From Atopobium sp. oral taxon 810 str. F0209 (lineage in GTDB: Bacteria > Actinomycetota > Coriobacteriia > Coriobacteriales > Atopobiaceae): 64,000 nucleotides of DNA. The notes under the pieces were generated by a model. That model worked only from the letters and a program-made list of their open reading frames with translations. It did no database searches and was not told the DNA's origin. The position numbers and the translations under genes were made by a program. Position 1 is the first letter of the stretch, and every line of letters begins with the position of its first letter. Positions 1-64,000 of the stretch are shown here, one piece after another. Location: positions 2,168 to 66,167 of the forward strand of contig NZ_KE952938.1 of NCBI RefSeq assembly GCF_000466405.1, given 5' to 3'.

Positions 1-225
1 TTCAATAACGACCCTAAATGGCGCACATCGTGCGTCAGAGCGAAGAGGGGTCAAAGGATCGCAGATATATTGCGCCGTATCTGACGTGGCACAGGCTGCC
101 ACACCACTACACGTCAAAAAATTAATTCGCTGCAGATACTCTTCGGCAATACACCGGGCTTGACTTGGCTTAGATTTAGCCCAGTTTGCTGTTGTTAGAG
201 GAAACCTCAACCCTGCAAGTACACT
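1..225. other. No recognisable feature
   Basis: I see no convincing gene, RNA or strong hairpin here. The segment lies downstream of the leftward YolD-like gene. A short GAGG/CCTC stem near 198-209 has no T-run after it on either strand, so I do not call a terminator. Confidence 0.4.
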
Positions 226-432
226 TTATGCCGAAAAATCGTCATTGGATGTTGGAGCGTGATTGTCCTCATAGGGAAAGGCTTCGGATTCAAGCTCCAC
301 AGCACGTAGGGCTGCACTAAAGCCACCAAGCGGATCAAAGGGCACAAAAATTTTGGCACGCTGCTCAAGAGACATGCGCAAACGACCACTAGGAGGATTA
401 GGACGGAAGGGCTGACTCTTATAATCCGGCAC
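226..432 (-). CDS. Small YolD-like protein paired with Y-family polymerase
   Basis: A 68-residue protein of unknown biochemical role. The core around residues 22-46 (SLEQRAKIFVPFDPLGGF, then an ALRAVE helix) resembles the central motif of YolD-like proteins, which are commonly encoded next to UmuC/UvrX-type polymerases in Gram-positive bacteria. The start is a GTG at 432 placed just after a near-perfect Shine-Dalgarno (AGGAGG). It overlaps the end of the polymerase gene by 14 bp, so the two are almost certainly co-transcribed and translationally coupled. The family assignment rests on a short motif and on the context. A regulatory or accessory role in translesion synthesis is inference. Confidence 0.6.
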   Translation of the reverse strand: MPDYKSQPFRPNPPSGRLRMSLEQRAKIFVPFDPLGGFSAALRAVELESEAFPYEDNHAPTSNDDFSA

Positions 433-1753
433 GATGACCTCCTATCTGCATATTGCGTTCGCGAGCATTAGCTTCGGGAAGTAAATCCAGCGCCTTGAGC
501 ATGGCATTTTTACCATATTTTTGTTTGATAGCATTTATAGCCTTTTGCCTACAACGTTCGCACTCCTCGGCAGCCATATCAGTAAACAGAGAAAGTTGTT
601 GCCCCGTGCTCTGCGCAGGCTCAACACCACCAAATTCAACACCAATACGCTTGATACGACGCTTAGCGATTGCAATCTGAGGCCAGACTTCTACTAAAGC
701 ATCGATAATATTTCTACGTGAATCTGTAGGCGCAACAAAAGTTTTGCCAGCATGGGTCCCATACCCAATAACAGCGCCGCGAGTACCACCATGCCGCACT
801 GCATGTCGCTCCTCATCGTTCAGCTCAAAACCAACCCACACCAAAAAAGAGTGGGCGACTTCTTGGCGTTCAACCAAATCGAGTGTAAGGCGCTCGGTCA
901 TCTCCTTGGCAAGAATCAAACCCGTGCGGCTATCAACACCCTCGGCAAGCACCTGTCCATTAGAAAGAGAATGCCCACGGGAACGATATGCTTTTATCTG
1001 AGGCATCCCCACAGTCTCAATCCCCCACGCATGATCAACCAAAATCTCAGCATCAACGCCAAACTCCTGGTACAGTGCCTCATGTTGTTTTGGGTCTTGG
1101 GATGCGAGAGCCAACTCTCCCATACAGGTAATACCCATTTTTGCTAAGCGGCGCGAAATACCAGGCCCTATCCGCCAAAAATCAGTCAGTGGCCGATGAT
1201 TCCAAAGTTCTATCTTGTAACTCTGCTCATCAAGCTCACCAAAAAAATCGGCACGACGCTTTGCCATGATATCAAGAGCGATTTTCGCCAGATATAGATT
1301 GGTCCCCAAACCACAAGACGCAGGAACTCCCGTCTGCCTCACAACGCTCTCCCGTATGCGTTCACCCAGCTCACGTGGTGTGCAATGGTACAAGCTAAGG
1401 TAGCCTGTAATATCAATAAATGCCTCGTCAATGGAATAGACATGGATGTCTTCCTTGGCAACCCACTGCAGGTAAATGCCGTAAATCTGAGTAGACACAT
1501 CGATATAACGCTGCATGCGAGGAGGTGCTGTGATGTATGTAATACCTGCGGGAATCTCAAATACGCGGCAGCGGTTACGCACACCCAGAGCCTTCATCGC
1601 AGGTGACACAGCAAGGCAGATTGTCTTATTCGTACGCGTGGAATCCGCCACAACAAGCTTGGTTGTCATGGGATCTAAGCCCCGATCAACGCACTCAACC
1701 GAGGCATAAAACGACTTCAAATCAATTACGAGATAGTGGCGTTGCAATGCCAT
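419..1753 (-). CDS. Y-family translesion DNA polymerase (UmuC/UvrX/DinB-like)
   Basis: A 444-residue error-prone polymerase of the Y family, expected to insert nucleotides opposite damaged template bases. The N-terminal palm shows the first metal-binding aspartate in VIDLKSFYASVE (residues 9-20) and the catalytic pair in YSIDEAFID (D109, E110). A helix-hairpin-helix stretch follows near residues 190-220 (RIGPGISRRLAKMGI), then a little-finger region. Residues 386-390 read QLSLF, a good match to the beta-clamp binding pentapeptide. The ATG at 1753 has no strong ribosome-binding site but gives the expected family N-terminus. The linked YolD-like gene suggests the Gram-positive UvrX/YqjW branch rather than housekeeping Pol IV. 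SOS control is plausible, but I did not identify an operator. Confidence 0.9.
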   Translation of the reverse strand: MALQRHYLVIDLKSFYASVECVDRGLDPMTTKLVVADSTRTNKTICLAVSPAMKALGVRNRCRVFEIPAGITYITAPPRMQRYIDVSTQIYGIYLQWVAKEDIHVYSIDEAFIDITGYLSLYHCTPRELGERIRESVVRQTGVPASCGLGTNLYLAKIALDIMAKRRADFFGELDEQSYKIELWNHRPLTDFWRIGPGISRRLAKMGITCMGELALASQDPKQHEALYQEFGVDAEILVDHAWGIETVGMPQIKAYRSRGHSLSNGQVLAEGVDSRTGLILAKEMTERLTLDLVERQEVAHSFLVWVGFELNDEERHAVRHGGTRGAVIGYGTHAGKTFVAPTDSRRNIIDALVEVWPQIAIAKRRIKRIGVEFGGVEPAQSTGQQLSLFTDMAAEECERCRQKAINAIKQKYGKNAMLKALDLLPEANARERNMQIGGHRAGL

Positions 1754-1768
1754 GAGCTGATATAAGTT

Positions 1769-2383
1769 CTAATGCAATACGACAATTCCAGACTTCACGC
1801 GCTCGGCAGCTTCCTTGCCGCAAAGACGCCGCACCAACGCCAAGCCCAAATCTACTGCCGTGCCCATACCCTGAGAAGTGATGATGTTGTCATCTTCAAC
1901 AACAGGCTCATTAGCACATACGTGGGCAGCATGCTCGCTTAGTACATCCTGAAAACCAGGATTGGTAGTAGCACGCTTACCCTCAAGCAAACCAAGCTCA
2001 GCCAAAATAGAAGGAGCAGCACAAATAGCGGCTAGCTGCTTGCCAGCACTACCCTGTCCGCGTCCTGCTTCAGCAAAACGGAGAAGTGCTGCACACAGGG
2101 GTTCACAGACCTTAAGGTTGAGCGTGCCTGGCATACCACCAGGCAGGAAAAGCAAATCATAATTGTCAAAGTCAAAATCAGCATCTGTAATACTACAGTC
2201 GCAACGCACATAAACATCGTGACTCGATTGGACAAGCAAATCAGAGCCAACTGCCACTAAATCACAAGGAACGCCCGCGCGAAAAAGAATATCCGCAGGG
2301 GCTAGGGCCTCAACTTCCTCAAGACCTTCAGCAAAAAAGATTGCAACGCGACGGTCACAGCTCTTCTTAAACTTTGACTCCAT
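1769..2383 (-). CDS. DJ-1/PfpI family protein (glutamine amidotransferase-like fold)
   Basis: A 204-residue cytoplasmic protein of the DJ-1/ThiJ/PfpI superfamily. The motif FAEGLEEVEA (residues 17-26) carries the conserved acidic residue, and the nucleophile elbow AICAAP places the reactive cysteine at C121. DNYDLLFLPGGMPG (73-86) is the typical central strand and glycine loop. Members act as protein or small-molecule deglycases, chaperones or redox sensors, and the sequence alone does not decide which. A longer frame runs to 2515, but it would overlap the neighbouring gene. The ATG at 2383 is preceded by AAGGAG at good spacing, so I use that start. It lies between the polymerase and a membrane protein, with no clear functional link. 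Confidence 0.85.
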   Translation of the reverse strand: MESKFKKSCDRRVAIFFAEGLEEVEALAPADILFRAGVPCDLVAVGSDLLVQSSHDVYVRCDCSITDADFDFDNYDLLFLPGGMPGTLNLKVCEPLCAALLRFAEAGRGQGSAGKQLAAICAAPSILAELGLLEGKRATTNPGFQDVLSEHAAHVCANEPVVEDDNIITSQGMGTAVDLGLALVRRLCGKEAAERVKSGIVVLH

Positions 2384-2459
2384 GGCTCTCTCTCCTTCTT
2401 TTAAGCCCAACATCCCCCAGTAGTCAGCTCGTAAAATTAGCTGTACACAGCTGTATCCC

Positions 2460-3080
2460 CTACTTATCCAAATCACAACTACGTTTGCCAGACTCTTTTG
2501 TGGCTCCGACCTCACTAAAGTCGGGCACGCGCTCTAGATATTCTTTCGCACGCGCAACAGCGTTGTTAACTTCGTCATTTGAGCCTCGACTAAGCTCATC
2601 AACGGTCTTTTTTGCCTTCTCAATCTCTGCATCAAGCTGGGCATAAGCCTCACCGAGGCTAGGCACATTGCCAGATTTTGCCTGCTGGGCAACAGGACCA
2701 ATGCCCTTCTCGGAAATATCAGAGAGTGCATCAACAAGTGCACGAACATTTTTGACATCTTCACCGATAACGGGTAGCTGAGAGGCAATCTGCCAGAGAG
2801 GTCCTTCCACCGTCGAACGCGCCTGAGCCGCTTGTTTTTCAATTTTTGCAGAGGTTGTAGCCACACCCTCAAAATCCCCTGTCGTCATCTGATTGCTAAG
2901 GGTCTTCATGCTAGTCAAGATATCTGCTGACTGAGATTTGATTGCATGCCCTTCGCGATACAGCTCAAATCCTCCTGCACCGCAAGCCAAAACCAAAACA
3001 AGCAACGCAATAAGAAGGCCTCGATGAGCCTTGCCTTCACTGCTGCGCTGCGACCACATATGCGTAATTCCAAAACCCAT
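2460..3080 (-). CDS. Membrane-anchored DUF4012-like helical protein
   Basis: A 206-residue protein with a short basic cytoplasmic N-terminus, one membrane helix (about residues 20-41) and an outer, mostly helical region likely to form coiled coil. The stretch VEGPLWQIASQLPVIGEDV followed by VRALVDAL resembles the start of actinobacterial DUF4012 proteins, which are longer and often sit near polysaccharide genes. Only the N-terminal portion of that family is present. The start follows a strong GAGGAG site. Function is unknown; a cell-envelope role is inferred from topology. Confidence 0.65.
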   Translation of the reverse strand: MGFGITHMWSQRSSEGKAHRGLLIALLVLVLACGAGGFELYREGHAIKSQSADILTSMKTLSNQMTTGDFEGVATTSAKIEKQAAQARSTVEGPLWQIASQLPVIGEDVKNVRALVDALSDISEKGIGPVAQQAKSGNVPSLGEAYAQLDAEIEKAKKTVDELSRGSNDEVNNAVARAKEYLERVPDFSEVGATKESGKRSCDLDK

Positions 3081-3091
3081 ATATAACTCCT

Positions 3092-3108
3092 CACAAGCTT
3101 TTCTTGTG
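3092..3108. promoter_or_regulatory. Inverted repeat in the leader of the DUF4012-like gene
   Basis: CACAAG and CTTGTG are separated by 5 bases. The repeat sits directly upstream of the Shine-Dalgarno of the leftward gene starting at 3080, between it and the divergent lactate permease. It could be a protein-binding site or a small leader hairpin. The arms are only 6 bp, so the call is weak. Confidence 0.25.
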
Positions 3109-3318
3109 CGGGCAAAGTATTCTTAACCGCCACCAAAACATCCTTGACTGCCCTAAAAGTACCCTTGGCTGCCTTAGCTATAAGTCTATCTCTTAGACAG
3201 GACATGACTTCCTCAATACAAATTTCCAACTCTCTCCATGAGTCCGCCTATAATCAAAGTACCTGTTAACTGTGCGTCTCGCATTTTTTGTGGACACACA
3301 AAAAGCGAATGGAGCCTT

Positions 3319-4860
3319 ATGGATCTCCTCATCCCCTTCTTACTTGGACTGGCCCCTATCCTTTGGCTTGTAATCGCGCTTGTAGGTATCAAAATGCCTG
3401 CTCACTTCGCGGCAGCGGGCGCGCTTTTGGTAGCTGCCGTACTTTCAGTTGTTTGGTGGCATATGCCGCTCATCAATATGGCAACTGCCGCCCTTGAAGG
3501 TATCGCGATGGCAATCTGGCCGATTGTCATTGTCATCATCGCAGCAGTCTTTACCTACAACGTTACCGTTCATACAGGTGCTATTGAGACCATCAAGGTC
3601 ATGCTCACTTCAGTCAGTTCTCATCAGCGCGTACTAGCTGTACTTATCGCTTGGTGCTTTGGCGGCTTCCTTGAAGGTATGGCTGGCTTTGGTACTGCCG
3701 TTGCCATTCCCAGCTCAATGATGATTGCTTTGGGCTTTGACCCACTCAAAGCTGTGCTGGTATGCCTTGTTGCAAACGGCACGCCAACGATGTTTGGCTC
3801 CATCGGTATCCCCACCACCACCCTTGCGGCAATTACCGGACTCGATGGTACTGCCCTTGCTCTTACTCAGGCCCTGCAGGTGGCTCCTTTTGTCATCGCT
3901 ACACCCTTCATCATAGTCATGATTATCGGAGACGGGCCTCGCGCACTGCGCGGTCTACTTCCCGTCACACTCACTGCAGGTCTTTCAATGGCTATTCCTG
4001 AGGTTGCAACAGCGGCCGTTATCGGTGGAGACTTGCCCATGGTCGTGGCTTCGGTCATCTCGCTCATTGCAACGTTTTTTGTTGCCCGCGCAACCAACGA
4101 CAAGATTGATGTACTCTATCCGCCCCTTAAACCCAAAGAGAATATCAATGTATGGTGGGATCAGGCATTACGTGCTTGGTGTCCTTTTATTCTTGTGTTT
4201 GTCGTCCTTGTCTTTACCAGCAAACTCGTTCCAATAATCAATGGCCCTCTTTCTGCAATCAAGTCCACTGTCAATATCTATCGAGGCGATCCCACAGCAA
4301 CGCTTAGCTTCTCGTGGATTAATACACCTGGTGTGCTCATTCTCATTTGTGGCATTCTTGGCGCCTTTGCCCAAGGCTGCGAGCCTCATGAAATTTGGGA
4401 GGTACTCATTGCAACCTGCAAACAGATGAGTAAAACCATCTTGACCATGCTTTCAGTCCTCGCCTGCGCCAAAATTATGGGCTACTCAGGCATGATTGCC
4501 AGCATCGCTGCGTTCTTTGTGGGAACACTTGGTGGCTTCTATCCCCTCGTTGCACCTTTGCTCGGCGCTATGGGCACCTTTGTAACTGGCTCTGGAACTT
4601 CCAGCGAAGTACTTTTTGGCAACGTGCAAGTACAAGCGGCACATTCCATCAATGCCAATCCTATTTGGCTTGCCGCCTCTAACTCTGTTGGCGTTTCCGC
4701 AGGCAAGATGCTCAGTCCGCAAAACATTGCTATTGGCTGCGCCACACCTAAACTCTCTGGTCGTGATGGAGAAGTACTCAGTCGCGTAGCCCCTTATGCC
4801 TTTGGCTATGCCGTACTGATGTCGATTCTCACCTTTGTGGGCGTACTTCTTGGCTGGTAA
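3319..4860 (+). CDS. lctP: L-lactate permease (LctP family)
   Basis: A 513-residue multi-spanning membrane transporter of the lactate permease family, expected to move L-lactate (perhaps also glycolate) with protons. Family signatures include GFLEGMAGFGTAVAIP, which contains the conserved GMAGFG loop, and GSGTSSEVLFGN near the C-terminus. The rest is about a dozen hydrophobic helices, and the length is normal for the family. The frame is open back to 3238, but the ATG at 3319 follows GGAG and begins directly with the first helix (MDLLIPFLLGLAP), so I prefer it. The gene is monocistronic: a strong terminator follows and the gene upstream is divergent. Import and export cannot be told apart from sequence. 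Confidence 0.93.
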   Translation: MDLLIPFLLGLAPILWLVIALVGIKMPAHFAAAGALLVAAVLSVVWWHMPLINMATAALEGIAMAIWPIVIVIIAAVFTYNVTVHTGAIETIKVMLTSVSSHQRVLAVLIAWCFGGFLEGMAGFGTAVAIPSSMMIALGFDPLKAVLVCLVANGTPTMFGSIGIPTTTLAAITGLDGTALALTQALQVAPFVIATPFIIVMIIGDGPRALRGLLPVTLTAGLSMAIPEVATAAVIGGDLPMVVASVISLIATFFVARATNDKIDVLYPPLKPKENINVWWDQALRAWCPFILVFVVLVFTSKLVPIINGPLSAIKSTVNIYRGDPTATLSFSWINTPGVLILICGILGAFAQGCEPHEIWEVLIATCKQMSKTILTMLSVLACAKIMGYSGMIASIAAFFVGTLGGFYPLVAPLLGAMGTFVTGSGTSSEVLFGNVQVQAAHSINANPIWLAASNSVGVSAGKMLSPQNIAIGCATPKLSGRDGEVLSRVAPYAFGYAVLMSILTFVGVLLGW

Positions 4861-4893
4861 AGCATTTCTCACAATTGCATGACACGCATAAGC

Positions 4894-4931
4894 CCGACAC
4901 TAGAATCCAATCTAGTGTCGGATCTTTTTTT
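4894..4931 (+). terminator. Rho-independent terminator of lctP
   Basis: An 11-bp perfect stem (4894-4904 with 4911-4921) with a 6-base loop is followed by a run of seven T residues on the plus strand. It lies 34 bp after the lctP stop. The T-run is on the plus side only, so it serves lctP rather than the convergent surface-protein gene. Confidence 0.9.
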
Positions 4932-4951
4932 ATCTCACAAGCAAAACAGCG

Positions 4952-7900
4952 CTAAGGTAGCACCACTTGAGGAGCCTCTCCAGCAGGACAAATATCACTT
5001 ATGCCATCACCGTCTGCATCTACAACCTCAAGTTCTGTCAAAGGTCGCTTCCCTACCGCTGTAGCGTGGTACTGCACAAAACCCTTCCAAGTATCAACCG
5101 TATAAACTTCCCCCTGAAGTCTCACAATATCTTGAGCAGAACCATTTATCGCTCCATCAGCTTGAGCTTCAAAACTAAGGCCTTTACCTGTAGCGATATC
5201 ACTTTTTACTGTAATATGCTCTTTTGCTCCTCCCACCGATAGCATGTCTGCTGGCTTATCTGCACTCAGCAAAACATTATTAGCGCTACCCAGCCAACCA
5301 GCCGCTTTGATGGGCAGCTCGTTATAGGCCATAACCTTGCCCAAACGTTGATTGGTATAGCTAATAGCTGTGGGAATAGAAACCTTCCATACTGCAGGAA
5401 TCCATTTAGCATGTACCGTTTGATCATGCTCAAGGGTCTGCCCAAATTCAAATACCTCATCAAAACTATCCGAACTATACCACCCACCAAATTGCCAACC
5501 AGTCGCTTGAGGAATAGGAGGCTCTTGAGTTTTATCCTCAAATCCCAACGTCTGGGCCTCAATCTGCTTGCCATGACCGTTCATATCAAAATTCAACCGC
5601 GCTGTCTTGCGCACCCAAACTGCATGTAGGTACAAATCACCGTCTGGCATGTACGCATCGCTATCCGCTTTGAGCAGAGCATCCTTGCTAAGGCTACCTT
5701 CCTTTCCAAAAGCCTGCTCAAACTCCGTTTCAGAAAAGGCCTCGTCTTTGGCCTTCGACTCCTCCCAAAGCTGTGCAAAAGGATTGTCAGAGCTTTCCAT
5801 GCGATACCAGCCCTTAAAGCTATAGCCTTTTCTCTGCGCCATAGGAAGCGTTACCACATCGTCCTTATGAAGATCATCTCGCTCAAAATTTCCCGCTTCA
5901 TTAGGCTCACCAAACTTTTCAATCACACCTTGATGCGGCAGATAAGTCAGTTTATGCACACCAGGCGTACGACTGGACTCATATAGACTATTGGTAGAAA
6001 ACGAAGTCCAACCCGTCTGTGCACCTAAATACGACTCACTAAACGCAAAGGCTCCATCCTGCCAAATACTCACAGCACGATTGGCAAAGAAGGGATTGGC
6101 TCCTTCGGGATTAATCGTATCCGTATCAGTTCCTACCTTTATTTTGTTGGGAAATCCTTGGGTGGGATAACAGTGGATGGTGCCATCATCCTGAACCTGA
6201 ATATTCATCGCATTGCCATGCGAGACCACTTGCCCTACAGCTCTTGACCAGTCACGATCGACCAGTTCAATCGCTTTGAGTTTGCTTGTAACCCCATCGG
6301 CAAGTACACGAGTGCTCAGCACCCATTTAGACTCTGAAAACTCCCCTGCATTGGTATCACCTACCGCAATCCTTGGGTAGTTGAGAGATTCTAGGGTAAG
6401 GTACGAGTTGCTAATAGGGATTGTTTCTCCTAGAACACCGTTATCATTCCAATCTGCTGCGGGCAGGTAATTTTGCAACTGCTTCTTTTGGAAGTACGCA
6501 TCGCAAGCAGAACGTATCTGCTCGTCTGATACTTCGTGAACCACAATAGACACATCTATATCGCCTAGATTTATCGCTAAAAAGCCACCACGCAACAAGT
6601 CGGCCACATCAATTAAGGGTTGGCCGTTGTTATAGTTTGCAGCCGCGCCGTTGGATGCATACTCATCAATGCGAGCCGAGCCTGAAATTGTCAGAGTTGC
6701 CCCCACGGGAATAAGTTTGCCATCTTTACGCGTATAAGTACCTACAATAGGAAAATCAAAACCAGCAGTCATGCGCTGACCCTCACGCATGCCTTCAGTC
6801 TCCAGAAGCAAACCTGACTGGCAAACATACTGATTTGCCATTTGAAAAGGAATATAGCTATGGATGGTGTCATTTAAGGCATTTACCGATACTCCTTCGG
6901 TACGAGAATGTTTGTCTTGACGATAACTTTTATAGTGAGGGGCGCCTGTTACCGATAGCAACCGTGGACGCAGGGCACCAGGACCAACGAGCCCATCATT
7001 TGCCAAACAGTCGGCAAGCTCAAAACTATGCGTTAACTCCAAAGCAGTACTATCTGCTGCTCCCAAAGAACCATCTGCATAAAGATGTGCTCTATGCACA
7101 TCACCCGAGTCAAGATCGACAGTTCTCAGTTCAAAGCTATTGCCATCTATCCGCAGTGCTGAATCTTTTGAAATAACTTTGTCGGAGCGTTTAGGTGCGA
7201 GAATAAACTCTCTGGGAGCATCACCTGTTGCGCCAACACGTCCTTCGCCAAGCGCAAATATACGTAGCCGATACTTAAAGCCAGAACCAAGACCCGAAAC
7301 TTTACAGTGGGTATCGCTGGTAGTAGTCAGCGCAAACCAAGCCTCATTAGCAGCAAAAGTATCTTCCCCAGAGCTTTGTGCCCATACCTGATATTCCTTG
7401 GCATAAGGTACCGCATCCCAACTAAGAGTTGCGATTCCCTCAGTTGTAATATCTGTCTTGACCTTATTGTGCGCCAGCTGAGAAGGTACGCGATAAAGAT
7501 GCCATTTCTGAGCAGTAGAGTTATTTGACTTATAAAGCTGGATGTTCGAACCGTTTTCGGTTTTGCCACCTTTAAGATCAAGCACTTTTCCTCCGTAATT
7601 GGAAGTCAGTGTGCTCAAACCCTTTGCATCTGTAGCAATGGTCCACTGAATAGGCAAGGAGGCTAGCTGAACATTTGAATCCTTTACCCTTGCAGTACCC
7701 AAAGCCTTTCCACTCAGCAAACCAACAATTTTGTAGCTTTTGGTCTTTGCATCATAGCTAATCTTCCAGCACTGATTTGCATTAGAAAGAGGCCATTTGC
7801 GATTGGTACGATGGTAAAGCTGTACATTAGTACCCACCGTCGTGTGCCCTCCAGCAGCATCCAAAACAAAAGAATCATCTTTGGCACTCGCAATGACATA

Positions 7901-8083
7901 CACGCCATCTTGGATGTGTTGAGCGGCTTTGACCTCTGGAGCCCAAGCAGCAAAGCCCGCAAGCAACGCAAGGGTGAGCATTGCAACTAACAAAGCGCGT
8001 CCAAGTCTGTACGCAAAAGCTCGCTCGTGCCTATAGAAATCTTGTACATACACACGCACGGAAGTACCTGCTTCACATGTCAT
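4952..8083 (-). CDS. Secreted surface protein: ricin-type trefoil, Fn3, InlB-type repeats
   Basis: A 1043-residue exported protein. A hydrophobic signal segment lies near residues 28-50, followed by AxA-type cleavage choices. Residues about 55-195 form one ricin-type beta-trefoil with three QxW-like units (last one: NIQLYKSNNSTAQKW). A fibronectin-III-like domain spans about 205-300, then comes a long region I do not recognise. Two InlB/Listeria-Bacteroides repeats follow near 730-800 and 828-897 (signatures GYSFKGWY and WQFGGWY, then HAKW). The terminal module begins near residue 898 with VSIPTAISYTNQRLGKV and recurs in the protein encoded at 8522-9439. There is no LPXTG-type tail. It is the last gene of the sortase operon. 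The ATG at 8083 has an AGAGG site 8 bases upstream and is preferred to the overlapping GTG at 8092. An adhesin or wall-binding role is inference. Confidence 0.8.
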   Translation of the reverse strand: MTCEAGTSVRVYVQDFYRHERAFAYRLGRALLVAMLTLALLAGFAAWAPEVKAAQHIQDGVYVIASAKDDSFVLDAAGGHTTVGTNVQLYHRTNRKWPLSNANQCWKISYDAKTKSYKIVGLLSGKALGTARVKDSNVQLASLPIQWTIATDAKGLSTLTSNYGGKVLDLKGGKTENGSNIQLYKSNNSTAQKWHLYRVPSQLAHNKVKTDITTEGIATLSWDAVPYAKEYQVWAQSSGEDTFAANEAWFALTTTSDTHCKVSGLGSGFKYRLRIFALGEGRVGATGDAPREFILAPKRSDKVISKDSALRIDGNSFELRTVDLDSGDVHRAHLYADGSLGAADSTALELTHSFELADCLANDGLVGPGALRPRLLSVTGAPHYKSYRQDKHSRTEGVSVNALNDTIHSYIPFQMANQYVCQSGLLLETEGMREGQRMTAGFDFPIVGTYTRKDGKLIPVGATLTISGSARIDEYASNGAAANYNNGQPLIDVADLLRGGFLAINLGDIDVSIVVHEVSDEQIRSACDAYFQKKQLQNYLPAADWNDNGVLGETIPISNSYLTLESLNYPRIAVGDTNAGEFSESKWVLSTRVLADGVTSKLKAIELVDRDWSRAVGQVVSHGNAMNIQVQDDGTIHCYPTQGFPNKIKVGTDTDTINPEGANPFFANRAVSIWQDGAFAFSESYLGAQTGWTSFSTNSLYESSRTPGVHKLTYLPHQGVIEKFGEPNEAGNFERDDLHKDDVVTLPMAQRKGYSFKGWYRMESSDNPFAQLWEESKAKDEAFSETEFEQAFGKEGSLSKDALLKADSDAYMPDGDLYLHAVWVRKTARLNFDMNGHGKQIEAQTLGFEDKTQEPPIPQATGWQFGGWYSSDSFDEVFEFGQTLEHDQTVHAKWIPAVWKVSIPTAISYTNQRLGKVMAYNELPIKAAGWLGSANNVLLSADKPADMLSVGGAKEHITVKSDIATGKGLSFEAQADGAINGSAQDIVRLQGEVYTVDTWKGFVQYHATAVGKRPLTELEVVDADGDGISDICPAGEAPQVVLP

Positions 8084-8088
8084 TTTGC

Positions 8089-8505
8089 TCACCTCTCTCG
8101 ACTGATCTGTGTTGTAGTTTTACCTGCAAGCAAAGCAGCCCCACCAGCAAGGGCAAAACCCGTAGCCGCAAGGACGTATCCCATAAGGTCAATGCCCGTT
8201 TTGCCATAGCTTGTCTTTTCTTCTGCAGGCTGAGATGGCGGACTATCCTCTACCGAAAGCGATAAATCAATTGCTCCATTGTTGGCAGTACCAGATTCTT
8301 TAGAGCCACTCCACCGGTCGCTTTGCAAGTCGTATGTCTGGTCACCTATCAGCTGTCCGCTTTCTACAGATAGAGCCTCAGTATCTTGGGCAAAACCTAT
8401 CCCAGGGCTTATAGAAACCATCAAAGCAAGAGTCAAAACCACAGCAGCAAACAGGCTTATCACAGGAGGGCTTGACACACTCCCTGCTCTTCTTCTTGCA
8501 ATCAT
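8089..8505 (-). CDS. Small surface protein with atypical sortase-type sorting tail
   Basis: A 138-residue protein with an N-terminal signal peptide (hydrophobic about residues 14-36, cleavage near GFA-QD). A short acidic and serine-rich mature region follows, then a C-terminal arrangement typical of sortase substrates: SYGKTGID, a hydrophobic helix, and a charged end (ISRER). The TG pair in the right place suggests a non-canonical YGKTG-type signal, as no LPXTG is present. The mature region contains YDLQSDRW and TANNGAIDL, which parallel YDSQTKTW and RANDGKVDL in the next gene upstream. It lies 5 bp before the big surface-protein gene and 16 bp after the 8522-9439 gene, in the operon led by the class B sortase. 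Being the sortase substrate is inference. Confidence 0.65.
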   Translation of the reverse strand: MIARRRAGSVSSPPVISLFAAVVLTLALMVSISPGIGFAQDTEALSVESGQLIGDQTYDLQSDRWSGSKESGTANNGAIDLSLSVEDSPPSQPAEEKTSYGKTGIDLMGYVLAATGFALAGGAALLAGKTTTQISRER

Positions 8506-8521
8506 GCGTATCAGCCCCTGC

Positions 8522-9439
8522 CTACTGCGTCACAATATCTTTGAATTCACTGGCAACCTTTGCAGACTGGCCAGCTTCAGCATCCTTGTTCTCGTTCCAA
8601 GCCTCACGCGCAGAGACGATACGATAGCCACTCTCGGGAGCCTCATCGCCTTTCAGGGTTGCAGCATACTCACCTGCTGCCAAAGTTTGCTCACCCATAC
8701 CATTGGGAGACTTCATCGAAGTTGTCTCTTTGATTTCAGAACCACCATCGCGAGGGCCCTGCAAAATTTTGCCTGTCTCTGCCCAGACTTTTACTGCCTT
8801 ACCTGCAGGCAAAGCACCTTGAACATTAATGATGTAGTCATCAGAGGTATCAACTGTGCCAACACGCATACCGCTGTACTTAATGGCAGTAGGTACCGTC
8901 AACAGATACGTACCGTTAGCATGTTCAACACCTCCACCGTCAGGCTTATCGTCACCATCTACGCTGGCACCATCTACCCAAGCACCATCTTTGGTGGAAT
9001 ACAGCAAATCAACTTTGCCGTCATTGGCACGACCCTTGTCCTTGGCAGCACTCCAGGTTTTGGTCTGAGAGTCATAAACCTGATACCCTTCAAGAGCAAA
9101 GTCTGAATCGGGTCCTATCTCACTCCCTTGGCCACTCGTACCTGGAGTCTGTCCACCCTCATTAGCTATTTGAGTTTTGTCATCTACCAGAGCAGAGCGA
9201 TACTGCACCGTTGCAGTCCAATCACCTGCAACATAGACATGACCATTCATCTGAATATTGTCCGTAAAGTCACAGCCATAAGTCACAGGCGCTCGAGTAC
9301 CTTTATGCACAAGCGGCTCACTATTTACTTGCTCGGCCATTGCCACAGCTGGCAGTGAAGACAAAGCACAAGCAATACCTGCGCTTATGACGGCAGCTGT
9401 ACGGGCAGAGTGGAGCAGATGAGCAATATTTATTTGCAT
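8522..9439 (-). CDS. Secreted protein of the sortase operon, no known family
   Basis: A 305-residue exported protein. The signal peptide covers about residues 1-36 and ends in AVAMAEQ. The mature part is rich in Gly, Asp and Lys. Residues about 115-150 carry the YDSQTKTW/ANDGKVDL motif shared with the 8089-8505 product. A module starting LTVPTAIKYSGMRVGTV, near residue 180, matches the C-terminal module of the 4952-8083 product. There is no C-terminal hydrophobic tail, so attachment would be non-covalent or through a partner. The ATG at 9439 is preferred to 9448 because AAAGGA lies 8 bases upstream of it. Function is unknown; a component of a surface complex with its neighbours is inferred from shared modules. 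Confidence 0.7.
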   Translation of the reverse strand: MQINIAHLLHSARTAAVISAGIACALSSLPAVAMAEQVNSEPLVHKGTRAPVTYGCDFTDNIQMNGHVYVAGDWTATVQYRSALVDDKTQIANEGGQTPGTSGQGSEIGPDSDFALEGYQVYDSQTKTWSAAKDKGRANDGKVDLLYSTKDGAWVDGASVDGDDKPDGGGVEHANGTYLLTVPTAIKYSGMRVGTVDTSDDYIINVQGALPAGKAVKVWAETGKILQGPRDGGSEIKETTSMKSPNGMGEQTLAAGEYAATLKGDEAPESGYRIVSAREAWNENKDAEAGQSAKVASEFKDIVTQ

Positions 9440-9534
9440 TTGGGACATCCTTTCTCAGCATGTATATCTTCAAAAACAGCGAAAGAGCTACGGTGAGCGA
9501 GCCCGACAGCAATATCGAAAACCCTTAGACATGA

Positions 9535-10071
9535 CTAGCCCACCTTTACACGGAAGTCCATGGTCATGCCATTTGCTTGTTGTTGAGTCTTGATATGAAA
9601 TGCCGAAAAAACTACCTGGCCTTTGTGCTCCCCTGTAGGAACTTCGCGCTCAAGATCTATCTCATCAAGATGAGTTCCTGGAGCCAGGCTCTGAGGGTTT
9701 TTATCTTTGTGTTTGGCATTCCATACGATTTCGTTGTCAGAAAATTTGCCATCATCATTGCAATCCACGTAGACCACAGGGACCATATCAACAGGATTAC
9801 CCTGGGGATTTGCAAGCAACAACCCCACTCGACTAGCACCAGATTCCCAAAACACATCGGGCACACTCTGAAAACTGGTATATTCCTCAATAACGGCGTG
9901 TGCATCCGCATTTGACTTGTGCAATCCCGTACTGTCACCCACATAATCCACCGCATTAGCAAGGTAGTTTTGCCCTGTAAGGACAAAGGCAACTCCTACC
10001 GCTGCGAGACCAATGCCACATACTCCAAGCGCAATCTGCCATAGTCGTACTCTCTTTTTGATTTGTTTCAT
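9535..10071 (-). CDS. Membrane-anchored extracellular protein with Ca-loop-like motif
   Basis: A 178-residue protein with a basic N-terminus, one membrane segment (about residues 10-33) and an outer domain of mainly beta character. Residues about 103-114 read DCNDDGKFSDNE, which fits the DxNxDGxxxxxE loop of EF-hand/dockerin-type calcium sites. I do not recognise the family. Its start overlaps the sortase stop as ATGA and has AAGGAG upstream, so it is translationally coupled to the sortase. It may assist sortase or hold its substrates at the membrane; this is inference. Confidence 0.7.
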   Translation of the reverse strand: MKQIKKRVRLWQIALGVCGIGLAAVGVAFVLTGQNYLANAVDYVGDSTGLHKSNADAHAVIEEYTSFQSVPDVFWESGASRVGLLLANPQGNPVDMVPVVYVDCNDDGKFSDNEIVWNAKHKDKNPQSLAPGTHLDEIDLEREVPTGEHKGQVVFSAFHIKTQQQANGMTMDFRVKVG

Positions 10072-10835
10072 CTAGTGTCTCCTTCGATGCAATAAATGAT
10101 GGTTCTCTCGTTTGACCAGCTTGTATAACTGCAGGTAACAAGGCTAATTACATGATTTGGAGGGGACGTATTATCAAGCGCAATGTCAGCTTTTAAAAGC
10201 TCGTCTTGATACCAAGCAACAAAATCTTGTTTATCTGAAAATCTGAGCTTTGGACCCTCTGTTGCAGCGTTAACTACCCTCACAAAAGCCGGTCGCAAAC
10301 ACAGTTTTCTTGTAGGGGTCTGTAGCAAAATCTGGCTATGTGCTTTTGCCCATGAAGCATCAAGATACTTACTCAATGGAGCAAACATTGCACCGTCTGG
10401 TGAATGATGTCCATATATCACTGCATTCGGCGCTAATACATTGCCCTTGCAAGCTGCATCAAGGTAGGCACATCCATAAATATTTTTTCTACCTTCTAAA
10501 TCATGTGTAAGATAAAAAAGTGGTTTATCTACATCAGCTGCAACAATAGGTAATGAGATTGGTGTATCAGGCACGCTTAGCCACGCAACAACCTCTGGAT
10601 GCTCGCTATGCAGAGTCTCCCAATCCACTACAGGGAAAATTGGCTCATCCTGCACATCGACCGACTGCTCCGCACTTACTTGTGACCCCGATGCGAGATA
10701 GCGCTGAGCATCATTTGCTGCAAAACGCATAAGTACAAGAGAAACAACTATGCCTGCAGAAAGTCCCAGAGAGCAGATCCCTGTCGAAAGCAAAACTGTC
10801 TTATACCAAGGACGTCTTGTATAACGCCGCAACAT
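10068..10835 (-). CDS. srtB: Class B sortase
   Basis: A membrane-anchored cysteine transpeptidase that cleaves a sorting signal and joins the protein to peptidoglycan or a pilin partner. It has an N-terminal signal anchor (about residues 10-35). The class-B-type segment VVDWETLHSEHPEVVAWL precedes the fold. The catalytic histidine lies in NAVIYGHH. The cysteine and arginine lie in SLVTCSYTSWSNERTIIY. Length (255 residues) fits class B. The frame stays open to 10850 (TTG) with another ATG at 10847; I chose 10835 because a GGGGGTGA stretch just upstream acts as Shine-Dalgarno. It is first in a leftward operon with the four genes down to 4952. The nearest candidate substrate is the 8089-8505 product. 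Confidence 0.9.
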   Translation of the reverse strand: MLRRYTRRPWYKTVLLSTGICSLGLSAGIVVSLVLMRFAANDAQRYLASGSQVSAEQSVDVQDEPIFPVVDWETLHSEHPEVVAWLSVPDTPISLPIVAADVDKPLFYLTHDLEGRKNIYGCAYLDAACKGNVLAPNAVIYGHHSPDGAMFAPLSKYLDASWAKAHSQILLQTPTRKLCLRPAFVRVVNAATEGPKLRFSDKQDFVAWYQDELLKADIALDNTSPPNHVISLVTCSYTSWSNERTIIYCIEGDTR

Positions 10836-11005
10836 AGTCACCCCCATCAACTCTGATAAAGGGCACTGTAGAGGGGGCAGCTTGGATTTAGCTTGTTGGT
10901 TTACTGACTGACAGCTGCAGGCAGTCTAGCAACAGCAGCTTGGACTCGCTGGTAAATTAAAAGCCGCAATAACGATTTAAAAACCAAAGATGAAAAAGTC
11001 ATAAA

Positions 11006-11035
11006 GAAAGGGCTGTGGATATCCACAGTCCTTTC
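11006..11035 (-). terminator. Hairpin terminator for the peptidoglycan-hydrolase operon
   Basis: A 14-15-bp near-perfect inverted repeat with GAAAGG and CCTTTC outer arms and a GTGGATATCCAC centre. On the minus strand it is followed by T-rich sequence. It lies 34 bp beyond the stop of the DUF3467-like gene, the last gene of the leftward operon 16655-11070, and upstream of the sortase gene. Confidence 0.7.
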
Positions 11036-11069
11036 ACAAGAATGCAAGCTTATAGTGCTGACGCTTTGC

Positions 11070-11390
11070 TTACTGCCAGTTTTGCGTGTACTCAATGAGC
11101 GTATCTCTTAGGGTTACCAAACTCTCATTACTCATAAATACACGAGAGGACAACACGCCAGAAGCAGTCCCGTCAGCTGCGGGAGGAGTATCTACCAACA
11201 CAAAGTCAATCATCGATTGCCCACCATTGGTGCGAATCATTGCAATATCAGCATGTACGCCACTGCGCACATCAGGCGTTGCTTCTACAGCAATAGCATT
11301 TCCCTCAATGGAACTCTGAGCAGGATCAGGCAACATATCAGCAGAAATACGTGGAAGCTGATTGGCACCATTTGCTTCGTGCTTTGCCAT
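11070..11390 (-). CDS. DUF3467-like small protein
   Basis: A 106-residue protein with no signal peptide or membrane helix, so probably cytoplasmic. The middle and end (SMIDFVLVDTPP, then GVLSSRVFMSNESLVTLRD) match the pattern of DUF3467, in which a beta strand ending in DF is followed by a SRV-x-MS motif and a helix. The start has AAGGAG upstream and lies 30 bp after the stop of the NlpC/P60 protein gene, so it is the third gene of that operon. The family has no well-established function. Why it accompanies exported wall hydrolases is unclear. Confidence 0.6.
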   Translation of the reverse strand: MAKHEANGANQLPRISADMLPDPAQSSIEGNAIAVEATPDVRSGVHADIAMIRTNGGQSMIDFVLVDTPPAADGTASGVLSSRVFMSNESLVTLRDTLIEYTQNWQ

Positions 11391-11420
11391 GTATGTCTCC
11401 TTCTTAAATAACTTAGCTCA

Positions 11421-14036
11421 CTAGTTGAACAGACGAATAATTCCACGAGGAGTACTGTAGCGCCACATACTCCTATTAACGACGCCTTCATCAGGGGCAG
11501 CCTCAATCATACGGTCGTTACCAAGATAGATGGCAATATGGCCTGGCCAGGAAATGAGGTCACCACGCTTACGGCTACCCAGAGATGATATATGCTGGAG
11601 GTCTCCCCTTTCCCAAAAGGCATTAGCATACGCCGCGTGATAGCCACCATTGAGGCCCTTGTAATAGTGGTTATAGGGATTCATCGAACCAAAGTTCATA
11701 CCACAGGCATATGCGCACTGCAGAACCAAGCCTGCACAGTCAACACCAACACCAGGCGCACAGGCATAGTCCCAGATATAAGGAGTTCCCAAATACTCCT
11801 TCGCGCGTTTAATAAAGGCTTCAACGCACTCACTACGCGAAGCAGTCCGCGAAATTCTTGAGGGGCTTGCGTAGTTGAAAGGCCATCCGTAATTACGCCA
11901 TGCACCCCACACTGTATTTGGACTCAGCTGAACCATCCATGAAGGGTTTTGGTAACCGAGCTTATTAGGTGCAGTTTTTACTTGGAAACGCCAACCCTGG
12001 GCAACAGTATTGTTGGAAGTATAGGCATCCACATTGACACCGCTATAATTCTGAGCACCTGCCACATCCAAAACTGTGCCCAACGCAGAGACAATCCGCA
12101 GGCCATACTCGCCCATCTCAAAACGCCATTTCTGAGCAGCAGAGTTATTACCAGTGTACTGCTGCACATTTGCACCACGCGCAGCAGAACCACTCTTGAT
12201 ATCTAGAACCTTGAGACTATTGCAATTGACAAGGGCATACCAACCATTACCAACTGACTTGAGCCACCACAGTTGGCTCACTTGATTATTATCGGTAGCC
12301 ATCACAACATTTGCGGCATTGGCACTGGAGGCGCCTTTTACTGCAAGACGTAGCATCGGGGAGACAGTAGAAGCTATTTCATAAAAGCCCTCATTAGGAG
12401 CAAAGCTTGTTTTGGTAAGCGTCCAACCCTGTGCAGCAGTTAAATTACGGTGATATGTTTGGATATTGGAACTATTAGCAACTTTACCGCCATTCAGATC
12501 AAGCACCTTGCCATCAAGAGCAGATCGGAATTCAAAACCATTACCTAAAGTTGCGCCAACAACCCATTCACGTAGTACACCAGCTTGACGACCCTGCTGA
12601 GCATTGCTCTTTTGTACCACAACATACTCGCCAGAATTGATATTCTGCAGAGTGACATTACCATTGGTAAGCGTGCGAATATACCATTTTTGAGCTGCAG
12701 TTTTATTAGAACGATACAGCTGAATATTAGTGCCTGTATTCCAAGAACCACCTACCACATCGAGCACATAGCTAGCATTTTTTGCAGTGGAAATAACATA
12801 GGCACCTTCAGCTACCTTTGGGCGATACGCATCAACAATAAAGCTGGTAGCGTCTGCCGTGCGTTGACTTACAAGCTTACCATCCACAAATGCAAGTGCT
12901 AAATCATCACGAGTGGCAGAAACAAGTTTCCAGCCTCCTTCAGAGGGCACTAGCGCCCACTTCTGGGAGATACTATCGCTAGCCTGCTGCTGACGTATTG
13001 CGCCTCCAGGTAAAATATCACCTAGGTCTAACTGTACTGCCTTAGCTGAGCCCGCATTGAGTAGCTGGTAATAACCTGTCTTTACGTCACGCTTCAGATA
13101 AAACGCCTGAGCAACCGTGTTGTTACTCTGATACGCTTGTAGCTGTCTGCCGTTATCTTTGCTTGCGCCAGGAACATCTACAGCCTTATTACCGCTCTTA
13201 AAGGTGTAAAACTCTTCGTTGAGCTTTTCGCTTTTTGCTGGCGCTTTTCCTACTAGAGAAGTAAAACTGAAACGCTGAGCGACAGTTTCATTAGAACGGT
13301 AAAGCTGCAAATTTGTTTTTGGTGTAGTCTTGCCGCCGCTCAAATCTGCAACAAAGCCATTGCCCAAAGCAGACCAGAGCGAAAAGGTGTCATCCTCGTT
13401 TTTGATAATTGCCCACAGTTGCGACAAACTACCGTCGTAACTCTTCTGATAAATATTTGCGCTATTAGCGGCTTTATCACCATCAACCGTCAGCACCTTA
13501 TTGCTACCGATATTCGTTAGTGTACGCCACTGATGTCCGTCACGTTCCACCGTTGCCACACGCCAAGACTGAGCCGCTGTGTGATTGTGATCCCAAAGTC
13601 TAACGTTAGCCTTCTCTTTTTTTGAGCCACCCTCAACATCCAAAACACCACGAATACGAGAAGAAGAAATTACGTAGTCGCCATCAGCTAGGCCTGGCAC
13701 CAACTCATCAATTCCGTCTTCAACTTCCTCAGCAGGCGTGTCTGCAACTGTCCCTGTCGTAGGTGTGCTCGTACTACTAGTATGTTCTACAGGACTAAGT
13801 GCTAACTCTTTTTCCTCGGGAAAAACTGTGTTCGTCTGTTTTTCGGCATCTGTTTCTTCATTAACGCTTACGGGCAACTCACGACTAGCGGTTGCTGGCT
13901 GTTCGATTGAACTTGGCTGCTCTGAAACGGTCGCATCCTCTGCAAGTGCCAGTTGAGGTGCAAGTATACCTAATGAAAGACTTAACACTGCACCTGTAGC
14001 TGCAAGAGCTAAATGACCCGTAAGCTTGTTTTGCAT
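11421..14036 (-). CDS. Secreted ricin-repeat protein with NlpC/P60 endopeptidase domain
   Basis: An 871-residue exported peptidoglycan hydrolase. It has a signal peptide (residues 1-32, ending ALA-ED) and a Ser/Thr/Glu-rich linker to about residue 115. Four consecutive ricin-type beta-trefoils follow (about 12 repeat units, such as NIQLYRSNKTAAQKW and NVQQYTGNNSAAQKW). A C-terminal NlpC/P60 domain covers about 735-871. The catalytic cysteine is in VDCAGL (C767) and the histidine in WPGHIAIY (H833). NlpC/P60 domains usually cut the D-Glu-diamino acid bond of stem peptides. The trefoils probably bind wall carbohydrate. It is second in a leftward operon, 30 bp after the 14067-16655 gene, with AGGAG before the ATG. 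Some trefoil units lack the QxW core, so binding sites may be partly lost. Confidence 0.9.
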   Translation of the reverse strand: MQNKLTGHLALAATGAVLSLSLGILAPQLALAEDATVSEQPSSIEQPATASRELPVSVNEETDAEKQTNTVFPEEKELALSPVEHTSSTSTPTTGTVADTPAEEVEDGIDELVPGLADGDYVISSSRIRGVLDVEGGSKKEKANVRLWDHNHTAAQSWRVATVERDGHQWRTLTNIGSNKVLTVDGDKAANSANIYQKSYDGSLSQLWAIIKNEDDTFSLWSALGNGFVADLSGGKTTPKTNLQLYRSNETVAQRFSFTSLVGKAPAKSEKLNEEFYTFKSGNKAVDVPGASKDNGRQLQAYQSNNTVAQAFYLKRDVKTGYYQLLNAGSAKAVQLDLGDILPGGAIRQQQASDSISQKWALVPSEGGWKLVSATRDDLALAFVDGKLVSQRTADATSFIVDAYRPKVAEGAYVISTAKNASYVLDVVGGSWNTGTNIQLYRSNKTAAQKWYIRTLTNGNVTLQNINSGEYVVVQKSNAQQGRQAGVLREWVVGATLGNGFEFRSALDGKVLDLNGGKVANSSNIQTYHRNLTAAQGWTLTKTSFAPNEGFYEIASTVSPMLRLAVKGASSANAANVVMATDNNQVSQLWWLKSVGNGWYALVNCNSLKVLDIKSGSAARGANVQQYTGNNSAAQKWRFEMGEYGLRIVSALGTVLDVAGAQNYSGVNVDAYTSNNTVAQGWRFQVKTAPNKLGYQNPSWMVQLSPNTVWGAWRNYGWPFNYASPSRISRTASRSECVEAFIKRAKEYLGTPYIWDYACAPGVGVDCAGLVLQCAYACGMNFGSMNPYNHYYKGLNGGYHAAYANAFWERGDLQHISSLGSRKRGDLISWPGHIAIYLGNDRMIEAAPDEGVVNRSMWRYSTPRGIIRLFN

Positions 14037-14066
14037 ATCCCATCTCCTAAAAGTGCTAGCACAAAT

Positions 14067-16655
14067 TTATACACGCATTGACCTAGACGTCGGTCTTAAT
14101 ACTACATCCCACCACTGATCTTTCCATCCCCCCATTGAACTGTAGTACGCCAAAGGACGAGTACAAATCTCATAACCTGTCTGGTCACCAGGTTTACCAC
14201 CCGTAATACCACCCCACTCATTTTGATGAGCGGCAACTTCGGTAGTATTCGAAACGATTCCTGCAGTATGGCTCAAATCGGAAAGCAGGACATCTCCCGC
14301 TTGAAGATCTCGCACATCACTAATGTAGAGTACTTGCCAACCGCGACTTTTTAGATTGGAACGCATGTCCCCCGTCCAACAAGCACTACCTGTTTTAAAA
14401 CCAGCAGCCATCAGACTAGAAATTACCAATGAAGAGCAATCATAATCACCACGCTCACCCCAGCGATAAGCTTGGTCATACCCATGCTTATCATCTTCTG
14501 CCATGGCTACCATATACTGAGAAAACTGCTCAATAGCAGCACCTACACCTTTCGCTTTACTCTTGCGAAGCAACCAACCCTGTGCCACCGTTCCATTATT
14601 TTGATCCTGTTGGACGTTCGTCCCTGATAACAGCTGACCCGCTGCGATATCTAGCACCTTACCCGAGCCATTCACAAAGGTAAAACCAGTATCACCAAAG
14701 ACAATCTGCCATTTTTGTCCCAGTACATTATTTGTTGTGTATTGGGCAACGTTAGCCCTATTAGACTGAACAGAACCCTTAACACCAAGAGCTTTGTTTG
14801 AGTTCGCAGATACAATACGGTACCAATTACCCCCTAGAGAACTAATATGCCATGTCTGCGCAGCGGTGCTATTTGCTTTGTATATTTGAACATTAGCACC
14901 ATCATTTCCCGAAGCACCACTCACATCTAAAGCTAAATCGCCGTTACCCGCTGCACGAATTTCATACCAACCCTCGCCATCAAAAACTCGGGTACCCTCA
15001 AAAATCCAAAGCTGTGTATCAGACCCATTCTGCTGCTTCAGCTCTATATTTGCTGTGTTTTTAGCAACACCACCTGCAATATTGAGAACCGCACCCAAAG
15101 CACTTTGGAGTCTAAACCCACCACACGAACCCAAGTCTCCCAAACCAAAAGTAAGTGACCAATAGCTTGCTTTATCCGCCGTTGCCTGCATTACATTGTG
15201 ACCATCATGTGAGAGGTACAAACCAGAGCCGATATTTCTAAGCTGCCATCCAACTGAATCTTGTTTGAGTTGCCACCTCTGTCCATATCCCCCATTCCAA
15301 GAATACGATTGAACATTGGCGCCAACTTTTGTGCTGCCACCACTCACATCAAGCACTTGGGAAGAATTGCTAACACTATTAATACGATAAAAGCCTTGGG
15401 TGATACTTGGATTCCACTTGGACAAACCCCAAAGCTGGGCAGATGATTGAGCTGCAACGTCTGCAGTTTGTAGTACCGAGCCTGAATCTGCAAGAGCATG
15501 ACGAGTCTTTGCATTAACAAAATAATAGCTACCAGCACCATCGGATACTAACTCCCACAGCTGATAGAGATTATTCTTTTGACTCATCTGCTGTGCCAAC
15601 ATAGTGCCCGCGACAATATCCGCTGCAGAAGCGCTAACAGAAAGGCCCGACTTGTCATTACGAATACGCCAATACTTACCTTCACGAGAAAGATAAAAAC
15701 CCTGAGCCATCGTATTGTTCTTGCGGTATAGCTGAACTTTTGCACCAGCCTTGTTAGAGGCTCCAGCTATATCAACCGCAAGAGAACTTGAACGAGAAGT
15801 GAATGTATACGACCCTGCTTCAGGCTGCACACCTGCATTTCCCGCAGAATGTAAAGACTCTGTTGGGTCACTCACACCAGCAAAGCCCGCAAGGACATCT
15901 ACCAGATTCCAAATCTGTGCATTTGTCCCATTAGATTTATAAATCTGAAGATTAGTACCGTTTGTACTACGAGCGCCACTGACATCAAGTACAAAGTTAC
16001 CCACCAAAGCAGAACGCAGACGCGCTTGACCTTTTTGCTCATTCACCCAATCAACATACCAGCGCTGTGCCGCAGTACCGTTTTGTACATATTGCTGCAC
16101 ATTGGTGCCATTTGCCGCTTTTGCACCAGTGACATCCAATACGAGTCCACTCTGCTTGTTTTTGATAACGTAACCATCTTTATCGGCTTGGAAGCTCCAC
16201 TCCTGAGCACCTGTACCATTTGCCTCGTAAAGCTGTACATTAGCGCCTTTTTTCTTGGAGCCACCCTTTACATCTACAGAACCACGGCCAGCAACGGCAG
16301 ATTCAATAACAAAAGAATGGTCTTTCAAAGGAACTTCTGCAGAAGGATCCTCGTTTTCAATGGCATTAGAAGACATCGTAGTGGTCTCAAGTCTTGTTTT
16401 TGTAGCATCTATTAGCTGATTAGACTTGGCTTGGTTGGTAGTATGTTCTAGTTGGACTACTGACTGGCTTGGGTCTTCTTCAGAATCCAAATCATAGTTC
16501 AGACCTGCAGAAACGGCTTCTTCAGATACAGACGGTGTCAAGGTATTATCATCACTAACCTCAGCGTAAGCAAAGGTGGGCACACTCAAGACTAAAGCAG
16601 ATCCCAAAACAAGCACTAGCGGTATTTGCTTCATTTGTAAACGATTGACGTACAT
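14067..16655 (-). CDS. Secreted ricin-repeat protein with Amidase_5/NlpC-like domain
   Basis: An 862-residue exported protein. The signal peptide ends near AYA-EV (about residue 32), followed by an acidic linker. Four ricin-type trefoils follow with about 12 units (for example NVQQYVQNGTAAQRW and NVQIYKANSTAAQTW). A C-terminal cysteine-peptidase-like domain spans about 702-862. GDYDCSSLVISSLMAAGF gives C740 as nucleophile and DLSHTAGIV gives H796 as base. The YDCSS and TGDM spacing resembles the phage-type Amidase_5 branch of the NlpC/P60 superfamily more than standard NlpC. The start has AGGAG 7 bases upstream. It heads a leftward operon and is divergent from the GH25 gene. Bond specificity (amidase or endopeptidase) cannot be read from sequence. 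Confidence 0.85.
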   Translation of the reverse strand: MYVNRLQMKQIPLVLVLGSALVLSVPTFAYAEVSDDNTLTPSVSEEAVSAGLNYDLDSEEDPSQSVVQLEHTTNQAKSNQLIDATKTRLETTTMSSNAIENEDPSAEVPLKDHSFVIESAVAGRGSVDVKGGSKKKGANVQLYEANGTGAQEWSFQADKDGYVIKNKQSGLVLDVTGAKAANGTNVQQYVQNGTAAQRWYVDWVNEQKGQARLRSALVGNFVLDVSGARSTNGTNLQIYKSNGTNAQIWNLVDVLAGFAGVSDPTESLHSAGNAGVQPEAGSYTFTSRSSSLAVDIAGASNKAGAKVQLYRKNNTMAQGFYLSREGKYWRIRNDKSGLSVSASAADIVAGTMLAQQMSQKNNLYQLWELVSDGAGSYYFVNAKTRHALADSGSVLQTADVAAQSSAQLWGLSKWNPSITQGFYRINSVSNSSQVLDVSGGSTKVGANVQSYSWNGGYGQRWQLKQDSVGWQLRNIGSGLYLSHDGHNVMQATADKASYWSLTFGLGDLGSCGGFRLQSALGAVLNIAGGVAKNTANIELKQQNGSDTQLWIFEGTRVFDGEGWYEIRAAGNGDLALDVSGASGNDGANVQIYKANSTAAQTWHISSLGGNWYRIVSANSNKALGVKGSVQSNRANVAQYTTNNVLGQKWQIVFGDTGFTFVNGSGKVLDIAAGQLLSGTNVQQDQNNGTVAQGWLLRKSKAKGVGAAIEQFSQYMVAMAEDDKHGYDQAYRWGERGDYDCSSLVISSLMAAGFKTGSACWTGDMRSNLKSRGWQVLYISDVRDLQAGDVLLSDLSHTAGIVSNTTEVAAHQNEWGGITGGKPGDQTGYEICTRPLAYYSSMGGWKDQWWDVVLRPTSRSMRV

Positions 16656-16727
16656 TTGCGTCTCCTATACCTGTTTTACAGGGAAAACATACTTATGATA
16701 TATCCTAACTTGCATTCGACCGAAAAT

Positions 16728-16750
16728 GCTTATGACTAAATTACATAAGC
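16728..16750. promoter_or_regulatory. Inverted repeat between divergent hydrolase genes
   Basis: GCTTATG and CATAAGC are perfect 7-bp arms separated by 9 bases. The site is centred in the 174-bp gap between the leftward Amidase_5-like gene (start 16655) and the rightward GH25 gene (start 16830). Such a position suits an operator controlling both directions. No regulator gene is adjacent. Confidence 0.4.
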
Positions 16751-16829
16751 TGGACTTGGGATTGCCTACATAAAGTAGTTCATTTTGTCGGTTTTGATTT
16801 GCCTTATTCCAAAGCGAAGGGAAAAAGCG

Positions 16830-19800
16830 ATGGCTAATAAATCTACGCCACATACCAAATGTTTTTTCTTCCGTAAACGTCATGCTATTGCAGCTATGGC
16901 AGTTGCGCTTCCCCTGTTAGCAACTCCTGGCATAGCCTTTGCTCTAGATGAAACACCTAGCAGCGAAGTTGTACCTACAGCAATTGAAGAAACCACAACA
17001 AATCCCACCAATAGTAACGCTTCTAATCTACTTATTTCTATTCCTGTTTCCGAGGAAAACAACACTCAATCATCTCTCCCTACAAATAATGAAACAGTTA
17101 CCGAAGCGGAAGTGCTACAAGATGAGACTACGGCCGCACATGAAGTCCCAAAAAACGAACTAATAAGCTCAACTGATGAAGTCACAAAATCCACTCCTAC
17201 TGAACTATCTTCAGTTGACACCGAAACAAACTTCATGCATAAGGCAGTGGATACAGATACTCCCGCTGAAGTCACCGATGGTCTCTATGAAATTGCAACT
17301 TTTACCGATCCTAACAAAGTAGTGGACGTACGTGGCGGCTCTCGAAATAATGGCGCTGCGGTACAGACCTATCGCTCTAATGGAACTGGTGCACAAGTGT
17401 GGCGTGTCACGCAATTAGGAGGCGGTCTTTACACCCTACAAAATCTTCGGTCGGGAAAATACCTTGATATTCCTGCTGCAAAAGCAGTCGAAGGTGCCCA
17501 AGTTCAACAATATACTGAAAATTCCACTAAAGCGCAGCAATGGGAAATCGTCCCCGATGAAGGTCGCAAAGGCTACTTTGTACTTCGCGCTTACCTAAAT
17601 GGCAACCTCGTACTCGATACAAAAGAAGGAATTCTAAAACTAGGATTCGCAGATGGTGATGCTACACAGGCTTTTTCTTTCGAGAGGATAGTAGCCGCTG
17701 TAAGTGATGGTCTTTATGAAATTAACAATGTTAATGCCCAGAAACCTATTGAAATCCCTGGTGGCAGCAACAAAAATGGCGCACCTGTTGCCATCTATGC
17801 TTCCAATAATTCAGCAAGTCAACGCTGGCGTATCCAACTGGCAGGTAAAGATAGCTATACCATCCAAAACGTACGATCGGGCAAATTCCTTTCTGCAAAT
17901 ACTAGTAAAGGAAAGCTTAGCCGTATTATTTCCCAGCGTGATGCTAGCTATGCCTCAGACCAAATTTGGAAACTCAGCCCTGTTGATGGCAGCGGCATAT
18001 TTACCGTAGTATCAGCGCTAGATTCTAATATGGTATTAGATGTCACTGCTGCAAAAACCACAAACGGCACTAAGCTCCAGCTCTACAAAAGCAACGGCAC
18101 CCTTGCTCAATATTTTTCATTCTCACAAATCAATCAAAATATTGCAGATGGTGTCTATGAACTCAAAAACCTCAAATCGCATCTTGCGCTCGAGGTAAAT
18201 TCTGGCTCTATCACTCGTGGAGAGAATATCCAGCAGGGCAATAAAAAGACCGATGGATCGCAGTACTTTTACGTTCGCTACAATCACGGCAACGGCTATT
18301 ACACCTTTACCAATGTAAAAAGTGGTAAGTGTCTGGAAGTAAAGGACGCTTCAAACTCACAAGGTGCCAATATTCAACAAGGCGATGTCGCTAATAGCTA
18401 TGCTCAACAATGGACCATCCGTGAAGATAATGGTCTATACGGAATTTATTCCGCAATAGGAGGACTGGCACTTGACGTAAGTGGAGGTTCAACTGCCAGT
18501 GGTGCAAACGTACGGGTCTGGACTTCAAATGCTAGCGGTGCACAACGCTGGACATTTAAGCATGTAGACCAGTGGCTTAACAATGGTACCTACAAAATTA
18601 TTGCTACAAATAACAATGGCAATGTTTTGGCTGTCGTTGACGGTAGTCACAATAACAGCACCGCTATCACAACCCGTAAGGTACAAAAAGCTAATAATTA
18701 CCAAAAGTGGCAACTAAGTTGGGATGGAAACTTTATCAAGCTCATTAATGTTGCCACCGGTAAAGCACTTGATATTCGTTCTGGTAAGACTACTAACGGT
18801 ACCATTATTCAACAGTTCCGCAGCAACAATAGCAATGCGCAACGTTGGCTACCTGTAATGACGGAATCAGGAATTATGCTGCAATCTGCCCTTGATGCAC
18901 ATGTTGTTGTGGATATCGCAGGTGGTAGTAAATCTGCTGGAGCAAAAATCCAAACATATACCAACAATAATTCCTTAGCTCAACGCTTTTTATTTGTAAA
19001 TTCAGCTCTACTTGAAAATGGAACTATTTACACCATTTATGTTGACCCTGAAAACACTCTCGCCAAGTCCAATCAAGTAATGGATGTTCAAGGTGCTTCA
19101 AAAGTAAGCGGCACACGTGTACAGATTTACACTACTAACAAAACCGCTGCACAACAGTTTGAACTAATCTCTGTTGGTGAGGACAGCTATCGCCTGCAGA
19201 ACGTCAATTCTAAATTGTTTATCACTGCAAATGCTTCTGGCACAATCACCCAAACTGCAGCAAATAATTCCAGCACTGTATGGCTTCCTCGCTGGGATGA
19301 TACAACCGATTCAATTGTTTTGATGTCTTCTAGCCAACTAAAGGCAATCACAGCAGTCAACGGTAGACTTAACCTAACAAATTGGTCAGAAAACAACTCT
19401 ACCCAAGGTTTTCTTTTTACTAATATCCCACAACAAAAGCGTCTTCATGGCATTGATATCTTTAGCGGTGATGGAGATGCTGGCATTAATATCGCACGCA
19501 TACCCGCAGATTTCATCATCGTAAAAGCAACACAGGGTACTGATTACACCAATCGCTACTTCCGCAAGCACGCCGATGAAACCCTTGCCGCTGGCAAGTT
19601 ACTTGGTCTTTACCATTTTGTAGACACAACAAAGGGAGCCATTAATGAGGCACGCTACTTTGTTGATACTATTAAGGGCAAGGCTGGGGAAACCAACTAT
19701 ATCGGCAAAGCGGTGCTATTCCTTGACTGGGAAAACAATGATGTTACAGGTCAAAACAACATCAGCAAGGGTCCAAAATATGCAAAGGCATTCCTTGATG

Positions 19801-20135
19801 AAGTAAAGCGCTTGACTGGTGGTGTAAAGCCTCTTATTTATATGAGCAAAAGCGTTACTGGCAGTAGCTATAACTGGCAGAGCGTTGCCGACGCAGGTTA
19901 TGGTCTTTGGATGGCTCAGTACCTCTATAAATACTATGATAATGATGTAAAAGGTCACGTAGATAATCCCACCCTCATTTACAACGATGCCGAAGATGGC
20001 CAACGCGAGTGGAGCAAACCTACCCTCTATCAGTACACCTCAAAAGGAAAGCTTCCAAACTATAGTAAATATCTGGATATGAATGTCTTTTATGGCAACG
20101 CTGCAGACTGGAACGGTTTGGCAGCAAGGCATTAA
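16830..20135 (+). CDS. Secreted ricin-repeat protein with GH25 muramidase domain
   Basis: A 1101-residue exported lysozyme-type hydrolase. A basic N-terminus leads to a signal peptide ending AFA-LD (about residue 38), then a Glu/Thr/Ser-rich linker. Five ricin-type trefoils follow (about 15 units, such as VQTYRSNGTGAQVW and VRVWTSNASGAQRW). The C-terminal glycoside hydrolase 25 domain covers about 870-1101. HGIDIFS holds the first active-site aspartate, and LFLDWEN gives the DxE pair (D966, E968). GH25 enzymes cut the MurNAc-GlcNAc bond. The frame is open to a TTG at 16785, but the ATG at 16830 follows AAGGG and starts a proper signal peptide. It is monocistronic, divergent from the Amidase_5-like operon, and ends at a strong terminator. 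Confidence 0.92.
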   Translation: MANKSTPHTKCFFFRKRHAIAAMAVALPLLATPGIAFALDETPSSEVVPTAIEETTTNPTNSNASNLLISIPVSEENNTQSSLPTNNETVTEAEVLQDETTAAHEVPKNELISSTDEVTKSTPTELSSVDTETNFMHKAVDTDTPAEVTDGLYEIATFTDPNKVVDVRGGSRNNGAAVQTYRSNGTGAQVWRVTQLGGGLYTLQNLRSGKYLDIPAAKAVEGAQVQQYTENSTKAQQWEIVPDEGRKGYFVLRAYLNGNLVLDTKEGILKLGFADGDATQAFSFERIVAAVSDGLYEINNVNAQKPIEIPGGSNKNGAPVAIYASNNSASQRWRIQLAGKDSYTIQNVRSGKFLSANTSKGKLSRIISQRDASYASDQIWKLSPVDGSGIFTVVSALDSNMVLDVTAAKTTNGTKLQLYKSNGTLAQYFSFSQINQNIADGVYELKNLKSHLALEVNSGSITRGENIQQGNKKTDGSQYFYVRYNHGNGYYTFTNVKSGKCLEVKDASNSQGANIQQGDVANSYAQQWTIREDNGLYGIYSAIGGLALDVSGGSTASGANVRVWTSNASGAQRWTFKHVDQWLNNGTYKIIATNNNGNVLAVVDGSHNNSTAITTRKVQKANNYQKWQLSWDGNFIKLINVATGKALDIRSGKTTNGTIIQQFRSNNSNAQRWLPVMTESGIMLQSALDAHVVVDIAGGSKSAGAKIQTYTNNNSLAQRFLFVNSALLENGTIYTIYVDPENTLAKSNQVMDVQGASKVSGTRVQIYTTNKTAAQQFELISVGEDSYRLQNVNSKLFITANASGTITQTAANNSSTVWLPRWDDTTDSIVLMSSSQLKAITAVNGRLNLTNWSENNSTQGFLFTNIPQQKRLHGIDIFSGDGDAGINIARIPADFIIVKATQGTDYTNRYFRKHADETLAAGKLLGLYHFVDTTKGAINEARYFVDTIKGKAGETNYIGKAVLFLDWENNDVTGQNNISKGPKYAKAFLDEVKRLTGGVKPLIYMSKSVTGSSYNWQSVADAGYGLWMAQYLYKYYDNDVKGHVDNPTLIYNDAEDGQREWSKPTLYQYTSKGKLPNYSKYLDMNVFYGNAADWNGLAARH

Positions 20136-20165
20136 GTACTATAGAGCCAGAATCATTCCATATAC

Positions 20166-20196
20166 AAAAAGGCCTCTCAATGAGAGGCTTTTTTGT
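20166..20196. terminator. Bidirectional terminator
   Basis: A GCCTCTCA/TGAGAGGC stem is flanked by five A residues on the left and six T residues on the right. It can therefore stop the rightward GH25 transcript and the leftward GT2 transcript ending at 20222. Confidence 0.9.
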
Positions 20197-20221
20197 ATCA
20201 CATTTCTTTAACTAGAAAATG

Positions 20222-21202
20222 TTAGCTCAGTGGATATCTGCGCTCGCGCTCATACTCTGCGGTCACTTGGAGTTCCCACGCACGACGGTTGCTCTTAACA
20301 ACCGTATCCAAAATCAAACCACAACAAAGCAATAAAGCTCCCAAGCCACAAAACGCCACTGCGAGAATTGCAGTAGGGAATCTCTGGACAAGACGTGTTA
20401 CTTGGAATTCCCAAATAACAGGTACGCCCAAGACTAGACCAATGATGATGCAAAGTGCGGCAAGAATTGAGAAAAACGGTAAGGGCTTATAGTCCTTAAA
20501 AAGACCTGCGATCATTCCTAAAACTTTTGCACCATCTGAAAACGTATTGAGCTTTGAAAAGGAACCTTCTGGACGATCACGGTAATTAATTGGCACCTGA
20601 ACAATACGCCAACGTTTATCAACTGCATGTATAGAAAGCTCTGTCTCAATTTCAAAGCCTGATGAGATCACTGGCAAAGTCTTTGCAAAAGCACGAGAAA
20701 ATGCTCGATATCCCGTCATGATATCTGCGTAACGAAAACCATAGAGCCTATTAATTGCCCAACGAACCATGTTGTTTCCAAGACCATGGAAAGCCCGCTT
20801 ATTTTCTGCACCATAGGTTCCATTACTAAGACGATCGCCTACCACATGGTCTGCGCTTCCATCGAGAATAGGTGTAATTACTTCGCGTACTTGCTCTACG
20901 GGATAAGTATCATCCCCATCAACCATTACATAGCAATCCGCATCAATATCACGTAACATCTGGCGTACGACGTTGCCTTTACCTTGCCTACCCTCAAAAC
21001 GAACAACCGCCCCGTGTTCGCGAGCGATTTCAGCGGTACGATCGGAAGAATTATTGTCATATACATACACAGTCGCCTCGGGAAGATACTTATGAAAGTC
21101 ATCTACAACCTTTGCAACTGTCAGTTCCTCGTTATAACAGGGGACGAGCGCTGCTATAACTGGCTTCTCTGGAGTTAACACTTTTGCATTCGGTTCAGAC
21201 AT
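20222..21202 (-). CDS. GT2 polyprenyl-phosphate glycosyltransferase, membrane-anchored
   Basis: A 326-residue DPM1/GtrB-type glycosyltransferase expected to move a sugar from a nucleotide donor to a polyprenyl phosphate on the inner face of the membrane. The GT-A fold begins at VIAALVPCYNEE, the nucleotide-binding aspartate is in VYDNNSSDRT, and the metal motif is in MVDGDDTYP. GYRAFSR is typical of the DPM-like branch. Two hydrophobic helices fill about 245-310. The ATG at 21202 follows a GGAG site. It is divergent from the next glycosyltransferase gene. A likely partner is one of the GT-C-type membrane proteins of this locus; which one is unknown. Confidence 0.85.
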   Translation of the reverse strand: MSEPNAKVLTPEKPVIAALVPCYNEELTVAKVVDDFHKYLPEATVYVYDNNSSDRTAEIAREHGAVVRFEGRQGKGNVVRQMLRDIDADCYVMVDGDDTYPVEQVREVITPILDGSADHVVGDRLSNGTYGAENKRAFHGLGNNMVRWAINRLYGFRYADIMTGYRAFSRAFAKTLPVISSGFEIETELSIHAVDKRWRIVQVPINYRDRPEGSFSKLNTFSDGAKVLGMIAGLFKDYKPLPFFSILAALCIIIGLVLGVPVIWEFQVTRLVQRFPTAILAVAFCGLGALLLCCGLILDTVVKSNRRAWELQVTAEYERERRYPLS

Positions 21203-21347
21203 ACATCTCCATCCATCGGTAGCATCTCTTGAATCTTATCATTCAATTCGTTGCGCCAACTAATGATATTGACATACAACACGCACTCTTAAACAAAGAT
21301 ACGGTATGCTTCTACTAGTAAAAAGCTGCAAATCTAGGACGTAGCTA

Positions 21348-22028
21348 ATGAAAATACTTGCAATAATTCCAGCATACAACGAGGAAGACTGCCTCGAGAC
21401 AACCGTAAAGGAATTCGAAGAGGTTTGCCCTAATGTTGACTACCTCGTAATTAATGACGGATCAAAAGACCACACTCCGGAAATTTGCGATGAGCTTGGA
21501 CTTAATCACATAGATATGCCCATTAACACAGGGCTTGCTTCTGGATTCAGGGCAGGCATGAAATACGCTTTGAAACATCACTATGATGCAGTTGTTCAGT
21601 TTGACTCTGATGGACAGCATATCCCCAGTTATATCCCACTCATGGCTAAAAAACTTGAAGAAACGGGTTGTGACATTGTTTTAGGCTCACGCTATCTTGC
21701 TGGAGAAAAGGCAGCAGGTCTGCGGAATGTAGGTTCGCGGATTATCTCCCACATGATTCGCATGGCGACTCATATCACAATCACCGACCCCACCTGTGGA
21801 CTACGCATGTATGGCAAGCAGATGATTCCTCTCTTTGCAAAAGGCTTTGACCTCGAACCAGAACCAGACACAATGGCCTTACTCCTTCGAAATGGTGTTA
21901 CCGTCTGTGAAATACCTATTTCCATTCGTCAGCGCCAAGGAGGAACAAGTTATCTCAATCCTTTCCGTGCATCTCGATACATGCTCAGAACACTGGCATC
22001 CCTTGTTCTGTTTGTATGGTTTAGGTAG
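21348..22028 (+). CDS. GT2 glycosyltransferase, DPM-like, soluble
   Basis: A 226-residue GT-A glycosyltransferase without membrane helices. The signatures are IIPAYNEEDCL near the N-terminus, VINDGSKDHT for nucleotide binding, and VQFDSDGQH for the DxD metal site, the QFD-x-DGQH form being typical of dolichol/undecaprenyl-phosphate glycosyltransferases. DPTCGLRMYGK also fits that group. AGGA lies upstream of the ATG. It is followed 13 bp later by a DUF2304 membrane protein, a common pairing in which DUF2304 probably supplies the missing membrane anchor. It leads a three-gene rightward operon. Confidence 0.85.
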   Translation: MKILAIIPAYNEEDCLETTVKEFEEVCPNVDYLVINDGSKDHTPEICDELGLNHIDMPINTGLASGFRAGMKYALKHHYDAVVQFDSDGQHIPSYIPLMAKKLEETGCDIVLGSRYLAGEKAAGLRNVGSRIISHMIRMATHITITDPTCGLRMYGKQMIPLFAKGFDLEPEPDTMALLLRNGVTVCEIPISIRQRQGGTSYLNPFRASRYMLRTLASLVLFVWFR

Positions 22029-22041
22029 GAGTTAGGAAATC

Positions 22042-22386
22042 ATGCCCATATTTCAGCAAATTCTCTTATTAGCCGGCGCCTTACTTATACTGGGAATAGT
22101 TATTCATTCGGTGCACAAAAAAAGAATCCTTATTGATGACTCACTTTTTTGGATTGCACTTGCTTTGTTTCTCGTCATTTTAGGTGCCTTCCCACAAATT
22201 GTTTATTTCTTCGCACGAGTTTTTGGTTTCCAATCCCCTGCTAACCTTGTGTTTGCTGCAATCACAGCTCTTTTATTGATTAAAGAATTCCGTACTTCCG
22301 CAAAGCTTTCTCTGCTTAAAGACCGCGTCAACCAACTTGCCCAAGAAATTGCCTTACGAGATTCAAATGACAAGGATAGTAAGTAA
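22042..22386 (+). CDS. DUF2304 small membrane protein
   Basis: A 114-residue protein with about three membrane helices and a charged, probably coiled C-terminal tail (residues 85-114). The size, topology and position directly after a soluble DPM-like glycosyltransferase match DUF2304. Its stop overlaps the next start by one base (TAATG), so all three genes are coupled. A scaffold or membrane anchor for the glycosyltransferase is the usual suggestion and is inference here. Confidence 0.8.
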   Translation: MPIFQQILLLAGALLILGIVIHSVHKKRILIDDSLFWIALALFLVILGAFPQIVYFFARVFGFQSPANLVFAAITALLLIKEFRTSAKLSLLKDRVNQLAQEIALRDSNDKDSK

Positions 22387-23429
22387 TGAATTCAATACGT
22401 GTCAGCATCATTGTCCCGTGTTATAAGGTTGAAAAATACCTCCCCCGTTGTCTTGATTCCCTTGTAAATCAAACGCTGGAGGGTGTAGAGGCTATCTGCA
22501 TTAACGATGGCTCTCCCGACCACTGTATCGACATTTTGCATGATTACGAAAAACGTTATCCCGGGCGTATCGTCGTTATTGACAAGCAGAACGAGGGTGT
22601 TTGGCGTGGTCGCTGGGATGGAATAAAAAAAGCTCGTGGCGAATATATTGGCTTCCTTGATAGCGACGATTATGCCGAACTTGATTTTGCTGAGAAGCTT
22701 TATGACGCAGCAAAATCCTCAAATGCTGATCTTGCTGTATGTGGCTTCAGTCGCATAGACATGGAGACAGGTAAAAAAATCACCCATGAAATGTGCCTTA
22801 AAAGACCGAGTTTTAGCATTGATGAAGACCCTGGCAGGTTAATAGAGATGAATGGTGCGCCTTGGAACAAACTCTGGCGTGCTTCTATTCTACGTTCCAT
22901 GTGCGACCTACAAGTACCGCCAAAAGTTCTCGACGATATGCTTTTTCAGATGCTCGCTTTCCTTGAGATGCATGGAGCCATTGTCTTTACACCTCATAGT
23001 CTCGTGAATTACATGATTCGTCTTGATTCGATTATCAACACTATCTCTTTAGAAAAGCTGCAAACTGGCTATGATGCCTTTCTTGAGGTTCGCAAGCTCT
23101 ACGAGAGCCATAAAGCCAGTCTCGAACTACTTCAGGCGTTTGATGCAGTAGCTTTTGAGCATCTGGGTATTTCCATGATGTTCCGCATTTCATGCGACAA
23201 GAGCATCAATCTCTCTGAGCAAATAAAAGTCTGTACTGACTTCTTAGACAAACATTTCCCCACATGGAGACAAAATCCATATATTTCTTTTGCCTATGCT
23301 CAAAAGCAGGGCGGAGCATTTAAACGACTATGGCTAGCCCAGAAAGTTTACAAGGCACATCTACTCGGTCCATTTCTCGGGCTTTACCGCTTCGCTATTG
23401 ATGTTCTACACATCGATATCAAGTGGTAA
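22386..23429 (+). CDS. GT2 glycosyltransferase
   Basis: A 347-residue single-module GT-A glycosyltransferase. VSIIVPCYKVEKYLPRCLDS opens the fold, INDGSPDH holds the nucleotide-site aspartate, and IGFLDSDDY is the DxD metal motif. The C-terminal 150 residues are helical, as in wall-polysaccharide transferases of the EpsJ/WcaA type. No membrane helix is evident. It is the last gene of a coupled operon and ends 16 bp from the convergent 23446-25389 gene. Donor and acceptor are unknown. Confidence 0.85.
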   Translation: MNSIRVSIIVPCYKVEKYLPRCLDSLVNQTLEGVEAICINDGSPDHCIDILHDYEKRYPGRIVVIDKQNEGVWRGRWDGIKKARGEYIGFLDSDDYAELDFAEKLYDAAKSSNADLAVCGFSRIDMETGKKITHEMCLKRPSFSIDEDPGRLIEMNGAPWNKLWRASILRSMCDLQVPPKVLDDMLFQMLAFLEMHGAIVFTPHSLVNYMIRLDSIINTISLEKLQTGYDAFLEVRKLYESHKASLELLQAFDAVAFEHLGISMMFRISCDKSINLSEQIKVCTDFLDKHFPTWRQNPYISFAYAQKQGGAFKRLWLAQKVYKAHLLGPFLGLYRFAIDVLHIDIKW

Positions 23430-23445
23430 ATCATCCCGGATTCAA

Positions 23446-25389
23446 TTACAAAAGACCTAATAAGAAAAGTAGTCTCACTGCAAGCTCTTCGGTCGGTTTC
23501 TGCCGCAAACGCTCAGCAAACATGGTTTTGCTGAGTCGTTTGCCATCAAGTATGCAATCAATCATAGCGAGGTCATCTGCATCCAGACGCTGAGCATAGC
23601 ATTCCTTAAAATGCTTAAGTTGTTTCTTTATTTCGCTCAATTGCCCTTTGCCGAGAAATGTTTTGATACGAAACGCCAATAAAGCTAAACCCCCACTACC
23701 TGTAGGGCTAACACTGGAGGTTAAACGCCGATAATCAAGCGATGCAAAGTCATCAAAGTAAATCTCACCCAAGCCCGCCGCTACAAGCGCCATCCACCAG
23801 TCGTGGGTATACACTCCCTCACTACCGTTGGCAAGCAATTCTTGGACAAGGGTTCTGTTCATCAAAGAAGTATTGCCTGAACACACGCTTTCTACAAGGA
23901 GCGTCGGCAATGAAACTCCAATGCGATTGAGCTGCGATCGAGCAATAAAGTTCATATCCTCATCGCAGAAGTTATACTCGCTGCAATACAGTTGAGGAAC
24001 GGACTGATCTCGTGCTGCAATCATTCGCACTGCTCGACTGATTTTGTCTGTATGCCACGCATCATCTTGGTCGCAAAAAGCTACAAAGTCGTAGCTATCA
24101 TCTGGCATCGTCAGAGCGTCAAAGAATGAACCAACAACACCTTTATTCTCCCCAGCCTTATACTGCAGCAAGCCTTTTGCGGCATATGCCTCTAGCAATT
24201 CCAGCGTTGAATCTGTAGACCCATCGTCCCGCACAAAAAGATCAACCTTTTTATCTTGAGCAAGCACAGAATCAATCTGTTCGGCTAAGTATTTTTCTCC
24301 ATTATAGGTAGACATAACAACAGCCACGCGGGAATTAACTACAAGACGATCACCTTTATCAAGCAAATCTGTTGACTCCAATTCCCGTGGTTTTATCTCT
24401 GGCTCCGCTTTTCGTCCTACCTCATATAAGGCAAGTTCCCAATCCATACCTGCCCTCATTACAACCGTCGCATTAAGCACATCATGCATATGGCACCAAC
24501 TCAAACGCTTAAGTGGCGAAAAACCTAAAAGTTCTGCCATTCCTTGGCAGAGGTCTTTTTCTGTCGTATCGAGCTGTTCTCCATAACATTGCAAAAAAGC
24601 TGCAGCTTGCCGCACTCGTGCATCCACACTATCCAGCTGCTGAGTACTGGGTAGTAGCTTATGTACATAGTTTCCTAATTTTTGCAAAATACCAGTTGCA
24701 GAAGCAGAACTAGCACCTACTGAATTATTTCCATGCTGTCGATAGAGCATCGTTGCTTCTGACACATAGCCAATATGACCAAAAGCGGCTGCCGTCAACA
24801 TAAACCACCAATCATGCATGATAATCGAGCTGCGAATCTTAGGCAGGCGCAATGTATCATGGTATAAAGCTCGATTAACAAGCATGACACAGCCAGGAGA
24901 AACATTTTGTGCAAGGAGATTTGCAAGTGAGACTCGATTGGAATTGAGTCCAGAAAAGTCCTGGAATGATGATGCTATCACCTCAAGAGACTCATCAACA
25001 ACGGCTAAATCAGAAAAGACAAGAAGCGGAACATCTTTTCCGTACCGCTCCTCTAAACAATGCATCTCCTTTATCTCGCGTTCAAGCTTATCTACAAGCC
25101 ATACATCATCTTGATCACAAAATGCAATATAAGGAGCAGTTGCCCTGTCTACCAAACTGAAAAAATTGTCTCGAGCATTTCCATGAGCCTCAGTATTGGC
25201 TACATCGCGTATTCGTTTGTCATGCTCGGCATAACGGGCCACAATAGCAGTCGTAGCATCTTGGGATAGGTCATCTGAAAGCAAGAGCTCCCAATCGCGA
25301 TAGTTTTGCACTAATAGCGATTCCAGCTGACGCTCAATAAAACACTCACCGTTATAGCTTGCTAATAAAATCTGTATTGAAACAGCCAT
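23446..25389 (-). CDS. Two-domain GT2 glycosyltransferase, rhamnosyltransferase-like
   Basis: A 647-residue protein with two complete GT-A modules in tandem. Module 1 (about 1-230) has ILLASYNGE, LLSDDLSQDAT and FCDQDDVW. Module 2 (about 355-580) has VVMSTYNGEKYL, RDDGSTDST and FCDQDDAW. The FCDQDD(V/A)W form of the metal motif is characteristic of the bacterial rhamnosyltransferase-like GT2 group. Two intact sites suggest that one polypeptide adds two successive sugars or makes a repeating disaccharide. Rhamnose as the sugar is inference. The ATG at 25389 follows AGGGTG. It is transcribed alone, convergent with the 22386 operon and divergent from the YfhO gene. Confidence 0.85.
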   Translation of the reverse strand: MAVSIQILLASYNGECFIERQLESLLVQNYRDWELLLSDDLSQDATTAIVARYAEHDKRIRDVANTEAHGNARDNFFSLVDRATAPYIAFCDQDDVWLVDKLEREIKEMHCLEERYGKDVPLLVFSDLAVVDESLEVIASSFQDFSGLNSNRVSLANLLAQNVSPGCVMLVNRALYHDTLRLPKIRSSIIMHDWWFMLTAAAFGHIGYVSEATMLYRQHGNNSVGASSASATGILQKLGNYVHKLLPSTQQLDSVDARVRQAAAFLQCYGEQLDTTEKDLCQGMAELLGFSPLKRLSWCHMHDVLNATVVMRAGMDWELALYEVGRKAEPEIKPRELESTDLLDKGDRLVVNSRVAVVMSTYNGEKYLAEQIDSVLAQDKKVDLFVRDDGSTDSTLELLEAYAAKGLLQYKAGENKGVVGSFFDALTMPDDSYDFVAFCDQDDAWHTDKISRAVRMIAARDQSVPQLYCSEYNFCDEDMNFIARSQLNRIGVSLPTLLVESVCSGNTSLMNRTLVQELLANGSEGVYTHDWWMALVAAGLGEIYFDDFASLDYRRLTSSVSPTGSGGLALLAFRIKTFLGKGQLSEIKKQLKHFKECYAQRLDADDLAMIDCILDGKRLSKTMFAERLRQKPTEELAVRLLFLLGLL

Positions 25390-25482
25390 ATTTCACCCTA
25401 GCTATATATGAACAACAAAAAATCATCCCTTATTACATTACTATGAAGACAACATTTTTCATTTCAAGAGCTTGGAGTTCTC

Positions 25483-27978
25483 ATGCATCTCAGAAATTAT
25501 CTCTACCTTGCTGGGATAGCTCTTATTTCCTTCGTACTTTTACTTCTCTGTTGTCACTACTCTAGGCAGCTTCTGGCTAAAGAAAAGCATCGTAGTAGTT
25601 TTGAAATACTTGTTCTATTCTCAATATTAATTTTAGGCACAGCAGCTATTCTTGGAAATCAAATCCTTGGAACCGCTAACGTTACGCTTGGTTTTAGAAG
25701 CAGTGTAAACGATACATTTGATCAGTACATTCCTTACTATCTGGATATTATTCACAATGCGCAAGTCGGTGGTTTACCCTTTTGGTCCCACCATTTTGGT
25801 ATGGGATCAAGTTTCCTCGCTAATCAAGAATGGTTAATGGATCCTTTTAACATCGTTTTAATTCCACTATGCCTTGTCTTTGGTGAAGAATTCTTGGCCC
25901 AAGCACTCGCCATTACCTTCGCCTGTCGTGTGTTCTGTGCTGGTCTTTTTTTCTCACATTTTTTGACTCGCTTTTGCTCAACTCCTCTTGCACGTATTTT
26001 TGGTGCTTCTAGCTATGCTTTTGCTGGCTACCTCTTTACTGTGGGCAAGCATTATTTCTTTGGTACCGCTTGGGTATTGTTACCACTGATACTGTTGGGT
26101 CTTGAAGATCTAATGCAACGCAAATCAGCTGGTGCATTCGCATTAGTTAGTATCACCTCTGCGATTTATATTTGCTTTAGTGTCTATTTTGCGTTTATGA
26201 CACTTATTTTTTCACCCATATACGTTGCCTTACGCCTTCTTATCATAATTGAGGAAAATCAAAAGGGACATTATTTCCAGCGCTTCTTGCTGTGCGCAAT
26301 GTCCGTACTTACTGGTGTATTGCTAAGCGGCATCATGCTCTTTCCAGCAGCCTACTACATTATTGCCGAAACAAGCCGCGTAGGTGGAACAGCTGCTTCC
26401 TCAAAGGGTACCGCTCTTAGTATGCTATCAAGCTTTATGTCACCCCGTGGTATTGGGTTCATATGTAGCAGACTTATGGGTAATGCACTTATAAGTGTCG
26501 GCACAAACTATGAATTTATGCCCAATAACAATGAGCTGGAATTTTTCCAAGGCGGGCTAGGCTGCGGCGTATATATCCTATTAGGCCAATTTCTCTATTG
26601 GGTATACAGTCAAACGAGCACAAGGCATCGTATTGCCGCTACATGTGCCTTACTATTTATCACGTTTTATTCGATTAACTTCTTCCTGCCTTCACTTATC
26701 ACGATATTTCGTTATCCCACCTACCGTGCCTCCCTCAGCATAGATGCAATACTAATTTGTGCAATGGCAATAGGGCTTGAGAAAGGTTTTATTGAGCGCA
26801 AACCCGCATGCATTCCACTATTGTTCTCCATTTTTTTCTCAGCCCTTGTACTCATGTGGTCCTTAAATAAAACTATCAATTCTCGATTGCAATGCATGTT
26901 TTTCATTGTAATTCTGGCGCTTTCAACGCTTTTGACTATCCTCTGTTTTAAAAAACAAACTTGGATTCCAGTACTTACACTTGGTGTCTGTGCATTATTT
27001 ATTTCGAGTTCTCTGGTAGATTCCTTTTCGGAAATTAATCGTAATCCACGCATAGTACCAAGTAATAAATTCCCACCAGCGGCAAGTCAGGCGCTTAGTG
27101 GAAACACAATCACTGCCTTGTCTAAGCTACAAGCCCGTGACAATAGCTTCTATCGAGTAGAGCGCGATTTTCACAGTCTTACAAAATGGAATGATGCACT
27201 TAGCTTTAACTACGCAGGCATTTCTAGTTATAACAGTGCAGAAGATGGTGAACTAGGAGATTTCTTTAATAAACTCTGGCCAACAGCCATATCTCATCGG
27301 ACAAATAATTTCAGCTGTTATACCTTCCCTATAGACTCCACCAGCTCCCGCATGATGGCTATTACTGGTATTCGCTATCTCATCTGCCAGAACCCACTAC
27401 CCTCAAAAACAAGCTGGGCAAAGCAAATAGAACAAGTTAATGGCTTATATATCTACGAGATAAGCTTTAGGGGAACCATAGTAAGCCCTCTTTATCTCAG
27501 AAATTCTGTGCTAAGCCAATCAGATGCAGAGAAGCTTAACATTAAACAACGGCAGCAAGCACTTGATAACAGTATCATTGTAGAAGACAGCCAGATAAGC
27601 TTACTCAATATCTCTTCCAACCAAAACAAGATTGAGACAAAAGTACAACTAAAGCTTGCTAGTGATAACTCTATCAGTGGCATCATCGACACTAACAGTG
27701 ACGGGATTGCCTGTCTTGCTATACCCCACACAAAAGGCTGGAATCTTACTCTTGATGGCAAGCCTTTAGAAACTTTCTCCGCAAATTATGGCTTTATCGG
27801 CTTTAACTGCCCAGCAGGCAGACATGTGCTCCATGCCTACTATATCCCTGCTGGCATTATCCCTGGAATATTGATAAGTATTGCAGGAATTGTCTTCACT
27901 GCCGCATTCGTTATTTACCTCATTAAGAATAAATCCGTTGTTGATGGAGATATTCGGAACAACCGCAGGGTTAACTGA
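25483..27978 (+). CDS. YfhO family membrane glycosyltransferase (GT-C type)
   Basis: An 831-residue polytopic membrane protein with about 12-13 helices and a C-terminal extracellular beta domain of about 250 residues. The tail (HTKGWNLTLDGKPL and CPAGRHVLHAYY) is diagnostic of YfhO. In Bacillus and Listeria, YfhO proteins act with a CsbB-type GT2 and a flippase to put sugars on lipoteichoic or wall teichoic acid outside the membrane, using lipid-phosphate-linked sugar. The locus has suitable GT2 partners at 20222 and 21348. GGAG precedes the ATG. It ends 7 bp from the convergent DUF6020 gene. Confidence 0.85.
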   Translation: MHLRNYLYLAGIALISFVLLLLCCHYSRQLLAKEKHRSSFEILVLFSILILGTAAILGNQILGTANVTLGFRSSVNDTFDQYIPYYLDIIHNAQVGGLPFWSHHFGMGSSFLANQEWLMDPFNIVLIPLCLVFGEEFLAQALAITFACRVFCAGLFFSHFLTRFCSTPLARIFGASSYAFAGYLFTVGKHYFFGTAWVLLPLILLGLEDLMQRKSAGAFALVSITSAIYICFSVYFAFMTLIFSPIYVALRLLIIIEENQKGHYFQRFLLCAMSVLTGVLLSGIMLFPAAYYIIAETSRVGGTAASSKGTALSMLSSFMSPRGIGFICSRLMGNALISVGTNYEFMPNNNELEFFQGGLGCGVYILLGQFLYWVYSQTSTRHRIAATCALLFITFYSINFFLPSLITIFRYPTYRASLSIDAILICAMAIGLEKGFIERKPACIPLLFSIFFSALVLMWSLNKTINSRLQCMFFIVILALSTLLTILCFKKQTWIPVLTLGVCALFISSSLVDSFSEINRNPRIVPSNKFPPAASQALSGNTITALSKLQARDNSFYRVERDFHSLTKWNDALSFNYAGISSYNSAEDGELGDFFNKLWPTAISHRTNNFSCYTFPIDSTSSRMMAITGIRYLICQNPLPSKTSWAKQIEQVNGLYIYEISFRGTIVSPLYLRNSVLSQSDAEKLNIKQRQQALDNSIIVEDSQISLLNISSNQNKIETKVQLKLASDNSISGIIDTNSDGIACLAIPHTKGWNLTLDGKPLETFSANYGFIGFNCPAGRHVLHAYYIPAGIIPGILISIAGIVFTAAFVIYLIKNKSVVDGDIRNNRRVN

Positions 27979-27985
27979 TGCGATA

Positions 27986-29812
27986 TTAGGCTCTTCTTGC
28001 CAAACTAGGAAGACATAACCAAATTGGAGCAGAAAATATCAGCGGGGACATATAACGGAATAAAACAACTGGACCGAATATAAGGGTGACAAGTAAGCCA
28101 AAACAAAGTGTCAAAGGAACAACTAACTGCATTTTCCGTTCGCATATAACATGAGCAAGTAACAATAGCAGTGCCCACACATAGAGTCCAGACTTGCATA
28201 TCTGGGCCAAAAGTGGCAGACGAGCATAAGGCATACTCCATCGCTGCTCATCTTTTGGGAATACCTTATCTCCGAATAATTTATCAAACACATGCTTATA
28301 CACAGGAAATTTGCTTTGCCGTTCAATAGTTATATAGTCAGACCCAGGAAGTGAAAAATCGACATAGTCAATATAAGCATGAGTCATTTTGGCATCATAG
28401 TACTTAATGTCTGGATACCACAAACCATATGTAAGCTCAAGATGGGCAAGGATGTAACTACGCGGATGTCTCAAACCTAAATGTGCCCAAAACGCAATAA
28501 AGCCCTTAGGATCCTTGCTAATCAACTGGGTATTAAGGTGCGCTTTATACTGATCTGAAATTCTATTGTCACGAAAATAATTATGAGAATTGAGAAAGTG
28601 CTCGGGCATATACGTATAGAGTTGATTAAGATCTTCCTCAGATAGGGTATTTTGCTCATGGTTCCATACATAGACGAGCTGTGTTGCAGGAACGCTCATC
28701 ATTTCCGTAATGGTAGTATCTTTTCGCGCACCCATCAAACTAAGTATCGGGCCATGAAACAATAGATAACCCACGCATGCCATAAAGACAACGGATAACA
28801 GCCTTACGCGCCATACTTTTGGCGATGCTAAAGCAAGCGCTACTAAAACAAAAATTAAGGTATAGAAACCATTGTTACGACACAGACAGAGAAAAAGTGC
28901 CCAAAACATCATTCGAGCGGGATATTTCCAAGATTGCCAAAATTTCTCTGATTCGTTTACCGCTATAAATAGCAGCATCAAACACATAGCAAAAGCTGCC
29001 ATAAAGGGTGCATCTTGTAAAACTGAAATAGAGATTATTACAAGACCTAAGTTGAGACAAAAGAACGCTGTACTAAATCCCAACGCCTTATAACCAAGAC
29101 GAGTATTTAAAAAATTGAGGATACGCCATACTACATAGAGAATAAAGACTAACTGCAGAAGTGTAAGTACTGCAAACCCCAATTCATAAGCACCAGCTAT
29201 ACTCCAACTTGTATGAACAAAAAAATAAAAGAGCAGCTGATAAGGAATAGACCATTTTGCTTGTAGTATGCCTTGACTTATCCCTCGATACCATTCAGGA
29301 GAATCAGCCTCGTAGATACCTGGCCAGAGCGCAAGCCACGCGGCAAACCACAAGACACATATCAGACTAAATGCCAGATAAACATGCTTTTTACTAGCAG
29401 AGATAGGAGTGTGATTGGCATGCCCCCAGCTACTCATCCATTCTAATAAATAAAGTACCAACGGAAAGAAAGTGAACACATAGAGTAGAGCATTCCCTAG
29501 TACTGACCCTAGATGGACAAATCTATCTTGCCAGATAAACTGAGTTCCCAGAGCCATACAAAATGAAAATATCAAACTCAAAACAGCAGAAGATATAAGA
29601 TATTTCGGCGTGTGCTTTGATGTAAAAATGCAATTCCACAAAAGGAAGAAGGCAACGCAAAGGATAGGCAATACTAGTGAGCCTTGGACGCTCTTCTCAG
29701 CTGTAAAAGATGCGAGATAACGGAGCACTCCACAAGAAGAAATTAATGCAGAAAAAAGTGTGAGGACTTTTATCTGATAAAGCTCGGCTCTACACATCCC
29801 ATTATCCTGCAT
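27986..29812 (-). CDS. DUF6020 polytopic membrane protein, GT-C-like
   Basis: A 608-residue membrane protein with about 12 or more helices. After the first helices, WPGIYEADSPEWYRG places acidic residues in an outside loop, the arrangement used for catalysis by GT-C glycosyltransferases such as ArnT. A soluble segment lies about 375-520, then the final helices. The family matches DUF6020. The start codon directly follows the stop of the upstream ArnC-like gene (TAAATG). Last of six co-directional genes (33871 to 27986), it is best placed to transfer the lipid-linked amino sugar onto the wall polymer; this is inference from position and topology. Confidence 0.75.
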   Translation of the reverse strand: MQDNGMCRAELYQIKVLTLFSALISSCGVLRYLASFTAEKSVQGSLVLPILCVAFFLLWNCIFTSKHTPKYLISSAVLSLIFSFCMALGTQFIWQDRFVHLGSVLGNALLYVFTFFPLVLYLLEWMSSWGHANHTPISASKKHVYLAFSLICVLWFAAWLALWPGIYEADSPEWYRGISQGILQAKWSIPYQLLFYFFVHTSWSIAGAYELGFAVLTLLQLVFILYVVWRILNFLNTRLGYKALGFSTAFFCLNLGLVIISISVLQDAPFMAAFAMCLMLLFIAVNESEKFWQSWKYPARMMFWALFLCLCRNNGFYTLIFVLVALALASPKVWRVRLLSVVFMACVGYLLFHGPILSLMGARKDTTITEMMSVPATQLVYVWNHEQNTLSEEDLNQLYTYMPEHFLNSHNYFRDNRISDQYKAHLNTQLISKDPKGFIAFWAHLGLRHPRSYILAHLELTYGLWYPDIKYYDAKMTHAYIDYVDFSLPGSDYITIERQSKFPVYKHVFDKLFGDKVFPKDEQRWSMPYARLPLLAQICKSGLYVWALLLLLAHVICERKMQLVVPLTLCFGLLVTLIFGPVVLFRYMSPLIFSAPIWLCLPSLARRA

Positions 29813-30787
29813 TTAATTATCCTTTTCTGGATGCTGGGTATCGTTCTTTTCCGTTCCAACAGGAAAATTAACCCTGTCACGAACTACATACTGTGGGGTT
29901 GAATTAACCGAGAGCACAATATTGCCTACGTACTCACCAATCATCCCCAAAGCAAAAAGCACTACGCCAAAAAAGAAGAGGAGTAGACAAATGATAGAAG
30001 CCCACCCCGCTGGCATAAGAGGATCCGTCATTTTTTGAATGATGACTACAATTCCTGCAATGAAGCCCACCACTACAAAAAACATGCCCATCCAAAAAAC
30101 CATGCGAAGCGGAAGTTTGGTGTAATTAAAATAGGAAAGCCATAAATTGATTAACTTCCTAAGGGTATAACCAGAACTTCCATGCTCTCGTTGGTGATGC
30201 TTTACCGTCACATTACCAATTCGAGTGGTCATACGAGTAAAGAGTGCATCCACAAAAGGATTGTAGTTATGGAATTTAATCATCTGATTTTTGATTTGAG
30301 ATGTGCACATCCAGAAACTTGATGTCTTCATATCTGCAGGTTGTTCAAGCAGGATATTTCCCGTAACTTTATTAAGCCAGCTCGAAAAACGCTTAAAAGG
30401 ACTTAGTGAGGGTCTTTCTTCGAAAACACCATATACCACATCATACTCACCACTCTCCATTGCACTAAGCAGTAAGGGGATCTGAGATGGATGTGTTTGC
30501 AGATCATCATCCATACAAAGCACCAAGTCCCCTTCAGCATAGTTAAGGGCGCACATTAAAGCGCTATGTTGCCCAAAGTTACGCATAAGGCAAATGCCAT
30601 GGACATTGGGATATGCTGATGCAAGCCCGCAAATCTTGTCATAGGTTTTATCAGGGGGATTGTCGTTGACTAATATGAATTCACAGTCATAGACAGCACT
30701 TTTTTCAAACTCAGCCTGTGTCAAACGAACAACATCATCAAGACTTTCCTCCGAATGGAAGCAAGGTACTATAACTGAAACGAGCAC
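29813..30787 (-). CDS. ArnC/GtrB-like GT2 lipid-phosphate glycosyltransferase
   Basis: A 324-residue GT2 enzyme of the ArnC/GtrB type. It has an N-terminal GT-A domain (VSVIVPCFHSEESL, ILVNDNPPDKT, LCMDDDLQTHP) and two C-terminal helices (about 227-255 and 262-295) ending in MIGEYVGNIVL, the conserved ArnC/GtrB closing motif. MRNFGQHSALM and the HHQREHG segment also match ArnC. ArnC links 4-amino-sugars to undecaprenyl phosphate. Here the preceding gene is a WecE-type aminotransferase, so the donor is likely a dTDP-4-amino-sugar. The start is GTG with a strong AGGGGG site. Nucleotide-site residues read NDNPPD rather than NDGSxD, a variation seen within this group. Confidence 0.85.
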   Translation of the reverse strand: MLVSVIVPCFHSEESLDDVVRLTQAEFEKSAVYDCEFILVNDNPPDKTYDKICGLASAYPNVHGICLMRNFGQHSALMCALNYAEGDLVLCMDDDLQTHPSQIPLLLSAMESGEYDVVYGVFEERPSLSPFKRFSSWLNKVTGNILLEQPADMKTSSFWMCTSQIKNQMIKFHNYNPFVDALFTRMTTRIGNVTVKHHQREHGSSGYTLRKLINLWLSYFNYTKLPLRMVFWMGMFFVVVGFIAGIVVIIQKMTDPLMPAGWASIICLLLFFFGVVLFALGMIGEYVGNIVLSVNSTPQYVVRDRVNFPVGTEKNDTQHPEKDN

Positions 30788-30831
30788 ACTATCCCCCTGA
30801 GCCGCTGTTGTTTTAATCTTGGTTGCACCCG

Positions 30832-31968
30832 CTAATTATTATTGTAAAAAGACAAAATTGCAGTAACAACTGCTCGTTTATCTTCGTCAGCTAGGTTGAA
30901 ATACATAGGCAGTCGTACCAACCGATCACTTTCACGTGTTGTGAACTCATCTTCCCCATTAAAATGACCGAACAACTTGCCCGCTGGTGCTGAATGCAGG
31001 GGAATATAGTGAAAAGTTGCTTGAATACCCCGCTCCTTAAGGTAGGAAATTAATGCAGTCCTCTCACTAAGGTTGGCACATTTAATATAAAACATATGTG
31101 CATTATGCACGCATTCATTTGGAATATGAGGTAACCCGATATCTCCCCTTTTAGCAATCAGTTGCAGCTTTTCCCAGTAATAACTCCAAGTCTCAAGCCG
31201 GCTATCATTAATTTTGTCCGCAACCTGCAGTTGACCCCAGAGATATGCAGCATTGATATCGCTAGGAAGATAGCTCGACCCCCGGTCTACCCACGTATAT
31301 TTATCAACCTGACCACGGAAGAAGCGCTGGCGATTGGTCCCTTTTTCACGAATAATTTCTGCGCGGTCATTATAGATAGGGTCATTAATGACCAGAGCAC
31401 CACCCTCACCCATAGAGTAATTTTTTGTTTCATGAAAAGAGTAACAACCAAAAGTGCCGATAGTACCCAGTGCGCGGCCTTTATAGCTACTCATTACCGC
31501 TTGGGCTGCATCTTCTACAACCAAAAGATTATGTTTGCGTGCAATGCTCATGATGCTATCCATCTCACAAGCAACACCGGCATAATGCACTGGCACAATT
31601 ACTCGTGTGCGATCAGTAATAGCAGCTTCGATTTTTGTCTCATCAATGTTCATGGTATCAGGGCGAATATCAACAAACACTAAAGTTGCGCCAACCATCT
31701 GAAAGGCTGTAGCAGTAGAAGAAAAAGTAAAACTTGGAAGTATTACTTCATCGCCAGGTTGAAGATCACATAAAATAGCAGCCATTTCAAGCGCAGTAGT
31801 ACCTGAGGTGGTAAGTAGTGCTTTTTGAGCTTTAAAGCGCTTTTCAAGCCAAGCATGACAACGCTTAGTAAAAGGACCATCACCACTAATCTTGTGATTA
31901 TCCTCTACAGCTTCACGCACAAAAGCCATCTCGCTCCCAATAAAAGGTGGTACATTAAAATTAATCAT
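30832..31968 (-). CDS. wecE: WecE-type dTDP-4-amino-4,6-dideoxygalactose transaminase
   Basis: A 378-residue PLP-dependent aminotransferase of the DegT/DnrJ/EryC1 family. WecE converts dTDP-4-keto-6-deoxyglucose to dTDP-4-amino-4,6-dideoxygalactose using glutamate. SGTTALE (55-61) holds the PLP phosphate, VEDAAQ gives D153, and SFHETKNYSMGEGG gives the Schiff-base lysine K182. The segment IREKGTNRQRFFRGQVDKY and the ending are closely WecE-like. The ATG at 31968 overlaps the upstream stop by one base (TAATG), so I reject the longer frame to 32004. The usual next enzyme, the acetyltransferase WecD, is absent from the window. Rml genes for the keto-sugar are also outside it. Confidence 0.88.
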   Translation of the reverse strand: MINFNVPPFIGSEMAFVREAVEDNHKISGDGPFTKRCHAWLEKRFKAQKALLTTSGTTALEMAAILCDLQPGDEVILPSFTFSSTATAFQMVGATLVFVDIRPDTMNIDETKIEAAITDRTRVIVPVHYAGVACEMDSIMSIARKHNLLVVEDAAQAVMSSYKGRALGTIGTFGCYSFHETKNYSMGEGGALVINDPIYNDRAEIIREKGTNRQRFFRGQVDKYTWVDRGSSYLPSDINAAYLWGQLQVADKINDSRLETWSYYWEKLQLIAKRGDIGLPHIPNECVHNAHMFYIKCANLSERTALISYLKERGIQATFHYIPLHSAPAGKLFGHFNGEDEFTTRESDRLVRLPMYFNLADEDKRAVVTAILSFYNNN

Positions 31969-32324
31969 TACGCTACTCCCAGCGAATAAATGGCAATGCC
32001 ACACACGATGAAAACTAATGCTATATACTTCTGCAGATTCATTTTCTCATGAAAGATTGTAACGCCAAAAATAGTTACATAGATATAGCTGGTAGCTTCC
32101 AGCATGGGACCCATTGAAAGCGGTATGCCTCGATAGGCAAGGATCGACATGATAGTTGACCCTATAAAAATGATATAGCCCCCGATTACAAATGGATTCA
32201 GATATTCCTTGATTGTTGAGCTATAGTGCCGCATAGCGGATTTCTTCAACAACACCTGAGCTACTGCTGCAATAAATACCCCAAAAAGAAGAATAAAGGC
32301 ATAGCGTAGATCTAGGTTTTCCAT
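31968..32324 (-). CDS. Four-helix EamA/SMR-type membrane protein, subunit A
   Basis: A 118-residue protein with four membrane helices and the half-size DMT-superfamily layout (AQVLLKKSAM in helix 1, PLSMGPMLEATSYI before helix 4). It forms a pair with the next gene upstream, separated by 2 bp. Paired small proteins of this type include ArnE/ArnF, which flip undecaprenyl-phosphate-amino-arabinose. It is coupled to wecE by a TAATG overlap. It has its own AGAGG site, so it is not a fragment of a split ten-helix EamA gene. A flippase role is inference. Confidence 0.8.
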   Translation of the reverse strand: MENLDLRYAFILLFGVFIAAVAQVLLKKSAMRHYSSTIKEYLNPFVIGGYIIFIGSTIMSILAYRGIPLSMGPMLEATSYIYVTIFGVTIFHEKMNLQKYIALVFIVCGIAIYSLGVA

Positions 32325-32326
32325 GG

Positions 32327-32713
32327 CTATACCTCTTTTCCATTATTAGCTGCACTATCCTTTTTATTTGCATCTGCTGTGGTATACAACACAACGCCAA
32401 TAAGCACAATAAGCCCACCAATAAGCTTAGGAATACTTACCTGTTCTTGAAAAATAAGCACTCCCCAGATAAGGCCCCACACCACAGTGACTGCTCTATT
32501 CGCATACGCAGTCGTAAGAGGAAGATACTTGATAATTTGCTGCCAGCCCAAGGCGTAAATGCCTAAAATACCAATAATGCCGCTATAGTACAGCACAAAA
32601 GGAATGCTGGGAAAAGCGAGTCCTGAAGCAACTTTACTTAATACGGTGCTGAGAGAATAAAACATCAACAGAAGTTGCAATAAAAGATAGATTTTTAGCT
32701 TTGATGGACTCAT
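32327..32713 (-). CDS. Four-helix EamA/SMR-type membrane protein, subunit B
   Basis: A 128-residue protein with four membrane helices and a charged C-terminal tail. Helix 3-4 features PLTTAYANRAVTVVWGL resemble EamA/SMR half transporters. It lies 3 bp after the ATP-grasp gene and 2 bp before its partner subunit. The two subunits differ enough to suggest an obligate heterodimer, as in ArnE/ArnF. GAGAGG precedes the ATG. The predicted substrate is the lipid-linked amino sugar made by the neighbouring aminotransferase and ArnC-like enzyme. Confidence 0.78.
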   Translation of the reverse strand: MSPSKLKIYLLLQLLLMFYSLSTVLSKVASGLAFPSIPFVLYYSGIIGILGIYALGWQQIIKYLPLTTAYANRAVTVVWGLIWGVLIFQEQVSIPKLIGGLIVLIGVVLYTTADANKKDSAANNGKEV

Positions 32714-32716
32714 AAA

Positions 32717-33871
32717 TTAATGCCTCTCCACAGGTAAGAAGGGTATGAGGTCTTCCAATTGAGAAGACTTAAGGATAAAGAACCCATGTCGGGAACCGCT
32801 GTCAACGATATCTGTTGACATATCCCCAAAAGAACTCACAAATTCAACTAACTCAGGACATGCTTCTCGAACGATATTCAATGTTGCAATATCGTTCGAA
32901 TCAAAAATAAAGCGAATCATGGCATGAGCTGCTGTATGTAAGGAGGTTATATTGGGCTTTTTTCCCAATGCACAATCAATAACCGCCCCAACAAAATCAA
33001 TGCCTGTAGAAAGCGGGACAAGACTACTACCAATGCAGTCTCCACCCATGCGACTTCCAATCTCAACAATCTTTATTTCCCCCGTGGGAAGCAACATGAG
33101 TTCCGAATGAGAAGCACCATATTGCACGCCCAAACTATCGAGTGCATGAGGAACTATTAACTTAATCTTCTGATAGATTTCTTCAGAAACTGGCGCAGGT
33201 TCAAGGTGGCCGGTTTCTATAAAGTGCGGGGCTCCAGAGGTAAATTTCTTGGTCAGCGCAAGAAAATGATGTTCTCCTTTCCAAGAAATATATTCAACAC
33301 TAAATTCTTCACCATCCATACATTCTTCAATGAGAGCTTCTTTCGCAAAAGATGAGTCAATGGCACGCTCTACCGCATCTTGAAGAGCAGTCATATCAGC
33401 AGCATCAAGCTTTGTGATACTACGACTCCCCGAACGATCTACAGGCTTAACTATGAGTGGATAAGTCATACCAAAATCTAATATAGGCTCGCCCGCACGA
33501 ATAAGGCGGCTTTTAGGAGAAGGATCTCCGTTACGCTCGAACGTTTGACGCATCAAGTGTTTGTTTGTAGATTTTTCTACCGTATCAACAGAATTTGACA
33601 CCAATCCTAAACGCTCGGCAACCCGTGCAACGGTAATATTTCCCAAATCAGATCCAATAGTACAAATACCCTCAACTCCAACTTTATTACAAATATCGCA
33701 AATTTCGTCGATTTCAGTAATTGAAATCGGGTAGAAGACATCAGCGGTCTTCTCACCAATCGAACCATCCTTCCAAGCAAACACATGAGTCTCAAGTCCG
33801 CGTTCTTTTGCTTTGAGAATGAGGGGGTTCTGGAAATCTGAAGCTCCAATAATGGCAATCTTTTTCGGCAT
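32717..33871 (-). CDS. ATP-grasp ligase, first gene of the amino-sugar cassette
   Basis: A 384-residue cytoplasmic ATP-grasp enzyme. It has an N-terminal Rossmann-like pre-ATP-grasp domain (MPKKIAIIGASDFQNPLI), then the ATP-grasp core (YPLIVKPVDRSGSRSI for the nucleotide-binding strand and P-loop-like glycines; IKIVEIGSRMGGDCIG for the metal-binding region). Members join a carboxylate to an amine, a thiol or a carbonate. With a WecE-type enzyme making a free 4-amino group in the same operon, acylation of that amine with an amino acid or other acid is the attractive reading, but unproven. The frame extends to 33931, but the ATG at 33871 gives the family N-terminus; its Shine-Dalgarno is weak. 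Confidence 0.8.
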   Translation of the reverse strand: MPKKIAIIGASDFQNPLILKAKERGLETHVFAWKDGSIGEKTADVFYPISITEIDEICDICNKVGVEGICTIGSDLGNITVARVAERLGLVSNSVDTVEKSTNKHLMRQTFERNGDPSPKSRLIRAGEPILDFGMTYPLIVKPVDRSGSRSITKLDAADMTALQDAVERAIDSSFAKEALIEECMDGEEFSVEYISWKGEHHFLALTKKFTSGAPHFIETGHLEPAPVSEEIYQKIKLIVPHALDSLGVQYGASHSELMLLPTGEIKIVEIGSRMGGDCIGSSLVPLSTGIDFVGAVIDCALGKKPNITSLHTAAHAMIRFIFDSNDIATLNIVREACPELVEFVSSFGDMSTDIVDSGSRHGFFILKSSQLEDLIPFLPVERH

Positions 33872-34127
33872 GCAAATACACCGACCTTTCCAGCAAAATC
33901 TGCGAACATAACACGCCATCCTCCATGCCAATCATATGGAGTAACATGCATAGCGATGTCATCCATGCACTATTTAGGAAGAATCCCCATAGTTGCCATG
34001 ATGAAAATGAAGTATAGCCCATGTCTGTTGCCAATCCGCTTAGCCAGCTGAAGGACAACTATGCCATTATTGGGACTAGATGTTGTTGCTTACTTGTCTC
34101 TTGTAAAGCTTTGTAACGGAGGAGTGT

Positions 34128-35066
34128 ATGGACCAAAACGAAGTTATACGTTTGGTTGAAACTCTCAATCTACGCACTATCGAGCTTCGTGATTCTGATA
34201 TCTATTCGGCGGGGATTCGCGCAAATAATATTCACAAGCTCACGCATCCTTTGACCTTTGATCATCTTCGAAGTGGTTTTCGCGCATGGCTCACTTCACG
34301 ACGTTTTGCCCGCGCCCCTCGTCATGAGCCTCGCTCAAACTTGGATCCCACTACATGGGAAAAGAGTTTACGTCCAGGTAGTAGAGCAAAAAAGGTAGTC
34401 GTGTACTCATGCATCACTGGTGGATATGACGTTCCCCTCGAGCCACTAATGGATGTGCCCCAATTAGATTACGTTATGTTCCTTTCTGGTTCAGAAGTAC
34501 CTCACTCAACAAAATGGGACATACGTCCTATTCCTTCTGAAATCCAAAGGTTAGCTAATAATTCTTTGATTAATCGCTATATCAAATTTCACCCCCACGA
34601 ACTATTTGGGGATTCGTATGATGCCTCAATCTATATTGACGGTAATATTCAAGTGATTTCTGATTTGAGTTATTACGCGGATATGATTCATCCTCAAGCG
34701 GGTATTGCCTTGCATTACCACCGAACTCGTAACTCAATTGCTGATGAAATGATTGCCTGCAACGCATTAGGAAAAGGGTCTCTTCCAAAAATGCAAGCGC
34801 AGGTTAACAACTATAAAGCACAGGGGTTTCCCCTAGATTATGGTTTACTCGAATGCAATATTATCGCAGTTGATTTGCATAGCACACTTAGTAAGAAACT
34901 AATAGCTGAATGGTGGGATGAACACTGCCGCTTTGATAGCGGCCGCGATCAGCTTGCCCTGCCCTACGTATTGTGGAAAAACAACATCCCTATCGAGTAT
35001 GTAGCTACTATGGGGCATAACGCTTATCGAGATTCAAAGGTTTTCATCAAAAACCATGACGCTTAG
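34128..35066 (+). CDS. DUF616/TOD1-like putative glycosyltransferase
   Basis: A 312-residue protein. From about residue 86 it shows the DUF616 pattern: VVVYSCITGGYDVPLEP, then YIKFHPHELFGD and YDASIYIDGNIQV, where YIDGN holds a DxN/DxD-like metal site. The DUF616 family includes plant TOD1-type enzymes and bacterial capsule-locus proteins thought to be glycosyltransferases. The N-terminal 80 residues look helical and are not assigned. It starts after GGAGGAG and leads a rightward three-gene operon with a GT4 enzyme and a flippase. Activity is inferred from family and context. Confidence 0.7.
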   Translation: MDQNEVIRLVETLNLRTIELRDSDIYSAGIRANNIHKLTHPLTFDHLRSGFRAWLTSRRFARAPRHEPRSNLDPTTWEKSLRPGSRAKKVVVYSCITGGYDVPLEPLMDVPQLDYVMFLSGSEVPHSTKWDIRPIPSEIQRLANNSLINRYIKFHPHELFGDSYDASIYIDGNIQVISDLSYYADMIHPQAGIALHYHRTRNSIADEMIACNALGKGSLPKMQAQVNNYKAQGFPLDYGLLECNIIAVDLHSTLSKKLIAEWWDEHCRFDSGRDQLALPYVLWKNNIPIEYVATMGHNAYRDSKVFIKNHDA

Positions 35067-35080
35067 AACAGGATTATCTG

Positions 35081-36187
35081 GTGAAAAAAGTATTAATGGT
35101 CTCTTGTGAAGGTCTAGGTAATGGCGGAGTGCAAGCAGTGATGATGGGTATTGTGCGGGGGCTTAAGTCACACTGTCACTTTGACATGCTACTTTTTACA
35201 TCAGAGCGTCGTTATTATGACGACGAATTTGAATCATATGGAAACATCTTTCGCATTCCTCATTATGAAGGATCAAATCCATTTCTCATCTACTCAGATT
35301 ACTATCTTCGGGGTCAGCATCTCTATAAAAGGGTTAAAGAGATTTTGAAAGAGCATGGACCTTACGAGGTAATTCATTGTAATAACGACTTTGAAGGTGC
35401 TTTGTGTCTCAAGGCAGCAGCTGAAGCTGGTGTACCCATACGTATCATCCAAGCACATGTCGAGCTCTCTCTTGCTAATGAAAACATACTTCGTAGGCAT
35501 ATTGACCTTAAAAGACGAAATCTCATTTGCCAATATGCAACCACATTAATTGGGTGCTCAACTAAGGCATGCAGTAGCTTGTATGGCCCAGATGCTCCTT
35601 TCATTATCATTCCCAATGCCTATGATGCTCAGCGCTTTAACAAAAATTTGTATTCCCTTCATAACGACCGACTGACACTCATACAAATTGGAAGATTTAT
35701 CGAAAATAAAAACCAGTTATTTAGTGTGTCAGTTCTCAGGCATATCCAAGAATACATTGCAGATGCCCAGCTAAACCTTGTAGGGTTTGGAGATGATTCT
35801 GAATTATCTCGTCTGCATCATGCCATTGAAGAAGCAGGCCTAACCAATTTTGTCCACTTGTATCCAAGTGATGCAAATACCCCAGAATTACTTAGTGGTA
35901 GTTCAGCTCTACTCTTACCTTCTCGACATGAAGGCTTCGGCATCGTCCTTGTGGAAGCACAAGCTATGGGAGTGAGATGTTACGTCTCCGATACAGTGCC
36001 GCGAGATGCCAATGTGGGCGGGTGCAGCTATCTGCCTTTGCAAGACGGAGCTGCAATATGGGCAAGGCGCATCGTGAATGACTACTCGCAAGGTCTATGT
36101 AAACATCACGACTATGATTGCACACAATTTAAATCCACTACGGTTATAAAAAAAATCAGAGACATCTACTTTCCCTATCAACACTAA
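35081..36187 (+). CDS. GT4 family glycosyltransferase (GT-B fold)
   Basis: A 368-residue retaining-type glycosyltransferase. The N-terminal Rossmann domain starts VLMVSCEGLGNGGVQAV with the glycine-rich acceptor loop. The donor half shows IQIGRFIENKNQ and the conserved ending PSRHEGFGIVLVEAQAMG, whose E-x7-E arrangement (EGFGIVLVE) binds the nucleotide sugar. The start is GTG with AGGA upstream. It lies 14 bp after the DUF616 gene and 24 bp before the flippase. It likely adds one sugar of the exported repeat unit; the sugar is unknown. Confidence 0.88.
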   Translation: MKKVLMVSCEGLGNGGVQAVMMGIVRGLKSHCHFDMLLFTSERRYYDDEFESYGNIFRIPHYEGSNPFLIYSDYYLRGQHLYKRVKEILKEHGPYEVIHCNNDFEGALCLKAAAEAGVPIRIIQAHVELSLANENILRRHIDLKRRNLICQYATTLIGCSTKACSSLYGPDAPFIIIPNAYDAQRFNKNLYSLHNDRLTLIQIGRFIENKNQLFSVSVLRHIQEYIADAQLNLVGFGDDSELSRLHHAIEEAGLTNFVHLYPSDANTPELLSGSSALLLPSRHEGFGIVLVEAQAMGVRCYVSDTVPRDANVGGCSYLPLQDGAAIWARRIVNDYSQGLCKHHDYDCTQFKSTTVIKKIRDIYFPYQH

Positions 36188-36211
36188 GCATCAAGAAGAA
36201 GGACAACGCAC

Positions 36212-37741
36212 ATGACAGACTCATCAAGACAGAGGGAAATAGGAGCACTTGTATCCTATGCAGATACCTTTGTTGCAATGGCAGTTGGCCTTTTATATGT
36301 TCCCCTACTCCTACGCACCATTGGTCAGGCGGAATACGGTCTATATCAACTCATCGGATCAATCATTGCATATCTCAATATCATCAGTTCAATGCTTGCT
36401 GCTGGCGTAACTCGGTATTACTGCAAGTTTTTTGCTCTTGGCGATAAAGAAGGCATGGCAAAAACGCTTGGCATTTCCAAAAAAATCTACAGTACAGCAA
36501 ACATTGTTGTTGTCGTTGCTGCTACAGCTCTCATCTTCATCGTTCGCACGGTCTATGTGACATCTCTATCTCCCTGGGAGTTAAATGAAAGTGGCATTAT
36601 CATAGGTTTGCTCGCCTTTAATTTAATGCTGACCATGAATAACACTCTTAGCATTGCCGTTATTACAGCTCATGAGCGTTTCGTTTTCCTGAAGCTATCA
36701 AATCTTACTTTAACTGCACTTCAACCAATTACCGTGCTGCTAGTGGTTCAGGCAATGCCATACGCAGTTGCAGTGAGTGCCGCGCAGGTTGCCCTCAATG
36801 CTCTACTAAGATTTGTACAGCGAAGCTATGCTATCAAGAAACTTGGTATGGATACCTCTATCCGCAAGTATGATCGAGACCTTGAACGAGAACTTATGCG
36901 TTTCTCCAGAAATATTCTGCTAAGCACTATCGCGGATCAGATTTTTTGGAAAACTGATCAACTTATACTGGGATACCTGTATGGCACCTCAGTCGTAGCC
37001 GTTTATTCCGTCGGTATGACCATTAATACAATCTATTTGTCACTGGGTATGGCTGTATCGTCAGTTTTCATGCCACAGGTAAGTGAATTGTGGCACAAAG
37101 ACAAAAATATTCAAGCAATATCAGAGCTCTTTACCCGTGTAGCACGAATTGCACTTTATCCCCTGCTTCTCGTACTGCTCGGATTCATTGTCTTTGGCAA
37201 AGAATTTATCATACTTTGGGCAGGCCCTAGCTACGTTGAGGCATATCTCATTGCTGTGATTGTTATGATACCTTTTACTGTTGACCTCATGCAAAATATC
37301 GGTTTAACCATACTTCAGGTAATAAATAAATACGGATTTAGAAGCATGGTTTATCTTACTGCGGCAACACTCAATATCATCCTCACTCTTATTCTTGCCC
37401 AGACTTTTGGTGGCATAGGTGCCGCTATTTCTAGCAGTATTGCCATCATTATCAGTAGTGGATGCATCCTTAATTGGTATTACCAGACAAAAATTCATCT
37501 CGATATGATGATTTTTTGGAAAAATATCATCCGTGAAACAATTCCTCTAGTTGCCTACGCAAGCATCATGTTTTTTGCATGGTCACGCTACAGGATGGGC
37601 GTCAGTGCCATTGGTTGGATACCTCTAATCCTAGGCATTCTTATATTCAGTCTTGGTTTCTTGATAACCGCTTATCTCTTCTCGTTTAATAATTCCGAGA
37701 AGAACCTAGTAAAGCATCTCATTCATTTCAGCAATGATTAG
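36212..37741 (+). CDS. Wzx-type polysaccharide flippase (MOP superfamily)
   Basis: A 509-residue integral membrane protein with about 14 helices and no large soluble domain. The beginning (VPLLLRTIGQAEYGLYQL) is the classic RfbX/Wzx opening, with a loop G-x-x-x-YG following helix 1. It is expected to flip lipid-linked oligosaccharide units across the membrane. AAGGA precedes the ATG. It ends 5 bp from the convergent TupA-like gene. No Wzy-type polymerase is obvious in the window. Confidence 0.88.
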   Translation: MTDSSRQREIGALVSYADTFVAMAVGLLYVPLLLRTIGQAEYGLYQLIGSIIAYLNIISSMLAAGVTRYYCKFFALGDKEGMAKTLGISKKIYSTANIVVVVAATALIFIVRTVYVTSLSPWELNESGIIIGLLAFNLMLTMNNTLSIAVITAHERFVFLKLSNLTLTALQPITVLLVVQAMPYAVAVSAAQVALNALLRFVQRSYAIKKLGMDTSIRKYDRDLERELMRFSRNILLSTIADQIFWKTDQLILGYLYGTSVVAVYSVGMTINTIYLSLGMAVSSVFMPQVSELWHKDKNIQAISELFTRVARIALYPLLLVLLGFIVFGKEFIILWAGPSYVEAYLIAVIVMIPFTVDLMQNIGLTILQVINKYGFRSMVYLTAATLNIILTLILAQTFGGIGAAISSSIAIIISSGCILNWYYQTKIHLDMMIFWKNIIRETIPLVAYASIMFFAWSRYRMGVSAIGWIPLILGILIFSLGFLITAYLFSFNNSEKNLVKHLIHFSND

Positions 37742-37746
37742 AAGCT

Positions 37747-38664
37747 CTAACCAATCTCAAGCAGCTTCGCATACTCGTCAGCGTACTCGGCGGGATAAAA
37801 CTGGTTGTAGCCTGCGCCGTGATAGAGCGTAATTTCGCTGAAGTAGAACTGTTTGCCCATGTCATAAAAATCGACACGGACATACTTAAAATTCTTTGCA
37901 ATCTCAGTGCCAATGCGAAGCATTTCATCGAGACATTGTGGGCGCGGCTCAACGATTGGTTTAGTGATTTTTTTGTACTTAGCTTTGGAAGTGAACTGGA
38001 ATGGCAGAAGTTTCCAATCAGGTGTAAAGAAAGCACGGTAGTTATCACCCTCGCGGTCGATAACCTTATATACAAAGGCACATTTCCCATTGAAGAAATG
38101 CAGTTTAATATCGGCTGGCACCCGCCCCTCAGAATCCATAAGAAGCTTTTCGATAAGCAAGCAAGGCTGAATATTTTTGTATTGCCATTCACGCGTTTCA
38201 TAGTAATGGTTGAGCGTCATCCACACATGACAACGACCCCTCAGACGTTTGTAATCTACCTTATTGCGATCTCGAACAATTTTCCAAGTGCCCGCGCCAC
38301 TATTGCATTTGATAATCGTGGGATAATCTGGAAACGCTTCTTTGGTGACTTCCTGCCAAGAATTAAGCTTTCTTACCAGCGGCACCAGATGCTCTTCACC
38401 AAAATGCTCAGCAATATAACTTCTAACACGATATTTATCCGCCACCATCGTGCAAAAATCGCGGTGATCATGGAGCTTGAGCCAGCACATCTTTTCATTG
38501 AGTGTCTGCGGATTATCAAGATTAGGAGCATAGCCTAATACCTGCGTAAAAATCTTCTCCTCAACCTTGCGCTCGCCCATAAGCTGCATGGGAAGTTTAA
38601 ATTTCAAAGCAAAGTACAACCAACGAACGGGATAGGCCTCTTTTAGCTTACCGACAAAACTCAT
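37747..38664 (-). CDS. TupA-like ATP-grasp protein
   Basis: A 305-residue protein matching the TupA-like ATP-grasp family named after the teichuronopeptide biosynthesis protein of alkaliphilic Bacillus. Signatures are NPQTLNEKMCWLKLHD, VADKYRVRSYI, YPTIIKCNSGAGTWKIVRD and VRVDFYDMGKQFYFSEITLY, the last holding the metal-binding acidic residues. Such enzymes occur throughout capsule and teichoic loci and may form amide links on uronic acid or sugar groups, though direct biochemical proof is limited. The UDP-glucuronate epimerase upstream in the same direction, 40 bp away, makes a uronic acid acceptor plausible. Its Shine-Dalgarno is weak. Confidence 0.82.
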   Translation of the reverse strand: MSFVGKLKEAYPVRWLYFALKFKLPMQLMGERKVEEKIFTQVLGYAPNLDNPQTLNEKMCWLKLHDHRDFCTMVADKYRVRSYIAEHFGEEHLVPLVRKLNSWQEVTKEAFPDYPTIIKCNSGAGTWKIVRDRNKVDYKRLRGRCHVWMTLNHYYETREWQYKNIQPCLLIEKLLMDSEGRVPADIKLHFFNGKCAFVYKVIDREGDNYRAFFTPDWKLLPFQFTSKAKYKKITKPIVEPRPQCLDEMLRIGTEIAKNFKYVRVDFYDMGKQFYFSEITLYHGAGYNQFYPAEYADEYAKLLEIG

Positions 38665-38704
38665 ATGCTTCTCTCTTTCAAATTTTTATTCAAGCTCGCA
38701 AGAC

Positions 38705-39784
38705 CTAGTTGAGATAAAAATCGCGATACCACTCGGCAAAAGCTCGCAGACCTTCACGCAGAGTTGTCTCAGGTCGATAGCCAAACTCGCACTCTAAAGC
38801 TTCGGTATCTGCATAAGTCATAGGTACATCTCCTGGCTGCATGGCTACAAGCTCTTTATGTGCCTCAAAATCAAAACCCTGAGGCAGCACACCTGCGCGC
38901 ACCAATTCTTCTTGCAGGGTGCTGACAAAGTCGAGCAAACTTTCGGGACGACCGCCACCAATGTTGTAAATGGCATAGGGAGGCACTGGCAGTCCGTCTA
39001 CGCCTGTTTTGCGCTCAGGAGCACGGACAAGTACCCGTACAATACCCTCGACAATATCGTCGATATAAGTAAAGTCACGACTACAATTCCCATAGTTAAA
39101 AATCTTGATAGTGTCGCCCTGTAAAAGCTTATTAGTAAAACCAAAATACGCCATGTCAGGACGACCCGCAGGACCATAAACCGTAAAGAAACGCAGTCCC
39201 GTCGAGGGAATGTCATAGAGCTTGGAGTAGGCATGCGCCATCAGTTCATTAGATTTTTTGGTAGCAGCATAAAGAGATACGGGGTTATCCACGCGGTCAT
39301 CAGTGCTAAAGGGTACCTTGGTATTGCCGCCATATACTGACGACGATGATGCGTAGACTAGGTGTTCTACACCGCATGCTCCCCCATCGTAGCTGTGTCG
39401 GCAGGCTTCAAGAATGTTGTAAAAGCCAATAAGATTTGACTCAATATAGGAGTCGGGATTCGTAATGCTATAACGCACACCTGCCTGCGCTGCAAGGTTC
39501 ATCACAATATCAGGCTGATAACGCTCAAAAAGGGAATCAACCAAAGCTTTATCTGCAATCGAACCTCGGATAAAATCCCAAGAAGCCTGAGGGTTTGCTT
39601 CTGCACGCTCACCAATCTTTGCTAGGCGCCATTCCTTAAGTGAAACGTCATAGTAGTCGTTCATATTGTCAATACCAACAACATGACAGCCCAATCCCAG
39701 CAAACGTTCCGAAAGATTCGATCCGATAAAACCTGCAGCGCCCGTTACCAGTACTATCTTGCTTTGCAAGTTCATGTCACTCAT
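38705..39784 (-). CDS. UDP-glucuronate 4-epimerase-like NAD-dependent epimerase
   Basis: A 359-residue extended SDR enzyme. VTGAAGFIGSNL gives the NAD-binding glycine motif, YASSSSVYGG and SLYAATKK give the serine and the YxxxK catalytic pair. YGPAGRPDMAYFGFTN and NYGNCSRDFTYIDDI are the signatures of the UDP-glucuronate 4-epimerase (CapI/LspL) group, which makes UDP-galacturonate. The length is normal. GGAG lies upstream of the ATG at 39784. The product suggests that galacturonic acid or a related uronic acid enters the polymer. Confidence 0.88.
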   Translation of the reverse strand: MSDMNLQSKIVLVTGAAGFIGSNLSERLLGLGCHVVGIDNMNDYYDVSLKEWRLAKIGERAEANPQASWDFIRGSIADKALVDSLFERYQPDIVMNLAAQAGVRYSITNPDSYIESNLIGFYNILEACRHSYDGGACGVEHLVYASSSSVYGGNTKVPFSTDDRVDNPVSLYAATKKSNELMAHAYSKLYDIPSTGLRFFTVYGPAGRPDMAYFGFTNKLLQGDTIKIFNYGNCSRDFTYIDDIVEGIVRVLVRAPERKTGVDGLPVPPYAIYNIGGGRPESLLDFVSTLQEELVRAGVLPQGFDFEAHKELVAMQPGDVPMTYADTEALECEFGYRPETTLREGLRAFAEWYRDFYLN

Positions 39785-39917
39785 CTTTACTCCATTACTC
39801 TTGGCGCCAGCTCAGCTACATGCGTTAAACCCCATATAATCAATACCGTATACTAGCATTCACGCCCATCAAAAGGCTGTCGCTACGGCATTCGCAACAT
39901 AAACGAAGGGATCTGAA

Positions 39918-41075
39918 ATGAAACTTTTGATAGGTGGAGACTTCGCCCCTACCAAACAAAATTTTGATCTTTTTGAGCAAGGCGATGCTGAGGCACTCTA
40001 TAGCTCTGAGCTTTTGAATTATCTCAAGACTTTTGACTATCGCGTCTTTGACTTTGAAACTGTATTTGAGGGCAAGGGCACTCTTATCGAAAAACATGGG
40101 CCCCTTATTACCACACCTGTATCCTGTCTTCCAGGCATTAACGCTATCAATCCCAATCTCTTTGTATTGGCAAATAACCATATTAATAACCTGGGCAAGG
40201 AAGGTATTCAGCACAGCTTTGATATTCTTGAGCAAAACAATATCGCCCATGTTGGCGCAGGTGTAAATCTAACCCAAGCGCGTGAACCCTATATTCTCGA
40301 GCATGGAGGACTCAAAATTGGTTTTTATGCCTGTGCTGAGCATGAATTTAATGCCGCCGGTGAGCAAAAAGCAGGCGTCAATCCCTACGACCCACTGGAA
40401 AGCTTCGATGATATTCGCAAGGCAAAAACACTCTGTGACTATCTCATCGTTTTTTATCACGGTGGCATGATTGAGTATCGCTATCCCCTACCTACTGAAC
40501 GTCGGGTATTCAAAAAATTTGTCGATGCTGGTGCCGATCTTGTAGTTGGCCAACATACACACTGCATCGGCTGTGCAGAAAACTATCAGGGCAAAACTCT
40601 CCTCTATGGACAAGGAGATTTTCTTTTTGCTCGTCCTACGCTCAATGAATATCGCTACTCTGGACTCCTACTCGAGGTAACTATTGATAAAGATGGTCTT
40701 AGAGTCGATTACAATCTGCGTATCAAACCGCAAAACACTATTCGCTTGGCTACTGATAAAGAAAAAACTGAGATTCTTGGAGCTTTTCAACTGCGCGGAC
40801 AAGAAATACAAGACCAAAAACGCTATACCGAGATTTATCGAACGCATCTTGAGACACGCAAGGGTTTCTATCTTGATAGGCTTCTTGGTAAATTTGGACG
40901 TTCACTTATCTATGCTGGTCTTAACAAGCTTACAAGCGGACGCTATCGCAAGTGGAAGATGCGCCGACGCTTTGACAAAACCGACTGGCTTATTTTGGAT
41001 AACTGGGTAAGCTGTGAGACGCATCAGGAGCTCTTCCGTGACATGATTCAAAGTGAATGGCAGGAAAAATCATGA
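39918..41075 (+). CDS. CapA/PgsA family phosphoesterase-like protein
   Basis: A 385-residue protein of the CapA family (calcineurin-like phosphoesterase fold). IGGDFAPTKQN starts the metal-binding core, FDFETVF and LANNHINNLG carry the Asp/Asn-His ligands, and VVGQHTHCIG the late histidines. Family members accompany poly-gamma-glutamate and capsule synthesis, where their role is still debated. No signal peptide is seen, unlike the secreted PgsA form, so it is probably cytoplasmic. AAGGGA precedes the ATG. Its stop overlaps the next start as ATGA, which implies a functional link with the iron-sulfur protein that follows. Confidence 0.85.
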   Translation: MKLLIGGDFAPTKQNFDLFEQGDAEALYSSELLNYLKTFDYRVFDFETVFEGKGTLIEKHGPLITTPVSCLPGINAINPNLFVLANNHINNLGKEGIQHSFDILEQNNIAHVGAGVNLTQAREPYILEHGGLKIGFYACAEHEFNAAGEQKAGVNPYDPLESFDDIRKAKTLCDYLIVFYHGGMIEYRYPLPTERRVFKKFVDAGADLVVGQHTHCIGCAENYQGKTLLYGQGDFLFARPTLNEYRYSGLLLEVTIDKDGLRVDYNLRIKPQNTIRLATDKEKTEILGAFQLRGQEIQDQKRYTEIYRTHLETRKGFYLDRLLGKFGRSLIYAGLNKLTSGRYRKWKMRRRFDKTDWLILDNWVSCETHQELFRDMIQSEWQEKS

Positions 41076-42262
41076 ACGAAGTAGTACCTCCTCATCGCTG
41101 TACAGGTTGTGGTGCCTGTTCAATAGCCTGTCCTGTCAGCGCTATCACTATGGAGACTACCCCTGATGGTTTCTTACATTCACATATCAATCAGGACGTC
41201 TGCATTAATTGTAAGCGCTGTCTCAAAGTATGCCCCGTGCTGAATCCACCTGAAAAAAGGAAACAAGAGGCAGTGTATGCAGCGCAGTCACCAAACGCTG
41301 CCGTGCTCCAGCATTCAGCCTCGGGCGGTGCTTTTTTTGAGCTTGCAACAGCATTTTTAGCTGAGGGGGGCAGCGTCTATGGTGCCACGATGAAGCTCGA
41401 AAATTCTCAAGCAGACATCTCTCATCTTGCTGTAACTGACCCACAAGATCTGCCCTGCTTACAGGGTTCTAAGTATGCACAAGGTCGCGCATATCCTGTA
41501 TTCAAAGAAATTCGCGGAAAACTTCGCCAAGGTGAGCGCATCCTTTTCTCAGGGCTTCCCTGCCAGGTCGCAGGACTTTACGGCTATCTTGGAAAGAAAT
41601 TTGAGACACTCACCACAGTAGATATTTTTTGTCATGGCAACACCTCACTCGACCAGCTCAATTGCTATCTCACATATCTCAAAGACAAGTATCACAGTGA
41701 TATCGATGAATATATCTTTCGTGATAAAGAACGTGGCACTGGTTACAAACCAAAAGTCACCCTCAAGTCTGGCAAAGTAATTCGCCAGACTACTTTTCAG
41801 GAAGCGTATTGGTATCTCTTCCAAAATTCGAAGTTCTATCGCGAGTCCTGTCACAGTTGTCCTTATGCCAGTCCCAAACGCATCTCGGATATCTCCATTG
41901 GAGACTTCTGGGGTATTGAGCAAGTTCGCCCTGAACTCTTGTCAGCTAAGGACGGTAGACTCAATGAGCGTTATGGCATCTCGGCAGTGCTTGCAAATAC
42001 CAAAAAGGGCAAAGCACTCATACAAGCAACACAACTTGTTTTAGAAGACTCTACTATTGACGAGGTCGCATCTCACGGCGCCGCCATTCGTGAACCCCAA
42101 GCAGCTCCAGAGGACCGAGCTCAGGTACTTGAAATGTTCCGTGAGGGAAACTTTGCCCAAGCTAAAGCCTATGCCAAACGTCAACTTGGCTTGTACTATT
42201 ACCTTGACCTGCTTTCTGACACACAACTAGTTAAACTCGCAAAAAGAGTTCTTGGAACTTAA
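41072..42262 (+). CDS. Ferredoxin-type FrhB/F420-dehydrogenase beta-like protein
   Basis: A 396-residue protein with two N-terminal 4Fe-4S motifs (CTGCGACSIACP and CINCKRCLKVCP), followed by coenzyme F420 hydrogenase/dehydrogenase beta-subunit N- and C-terminal domains. SGLPCQVAGLYGYL, CHSCPYASPKR and ISIGDFWGIE are typical. Relatives in polysaccharide loci of bacteria lacking F420 are common, often with pyruvyltransferases, and are presumed flavin-dependent reductases acting on sugar groups. The ATG at 41072 (AGGA upstream, ATGA overlap) is preferred to 41057. The stop abuts the convergent DUF6541 gene with no spacer. The substrate is unknown. Confidence 0.85.
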   Translation: MNEVVPPHRCTGCGACSIACPVSAITMETTPDGFLHSHINQDVCINCKRCLKVCPVLNPPEKRKQEAVYAAQSPNAAVLQHSASGGAFFELATAFLAEGGSVYGATMKLENSQADISHLAVTDPQDLPCLQGSKYAQGRAYPVFKEIRGKLRQGERILFSGLPCQVAGLYGYLGKKFETLTTVDIFCHGNTSLDQLNCYLTYLKDKYHSDIDEYIFRDKERGTGYKPKVTLKSGKVIRQTTFQEAYWYLFQNSKFYRESCHSCPYASPKRISDISIGDFWGIEQVRPELLSAKDGRLNERYGISAVLANTKKGKALIQATQLVLEDSTIDEVASHGAAIREPQAAPEDRAQVLEMFREGNFAQAKAYAKRQLGLYYYLDLLSDTQLVKLAKRVLGT

Positions 42263-44323
42263 CTAATCTGCCAGTGCATCGATTTTGTATAACCTCATAT
42301 CATCTTTGGCGAGTATCACTTCAAACCCTGGTGTTTCATCAGTAAGTGACACGAAGCCTTTCCAATCTCTGCTGTGGAATTTATCAAAGAGACTCGATTT
42401 ACCATGCTTAGCATCAAAATCTTTATCTAAAAGCAAAAGGTACTGTGCGCCCGTCTTTTTCACCGCTTTTTGCACTTCGCTGTTGTACATATACTCATTG
42501 ATTTTGTCTGAAATGACTTCACTCTCAGGAGTATTACTTCCGTCAAATCGACGGTAATAAGTATTAATATCACTCAAGGGATAGGCAAACGCGCTGCCAT
42601 CACCAGGCACATTCAATACAAGATCATCCTTTGTAATCTTTTTTACCCTAGTAAGAAAATCGCGCTCGTCTTGATCCAAAATTGAACGAGATATGTCATT
42701 GTATCTATGAGCGCGGCTCCCTGTATACCCAAAGGCAGTCGAAATAGTGACACCCTCATACGGAACCTTGATATTGGGATAAAAAATCATCACAAACGAT
42801 GTTGCTAAAAATATACAGGGGATTAGCATGCGTTTAAAACGGCCTTGCCCATCCTGAACCGCAAGTTCCTCAAATAGATGCTGGGCTACACGTACGAGTG
42901 ATTCCATACCAAGAGCTGCAAGGGGCATCGCCAAAATACAAGCAATAGATGCGAGGCGATTGTAGTCTGTATACCAAAATCCCGTCATATATTGCTTAAA
43001 GGAACCGTCAAGAGAAGCTGAGATAACAAAGAGAATACAGTAAAGGAGGAAACTCCCACTTATCCAAAGATAGTTTCTACGGTAGAGACTATAAAGGATA
43101 CCCAGCCATACAAACAATGCAAGCAGAGGTTGCATAGGCACATCTTTAAAACCTAAGAAGAGTGCTTCGATAACCGTAGCGCGAAGGGGGGCATAGGCAT
43201 AATGCACATAAAGAGCGACGGAATTGACAAGAGGTATCTCATAACAAATACGCCACGCCGCTACCACAAAAAGTAAGAACGTTGCTATTGCTACAACTGC
43301 ACTAAGTCGCGAATTATGACGTGATCTATTTATGTTTGCACGCCAAATTATCCCCATGAGATATGGAATTAAAGCTACACCTAGGGTAAAAGCCATACTC
43401 GGATGAGCAAAAACAAGAGCTAATAAACCCGCAAATAAGATGGCGATTTTCCCCAGCTCATATTTCTTTTTTAAGGCATCTTCAGACACCATAACAAACA
43501 GAGCGAGAAACGCTGGTAGTAGAACTACGCCAAGAAAAAACGAATTCTTCGCCTGAGGAATAAGAATGTGCCAAGGGAATACTCCAAAGGCAAAAGGAAA
43601 AAGCGCTCCCAAACGCAAGGCGAGTGGTTTTTCTTTAAGCGTAGTGCGCAAAAACAAATAAATGCCCGCAGGAAAACAAGGTACGAGTAAAACTGCATTG
43701 ATAACATTAGCCCCAAACGCCGCATTTTGATTTGTAAAGCCCGTAATCATTGCGGCAAGCACATGCCACGCCGCTGGATAATAAGGCTTCCCCATAATGG
43801 ATGCATGGGATATATCCTCAAATAAAGAGGAACTAAAGATTGACCATTGACCAGATTTTACATAACGCCAAACCAAATTGAGATGTTCAGTATTATCTGT
43901 TTTCCACGTAAGGGAGGACGGACCATCCAAGGGTCGAAGATAATACAGTCCAAAAACCAAGAGTGCAATCAACAGATAAGGTAAAAAAACCTTGAGTTCC
44001 CCTTTGAAAGAGTTTTGAGATGTGCAAATAGTTCCTAGATGTTGGGACGAAAATTGTAATTCCCCTCTCCTCCGCTGCAGTCGTCTAAAAGCCAGTACCA
44101 CAGTTGCAAGCAAACACAAAGGAAGTGCCACGCTTACCCAAGAAGCAAAGATTCCAAGTTTTTCAAATACTATGCCAACTACCGTGTAAAGCGTTATCGT
44201 CACAAGGGGCGCTAAAGCAAGACTGAAAAAACGATCATAATCACATGCTCTTATTAAGAAATAGCCAGGTAAACATACAAAAACTAGGCAAATAGGCAAC
44301 GCAAGAAAAAAATGAAGCCACAT
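42263..44323 (-). CDS. DUF6541 polytopic membrane protein, GT-C-like
   Basis: A 686-residue membrane protein with roughly 14 helices and a C-terminal extracellular domain of about 150 residues. The opening (CLPGYFLIRACDYDRFFSLA) and general layout match DUF6541, common in coriobacteria and other actinobacteria near wall glycopolymer genes. It is probably a GT-C glycosyltransferase using lipid-linked sugar. I use the ATG at 44323 because AAAGGA lies 8 bases upstream. The longer frame from a GTG at 44380 would run through the terminator hairpin of the upstream gene. Confidence 0.75.
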   Translation of the reverse strand: MWLHFFLALPICLVFVCLPGYFLIRACDYDRFFSLALAPLVTITLYTVVGIVFEKLGIFASWVSVALPLCLLATVVLAFRRLQRRRGELQFSSQHLGTICTSQNSFKGELKVFLPYLLIALLVFGLYYLRPLDGPSSLTWKTDNTEHLNLVWRYVKSGQWSIFSSSLFEDISHASIMGKPYYPAAWHVLAAMITGFTNQNAAFGANVINAVLLVPCFPAGIYLFLRTTLKEKPLALRLGALFPFAFGVFPWHILIPQAKNSFFLGVVLLPAFLALFVMVSEDALKKKYELGKIAILFAGLLALVFAHPSMAFTLGVALIPYLMGIIWRANINRSRHNSRLSAVVAIATFLLFVVAAWRICYEIPLVNSVALYVHYAYAPLRATVIEALFLGFKDVPMQPLLALFVWLGILYSLYRRNYLWISGSFLLYCILFVISASLDGSFKQYMTGFWYTDYNRLASIACILAMPLAALGMESLVRVAQHLFEELAVQDGQGRFKRMLIPCIFLATSFVMIFYPNIKVPYEGVTISTAFGYTGSRAHRYNDISRSILDQDERDFLTRVKKITKDDLVLNVPGDGSAFAYPLSDINTYYRRFDGSNTPESEVISDKINEYMYNSEVQKAVKKTGAQYLLLLDKDFDAKHGKSSLFDKFHSRDWKGFVSLTDETPGFEVILAKDDMRLYKIDALAD

Positions 44324-44354
44324 GACAAATTCCTTTGTTTGCAAATACAAAGAA

Positions 44355-44386
44355 GAGAGGATGGCGACAAATGTCGTCACCCTCTC
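44355..44386 (-). terminator. Hairpin terminator of the L,D-transpeptidase gene
   Basis: A stem of about 14 pairs with one mismatch and one G-T pair closes on an AAAT loop (arms 44355-44368 and 44373-44386). On the minus strand it is followed by a T-rich stretch. It sits just after the stop at 44413 and before the DUF6541 start. Confidence 0.7.
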
Positions 44387-44412
44387 CTCATCTCACATTA
44401 TAAGCACGACCT

Positions 44413-47076
44413 CTAGTACGAAAGGCAAGTTGTACCACGAGTGATGTTGTCATAGACCCACTTGGCATTGCCAATCTCTAGACGACAGCAAGCCCCAGAC
44501 TGACGAGCCCCAAGCTTATTGACATAAGGATACAGAATCTTAGTTTTTGCATAATACAAAAGCGAGTGGAAACTAGGCCCCATACCCGGAGTCTTGTAGA
44601 ATTCCGTCCAGTAATACTCACCAGTTTCATAGATGATGCCATTGGGGCCCATATCACCGTAATAAGCTTTTTTACCAGATGTCCTGAATAAGCCCTTTGG
44701 CGTAGGAGATTCAGGTTTGCCTACTGAACAACGGAAAATTTTATGGGGAACCCAAGTATCATTTTCAAGGTGGTACACATTGACATAGAAACGACTCTGA
44801 TCGATGGTAATTATGTACTTGGTACCGCTCGATAGATTATTAATTTTGCGATAAGTCACATAGGTAGAGTACTTCCAGTTACTTCTCTTACCCTTTTCAT
44901 TGACGTAAACATACTTGCCACCACTCAAATCCCAGTGACTTGTATCTTGAATAATCCATTTCTGTGCAGCAGTATTATTATTTTCCCATTGGTGAACGTT
45001 GGCTCCGTCTGCCTTTGAAGCTCCAGAGATATCCAGTACAAGGCCAGATTTAAGGTTTTTGAAGCTTAACCAACCACCATCAGCAATTTCTACTACCCAT
45101 TTTTGTGCAGCCGTCCCATTGCTTTGGAATTGACAAACATTAGCTCCTGCCGCACTTGATCCATGATAGATTTCAACAAGCTTGTCTGAGTTAGCATTTT
45201 TCAGGGTAACAACGTTGTTCCCTACATTAGTTACTTGGAATTTCTGGCTATCAAAATTCCTAAATCTGCCTGCTGAAATGTTGCCACCATTTTTATTATC
45301 TGTACGATTAGCACCAAGCACAGTACCCAGCTGAGAAACAATCTTGTAAGTGCCATCTGCAACAAGCTGAGCAGGATTAAAAACAAAGTACGAATAAGAG
45401 TCTGTAGGCTCATATAACGAAAGGGAACTTCCATCATGAACTTGCCCACTACCTAGACCTAAAACCCTATTTGGCACTGCAAGGCTATATAATGAAAATG
45501 CATTACCATTCCAAGCAAGATCCCACTGATTATGTTCATTAGCTACAGTGGTACTGTCGCCATCTTGAATAAATCCTTTTTCAGGATTGAAAGTTAACCA
45601 ACCGCCAGATGCTGCGGTGCGAAAACGATACACATTCTCATATCCATCAATTTTCTTAATTTCAAAGCGCTGCGCACGAGTGCCATTGGAACTAAACATT
45701 CTAACTGCTGTTCCTGAGGTATTTCTGCCAGAAGTAACGTCAAACACCTTGTTTGGATTAATGAAGCTACCAATGGTATAGATTCCCTCATCAATTAGAC
45801 TCGTTTTTTGTAAGTTAAAATTCTGAGCGGACGTACCATTCGCTATAAAGCCTTGGAGGTTGATACCACTACGATTTTTTCCTCCGCTTACGTCTAACAA
45901 AAGACCCGTCGCCTTATTGATCAAGCGAAAGCTTCCATCAGGATTACTGCGCAAAGCCCACTTTTGATTATTCAGACCTCGTTTAGAATCTTGGTATACA
46001 TTAGATCCATTGACGACACTATTTTTCATAGTAAGAACTTTGCCAGTTCCCATCAAATTGATGTAGTAAAAACCATCGCCCGCATTTTGCAAATACAGCT
46101 TCTGCAACTGTGAGTTTGAGGTTACTTTCTCAAGTTGGACGTTAGCGCCATTTGACTTTGAGCCGCCTTTAACGCCAATAGTATAGTTTTGATTATTCGC
46201 TGTCGTGATGAAATGAGCGCTAGAAGGCTTATCAATGTCACTTACTGCAACCTCAGGATGCGCTTTGTAAATATAAAAACGCTGCGCCTGAGTATTATTG
46301 GATTGGTAAAGTTGAACATTGGATTCATTTTCAACCCGACCACCATATACATCAATAACAAGATTCTTATTAAGTTTAGAAACAAGGTTATACGCACCAT
46401 TGGAAAGAGACTTCAAAAACCAAAGCTGAGCATCACAATCTTCTTTCTCAGCATCGATTTCAATATTTGCTTTAACAATACCCTGCTCCCCAGTGACCTG
46501 TAACATCAATTTGGTACCGTGCTTAGCAATGGTGTAATACCCATTGCCTTTGTGGACAAAATCCCACTGCTGAGCGGCAGTATTGTTATTTTCATAAAGC
46601 TGAACATTTGCATGGCTATATTCTTTGTTATGCCAAACATCTACAACCTTGGAAAGACCTTTGTAATTTCCAGAGCCAATTACATAGGTGCCATCCTCAA
46701 GGGGCGGCTCTACCTCATCAGCATCAATTGCATTTGACTTCTCATCTTCTAAAGAAGCAGGAACTTCCTTTGCGTTCTCAGTAAATTCTCTATTCAAATT
46801 TTCAGTTATTTGATTGTCTTCATGAGCTGAATTTTCAACATCCGAATTAGAAAGAACATCACTTCCAACTACAACAGAATCAGAACTTTTGAACTCAGTA
46901 GATGCCACCGATGGAGCTTCAGCAACTACAGCTGAATCTCCATAAGCCATGCTGCTAGCAGCTGTGGCCGCCTCTCCCTGGCTATCAGTTTCTGCAAAAG
47001 CAAGGACCGGGGCAGCAGCTCCTAGGGCAAAAGCTAAACCGCATACTACAATAGATTTTTTTAAGTTCTTGTGCAT
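44413..47076 (-). CDS. Secreted ricin-repeat protein with L,D-transpeptidase domain
   Basis: An 887-residue exported protein. The signal peptide ends AFA-ET (about residue 29), followed by an acidic linker to about 130. Four ricin-type trefoils (about 12 units, such as NVQLYENNNTAAQQW and NVHQWENNNTAAQKW) are followed by a YkuD-type domain at about 751-887. PTPKGLF and FHSLLYY (H837) precede the active-site segment SGACCRLEIGNAKWVYDN, where C863 aligns with the catalytic cysteine of the usual S-H-G-C-x-R motif. The HG pair is replaced by GA. YkuD enzymes make 3-3 cross-links or attach proteins to stem peptides. It uses the same repeat family as the three hydrolases at 11421-20135. AAGGA precedes the ATG. 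Confidence 0.88.
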   Translation of the reverse strand: MHKNLKKSIVVCGLAFALGAAAPVLAFAETDSQGEAATAASSMAYGDSAVVAEAPSVASTEFKSSDSVVVGSDVLSNSDVENSAHEDNQITENLNREFTENAKEVPASLEDEKSNAIDADEVEPPLEDGTYVIGSGNYKGLSKVVDVWHNKEYSHANVQLYENNNTAAQQWDFVHKGNGYYTIAKHGTKLMLQVTGEQGIVKANIEIDAEKEDCDAQLWFLKSLSNGAYNLVSKLNKNLVIDVYGGRVENESNVQLYQSNNTQAQRFYIYKAHPEVAVSDIDKPSSAHFITTANNQNYTIGVKGGSKSNGANVQLEKVTSNSQLQKLYLQNAGDGFYYINLMGTGKVLTMKNSVVNGSNVYQDSKRGLNNQKWALRSNPDGSFRLINKATGLLLDVSGGKNRSGINLQGFIANGTSAQNFNLQKTSLIDEGIYTIGSFINPNKVFDVTSGRNTSGTAVRMFSSNGTRAQRFEIKKIDGYENVYRFRTAASGGWLTFNPEKGFIQDGDSTTVANEHNQWDLAWNGNAFSLYSLAVPNRVLGLGSGQVHDGSSLSLYEPTDSYSYFVFNPAQLVADGTYKIVSQLGTVLGANRTDNKNGGNISAGRFRNFDSQKFQVTNVGNNVVTLKNANSDKLVEIYHGSSAAGANVCQFQSNGTAAQKWVVEIADGGWLSFKNLKSGLVLDISGASKADGANVHQWENNNTAAQKWIIQDTSHWDLSGGKYVYVNEKGKRSNWKYSTYVTYRKINNLSSGTKYIITIDQSRFYVNVYHLENDTWVPHKIFRCSVGKPESPTPKGLFRTSGKKAYYGDMGPNGIIYETGEYYWTEFYKTPGMGPSFHSLLYYAKTKILYPYVNKLGARQSGACCRLEIGNAKWVYDNITRGTTCLSY

Positions 47077-47199
47077 GAATACTTATCCTTCCTGCACAGA
47101 CCGACGTTATCATCCAGTCTTTACAAAGTTATGAAGATAGTAACACAAAACCTATGCGCAACTTATTATTTCGGCGCTTTCAAGGAGAAGATTAGTAAA

Positions 47200-49353
47200 T
47201 TAGTAACCTTGTTTTTTTATAAAACGATATGTACGTGCACGATTTTCTTTATCACGATAGGCATACCATTGATTCGCTTTCTTAAGATTCTCGTCTAATG
47301 CCACACACTTATTGTCCAGAACCTCCTCAATAGCCTGAACTGTTTCATCAACATTTTGCCCCATAGATCCAGGCAAATCCGTATTGAAATCTATATAACT
47401 CCCTACGTATTCAAGGAAATCTGCCTGATCGAATTGGTAATAGACTACTGGCTTATTCTGATATAAAACATCCCAACACACACTGGAATAATCCGTTACC
47501 AGCATTGAGCATTCCATGATGAGCTCATTGAGTGGACGTTGTCCTAATGGCACCAAATGTATGCGCACATTATCACTTTGAAATGCCTCAGTAAACTCAT
47601 TGATTTTGGGGTGTATAAAAAAATATAAGCTAGCATCGTATTCTTCAAGAAGGGACTGAAGATGTTCATTATGCAAGAGTTGAGAATATGCTCTGAAATA
47701 CTCACTTGTAGTAAAAACATCCATACTCTGTTCTTCGAGCCAAGGACGCCAAGTAGGCATAACAAGTATCATAGGATGCTGTATATCAGCATGATTCTCA
47801 ATCACATCCCAACGTGATAAACCTAATACTGCAACCTGCTGCTTTGCATAACCAAAGTAATCTACAATTATTTGCCGCTCTGCCTCGGATGAAGTAAGAA
47901 AGTATTTTATAGGACTTGAATTACTTGCACCAAAACCCTTATCTACGCGCTTCATCGCAATGACGCCATGCTGTAAAAACAGCATATCTTTCTTCCGCAT
48001 GCGCGATTGAATGATGTTGGGCATAGCGCGCCATTGATAGAGATGCTGGCTGGAGTCAGATCCGATATAAAGATTCGCCAGAAGCGAATAAAGGAGATGA
48101 CGAAAACCCATAAAATTCAATATATGACGACCGTACTTTTTTAATTTTGCATAAGCCGACGCATTTTTATCTATAACATAATAGATGTCTTTATTCTCGG
48201 TAGTCGGTAGCTCATCCATGCAATATCGGAAAAAGTAGTAACCATTATCCTCTGCAAGCGAGCAAAACTTCTCGTATACCAACCAAATATTTCTTTTCCC
48301 TATAATTTCTTTTACGACAGGAGCAAGCAAAACCGCTAATAGTGAGCGCATTCTCGTAGCAAAACTGTCATAGATAGACGATGGCCTACAGGTAAAAGCA
48401 AGGCGTCCAGCTTTTGCTGTTGCGTAGGGAAAAAAGATTAACCCGTCCGGGAGTTTCACTCGAGTACCATGCAAAATAAAACGATGCGTTATTTTTTTGG
48501 GAACCTTGACGTACACACGATAGGATTTTCCACCTTTTGAAACTGTGACAAAAAAATCCCAGTATATTTCCTGTACTCCTAATTTATCAGGGAAAAAAGA
48601 AGTAGAAATGATAGTTCGATCAACCTGTACTTTAATTTCCACTTTTAATTCATGAACAAGAACTTCCGAAACACTTCTATATACCAATTCCAGACCACTA
48701 CAAGAAAACTCCGTTTTTGGAATTGCCACTTGTATAGAAACTTTACCTCCCAAGCCACAGCTCAAAGAGAGTAATTTGCCAAACAGATAATTTGAGGGAA
48801 CCTCATCCTCCCAAGAAGCTAGGAGCGATAATGTGCGATTGCCTTTCTTTGCGTAGGGCGTAACTGCAAGCGCACTTTCATTTCCCACCTGATGTGAAAA
48901 TGTAGGATAGGGAGCTTCGTGGAAAGCTTCTGTTATAAGCGATGGGTAGTAATCCGCAGCATAATCACAATAACTGGTATTACTTTGTAATGGCAGAGAT
49001 AAACTGTATGAAAAAAACTGATCGCCTTTTTGATCTGACACAAGCAGACCAAATGAAGCACGTCTAATATCATTTTCACAAAAATATCTAAGACAATTTC
49101 GTAGGTCAAGCGAAATTAAATGCGAACTAATGACCACATCTGTAAGCTCTTGTGCCCAAAGTACCTTTTCTCGTTTTATCAGATAAAGCCACATATGATC
49201 GCGCAAGTCGAACTCGCGAGGAAATCTAATTTGAAGTAACTCCTCTTCGCAAGAAACCTCAACTACCAGTGTGCGTAGCTGAGCACGCGCCAGTTCCGTT
49301 GAAACAAAATCTACCGACTCTGCGATTAAAGCAGCGTCTTTATAAAAGTTCAT
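47200..49353 (-). CDS. CDP-glycerol glycerophosphotransferase family protein (TagF-like)
   Basis: A 717-residue protein. The C-terminal half (about 390-715) is the glycerophosphotransferase domain that moves glycerol phosphate from CDP-glycerol to the growing polymer. Motifs are FLQHGVIAMKRVDKG with the catalytic histidine, MPTWRPW, FFIHPKI and VTDYSSVCWDVLY. The N-terminal half is a long region of unknown fold rich in beta strands, as in bifunctional wall-teichoic enzymes. The ATG at 49353 follows AGGTGG at 10 bases; a TTG at 49362 is less likely. It is coupled to the tagD gene upstream (14 bp). Confidence 0.85.
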   Translation of the reverse strand: MNFYKDAALIAESVDFVSTELARAQLRTLVVEVSCEEELLQIRFPREFDLRDHMWLYLIKREKVLWAQELTDVVISSHLISLDLRNCLRYFCENDIRRASFGLLVSDQKGDQFFSYSLSLPLQSNTSYCDYAADYYPSLITEAFHEAPYPTFSHQVGNESALAVTPYAKKGNRTLSLLASWEDEVPSNYLFGKLLSLSCGLGGKVSIQVAIPKTEFSCSGLELVYRSVSEVLVHELKVEIKVQVDRTIISTSFFPDKLGVQEIYWDFFVTVSKGGKSYRVYVKVPKKITHRFILHGTRVKLPDGLIFFPYATAKAGRLAFTCRPSSIYDSFATRMRSLLAVLLAPVVKEIIGKRNIWLVYEKFCSLAEDNGYYFFRYCMDELPTTENKDIYYVIDKNASAYAKLKKYGRHILNFMGFRHLLYSLLANLYIGSDSSQHLYQWRAMPNIIQSRMRKKDMLFLQHGVIAMKRVDKGFGASNSSPIKYFLTSSEAERQIIVDYFGYAKQQVAVLGLSRWDVIENHADIQHPMILVMPTWRPWLEEQSMDVFTTSEYFRAYSQLLHNEHLQSLLEEYDASLYFFIHPKINEFTEAFQSDNVRIHLVPLGQRPLNELIMECSMLVTDYSSVCWDVLYQNKPVVYYQFDQADFLEYVGSYIDFNTDLPGSMGQNVDETVQAIEEVLDNKCVALDENLKKANQWYAYRDKENRARTYRFIKKQGY

Positions 49354-49367
49354 AAGAAACAATCCAC

Positions 49368-49796
49368 CTAAGACTGAAGTCTGCTTTTTACGTCGGTAGT
49401 AGAAATACCTTCTGTGCGATCTAAATAGACCACATCACAGTATTCCTTGAGATACTCAAAACGATCAGAACCAGCCCAGTCACCACCCATTACCACGGTA
49501 TCAATGTGATACTTTTGTACGTCCTCAATCTTTTGTTCCCAGCTTTTCTCGGGAATTACGAGGTCAACATAACGGATAGCCTCAAGCATCTCTTTGCGCG
49601 TCTCATAGTCATAAAACGAAGTTTTGCCTTTGCCTGCATTGAATTCGTCAGTCGAGAGAGCCACCACAAGATAATCACCAAGTGCCGCTGCACGCCGAAG
49701 TAGGCGGATATGACCGTAATGCAGCAAATCAAAGGTGCCATAGGTCAACACACGCTTAAGACCAGTATATTCACCGTTTCCAGAAAAATAAGGCAT
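49368..49796 (-). CDS. tagD: Glycerol-3-phosphate cytidylyltransferase
   Basis: A 142-residue nucleotidyltransferase making CDP-glycerol from CTP and glycerol-3-phosphate, the donor for the glycerophosphotransferases of this locus. The family signatures are VLTYGTFDLLHYGHIRLLRR (containing the HxGH motif) and ISTTDVKSRL (the late IST motif). VVMGGDWAGSDRF is also typical. The ATG at 49796 has GGAAGG upstream and is chosen over a TTG at 49820. It heads a two-gene leftward operon with the TagF-like gene. Confidence 0.9.
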   Translation of the reverse strand: MPYFSGNGEYTGLKRVLTYGTFDLLHYGHIRLLRRAAALGDYLVVALSTDEFNAGKGKTSFYDYETRKEMLEAIRYVDLVIPEKSWEQKIEDVQKYHIDTVVMGGDWAGSDRFEYLKEYCDVVYLDRTEGISTTDVKSRLQS

Positions 49797-49847
49797 TGGC
49801 CGCCTTCCCCAAGTCTTCAAGTATTCGCAGATAAATCAACGCACATA

Positions 49848-49905
49848 TTCTACCATCCCTCCCCCAAAGCATCCGCCTTAACCTATACTCGGATTAACAG
49901 AAAAC
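49848..49905. repeat. 58-bp direct repeat, left copy
   Basis: Identical over 58 bases to 51551-51608. It lies 51 bp upstream of the tagD start. It contains a TATACT hexamer that could be a -10 box, but no good -35 box. Together the copies bracket 1645 bp of accessory DNA. Confidence 0.95.
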
Positions 49906-50156
49906 CAGAAAGACGTACCTAGACCAACTGCAAAAGCCTAGGAACAGCCAGAGGTAGTAATGGTAAAGACATTGCCCTAAATCGTAGCCATCCGAGGAAG
50001 TTCGTTTTACATCTTTAAAGTAGAGTTTCTTGAATAGGACAGCTTCAATCGGTGACACAAAATTGTGCGAGGAAAGTGAAACCCAGTCTATTTATTGTAT
50101 AAGTTTCGCTATTTCACAATATTTCAATCATTAGCCTGCATATTTACTCATATTAG

Positions 50157-50294
50157 GAAAGTTGCAGGAAAGTTAGAAACCAACCAAAACCAGGCAAAAG
50201 AAAGTTACGGGCAATCAATATGACGACACTATAAAGCCTTTACCTGCTCGTATTCTGCAGATGGGCGGCGTAAAGAAAGTTGTGGGAAAGTTAG
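50157..50294 (-). repeat. AACTTTC repeat cluster downstream of the decayed gene
   Basis: On the pseudogene strand AACTTTC occurs five times, including two 20-base copies at 50157-50176 and 50275-50294 that match at 18 positions. The last copy ends 2 bases from the pseudogene stop. It may be decayed coding sequence or a small regulatory repeat; I cannot decide. Confidence 0.6.
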
Positions 50295-50296
50295 CT

Positions 50297-51344
50297 TTAC
50301 GCCCAAATAGGCACGTACCGCATATATCGAGGAGCAGTTGACGGATCAACTGGCTTTATTAATTCCGCATCCACTGTCGCCGCAAGCAGCTTCGAGACGG
50401 TAGATTGGCTAGGCCCCCCTTCACCAAAACGAGAGCGGAGCGACTTGTTAGTCATAACATCACCATTCGTGAAGCAGATGCACGCATGCCAATAGCATGC
50501 CATCATGCGATCCCAAGCATCCATCGAACGGTAAGGTACATAGGACATGAGGGATACCCTCAGGCTTCCTCCAGCTCCCTCATATTCAACTACCTTCGGT
50601 GCAGGAAGATACGATGCTTCACACGAGGAGATAATCTTATCCCATCCAGTACCAAGCTCCTCGCAAAAACGGAAGCGCCTCATAAGGCTGGCAAGACGTT
50701 GATTCCTAGACTTAGGTGGGTTATCCACCAGACGCATGAGATCGACAAGCAACCTCCTGCTGGGACTGAGGCATCGGAGCGTTGAGAAGCTCAAAGTACT
50801 TTGGGTAGTCAAGTAGTGAGAGCACATCGGGTAGTACAAGCCCACCTTTCGCAGTAACGCTCTCAAAATCTGACTTAGTAATGCGATCCCAAACCTCAGA
50901 TTCGACAGTCGGATACTCCCGCAATTTTTTTGTGTAGCTGCCAACCCTGACATACGGAATCCCCTCGAAGTCAACCGTGTGATAGAAGGCTGCACGCACC
51001 ATGAGCACTGTGACGTGCTTGCCATCAATCTCTGCCTCCATAAACTCAAAAGAGGCATTATCCGTAAGCTAGTGATGGAGCCAATTCTCAAGCTCCTCAT
51101 TGCCCCTCTTTTCGAGCCTATAGCAAAACGAACTGCCCGTCACCTCGTGTGTCTCGTCATCTATGCCCCACACTATATAAGCAGTCGAAACGCCAAGTCT
51201 GCATGCGGAGTTTGCCAAAGCACTCACTCTCTGCCCAATCATCTCTGGGTTAGAATTATTTGACTTGAACTCAATCCACTCGGTTTCCGAATCGTGATGA
51301 CGAAGCTCTTCTACAAGCAACGCAATGTCAATGTCTGTGCTCAT
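50297..51344 (-). pseudogene. Decayed AlbA_2/Schlafen-type putative DNA-binding, ATPase-like gene
   Basis: Remnants of a gene for an AlbA_2-domain protein, which normally has an N-terminal Schlafen AlbA_2 domain, an HATPase_c_4-like core and a C-terminal winged helix. The AlbA_2 part is clear (TEWIEFKSNNSNPEMIGQ, IVWGIDDETHEVTG, NEELENWL). A TAG stop at 51069-51071 then interrupts the same frame, which continues (GIPYVRVGSYTKKLREY) to about 50740. There the frame shifts and a central stretch of the expected protein appears missing, before VDNPPKSRNQRLASLMRR, EELGTGWDKI and the ending RYVPIWA. Start chosen at the ATG at 51344. Such genes are often found on mobile islands. No active product is expected. 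Confidence 0.8.
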
Positions 51345-51550
51345 ATACCATTCCGCATCCATGTGATAACAATTCATAATTAATTCTATCGCAGAGCGAA
51401 ACGCTACCGACGGGGGTAACATTCCAATAAACAGACTGATATGAGAAAACCGAGGAGCCAGCTAGTTCCCACACAAACATCGTCACAACAATAGACCCCT
51501 TTTCCCAAACTAAACCACGGAAACGGGAGAAATTCACTGCAAAAGTCAGG

Positions 51551-51608
51551 TTCTACCATCCCTCCCCCAAAGCATCCGCCTTAACCTATACTCGGATTAA
51601 CAGAAAAC
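51551..51608. repeat. 58-bp direct repeat, right copy
   Basis: Identical to 49848-49905. It ends 19 bp before the GTG start at 51628, so it covers the likely promoter region of that gene. The same TATACT hexamer is present. Confidence 0.95.
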
Positions 51609-51627
51609 ACATCATGAAGGGACTGGC

Positions 51628-52944
51628 GTGAATACAGCCAAAATGAAACTACGCCAATTAGCACGTACCGCGGGCAAGGCAGTACTTAGGTATTTTCCCA
51701 AAGCTCGTCAAAAGGCACGCGCAAAGTGGTGGGCTCATGAAGGTCGCACCTATGCAAAACTCACGGCAAACATCAAAACTGATCCAAAGGTTGTCGTATT
51801 TAGCTGCTTTATGGGGCGTTCCTTTGCAGACTCCCCTCGTGCTATCTACGAGGCACTCTGTGCAGATTCTCGTTTTGATGACTATGAGTTCTGGTGGATT
51901 TTCCGCGAGGACAGGCTCCAGCAGTTCCAAAATGATCCTCGCCTAGCTCGCGCACATATTGTCCAACGCAGTACCGAGGAATACCAGCGCCTACTCGGTT
52001 GTGCAAAGTACTGGATTTTTAATGCTCGTTGCCCGGAGTATGTGCAACCCAAACCCGACCAGGTCTATGTGCAATGCTGGCATGGAACGCCCCTCAAAAG
52101 ACTGGGTTATGATGTGCAAGTAGATACCACAAATGCCCTTAATACTACGCTTGAACTAGCGGATCGCTTTAAGATGGACTCCGCCAAATGGAGCTATCTC
52201 ATCTCTCCTTCTCCTTTTACTTCGCTGCACCTTAGCGACGCTTTTGGACTTGAAGAAGAACGCCGTCCTTCTGTTGTTTTAGAGGTTGGTTATCCCCGCA
52301 ATGATCGTGTCGCCCGTGCCTGCGAGTCAGAAAGTTCTCTTGCTGCAGCAAGAGAAGCTGTGCTCAGCGAACTAGACATTCCACGCAACAAGAAACTCTT
52401 GCTCTACGCTCCCACCTGGCGTGACAACGACTATAAAGCGGGAATTGGCTACGTTCAAGACACACTCATCAACTTTGACTTACTTCAAAAAGAGCTGAGC
52501 GATGAGTGGCGTATTTTGTTCCGTCCACACTATTACATCGCTAACGAATTTGATTTTGAAAAGTATGGTTCATTCGTCTATAACGCGGCATCTGTACCCG
52601 ATATCAACGATCTCTATATCGTAGCTGACGCACTCATGACAGACTATTCATCGGTGTTCTTTGATTACGCTGTTACTGATAGACCGCTGATTTTCTACTG
52701 GCCCGACTTTGAATATTATGATGACCATGTACGTGGTTTTTACTTTGATCCACACAAAATTCCAGGGCCCAAGTGTACTACCAGCGAAGAAGTCGTCAAC
52801 GCCGTACAACAACTGAATAGCTGGCAAACAAGCTATGGTGAGGAATATAAGCGCTTCCGTAAGTACTTCCTCCCCAAAGACGATGGCCACGCAGCAGAGC
52901 GCGCCATCGAACATATTTTTAACTTGAATACTGCTCAGCGTTAG
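51628..52944 (+). CDS. CDP-glycerol glycerophosphotransferase family protein (TagB/TagF-like)
   Basis: A 438-residue transferase of the teichoic acid glycerophosphotransferase family. Motifs in order are QCWHGTPLKRLGYD (catalytic histidine), LLYAPTWRDNDYK, FRPHYYIA (second histidine) and MTDYSSVFFDYA, which binds CDP. The N-terminal 40 residues are basic and amphipathic, suggesting peripheral membrane association as in TagB/TagF. The GTG start follows AAGGGA. It is followed 9 bp later by a second family member, so the pair probably acts in sequence as primer and polymerase enzymes. It is divergent from tagD, from which the inserted segment now separates it. Confidence 0.88.
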   Translation: MNTAKMKLRQLARTAGKAVLRYFPKARQKARAKWWAHEGRTYAKLTANIKTDPKVVVFSCFMGRSFADSPRAIYEALCADSRFDDYEFWWIFREDRLQQFQNDPRLARAHIVQRSTEEYQRLLGCAKYWIFNARCPEYVQPKPDQVYVQCWHGTPLKRLGYDVQVDTTNALNTTLELADRFKMDSAKWSYLISPSPFTSLHLSDAFGLEEERRPSVVLEVGYPRNDRVARACESESSLAAAREAVLSELDIPRNKKLLLYAPTWRDNDYKAGIGYVQDTLINFDLLQKELSDEWRILFRPHYYIANEFDFEKYGSFVYNAASVPDINDLYIVADALMTDYSSVFFDYAVTDRPLIFYWPDFEYYDDHVRGFYFDPHKIPGPKCTTSEEVVNAVQQLNSWQTSYGEEYKRFRKYFLPKDDGHAAERAIEHIFNLNTAQR

Positions 52945-52953
52945 GACAACAAG

Positions 52954-54093
52954 ATGCTGAGGGTATTAGGCATAGGCTTACGTCTGCTTGCATGGATATT
53001 TAGGCATTTCCCTCTCCAGAGGCGTATCGTTATGCTTTCACGCCAAGGAAGCAAGCCATCTGTGGATTTTCTCATGCTCAAGGACAAACTAGCTGAGATA
53101 GACACTGCGCTCCCCGTTATAATTCGCTGTACTAAACCTGAACAACATGGAATCATGCAGCTCATAGGCCCTATGTGTAACCAGCTCTGGTATGCCTGCA
53201 CCTCGAGGGTTGTTATCCTTGACGGCTACAACCCCTGCATCTGTATCCCCCCAAAGCGACGGGGAGTTTTTGTCATTCAACTATGGCATGCCGTGGGAGC
53301 AGTTAAAAAGTTTGGTTACCAAAGTCTCGATACTCCTGCTGGTCGTTCGAGCTCCTATGCAAAACTCGCCCATATGCATCAAAACTATGACCTCATAGTC
53401 TCTACTGGTCTAGGAAGCAAGCAAGCTTATTCGGAAGCTTTTGGGTATCCAGCAGAGAAAATAGTTTCCTTGGGATTACCCCGCATAGATAATCTGTATG
53501 CAGCCCCTTCAAAGGAGCATGTGAAAAAACTCCTAGCAAAAGACTATCCTTGGCTCTGTAATGGCAATAAAAACATCCTGTATGCCCCCACTCTTCGCAC
53601 TGCTCATATCAAAGATAACTGGGCAGAAGATGCTATTTGTAAGTTGGCGCGCTCTATCGTCCCGCTCCCTGTTAACCTCATTGTCTCCAAACATCCTCTT
53701 ACTACTCTTAAAAACCCAAAGGAACTGCCCTCAAATGTTTTTGTAATGCTTGGTCATCAAACCGAAGAATTACTACAACTAGCAGATGTTGTCATATCTG
53801 ATTATTCTGCAATTGCTCTTGAAGCTGGTATTGTTGGTTGTCCCGTACTTTTTTATATGCCTGATTACGAAGAGTATCGTCTTTCACCTGGTCTTAATAT
53901 TGATCCGATGAAAGATAATCAGCTCTTTGGTACGGCTCTGGCAAGTGAAATCGCAGAAGTACTAAATAATCCAATAGCACTACGCTATATCCAGTCCGAG
54001 TTTGCCAACTTTATCAATACCTACTTTACTGGGCTTAATAGGCATTCAACCGAACGCGTTATTCAGCTCATCTGCAAGCATATAGATAAATAA
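52954..54093 (+). CDS. CDP-glycerol glycerophosphotransferase family protein (TagB-like)
   Basis: A 379-residue member of the same transferase family as the preceding gene, but only distantly alike. Motifs are FVIQLWHAVGAVKKFGYQ (catalytic histidine), ILYAPTLRTA, IVSKHPLTTL and VISDYSAIALEAG. The short length and QLWHA form resemble the TagB primase branch, which adds the first glycerol phosphate to the linkage unit. The N-terminus has a hydrophobic/basic stretch likely to touch the membrane. The Shine-Dalgarno (AGGA) overlaps the stop codon of the upstream gene. Primase rather than polymerase is a guess from size. Confidence 0.85.
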   Translation: MLRVLGIGLRLLAWIFRHFPLQRRIVMLSRQGSKPSVDFLMLKDKLAEIDTALPVIIRCTKPEQHGIMQLIGPMCNQLWYACTSRVVILDGYNPCICIPPKRRGVFVIQLWHAVGAVKKFGYQSLDTPAGRSSSYAKLAHMHQNYDLIVSTGLGSKQAYSEAFGYPAEKIVSLGLPRIDNLYAAPSKEHVKKLLAKDYPWLCNGNKNILYAPTLRTAHIKDNWAEDAICKLARSIVPLPVNLIVSKHPLTTLKNPKELPSNVFVMLGHQTEELLQLADVVISDYSAIALEAGIVGCPVLFYMPDYEEYRLSPGLNIDPMKDNQLFGTALASEIAEVLNNPIALRYIQSEFANFINTYFTGLNRHSTERVIQLICKHIDK

Positions 54094-54156
54094 AACCAAT
54101 TCATATAATTTGCGATAATAATTAGTACTGACAACTAGCGAGACAAAGGATATCAG

Positions 54157-56301
54157 ATGGCTGCAGTATCGGTAATCGTACCTACATACAATGAGGAAGA
54201 ATACCTCAGACAAGCCTTAGATTCGCTAGCTCAACAAACTCTAAAAGATATTGAGATCATTTGCGTCAATGATGGCTCTACTGATAATTCACTTGCTATC
54301 TTGCAGGACTATGTCAATCGTTATCCACAGTTTAAACTTATTGACAAGGAAAACGGTGGTTATGGTTGCGCAGTCAACATAGGGATTGCTGCATCAACGA
54401 GCGAGTATATTGGCATTCTTGAACCTGATGACTTCGTTGATATCCATATGTTTGAAGAACTCTACCATTATGCACATTTAGATACCCTGCCCAAACAAGA
54501 CATCATGCCTGCTGCAAAAAAATATCTCACTCAGCATCCAGAAACAAAAAAGGCTGATATAGTTCGCTCCTCTTTTTACCATTATTGGGATGCCAATGAG
54601 TATGAACCTGCAACTGTAACCACTCCTCCAAGCTATGAAGGATTGCCTCATCGCGTTACGCTTGGCACAGTGCCCGAGTTAGCTTTAACTGTACGGGATC
54701 ATCCTGCAGTTTGGGCATGTATTTATCGTCGTGAATATCTCATCCAAAACGATATTCACTTTGTCGAGGCACATGGCGCAGGATGGGTGGATAACCCTTG
54801 GCTTTTTGATACAGCGCTTACAGCCAAAACTCTCGTATGGGTACCCAAGGCGTATTACCATTATCGTCGCACCAATGAGAACTCTTCCATGTTTACTACA
54901 GACTACGATATTCCTCTATCCCGTATAGAAGATATGCTTGCAATTTTTGATCAACATCCCGAGGCTGACGAGCAAATATATAGGCATTTTGCCCGCCGTA
55001 CGCTTCGCCTGATTGTCAGTATTTTTAACGGTATGCGTTTAGAAACTGCGGAGCCTAGGCTTCTTGAACGCGTACAAGCAATTTTTTGCCGCCTAAAACC
55101 TGAAGCCGTGCTCGATAATCCCGAGATAGAAGAGACGCGTAAGATTTTTTATCGAGAAACTGTAGGTCTCTATGATAAAACCCTAAAGGATATTGAACGC
55201 GTCGAAAAACCGCAGCTCACCCTGCTAGTAGATGCCCATAACAACTATGCCTTTATTTCGGCAATTTTACGTTTGCTTAATACCCAAAACACTTCTGCAC
55301 CCATTGACATCATTGCTTTAGATGCGGGTGGCAGTTGGGATTTCTCTGCTATTTTTACTCAAAATGTTGCTAAATATGACAAACGCATCACTTATTTAGA
55401 CTGTACAATTTCCGATGCATTAGAACAGGTACGTACAGACAAGATATACGTGCTAGCACGTAACGCTACCCTAAAAAAAGACACTTCATTTGATCTGATT
55501 TCAGTAGTACAACAAAGCTCGGCGGATATAGTGTTACTCAATTCCCTGAACACTCTCGACTGCCCTGTGGGAGAAGTTCCTCTGAAGGCAATTTATTCTC
55601 AACTATTTGAACTCATGCCCAAGGAGTTTGGTAATTTCTGCATTAAGACCAAAGTATTTAAAGATTTTATCGCCAAATTAGAAATTAATCCTTTTGAGTT
55701 GAGCTCTGCCGAACTTACGCTTCGAACTCTTTTTGCTGCTTACACAATCGAATGCAGCAGTCTCAATTGTCAGCGTGTACTCAAGCGTGATTTAGCAGCG
55801 GGTGCCGTGCGCGTTGCTCGAGAAAATATTGATCCCGATAAACTTAAAATGAATCTCCTCATTCGAATAAAGAATCTACTGATTGAGCAAAACGCGTTTA
55901 CTGAAGCTGAAAAATCGTTTGAACATTTCGCTGCAGATATCATTGCAAAAGATTTACAGGAAGATGATTTTGTTTCATTCAAAATCAAGGCGCGGTTTAC
56001 AAAGGAGATCTATATTCCCCAGCTCTTGCCCCACCTTGAAAACCAAAGTGAGTTCGTCACTCAAAGTCCTGAAGAATTACTTTATCTGCTTCTTCATAAT
56101 GAAGAACTCTATCATAAGCAAACTGGTATTAAACGCTATGTAAACATGCGCAATCATCGAAATGAGTTACGCGAACAGTACAACATGGTCAATACACAAA
56201 ACAAGAAGCTTCAAACATCGTCAAAAAAGGATCTAAAGGGATTGTATCATGCAATCCAGACAGCGGGTTTTAGAGCAACGTTACACAGATTTTTTAGTTA
56301 A
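54157..56301 (+). CDS. GT2 glycosyltransferase with degenerate second GT-A-like module
   Basis: A 714-residue protein. The N-terminal module (about 1-330) is an intact GT2 domain: VSVIVPTYNEEEYLRQALDS, CVNDGSTDNS and IGILEPDDFVD as the metal motif. From about residue 350 a second segment (KPQLTLLVDAHNNYAFISA, then IIALDAGGSWD) follows the GT2 pattern of strands and helices but has no DxD. The last 150 residues are helical. This matches the other large GT2 proteins at 57277 and 59826, which also carry altered modules. AAAGGA precedes the ATG. Sugar specificity is unknown. Confidence 0.82.
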   Translation: MAAVSVIVPTYNEEEYLRQALDSLAQQTLKDIEIICVNDGSTDNSLAILQDYVNRYPQFKLIDKENGGYGCAVNIGIAASTSEYIGILEPDDFVDIHMFEELYHYAHLDTLPKQDIMPAAKKYLTQHPETKKADIVRSSFYHYWDANEYEPATVTTPPSYEGLPHRVTLGTVPELALTVRDHPAVWACIYRREYLIQNDIHFVEAHGAGWVDNPWLFDTALTAKTLVWVPKAYYHYRRTNENSSMFTTDYDIPLSRIEDMLAIFDQHPEADEQIYRHFARRTLRLIVSIFNGMRLETAEPRLLERVQAIFCRLKPEAVLDNPEIEETRKIFYRETVGLYDKTLKDIERVEKPQLTLLVDAHNNYAFISAILRLLNTQNTSAPIDIIALDAGGSWDFSAIFTQNVAKYDKRITYLDCTISDALEQVRTDKIYVLARNATLKKDTSFDLISVVQQSSADIVLLNSLNTLDCPVGEVPLKAIYSQLFELMPKEFGNFCIKTKVFKDFIAKLEINPFELSSAELTLRTLFAAYTIECSSLNCQRVLKRDLAAGAVRVARENIDPDKLKMNLLIRIKNLLIEQNAFTEAEKSFEHFAADIIAKDLQEDDFVSFKIKARFTKEIYIPQLLPHLENQSEFVTQSPEELLYLLLHNEELYHKQTGIKRYVNMRNHRNELREQYNMVNTQNKKLQTSSKKDLKGLYHAIQTAGFRATLHRFFS

Positions 56302-56408
56302 ATAACCCTTGCTTATTAGTATCAAAGTAATTTGCAGCTACCCGTTTATCCACAGCTGGCGCCATCTTAGATTCAGGCTAACGCTATTGCTCATTAATCT
56401 AACAAATA

Positions 56409-56885
56409 CTACTGTCGCTCGAGTTCAGCTACAAAAACAGAAAAGTCTTGGACATCTAATAATCTCTGTATAGCATCGTGATTGGTAAATAGGCTAGTTA
56501 GTTCACGATAAAAGTCCGAAAGATCTCCCTCAGGGTCAGATGTTATATTGACGAGAAAAATCGCACGCACTGGTTTGTCATCCCAAATAACTTTGTGATT
56601 AAGGAGACCGACAGCTATAGCAGTGGGCGCGTCTACAGCAATAATAGGATGAGGCACAGCAATAAGATTACCAAAGGCGGTGGAAGCAACCTGTTCACGC
56701 TGGAACACAAGTTTCTCAAAGTTATCGTCAAGCCCAAATATGCGCTCCATCTCACTGCAGAGAAAATGTAGTACTACGTCGCGGCTTTTGAAGTCAAGAT
56801 GAGGGAAGAAGAGCCTAGGATCTAACCACAACCTCCCACCTGTATCAGTATGTTTACTTGTAGTAAGAGCGCGAGTTTCCCGCAT
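56409..56885 (-). CDS. Orphan PTS EIIA type-2 domain, probable regulator fragment
   Basis: A 158-residue protein consisting of a fructose/mannitol-type EIIA domain. REQVASTAFGNLIAVPHP carries the phosphorylatable histidine (H79). EIIA domains of this kind form the C-terminal end of LicR/MtlR-type antiterminators, with a segment like LDPRLFFPHLDFKSRD near the start of the domain. Here no helix-turn-helix, PRD or transporter domain precedes it and no ribosome-binding site lies before the ATG at 56885. I think it is the tail of a lost regulator. An alternative is a free-standing EIIA protein. The EIIB and EIIC partners are not in the window. Confidence 0.6.
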   Translation of the reverse strand: MRETRALTTSKHTDTGGRLWLDPRLFFPHLDFKSRDVVLHFLCSEMERIFGLDDNFEKLVFQREQVASTAFGNLIAVPHPIIAVDAPTAIAVGLLNHKVIWDDKPVRAIFLVNITSDPEGDLSDFYRELTSLFTNHDAIQRLLDVQDFSVFVAELERQ

Positions 56886-57276
56886 ATGTAATAACTGTCA
56901 TGCAGGAAACTTGCACTTTTTCCGAAGACTGCATCATATTTGCGGTTCCTTCCGTGGAATGCATATCTAAGTTTTATGACTAGAAATTACATGTACTGAT
57001 AACAATTCACCATGAGAGGAACTGCCAAAGGAACCTGGCAATGCATTGCATGAATATTAAGTTTCGTCGAAGATTTTGGCATCAAAGCTAGGTAAATTTA
57101 GTTAACAGACTTCAATACAAGGTGTAAATAGCACCTTAGGATTCATGCTGTCCAAAGCACCAGATCATTTAAGAAAAATCGATGGTTAACCGTAGGCAGA
57201 ACAACGGCTAGTAATACAGTTGCGATAATGAAAATAGGCATAGGAAAGCATAAACCATGTGTAGCGTAGATCTTCG
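56886..57276. other. Gene-free region beyond the EIIA fragment
   Basis: 391 bp with no credible gene. It contains a perfect 12-bp palindrome GCAATGCATTGC at 57038-57049. I could not read a decayed PRD or helix-turn-helix region in it. Confidence 0.5.
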
Positions 57277-59529
57277 TTAATAGTAACGCGTCTTTCTGAT
57301 ATGGCTATTTTTTTGTTTGAGTATTTTACGTGCTATTTTGGCAGGAGCAGTAAGAACTGAACCTATGCGATACGATTTAGATAAGCGTAGAGATTCTAGA
57401 CGTTTTTTGAGTAGCTTATTCGTTTCAAGAGACTCCTTCAACACAGTTTCAGTTTTATTGAGTGTTTGCTTTTGTGAGCGGATCGTATTCTCTGCAGCCA
57501 CTTTTGCCAGATATGCCTTTTTCTTCGACACCTCGGCATTCTCCATATGCGTTCGAAAATTATCTGGCTCTCGAATTAGTACTTCAAAGTTTCTCTGATC
57601 AACTGAGTCCAACGCCCAATATGAATATTTTTCTGCAAAACTAAGAGTATGGTAATCATCGCGCGCATTGCGGAGCAATTGTGTCGCAACCATATTCGCC
57701 GCTAGTGTCTGTTGGACAACATCAGACGGATAGCGCAACAATTCCGCAACAACTTCTTGATAAGCAAGAAAATAACCATGTGCATGTTTGAATTGCTTGT
57801 TCGAAGTCATAATTGAATCATTGCGAATGCGCCGACGATAAAATGTCTGCGGTATATATCCAACTCGCTTGGCATGCCAAAGTGCTTGAAAGGTAAATAC
57901 ATTATCTTCATATGCAGCTGATTGATTGAAGCGTAAATGATTGATATCAAAATAGGATTTATTAAAAAATTGTAGTGCAACATTAACGCGGTATTCCTCC
58001 GCTGCATGCAAGACGCATAGGAGTTCCTTCCCCTCCCAAGTACCTAGATATCCATGATATCGACGATAGTACTTGGAAAACTTGGTAAACTCGTGCTCTG
58101 CTTGTTTACTCGGTACTTCTGTATCATCAAGAAACGCTGCACCATCAAAAATAACTTCATCCAGCTGATCTTTTTCCGCTCTGCTCCAAAGAGTTTGGAG
58201 TGTATCTGGCTCAATCCAGTCATCAGCATCAAGAAAATAGAGGTAATCTCCCCACTGATGTTCCCAGTTCAACGCGGCATTTCTTGAGCTGGCACATGAG
58301 TGACCAGGCCTACGCTGAGACATGACCGTTATTCGCGTATCGCGCCGAGCATACTCCAATGCCACTTTGAGAGTGTTGTCTGTAGATCCATCATCAACAA
58401 TGATTATTTCTATCTCTTGTAGAGTTTGATGAAGTATGCTGTCGAGACATTGCCCAATCCAAGGATTCACGTTAAAAGCAGGTATAACAACAGTTACTTT
58501 TGGTGCATGTAACGTTGGAGTACGCTCCTGAAGAACATAGGGTTCAGTAGAGCCCTGTTTCAGGTTTTTTATCCTAGAGTGATATCTAAACGCTGACTCA
58601 CATCCACAAACACAATCATAATCTCCACAGCTCTCATAACATTCTCGCTTAAAAGCTAACACTCTCTTTTTTATCAGTTCAGAGTGTACAATCTGACCAC
58701 AAAGCTCAAGACGCTCCTGAGCATCGAGTGCTCCATGTAAACATTGTGCAAGCAAACGTACAACAAAATTTGCAAAAGAAAAATATAGTTCTTCATAACG
58801 CTTTCGATTGCAAAGCTCGGTATACAGCTGTGTCACCGCAGTAAAAATGTCTACTGATGAGTGTTTGGTGTGCCGAAGATTCCCTCTCTTTGTGCGGTGG
58901 TGTACTAACTTTTCATTGAGGCTCACGAGTTGATTCGCTTCACACAGAGCGAGCGCAACAAAAACAACCTCAGCAGCCTTGCCAAATTGTGAAAAGTTTA
59001 ACTGTTTATCTTTCAAGAAGCTAGACCTAAACAATTTAGTCCAAATATCAGTTGACGAGACCGTCATAATATGCTGGGGGGTATCCTTATAAGAGAAGAT
59101 TGTTTTATTACTATAAAATTGAGGCCACATTTGAGTTTTCGGAATCACCGTACCAGTATGAGAATCAAACGTTTCTGCATCAAAAAAAAGTACATCTGCA
59201 GGACAACTACATATCTGCTCTTCTAGATGTTCGATAAAGGTTGATTCGACGTAGTCACCTGCATTGCAAAAATAAATATAGGATCCCGCTGCAAGCTGAA
59301 TTGCACACTCATACGCTTCTTCTTGAGTGCACCCGGACTGATTAACTACGGTTATCCGTTCATCACGCTGGGCATACTCAGTAAGAATTTTCAGTGACAT
59401 ATCGCTGCTACCCAAATCAACACATATTAGTTGAAAGTTATTAGACGATTGAACAAGGAAGCTATCGAGACACTGATTCAAAAAAGGCGCATCATTCAAC
59501 ACTGATAGGACAACGGAAATAAAATTCAT
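57277..59529 (-). CDS. Two-module GT2 glycosyltransferase, first module degenerate
   Basis: A 750-residue protein with two GT-A modules. The first (about 1-230) keeps the fold (ISVVLSVLNDAPFLNQCLDS, CVDLGSSDMS) but the metal motif reads IYFCNAGDYVE, so the usual DxD is lost. The second (about 340-600) is intact: VTVVIPAFNVNPWIGQCLDS, VDDGSTDNT and YFLDADDWIE. A C-terminal coiled-coil region (about 650-715, alternating Lys/Glu/Leu) ends in a basic tail that may touch the membrane. GAGGGG precedes the ATG. It is divergent from the four-module gene at 59826 and shares its design. The first module may bind an acceptor rather than catalyse. Confidence 0.83.
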   Translation of the reverse strand: MNFISVVLSVLNDAPFLNQCLDSFLVQSSNNFQLICVDLGSSDMSLKILTEYAQRDERITVVNQSGCTQEEAYECAIQLAAGSYIYFCNAGDYVESTFIEHLEEQICSCPADVLFFDAETFDSHTGTVIPKTQMWPQFYSNKTIFSYKDTPQHIMTVSSTDIWTKLFRSSFLKDKQLNFSQFGKAAEVVFVALALCEANQLVSLNEKLVHHRTKRGNLRHTKHSSVDIFTAVTQLYTELCNRKRYEELYFSFANFVVRLLAQCLHGALDAQERLELCGQIVHSELIKKRVLAFKRECYESCGDYDCVCGCESAFRYHSRIKNLKQGSTEPYVLQERTPTLHAPKVTVVIPAFNVNPWIGQCLDSILHQTLQEIEIIIVDDGSTDNTLKVALEYARRDTRITVMSQRRPGHSCASSRNAALNWEHQWGDYLYFLDADDWIEPDTLQTLWSRAEKDQLDEVIFDGAAFLDDTEVPSKQAEHEFTKFSKYYRRYHGYLGTWEGKELLCVLHAAEEYRVNVALQFFNKSYFDINHLRFNQSAAYEDNVFTFQALWHAKRVGYIPQTFYRRRIRNDSIMTSNKQFKHAHGYFLAYQEVVAELLRYPSDVVQQTLAANMVATQLLRNARDDYHTLSFAEKYSYWALDSVDQRNFEVLIREPDNFRTHMENAEVSKKKAYLAKVAAENTIRSQKQTLNKTETVLKESLETNKLLKKRLESLRLSKSYRIGSVLTAPAKIARKILKQKNSHIRKTRYY

Positions 59530-59825
59530 TGTTTATCCCCTCGGAAATATCAACACCTAACAGAATTATAAAACTAATGTTTCCGCATTAAAATACATAC
59601 AGGTTACTCACCATCTAGCAGATAAAACTAAAACTAGGAAAACCGAAAAGATCATCAATGAGCTCACGTTTACGTGTAGACACTTTACCCTCGCAAATAA
59701 AATTTGAATACCAGTACGAACAATAACTCTGAAACAAAATTCAAACAAAACTCGAGGGAATACTAGCTTTCTATATTCGTTATAAGATAATGAGGCAACA
59801 TAAATAGACGAGAAAGATATTCACC
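59530..59825. other. Divergent intergenic region between two large GT2 genes
   Basis: 296 AT-rich bases between divergent starts, expected to hold both promoters. I see no clear -35/-10 pair or operator. A TATAAG hexamer lies near 59780, on the side of the rightward gene. Confidence 0.4.
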
Positions 59826-62800
59826 ATGCCAAAAGTTTCTGTAATCATTCCCATCTATAACGCAGAGGAGTATCTCGACGAATGTCTGAAAAGTGTTCTA
59901 TCTCAGACTCTAAGTGATATCGAGGTAATCTGCGTAGACGACGGCAGCGGTGACTCAAGCTTTGCTATCCTAAACAGATTTGCAAAAAAAGATTCTCGCA
60001 TTAAGGTAATAGAACAAAAAAACGCTGGTGCAGGTACCGCAAGGAACAATGGAATGAAAGTTGCCACCGGAGAATACCTCAGTTTTTTAGATAGTGATGA
60101 TGTCTTTGAACCAACCATGTTGGAAAAATTAGTTGCTATTTCTGATTTTGAACAGCTAGATGTTGCCGTATGTAGGTGCAACAAATTCATTCACGAAACA
60201 AAAGAAACTATTGATATTCCATGGACTATCAAATCTGAGCTGATACCAGCTAATAACCACTTCCAAGCAATCGATATAAAGAAGGATTTTTTTGAGGCTT
60301 TTATTTGGTGGCCTTGGGATAAATTATTCAGAACCCAATTCATTAAAGATTCCTCCTTGTATTTCCAAGAACAACGCACAACAAACGATTTATTTTTTGT
60401 GGTGGGAGCTACCCTACTTGCCAAGAGAATCGACTATATCAATGACATCTTGATTCATCAGAGAGTGCATGAAGGATCTCTAGCCGTTACACGAGAAAAA
60501 AGTTGGCACTGCCTTTTTGATGCTCTCATCAAAGTGAGAGATTTTCTCCAAGAAAAAAATCTTTATGACCGCTTTGAGCAGGACTTCATCAACTATTGTG
60601 TCACGTTTACAAGCTGGCATAAAAACAGCATCAATATCTCTACGTATCAGGAAATGGCTCCAGCACTATCAAGGGCCTTTAAAGAACTGGGTGTAGCAGA
60701 CAAGCCGAGGAAATTCTTTTATAAAGCAAGCATCTGGTCTGAAGCGCAAAAAGTTTTAAATTGGAAGACCGTAGCAATAAGCGTTATTATGCCCTCGCTC
60801 AACGTGAGGCCTTATATTCGTGAATGTGTACAGAGTGTCTGCGATCAAACTCTACGTAATATTGAAATTATTTGCGTTGATGCAGGCTCCACTGATGGCA
60901 CTCTAGAGATACTAAGAGAGTTCGAGAAAAACGATCCCCGCGTGACTGTAATAGTTTCAGATAAGAAAAGTTATGGCTACCAAATGAATTTGGGACTTAA
61001 GCGCGCCCAGGGTGAGTATATTGGGATTGTTGAAACAGACGATTTTGCCTCTCCTACAATGTATGCCAATCTGTTTGCGGTCGCTACGAAGAAAAGTGCA
61101 GATGTTGTTAAAGCAAATTGGCATTGTTTCCAGACCAAACCTATCAAACATGACACTCTGTTTGAACGTTATGCTGGCGTACCTTATAACAAAGTTCTTA
61201 CCGTAGACGAAAAGAAAAAGATTTTAGATGGTGCTTCAGGAATCTGGAGCGGCATTTATAGGAAAGATTTCCTCGAAAAAAATGAGATTGATTTTCTAGA
61301 GACTCCTGGTGCTTCCTATCAAGATACAGCCTTTTTATTAAAAGTTATTATGGCAGCTAAGTCCATGATTCTGCTAAAAAAGGGATGGCTGCATTACCGG
61401 ATTGATAACGATAACAGTAGTGTGCATTCTCTAGGCAAGGTATTTTGCGTCTGCGACGAGATGAAATCTGTCCACGCCTATATGAACGCACGACCTACCC
61501 TTAAGAAAGCTTATAGATCAGTCATCTGGTCGCGCACGGCTACCGTATACGACTGGAATGATAGGCGCCTTGCTAACAATCTGAGAATTGGTTTCTTAAA
61601 AGAAGTCCAAGCTGAATTTACCCACGGATTGGAGTCTGGTTCTTTCAAATTTGATGACCTTAGTGATAGATATCGCAGATTTATCGAACAGGTTCTGGAA
61701 AGCCCAGAATCCTATGCTGCGCGCCACAAGACTCTACCTCAGCAATTTGAGTCTTCAAGTTCTAAGGAATCTCCACTATTTACTATTGTGCTGGAAGCTC
61801 GAAATGGAGAAAAAAACCTTCGAACATGTCTGGATAGCTTACTTGCTCAAACTTTTTCTAGTTTTGAAGTTCTATGCTTTGATCAAAACTCGCTAGACAA
61901 TACTGCCAAAATTTTAGTCAAATACACACATGAGGATCCCCGATTCAAAGTTATTAATAACAGTGGCGAATCCTTACGCAATACCGCGGTAAACAAATCC
62001 CAAGGTACTTATATCCTGTTTATCAATAACTACACATTCCTGCAGCCATCATGCCTTGAACTTTGGGGGGAAACCATAAGGGAACAATCTCCTGACATCT
62101 TGCTCAGCAAACAAGCGAGCTACAACTTGGATTCAAAAAAGTTGTCACAAGAGACATTCGGCTACGACGAAGTGATTTACAGCAGCGTTCGCCCGTTTAA
62201 TTCAACTACCGCACCAAAACAACTATTTCAAGTTAGCTCACCAAGTGTGTTAGGTAAAGTTTATAGGACAAGCTTTTTAAAATCTCTTCCCTATCGATTT
62301 GAGGTTGATGCGTCATTTAGAAATGATGCACTTCTGTGCTCAATCGCACTATTGCAGGCCTCAAAGATCTCCATCTGTGATACCGCGGTAATAATCCAGG
62401 TACACACTTCAAAGGAACGCAGGGAAAATCATATAAATTCATATGCTTCTGCACTTGCCAACCCATGGATAAATCTTCTTGGGGAAAATGGCGCATTTGC
62501 ATCTAATAAATACAATAACCCGCTTGTTCTCTCAAGTGCTCGTGCACTAGCTGCACATACGATCCATAGCGATTTTAATTTATTGACCAGTAACAATGCA
62601 CAAAGCATCGCGGTCCACACACTTGATTCCGATGCTGTACGCAGTACAGGTATTTTCAATTTAGCTTGCGAATCATACGAAGAAGAAGCGGATTACAACT
62701 TCTTCCAAGGAATACACGCTGGCTTTAAAATAATGCCCTCGCCTGCGGCACAAACAGAGGTTGTAGTAATTCCTCGAAAAAGCACGGTTCTCCCATCAAT

Positions 62801-63926
62801 TAGCGTTGTTGTTCCCATATATAACTCCGAAGAATACCTTTCGGAGTGCCTTGATTCTCTTGTAAACCAAAGTAAAAACGACATTGAAATCATTTGCGTA
62901 GATGATGGAAGCACGGACTCCTCATCTAAACTAATCAAAAAATTCGCTGAAAATGACCAACGAATAATACTTCTGCATCAAGAAAATCAAGGTCAAAGTG
63001 TTGCGCGCAATACAGGTGTTAGTTATTCAATAGGAAGATATATTTACTTCATTGATAGCGATGACATACTTGATACTCATGCGTTTGAAAAACTGTACGA
63101 AAAAATGGAGCTCGAAAAGCTTGATGTGCTCTTTTTTGAGGGTTTAAGTTTTGCGCATTCTAATGATGACCTAGAAGTGTACAAACGCTTTGATGGGAAT
63201 TATCAAAGACATTATCTACACTCAGGTGTCCTTGATGGACCTGCATTGTTCCAAGAATTATGGAATGATGGGGACTATTGGGTTTCTCCCTGTATGCAGA
63301 TGACACGTAAGGAACATTTTATTAATAATAATCTCTGGTTTCTTCCTGGAATCATTTATGAGGATAACTTCTATACGTTCAAGTCCCTTTTACATGCAAG
63401 ACGAGCGAATTGTATTCATGACTCACTGTACAGGCGCCGAGTTCGCTCAGAATCAACAATGTCAAGCAAATCAAGGTTCTTCAATTGCTACAGTTATTTC
63501 CAGGTATTTCTTGCTATGAGTGCCGAAATTTCAACTCATTCTCCAGAGGACAAAGGATGGACTACTGCATGTGAACTACGCGAACACATGTTACGCCATG
63601 CCAGGTCGCAATTCTCGAAGCTTTCTGGTATCGAACAAAACAAGCGATGGCTCATACCTGAATTTGAACTCTATTCTTTTGAGCGAAATATCACATCGTA
63701 TTGTATGCTCAAGGAAATCATTAATACCAAGAATAATGAAATAAATACTTCCAATAGATTGGCAGCATCAAACCTCAAAGTTGCAAATAAGTTGCAAACT
63801 AGGCTTTCCCAGATACAGGGAAGAAAAATTATTAAGCTGGGCTTAAGGCTAAAACGTTTTTTCAGAAGAGCGAAAAGAATACTGCGCAATCCAAGTCTCA
63901 TCCTAAGAAAACTGGGGCTGTCCTAA
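59826..63926 (+). CDS. Four-module GT2 glycosyltransferase
   Basis: A 1366-residue protein with four successive GT-A modules. Module 1 starts VSVIIPIYNAEEYLDECL and has SFLDSDDVFE. Module 2 starts near residue 318 (ISVIMPSLNVRPYIRECV) with GIVETDDFAS. Module 3 starts near 651 (FTIVLEARNGEKNLRTCLDS) but reads ILFINNYTFL where the DxD should be. Module 4 starts near 991 (ISVVVPIYNSEEYLSECLDS) with YFIDSDDILD. The last 60 residues are basic and may bind the membrane. Three modules look catalytic and one looks inactive. This is far larger than usual single GT2 enzymes (about 300 residues). It could build a multi-sugar side chain on one template. The Shine-Dalgarno is weak. Confidence 0.85.
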   Translation: MPKVSVIIPIYNAEEYLDECLKSVLSQTLSDIEVICVDDGSGDSSFAILNRFAKKDSRIKVIEQKNAGAGTARNNGMKVATGEYLSFLDSDDVFEPTMLEKLVAISDFEQLDVAVCRCNKFIHETKETIDIPWTIKSELIPANNHFQAIDIKKDFFEAFIWWPWDKLFRTQFIKDSSLYFQEQRTTNDLFFVVGATLLAKRIDYINDILIHQRVHEGSLAVTREKSWHCLFDALIKVRDFLQEKNLYDRFEQDFINYCVTFTSWHKNSINISTYQEMAPALSRAFKELGVADKPRKFFYKASIWSEAQKVLNWKTVAISVIMPSLNVRPYIRECVQSVCDQTLRNIEIICVDAGSTDGTLEILREFEKNDPRVTVIVSDKKSYGYQMNLGLKRAQGEYIGIVETDDFASPTMYANLFAVATKKSADVVKANWHCFQTKPIKHDTLFERYAGVPYNKVLTVDEKKKILDGASGIWSGIYRKDFLEKNEIDFLETPGASYQDTAFLLKVIMAAKSMILLKKGWLHYRIDNDNSSVHSLGKVFCVCDEMKSVHAYMNARPTLKKAYRSVIWSRTATVYDWNDRRLANNLRIGFLKEVQAEFTHGLESGSFKFDDLSDRYRRFIEQVLESPESYAARHKTLPQQFESSSSKESPLFTIVLEARNGEKNLRTCLDSLLAQTFSSFEVLCFDQNSLDNTAKILVKYTHEDPRFKVINNSGESLRNTAVNKSQGTYILFINNYTFLQPSCLELWGETIREQSPDILLSKQASYNLDSKKLSQETFGYDEVIYSSVRPFNSTTAPKQLFQVSSPSVLGKVYRTSFLKSLPYRFEVDASFRNDALLCSIALLQASKISICDTAVIIQVHTSKERRENHINSYASALANPWINLLGENGAFASNKYNNPLVLSSARALAAHTIHSDFNLLTSNNAQSIAVHTLDSDAVRSTGIFNLACESYEEEADYNFFQGIHAGFKIMPSPAAQTEVVVIPRKSTVLPSISVVVPIYNSEEYLSECLDSLVNQSKNDIEIICVDDGSTDSSSKLIKKFAENDQRIILLHQENQGQSVARNTGVSYSIGRYIYFIDSDDILDTHAFEKLYEKMELEKLDVLFFEGLSFAHSNDDLEVYKRFDGNYQRHYLHSGVLDGPALFQELWNDGDYWVSPCMQMTRKEHFINNNLWFLPGIIYEDNFYTFKSLLHARRANCIHDSLYRRRVRSESTMSSKSRFFNCYSYFQVFLAMSAEISTHSPEDKGWTTACELREHMLRHARSQFSKLSGIEQNKRWLIPEFELYSFERNITSYCMLKEIINTKNNEINTSNRLAASNLKVANKLQTRLSQIQGRKIIKLGLRLKRFFRRAKRILRNPSLILRKLGLS

Positions 63927-63955
63927 CTTTCTTCACCCCAATTTGCTCAGTAACC

Positions 63956-63994
63956 AAACGTGCCACCATGTGTTTCTACAAGGTGACACGTTTT
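63956..63994 (+). terminator. Hairpin terminator after the four-module GT2 gene
   Basis: Arms AAACGTGCCACC and GGTGACACGTTT pair over 12 positions with one mismatch, around a 14-base loop, and end in TTTT. It starts 30 bp after the stop codon. Confidence 0.65.
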
Positions 63995-64000
63995 ACAATG

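Follow-up and report, generated by a model that had tools for sequence, protein, structure and literature searches.

A predicted class B sortase operon with a proline-free sorting signal and unanchored partner proteins in Atopobium sp. oral taxon 810

Described class B sortases recognize signals such as NPQTN in Staphylococcus aureus, NPKTG in Bacillus anthracis and NPKSS in Listeria monocytogenes. The anchoring of IsdC by SrtB resembles the locus described here, which lies within a 64,000-nucleotide stretch of Atopobium sp. oral taxon 810 str. F0209 (hereafter the window), in that a class B enzyme is encoded next to one dedicated substrate and K-T(-G/N) occurs in the signal. It differs in that the window signal starts with an aromatic residue rather than Asn, the unit carries no NEAT or heme proteins, and what the window sortase would anchor is a short stub, accompanied by large proteins with no anchor. 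A precedent for a residue other than proline at position 2 is the NAKTN signal of Listeria SrtB (Mariscotti and colleagues 2009, as cited in PMC5026354), so that a class B sortase can tolerate such a change. In Clostridioides difficile, the SrtB adhesin substrate CD0386 carries PPKTG (PMC11987632), and both systems pair a class B sortase for adhesion-type surface proteins with a KTG signal, but the C. difficile signal has a proline and that of the window is proline-free. The streptococcal SrtB/AbpA system, for which an LPKTxSAVK-type signal is given in PMC4974636, likewise has a dedicated class B sortase and a small adhesin whose C-terminal signal is distinct; the two signals are different, and the window enzyme scores only 36 bits against the NCBIfam model NF040525 (cut-off 200). 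Class B sortases found in Coriobacteriia beside adhesins with SpaA, TQ-ester and thioester domains (YDKTG) belong to the same clade and use the same type of signal as the window. There, the giant adhesin itself bears the tail, whereas in the window only a 138-aa stub does. In its gene content the window unit stands apart, with a short stub and unanchored partners in place of a giant anchored adhesin.

Organization of the operon and its copies in other genomes

The genome to which the window belongs amounts to 1.95 Mb in 38 contigs. The preliminary description of this DNA had recognized a class B sortase, an ATGA-coupled anchored protein with a calcium-loop motif, two secreted proteins and a 1043-residue surface protein as one leftward operon, and the ORF reading of the window recovers all five genes on the minus strand (10835-4952), together with the ATGA overlap (Table 1). 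The longest ORF of the sortase is 260 aa from a TTG at 10850, and it is this form that is used for residue numbering below. The start of the 305-aa protein is placed at 9439 (9448 in the ORF list), in agreement with a better-spaced ATG and with the start in Olegusella massiliensis. Terminator-like hairpins, which are consensus matches only, flank the operon upstream (11028-11013, minus strand) and downstream (4894-4921), and a scan for sigma-70 promoters returned fewer sites than in shuffled sequences.

Table 1. Predicted genes and features of the sortase operon, in window coordinates
Feature	Position	Strand	Basis
Class B sortase	10068..10835	-	ATG start 10835, 255 aa
178-aa protein, N-terminal membrane segment and extracellular domain	9535..10071	-	ATGA overlap with sortase stop; orthologues
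Secreted 305-aa protein: signal peptide, N-terminal last-strand segment, module A, VPTAI domain without C-terminal strand	8522..9439	-	Orthologues, strand position, profile
138-aa small protein, predicted anchored: signal peptide, module A, sorting tail	8089..8505	-	Module A common with 305-aa protein; homologues in G315 and G459
Sorting tail: SYGKTG, hydrophobic span, KTTTQISRER	8089..8211	-	Aligned with LPRTG of G315; similar tails beside related sortases
1043-aa secreted protein, without anchor	4952..8083	-	ATG start 8083; Pfam and 305-family profile

Relatives were sought in 398 genomes of the class and in the GTDB contig collection. O. massiliensis (G031), the closest congener to carry the operon, has all five genes and an identical YGKTG; its sortase, 178-aa and 305-aa proteins are 89–93% identical to those of the window, and its 138-aa protein 84%. 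The genome G459, from another family, has the sortase, 178-, 305- and 138-type genes in the window order, and its small protein ends in DGAYARTG followed by a hydrophobic span; its large protein begins at the extreme end of a separate contig, so adjacency to the unit is inferred. In a genome from yet another family of the order (G315), four genes of the unit lie together with no adjoining sortase, two other sortase matches both lie away from the unit, and in an alignment of the small protein with the 138-aa protein, LPRTG stands where the window has YGKTG. In every copy that can be read, the 305- and 1043-type proteins have no anchor and the small protein has a sorting tail. With the whole operon kept in O. 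massiliensis and in the genome of another family (G459), the arrangement is more than chance.

The small proteins are short and diverged, and the homology of their shared module A rests on shuffling and gene position: the window-G315 and window-G459 comparisons each beat 1000 of 1000 shuffles, and G315-G459 beats 998 of 1000. A chance origin of YGKTG was considered, and is ruled out by the aligned LPRTG (G315) and YARTG (G459).

The sortase and its proline-free signal

The operon sortase matches the Pfam Sortase family (1.3e-6), and its best NCBIfam model is the class B sortase TIGR03064 (E 3.6e-23), at 82 bits and thus under the curated cut-off of 154. The catalytic residues H148, C240 (in a TC pair) and R249 are invariant across 17 aligned sortase sequences, and the profile of the sortase clade matches PDB chains of sortase B from B. 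anthracis, C. difficile, S. aureus and others (E 5e-33 to 1e-23). Class B membership is supported, despite the missed cut-off, because the catalytic residues and the PDB relatives fit; by these comparisons the enzyme is a diverged member or subgroup of class B and not an equivalog of TIGR03064.

The 138-aa protein has the complete layout of a sorting-signal protein (signal peptide, pentapeptide, hydrophobic span and charged C-terminus), and the protein sequences bear out the earlier observation that a sorting-type tail is confined to this product of the operon, with YGKTG instead of LPXTG. The pentapeptide is of neither the LPXTG nor the NPQTN type, and the 138-aa protein is not among the matches of a Pfam Gram_pos_anchor scan. 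Three comparisons, with the aligned orthologues, with the tails found across the sortase clade and with the other signals of the genome, make it very likely that YGKTG acts as a sorting signal, and covalent anchoring of the 138-aa protein is very likely.

In the sortase tree, the window and G459 enzymes are sisters (96/91) within a clade of 30 rows (97/97). Of these rows, 22 have a proline-free KTG or RTG tail in the neighborhood and two have LDQTG; the other six split evenly between rows scored as proline-type and rows scored as having none. On re-reading, FFGKTG was seen upstream of one row scored as 'none' (L085) and YAKAG upstream of one scored as 'proline' (L038). None of the 11 rows outside the clade has a proline-free neighbor, and those that can be read carry solely LPKTG or VPKTG. 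The tails beside related sortases include YDKTG, FDKTG, YAKTG, HDKTG, LDKTG, LAKTG, FGKTG and YGKTG. The earlier proposal, to look in related genomes for class B sortases with YGKTG-type tails next to them, gave positive results: a YGKTG gene lies directly upstream of the clade sortases of Pseudoflavonifractor An85 (L083), which belongs to the Bacillota, of an Eggerthellaceae MAG (L092) and of another MAG (L089). The tree requires nine changes of the tail label. Shuffled labels give 13.8, with a value as low in 2 of 500 shuffles, so the label is clustered but not of single origin.

On this reading of the tree, the window sortase belongs to a proposed clade with a proline-free signal, mostly [Y/F]-[D/G/A]-[K/R]-T-G, in a neighboring gene. 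The preliminary view of a dedicated sortase with YGKTG as its sorting signal is thus strongly supported by comparison, while the notion that YGKTG is an oddity of this locus has to be given up: it appears as one form of a clade-wide proline-free signal, and is atypical only when set against LPXTG. One point against the explanation offered below is the place of the signal gene in the window, three genes downstream of its sortase; most substrates of the clade lie directly upstream. Of six large clade substrates scanned, most are giant adhesins in which SpaA, TQ-ester and thioester domains occur; one has only Flg_new repeats. A search of the literature, mostly in open-access journals, returned no paper on YDKTG-type signals with a sortase, which is weak evidence of absence, and no clade whose signal begins with an aromatic residue and lacks proline at position 2 turned up in the literature searched.

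Shared modules and the displaced strand

The 305-aa protein is 50–53% identical to its G459 and G315 orthologues. It shares module A with the 138-aa protein (47% over 36 residues, E about 1e-7 in a five-sequence search), and at E 2e-8 the profile of the 305 family also picks out the C-terminal domain of the 1043-aa protein, as well as counterparts of that domain in the large G315 and G459 proteins; the shared modules suspected earlier are thus real. The strand motif LxGxxxxAGxWxGxxxYxxxLV closes the VPTAI domain in standalone relatives (G034, G252 and G294) and in the large proteins. In the 305-type proteins of all four units, this last-strand motif is missing from the C-terminus and is found near the N-terminus, before module A. 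A profile of eight C-terminal segments, which were chosen by eye before it was built, was run against the N-terminal segments with 10,000 shuffled decoys and gave values of 1.4e-6 for G315, 5e-4 for G459 and 0.01 for the window; the best decoy scores as well as the window segment, and O. massiliensis is weaker, so the weight lies on G315, G459 and the alignment of the four orthologues. The N-terminal position of the strand, if read correctly, is either a circular permutation or a donation of the strand between molecules. A different idea, that module A of the 138-aa protein completes a split IPTAI domain of the 1043-aa protein, is weakened by VPTAI domains without module A elsewhere (the first such domain of the G459 large protein and the G294 465-aa protein), and the presence of its own module A in the last VPTAI domain of the G459 large protein also counts against it.

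The 178-aa protein has orthologues in O. massiliensis, G459 (47%) and G315 (50%). At residues 103-114 it contains an EF-hand-like loop, DCNDDGKFSDNE, and nothing else among about 20,000 residues of the window fits an EF-hand-type pattern; the loop is conserved in four of four 178-aa orthologues and absent from the G034 relative. Pfam and NCBIfam hold no family for the 305-, 138- or 178-aa proteins, and searches of PDB sequences with the 305 and 178 families gave nothing meaningful. AlphaFold2 models from two-sequence alignments reached a mean pLDDT of 28 (305-aa protein) and 44 (178-aa protein) and were discarded.

The 1043-aa protein consists of a ricin-B lectin domain, a weak fn3 match, a region of about 450 aa, two Flg_new repeats and the C-terminal VPTAI domain (Pfam and profile). 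The middle region of about 450 aa has a homologue solely in O. massiliensis among the 398 genomes, and none in other genera. By Pfam, neither the G315 nor the G459 large protein has a ricin domain, although the latter begins at the edge of a contig. The ligand-binding part therefore seems to differ from unit to unit, and the assembly part (Flg_new repeats and VPTAI domain) seems to be kept. The ricin-B domain suggests carbohydrate binding in the window protein, and binding of a carbohydrate or glycoprotein by this domain is proposed tentatively.

A proposed cell-wall display unit

Taken as a whole, the operon is probably best explained as a self-contained unit for display at the cell wall. By analogy with characterized sortases, the enzyme would cleave the T-G bond in YGKTG and join the 138-aa protein to peptidoglycan, while the 178-aa protein would remain in the membrane. 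The 305- and 1043-aa proteins would be exported with no covalent anchor and kept at the surface by the 138-aa anchor, the 178-aa protein or both, via the common beta modules, perhaps stabilized by calcium through the EF-hand-type loop. The 1043-aa lectin and repeat protein would then be the likely outward, ligand-binding part. That a short anchored protein holds its partners is consistent with the readable copies, in which the large protein has no anchor and the small one has a tail; whether the 305- and 1043-aa proteins are in fact held non-covalently by the 138- and 178-aa proteins is, in our judgement, evenly balanced; common modules need not mean contact between the proteins.

Chaperone-usher subunits, like TasA, donate strands to a neighboring molecule, and the displaced strand raises a comparable scheme in which the 305-aa protein would polymerize or dock by placing its N-terminal last-strand segment into the strand-less VPTAI domain of a neighbor, and the 138-aa protein would fix the complex to the wall. 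This is favored by the N-terminal position of the segment in four of four unit orthologues, against a C-terminal position in standalone relatives and large proteins. Donor-strand exchange is known for TasA (PMC9674648), and accounts of the TasA/TapA strand-exchange fibers of Bacillus (PMC9674648, PMC10151520) offer a likeness in the possible strand donation from the 305-aa protein; the fibers differ in that no sequence relation was found, and the 305-aa family has no sequence match among solved structures. A simple circular permutation within one molecule also accounts for the position of the strand, and the profile signal in the window is no better than the best decoy, so we consider such strand exchange unlikely. 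The same low likelihood is given to the fuller scheme of a sortase-anchored strand-exchange assembly, with a 305-aa polymer, the 138-aa stub as its wall root via the proline-free signal of the SrtB clade, and the lectin protein as a cap.

For the 138-aa protein, a second possible enzyme exists, since the genome carries one other sortase, beside purE/purM, which might act as a housekeeping enzyme. The other sorting signals of the genome are of the LPQTG type, with a few LPKTG/LPRTG variants, and for this reason YGKTG is best read as the cognate signal of the neighboring sortase. The sortase-less G315 copy has LPRTG and the sortase-bearing copies have YGKTG or YARTG, so motif and dedicated sortase appear to switch together between genomes. 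Service by the neighboring SrtB is thus highly probable from these comparisons, and anchoring by the housekeeping sortase is very unlikely. Equally improbable is a covalent class B pilus, in which the sortase would polymerize subunits by isopeptide bonds. Pilus assembly in Streptococcus pyogenes involves a class B sortase according to PMC3019223, and many members of the clade serve adhesins with SpaA, TQ and thioester domains, but Pfam finds no SpaA, TQ or isopeptide-domain pilin in the unit, and the signal is present on one small protein only and not on the 305-aa protein. Finally, a hydrophobic span with a charged end could also hold a protein in the membrane while the sortase acts on other proteins, but the LPRTG and YARTG at the equivalent place in orthologues, and the YGKTG tails adjoining related sortases, make a plain membrane anchor the most improbable reading of the tail.

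If cleavage of the predicted signal by the neighboring sortase is true, the enzyme could serve as a ligation tool orthogonal to LPXTG sortases. Across the G315, G459 and Olegusella set, the sorting motif and the presence of the sortase vary together, as in a natural experiment. A proline-free signal, mostly [Y/F]-[D/G/A]-[K/R]-T-G, is predictable for the clade, and scans for LPXTG or NPQTN would miss such signals, so that in Coriobacteriia of the gut and vagina many surface proteins may go unrecognized as wall proteins.

The 1043-residue protein and three ricin-repeat hydrolases

A stretch of about 450 residues in the 1043-aa protein had no detectable homologue among the 398 genomes of the class except in O. 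massiliensis. At the C-terminus of the whole protein (window ~4976-5035) is a DADGDGISD loop, similar to the calcium-binding repeats of other surface proteins, that is also kept in O. massiliensis. Three adjacent secreted proteins are encoded at window 11421-20135, each combining numerous ricin-type repeats with a cell-wall hydrolase.

Features of the window and of the O. massiliensis locus (L005)
Feature	Location	Remarks	Basis
Homologue-poor stretch of 1043-aa protein	window 5888-7240	residues ~282-732	
NlpC/P60 hydrolase with ricin-type repeats	window 11421-14036	secreted	Pfam
Amidase_5/endolysin-like domain with ricin-type repeats	window 14067-16655	secreted	Pfam
GH25 muramidase with ricin-type repeats	window 16785-20135	secreted; strand opposite to other two	Pfam
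Duplicated segments	L005 12374-13240 and 15579-16400	O. massiliensis	

Gene sets in related genomes

The O. massiliensis locus carries two copies of a gene for a 116-aa DUF3467-like protein together with the end of an NlpC/P60 gene, the repeated segments being separated by the gene for a 632-aa membrane protein. In a genome of the same genus (G034; L164 8280-10366), a relative of the 178/305-aa pair consists of two genes, one for a membrane protein of 399 aa and the other for a VPTAI protein of 272 aa, and lacks a sortase, anchor or EF-hand loop. In a Coriobacteriia MAG (L054 1-3914), a single cluster contains a class B sortase and two further sortase-like proteins, along with pilin-like proteins of the LPITG/LPQTG type; it also includes a subtilisin-like protein, whose reading frame leaves the locus at SYGKT.

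Possible mobility of sortase-signal pairs

Several adhesin-sortase pairs with the proline-free YDKTG/YAKTG tails, at loci of relatives (L037, L042, L048, L049 and L055), adjoin ParA-like, NlpC/P60-type and conjugation-like genes. Given these neighbors, the sortase-signal pair may be carried on integrative elements.
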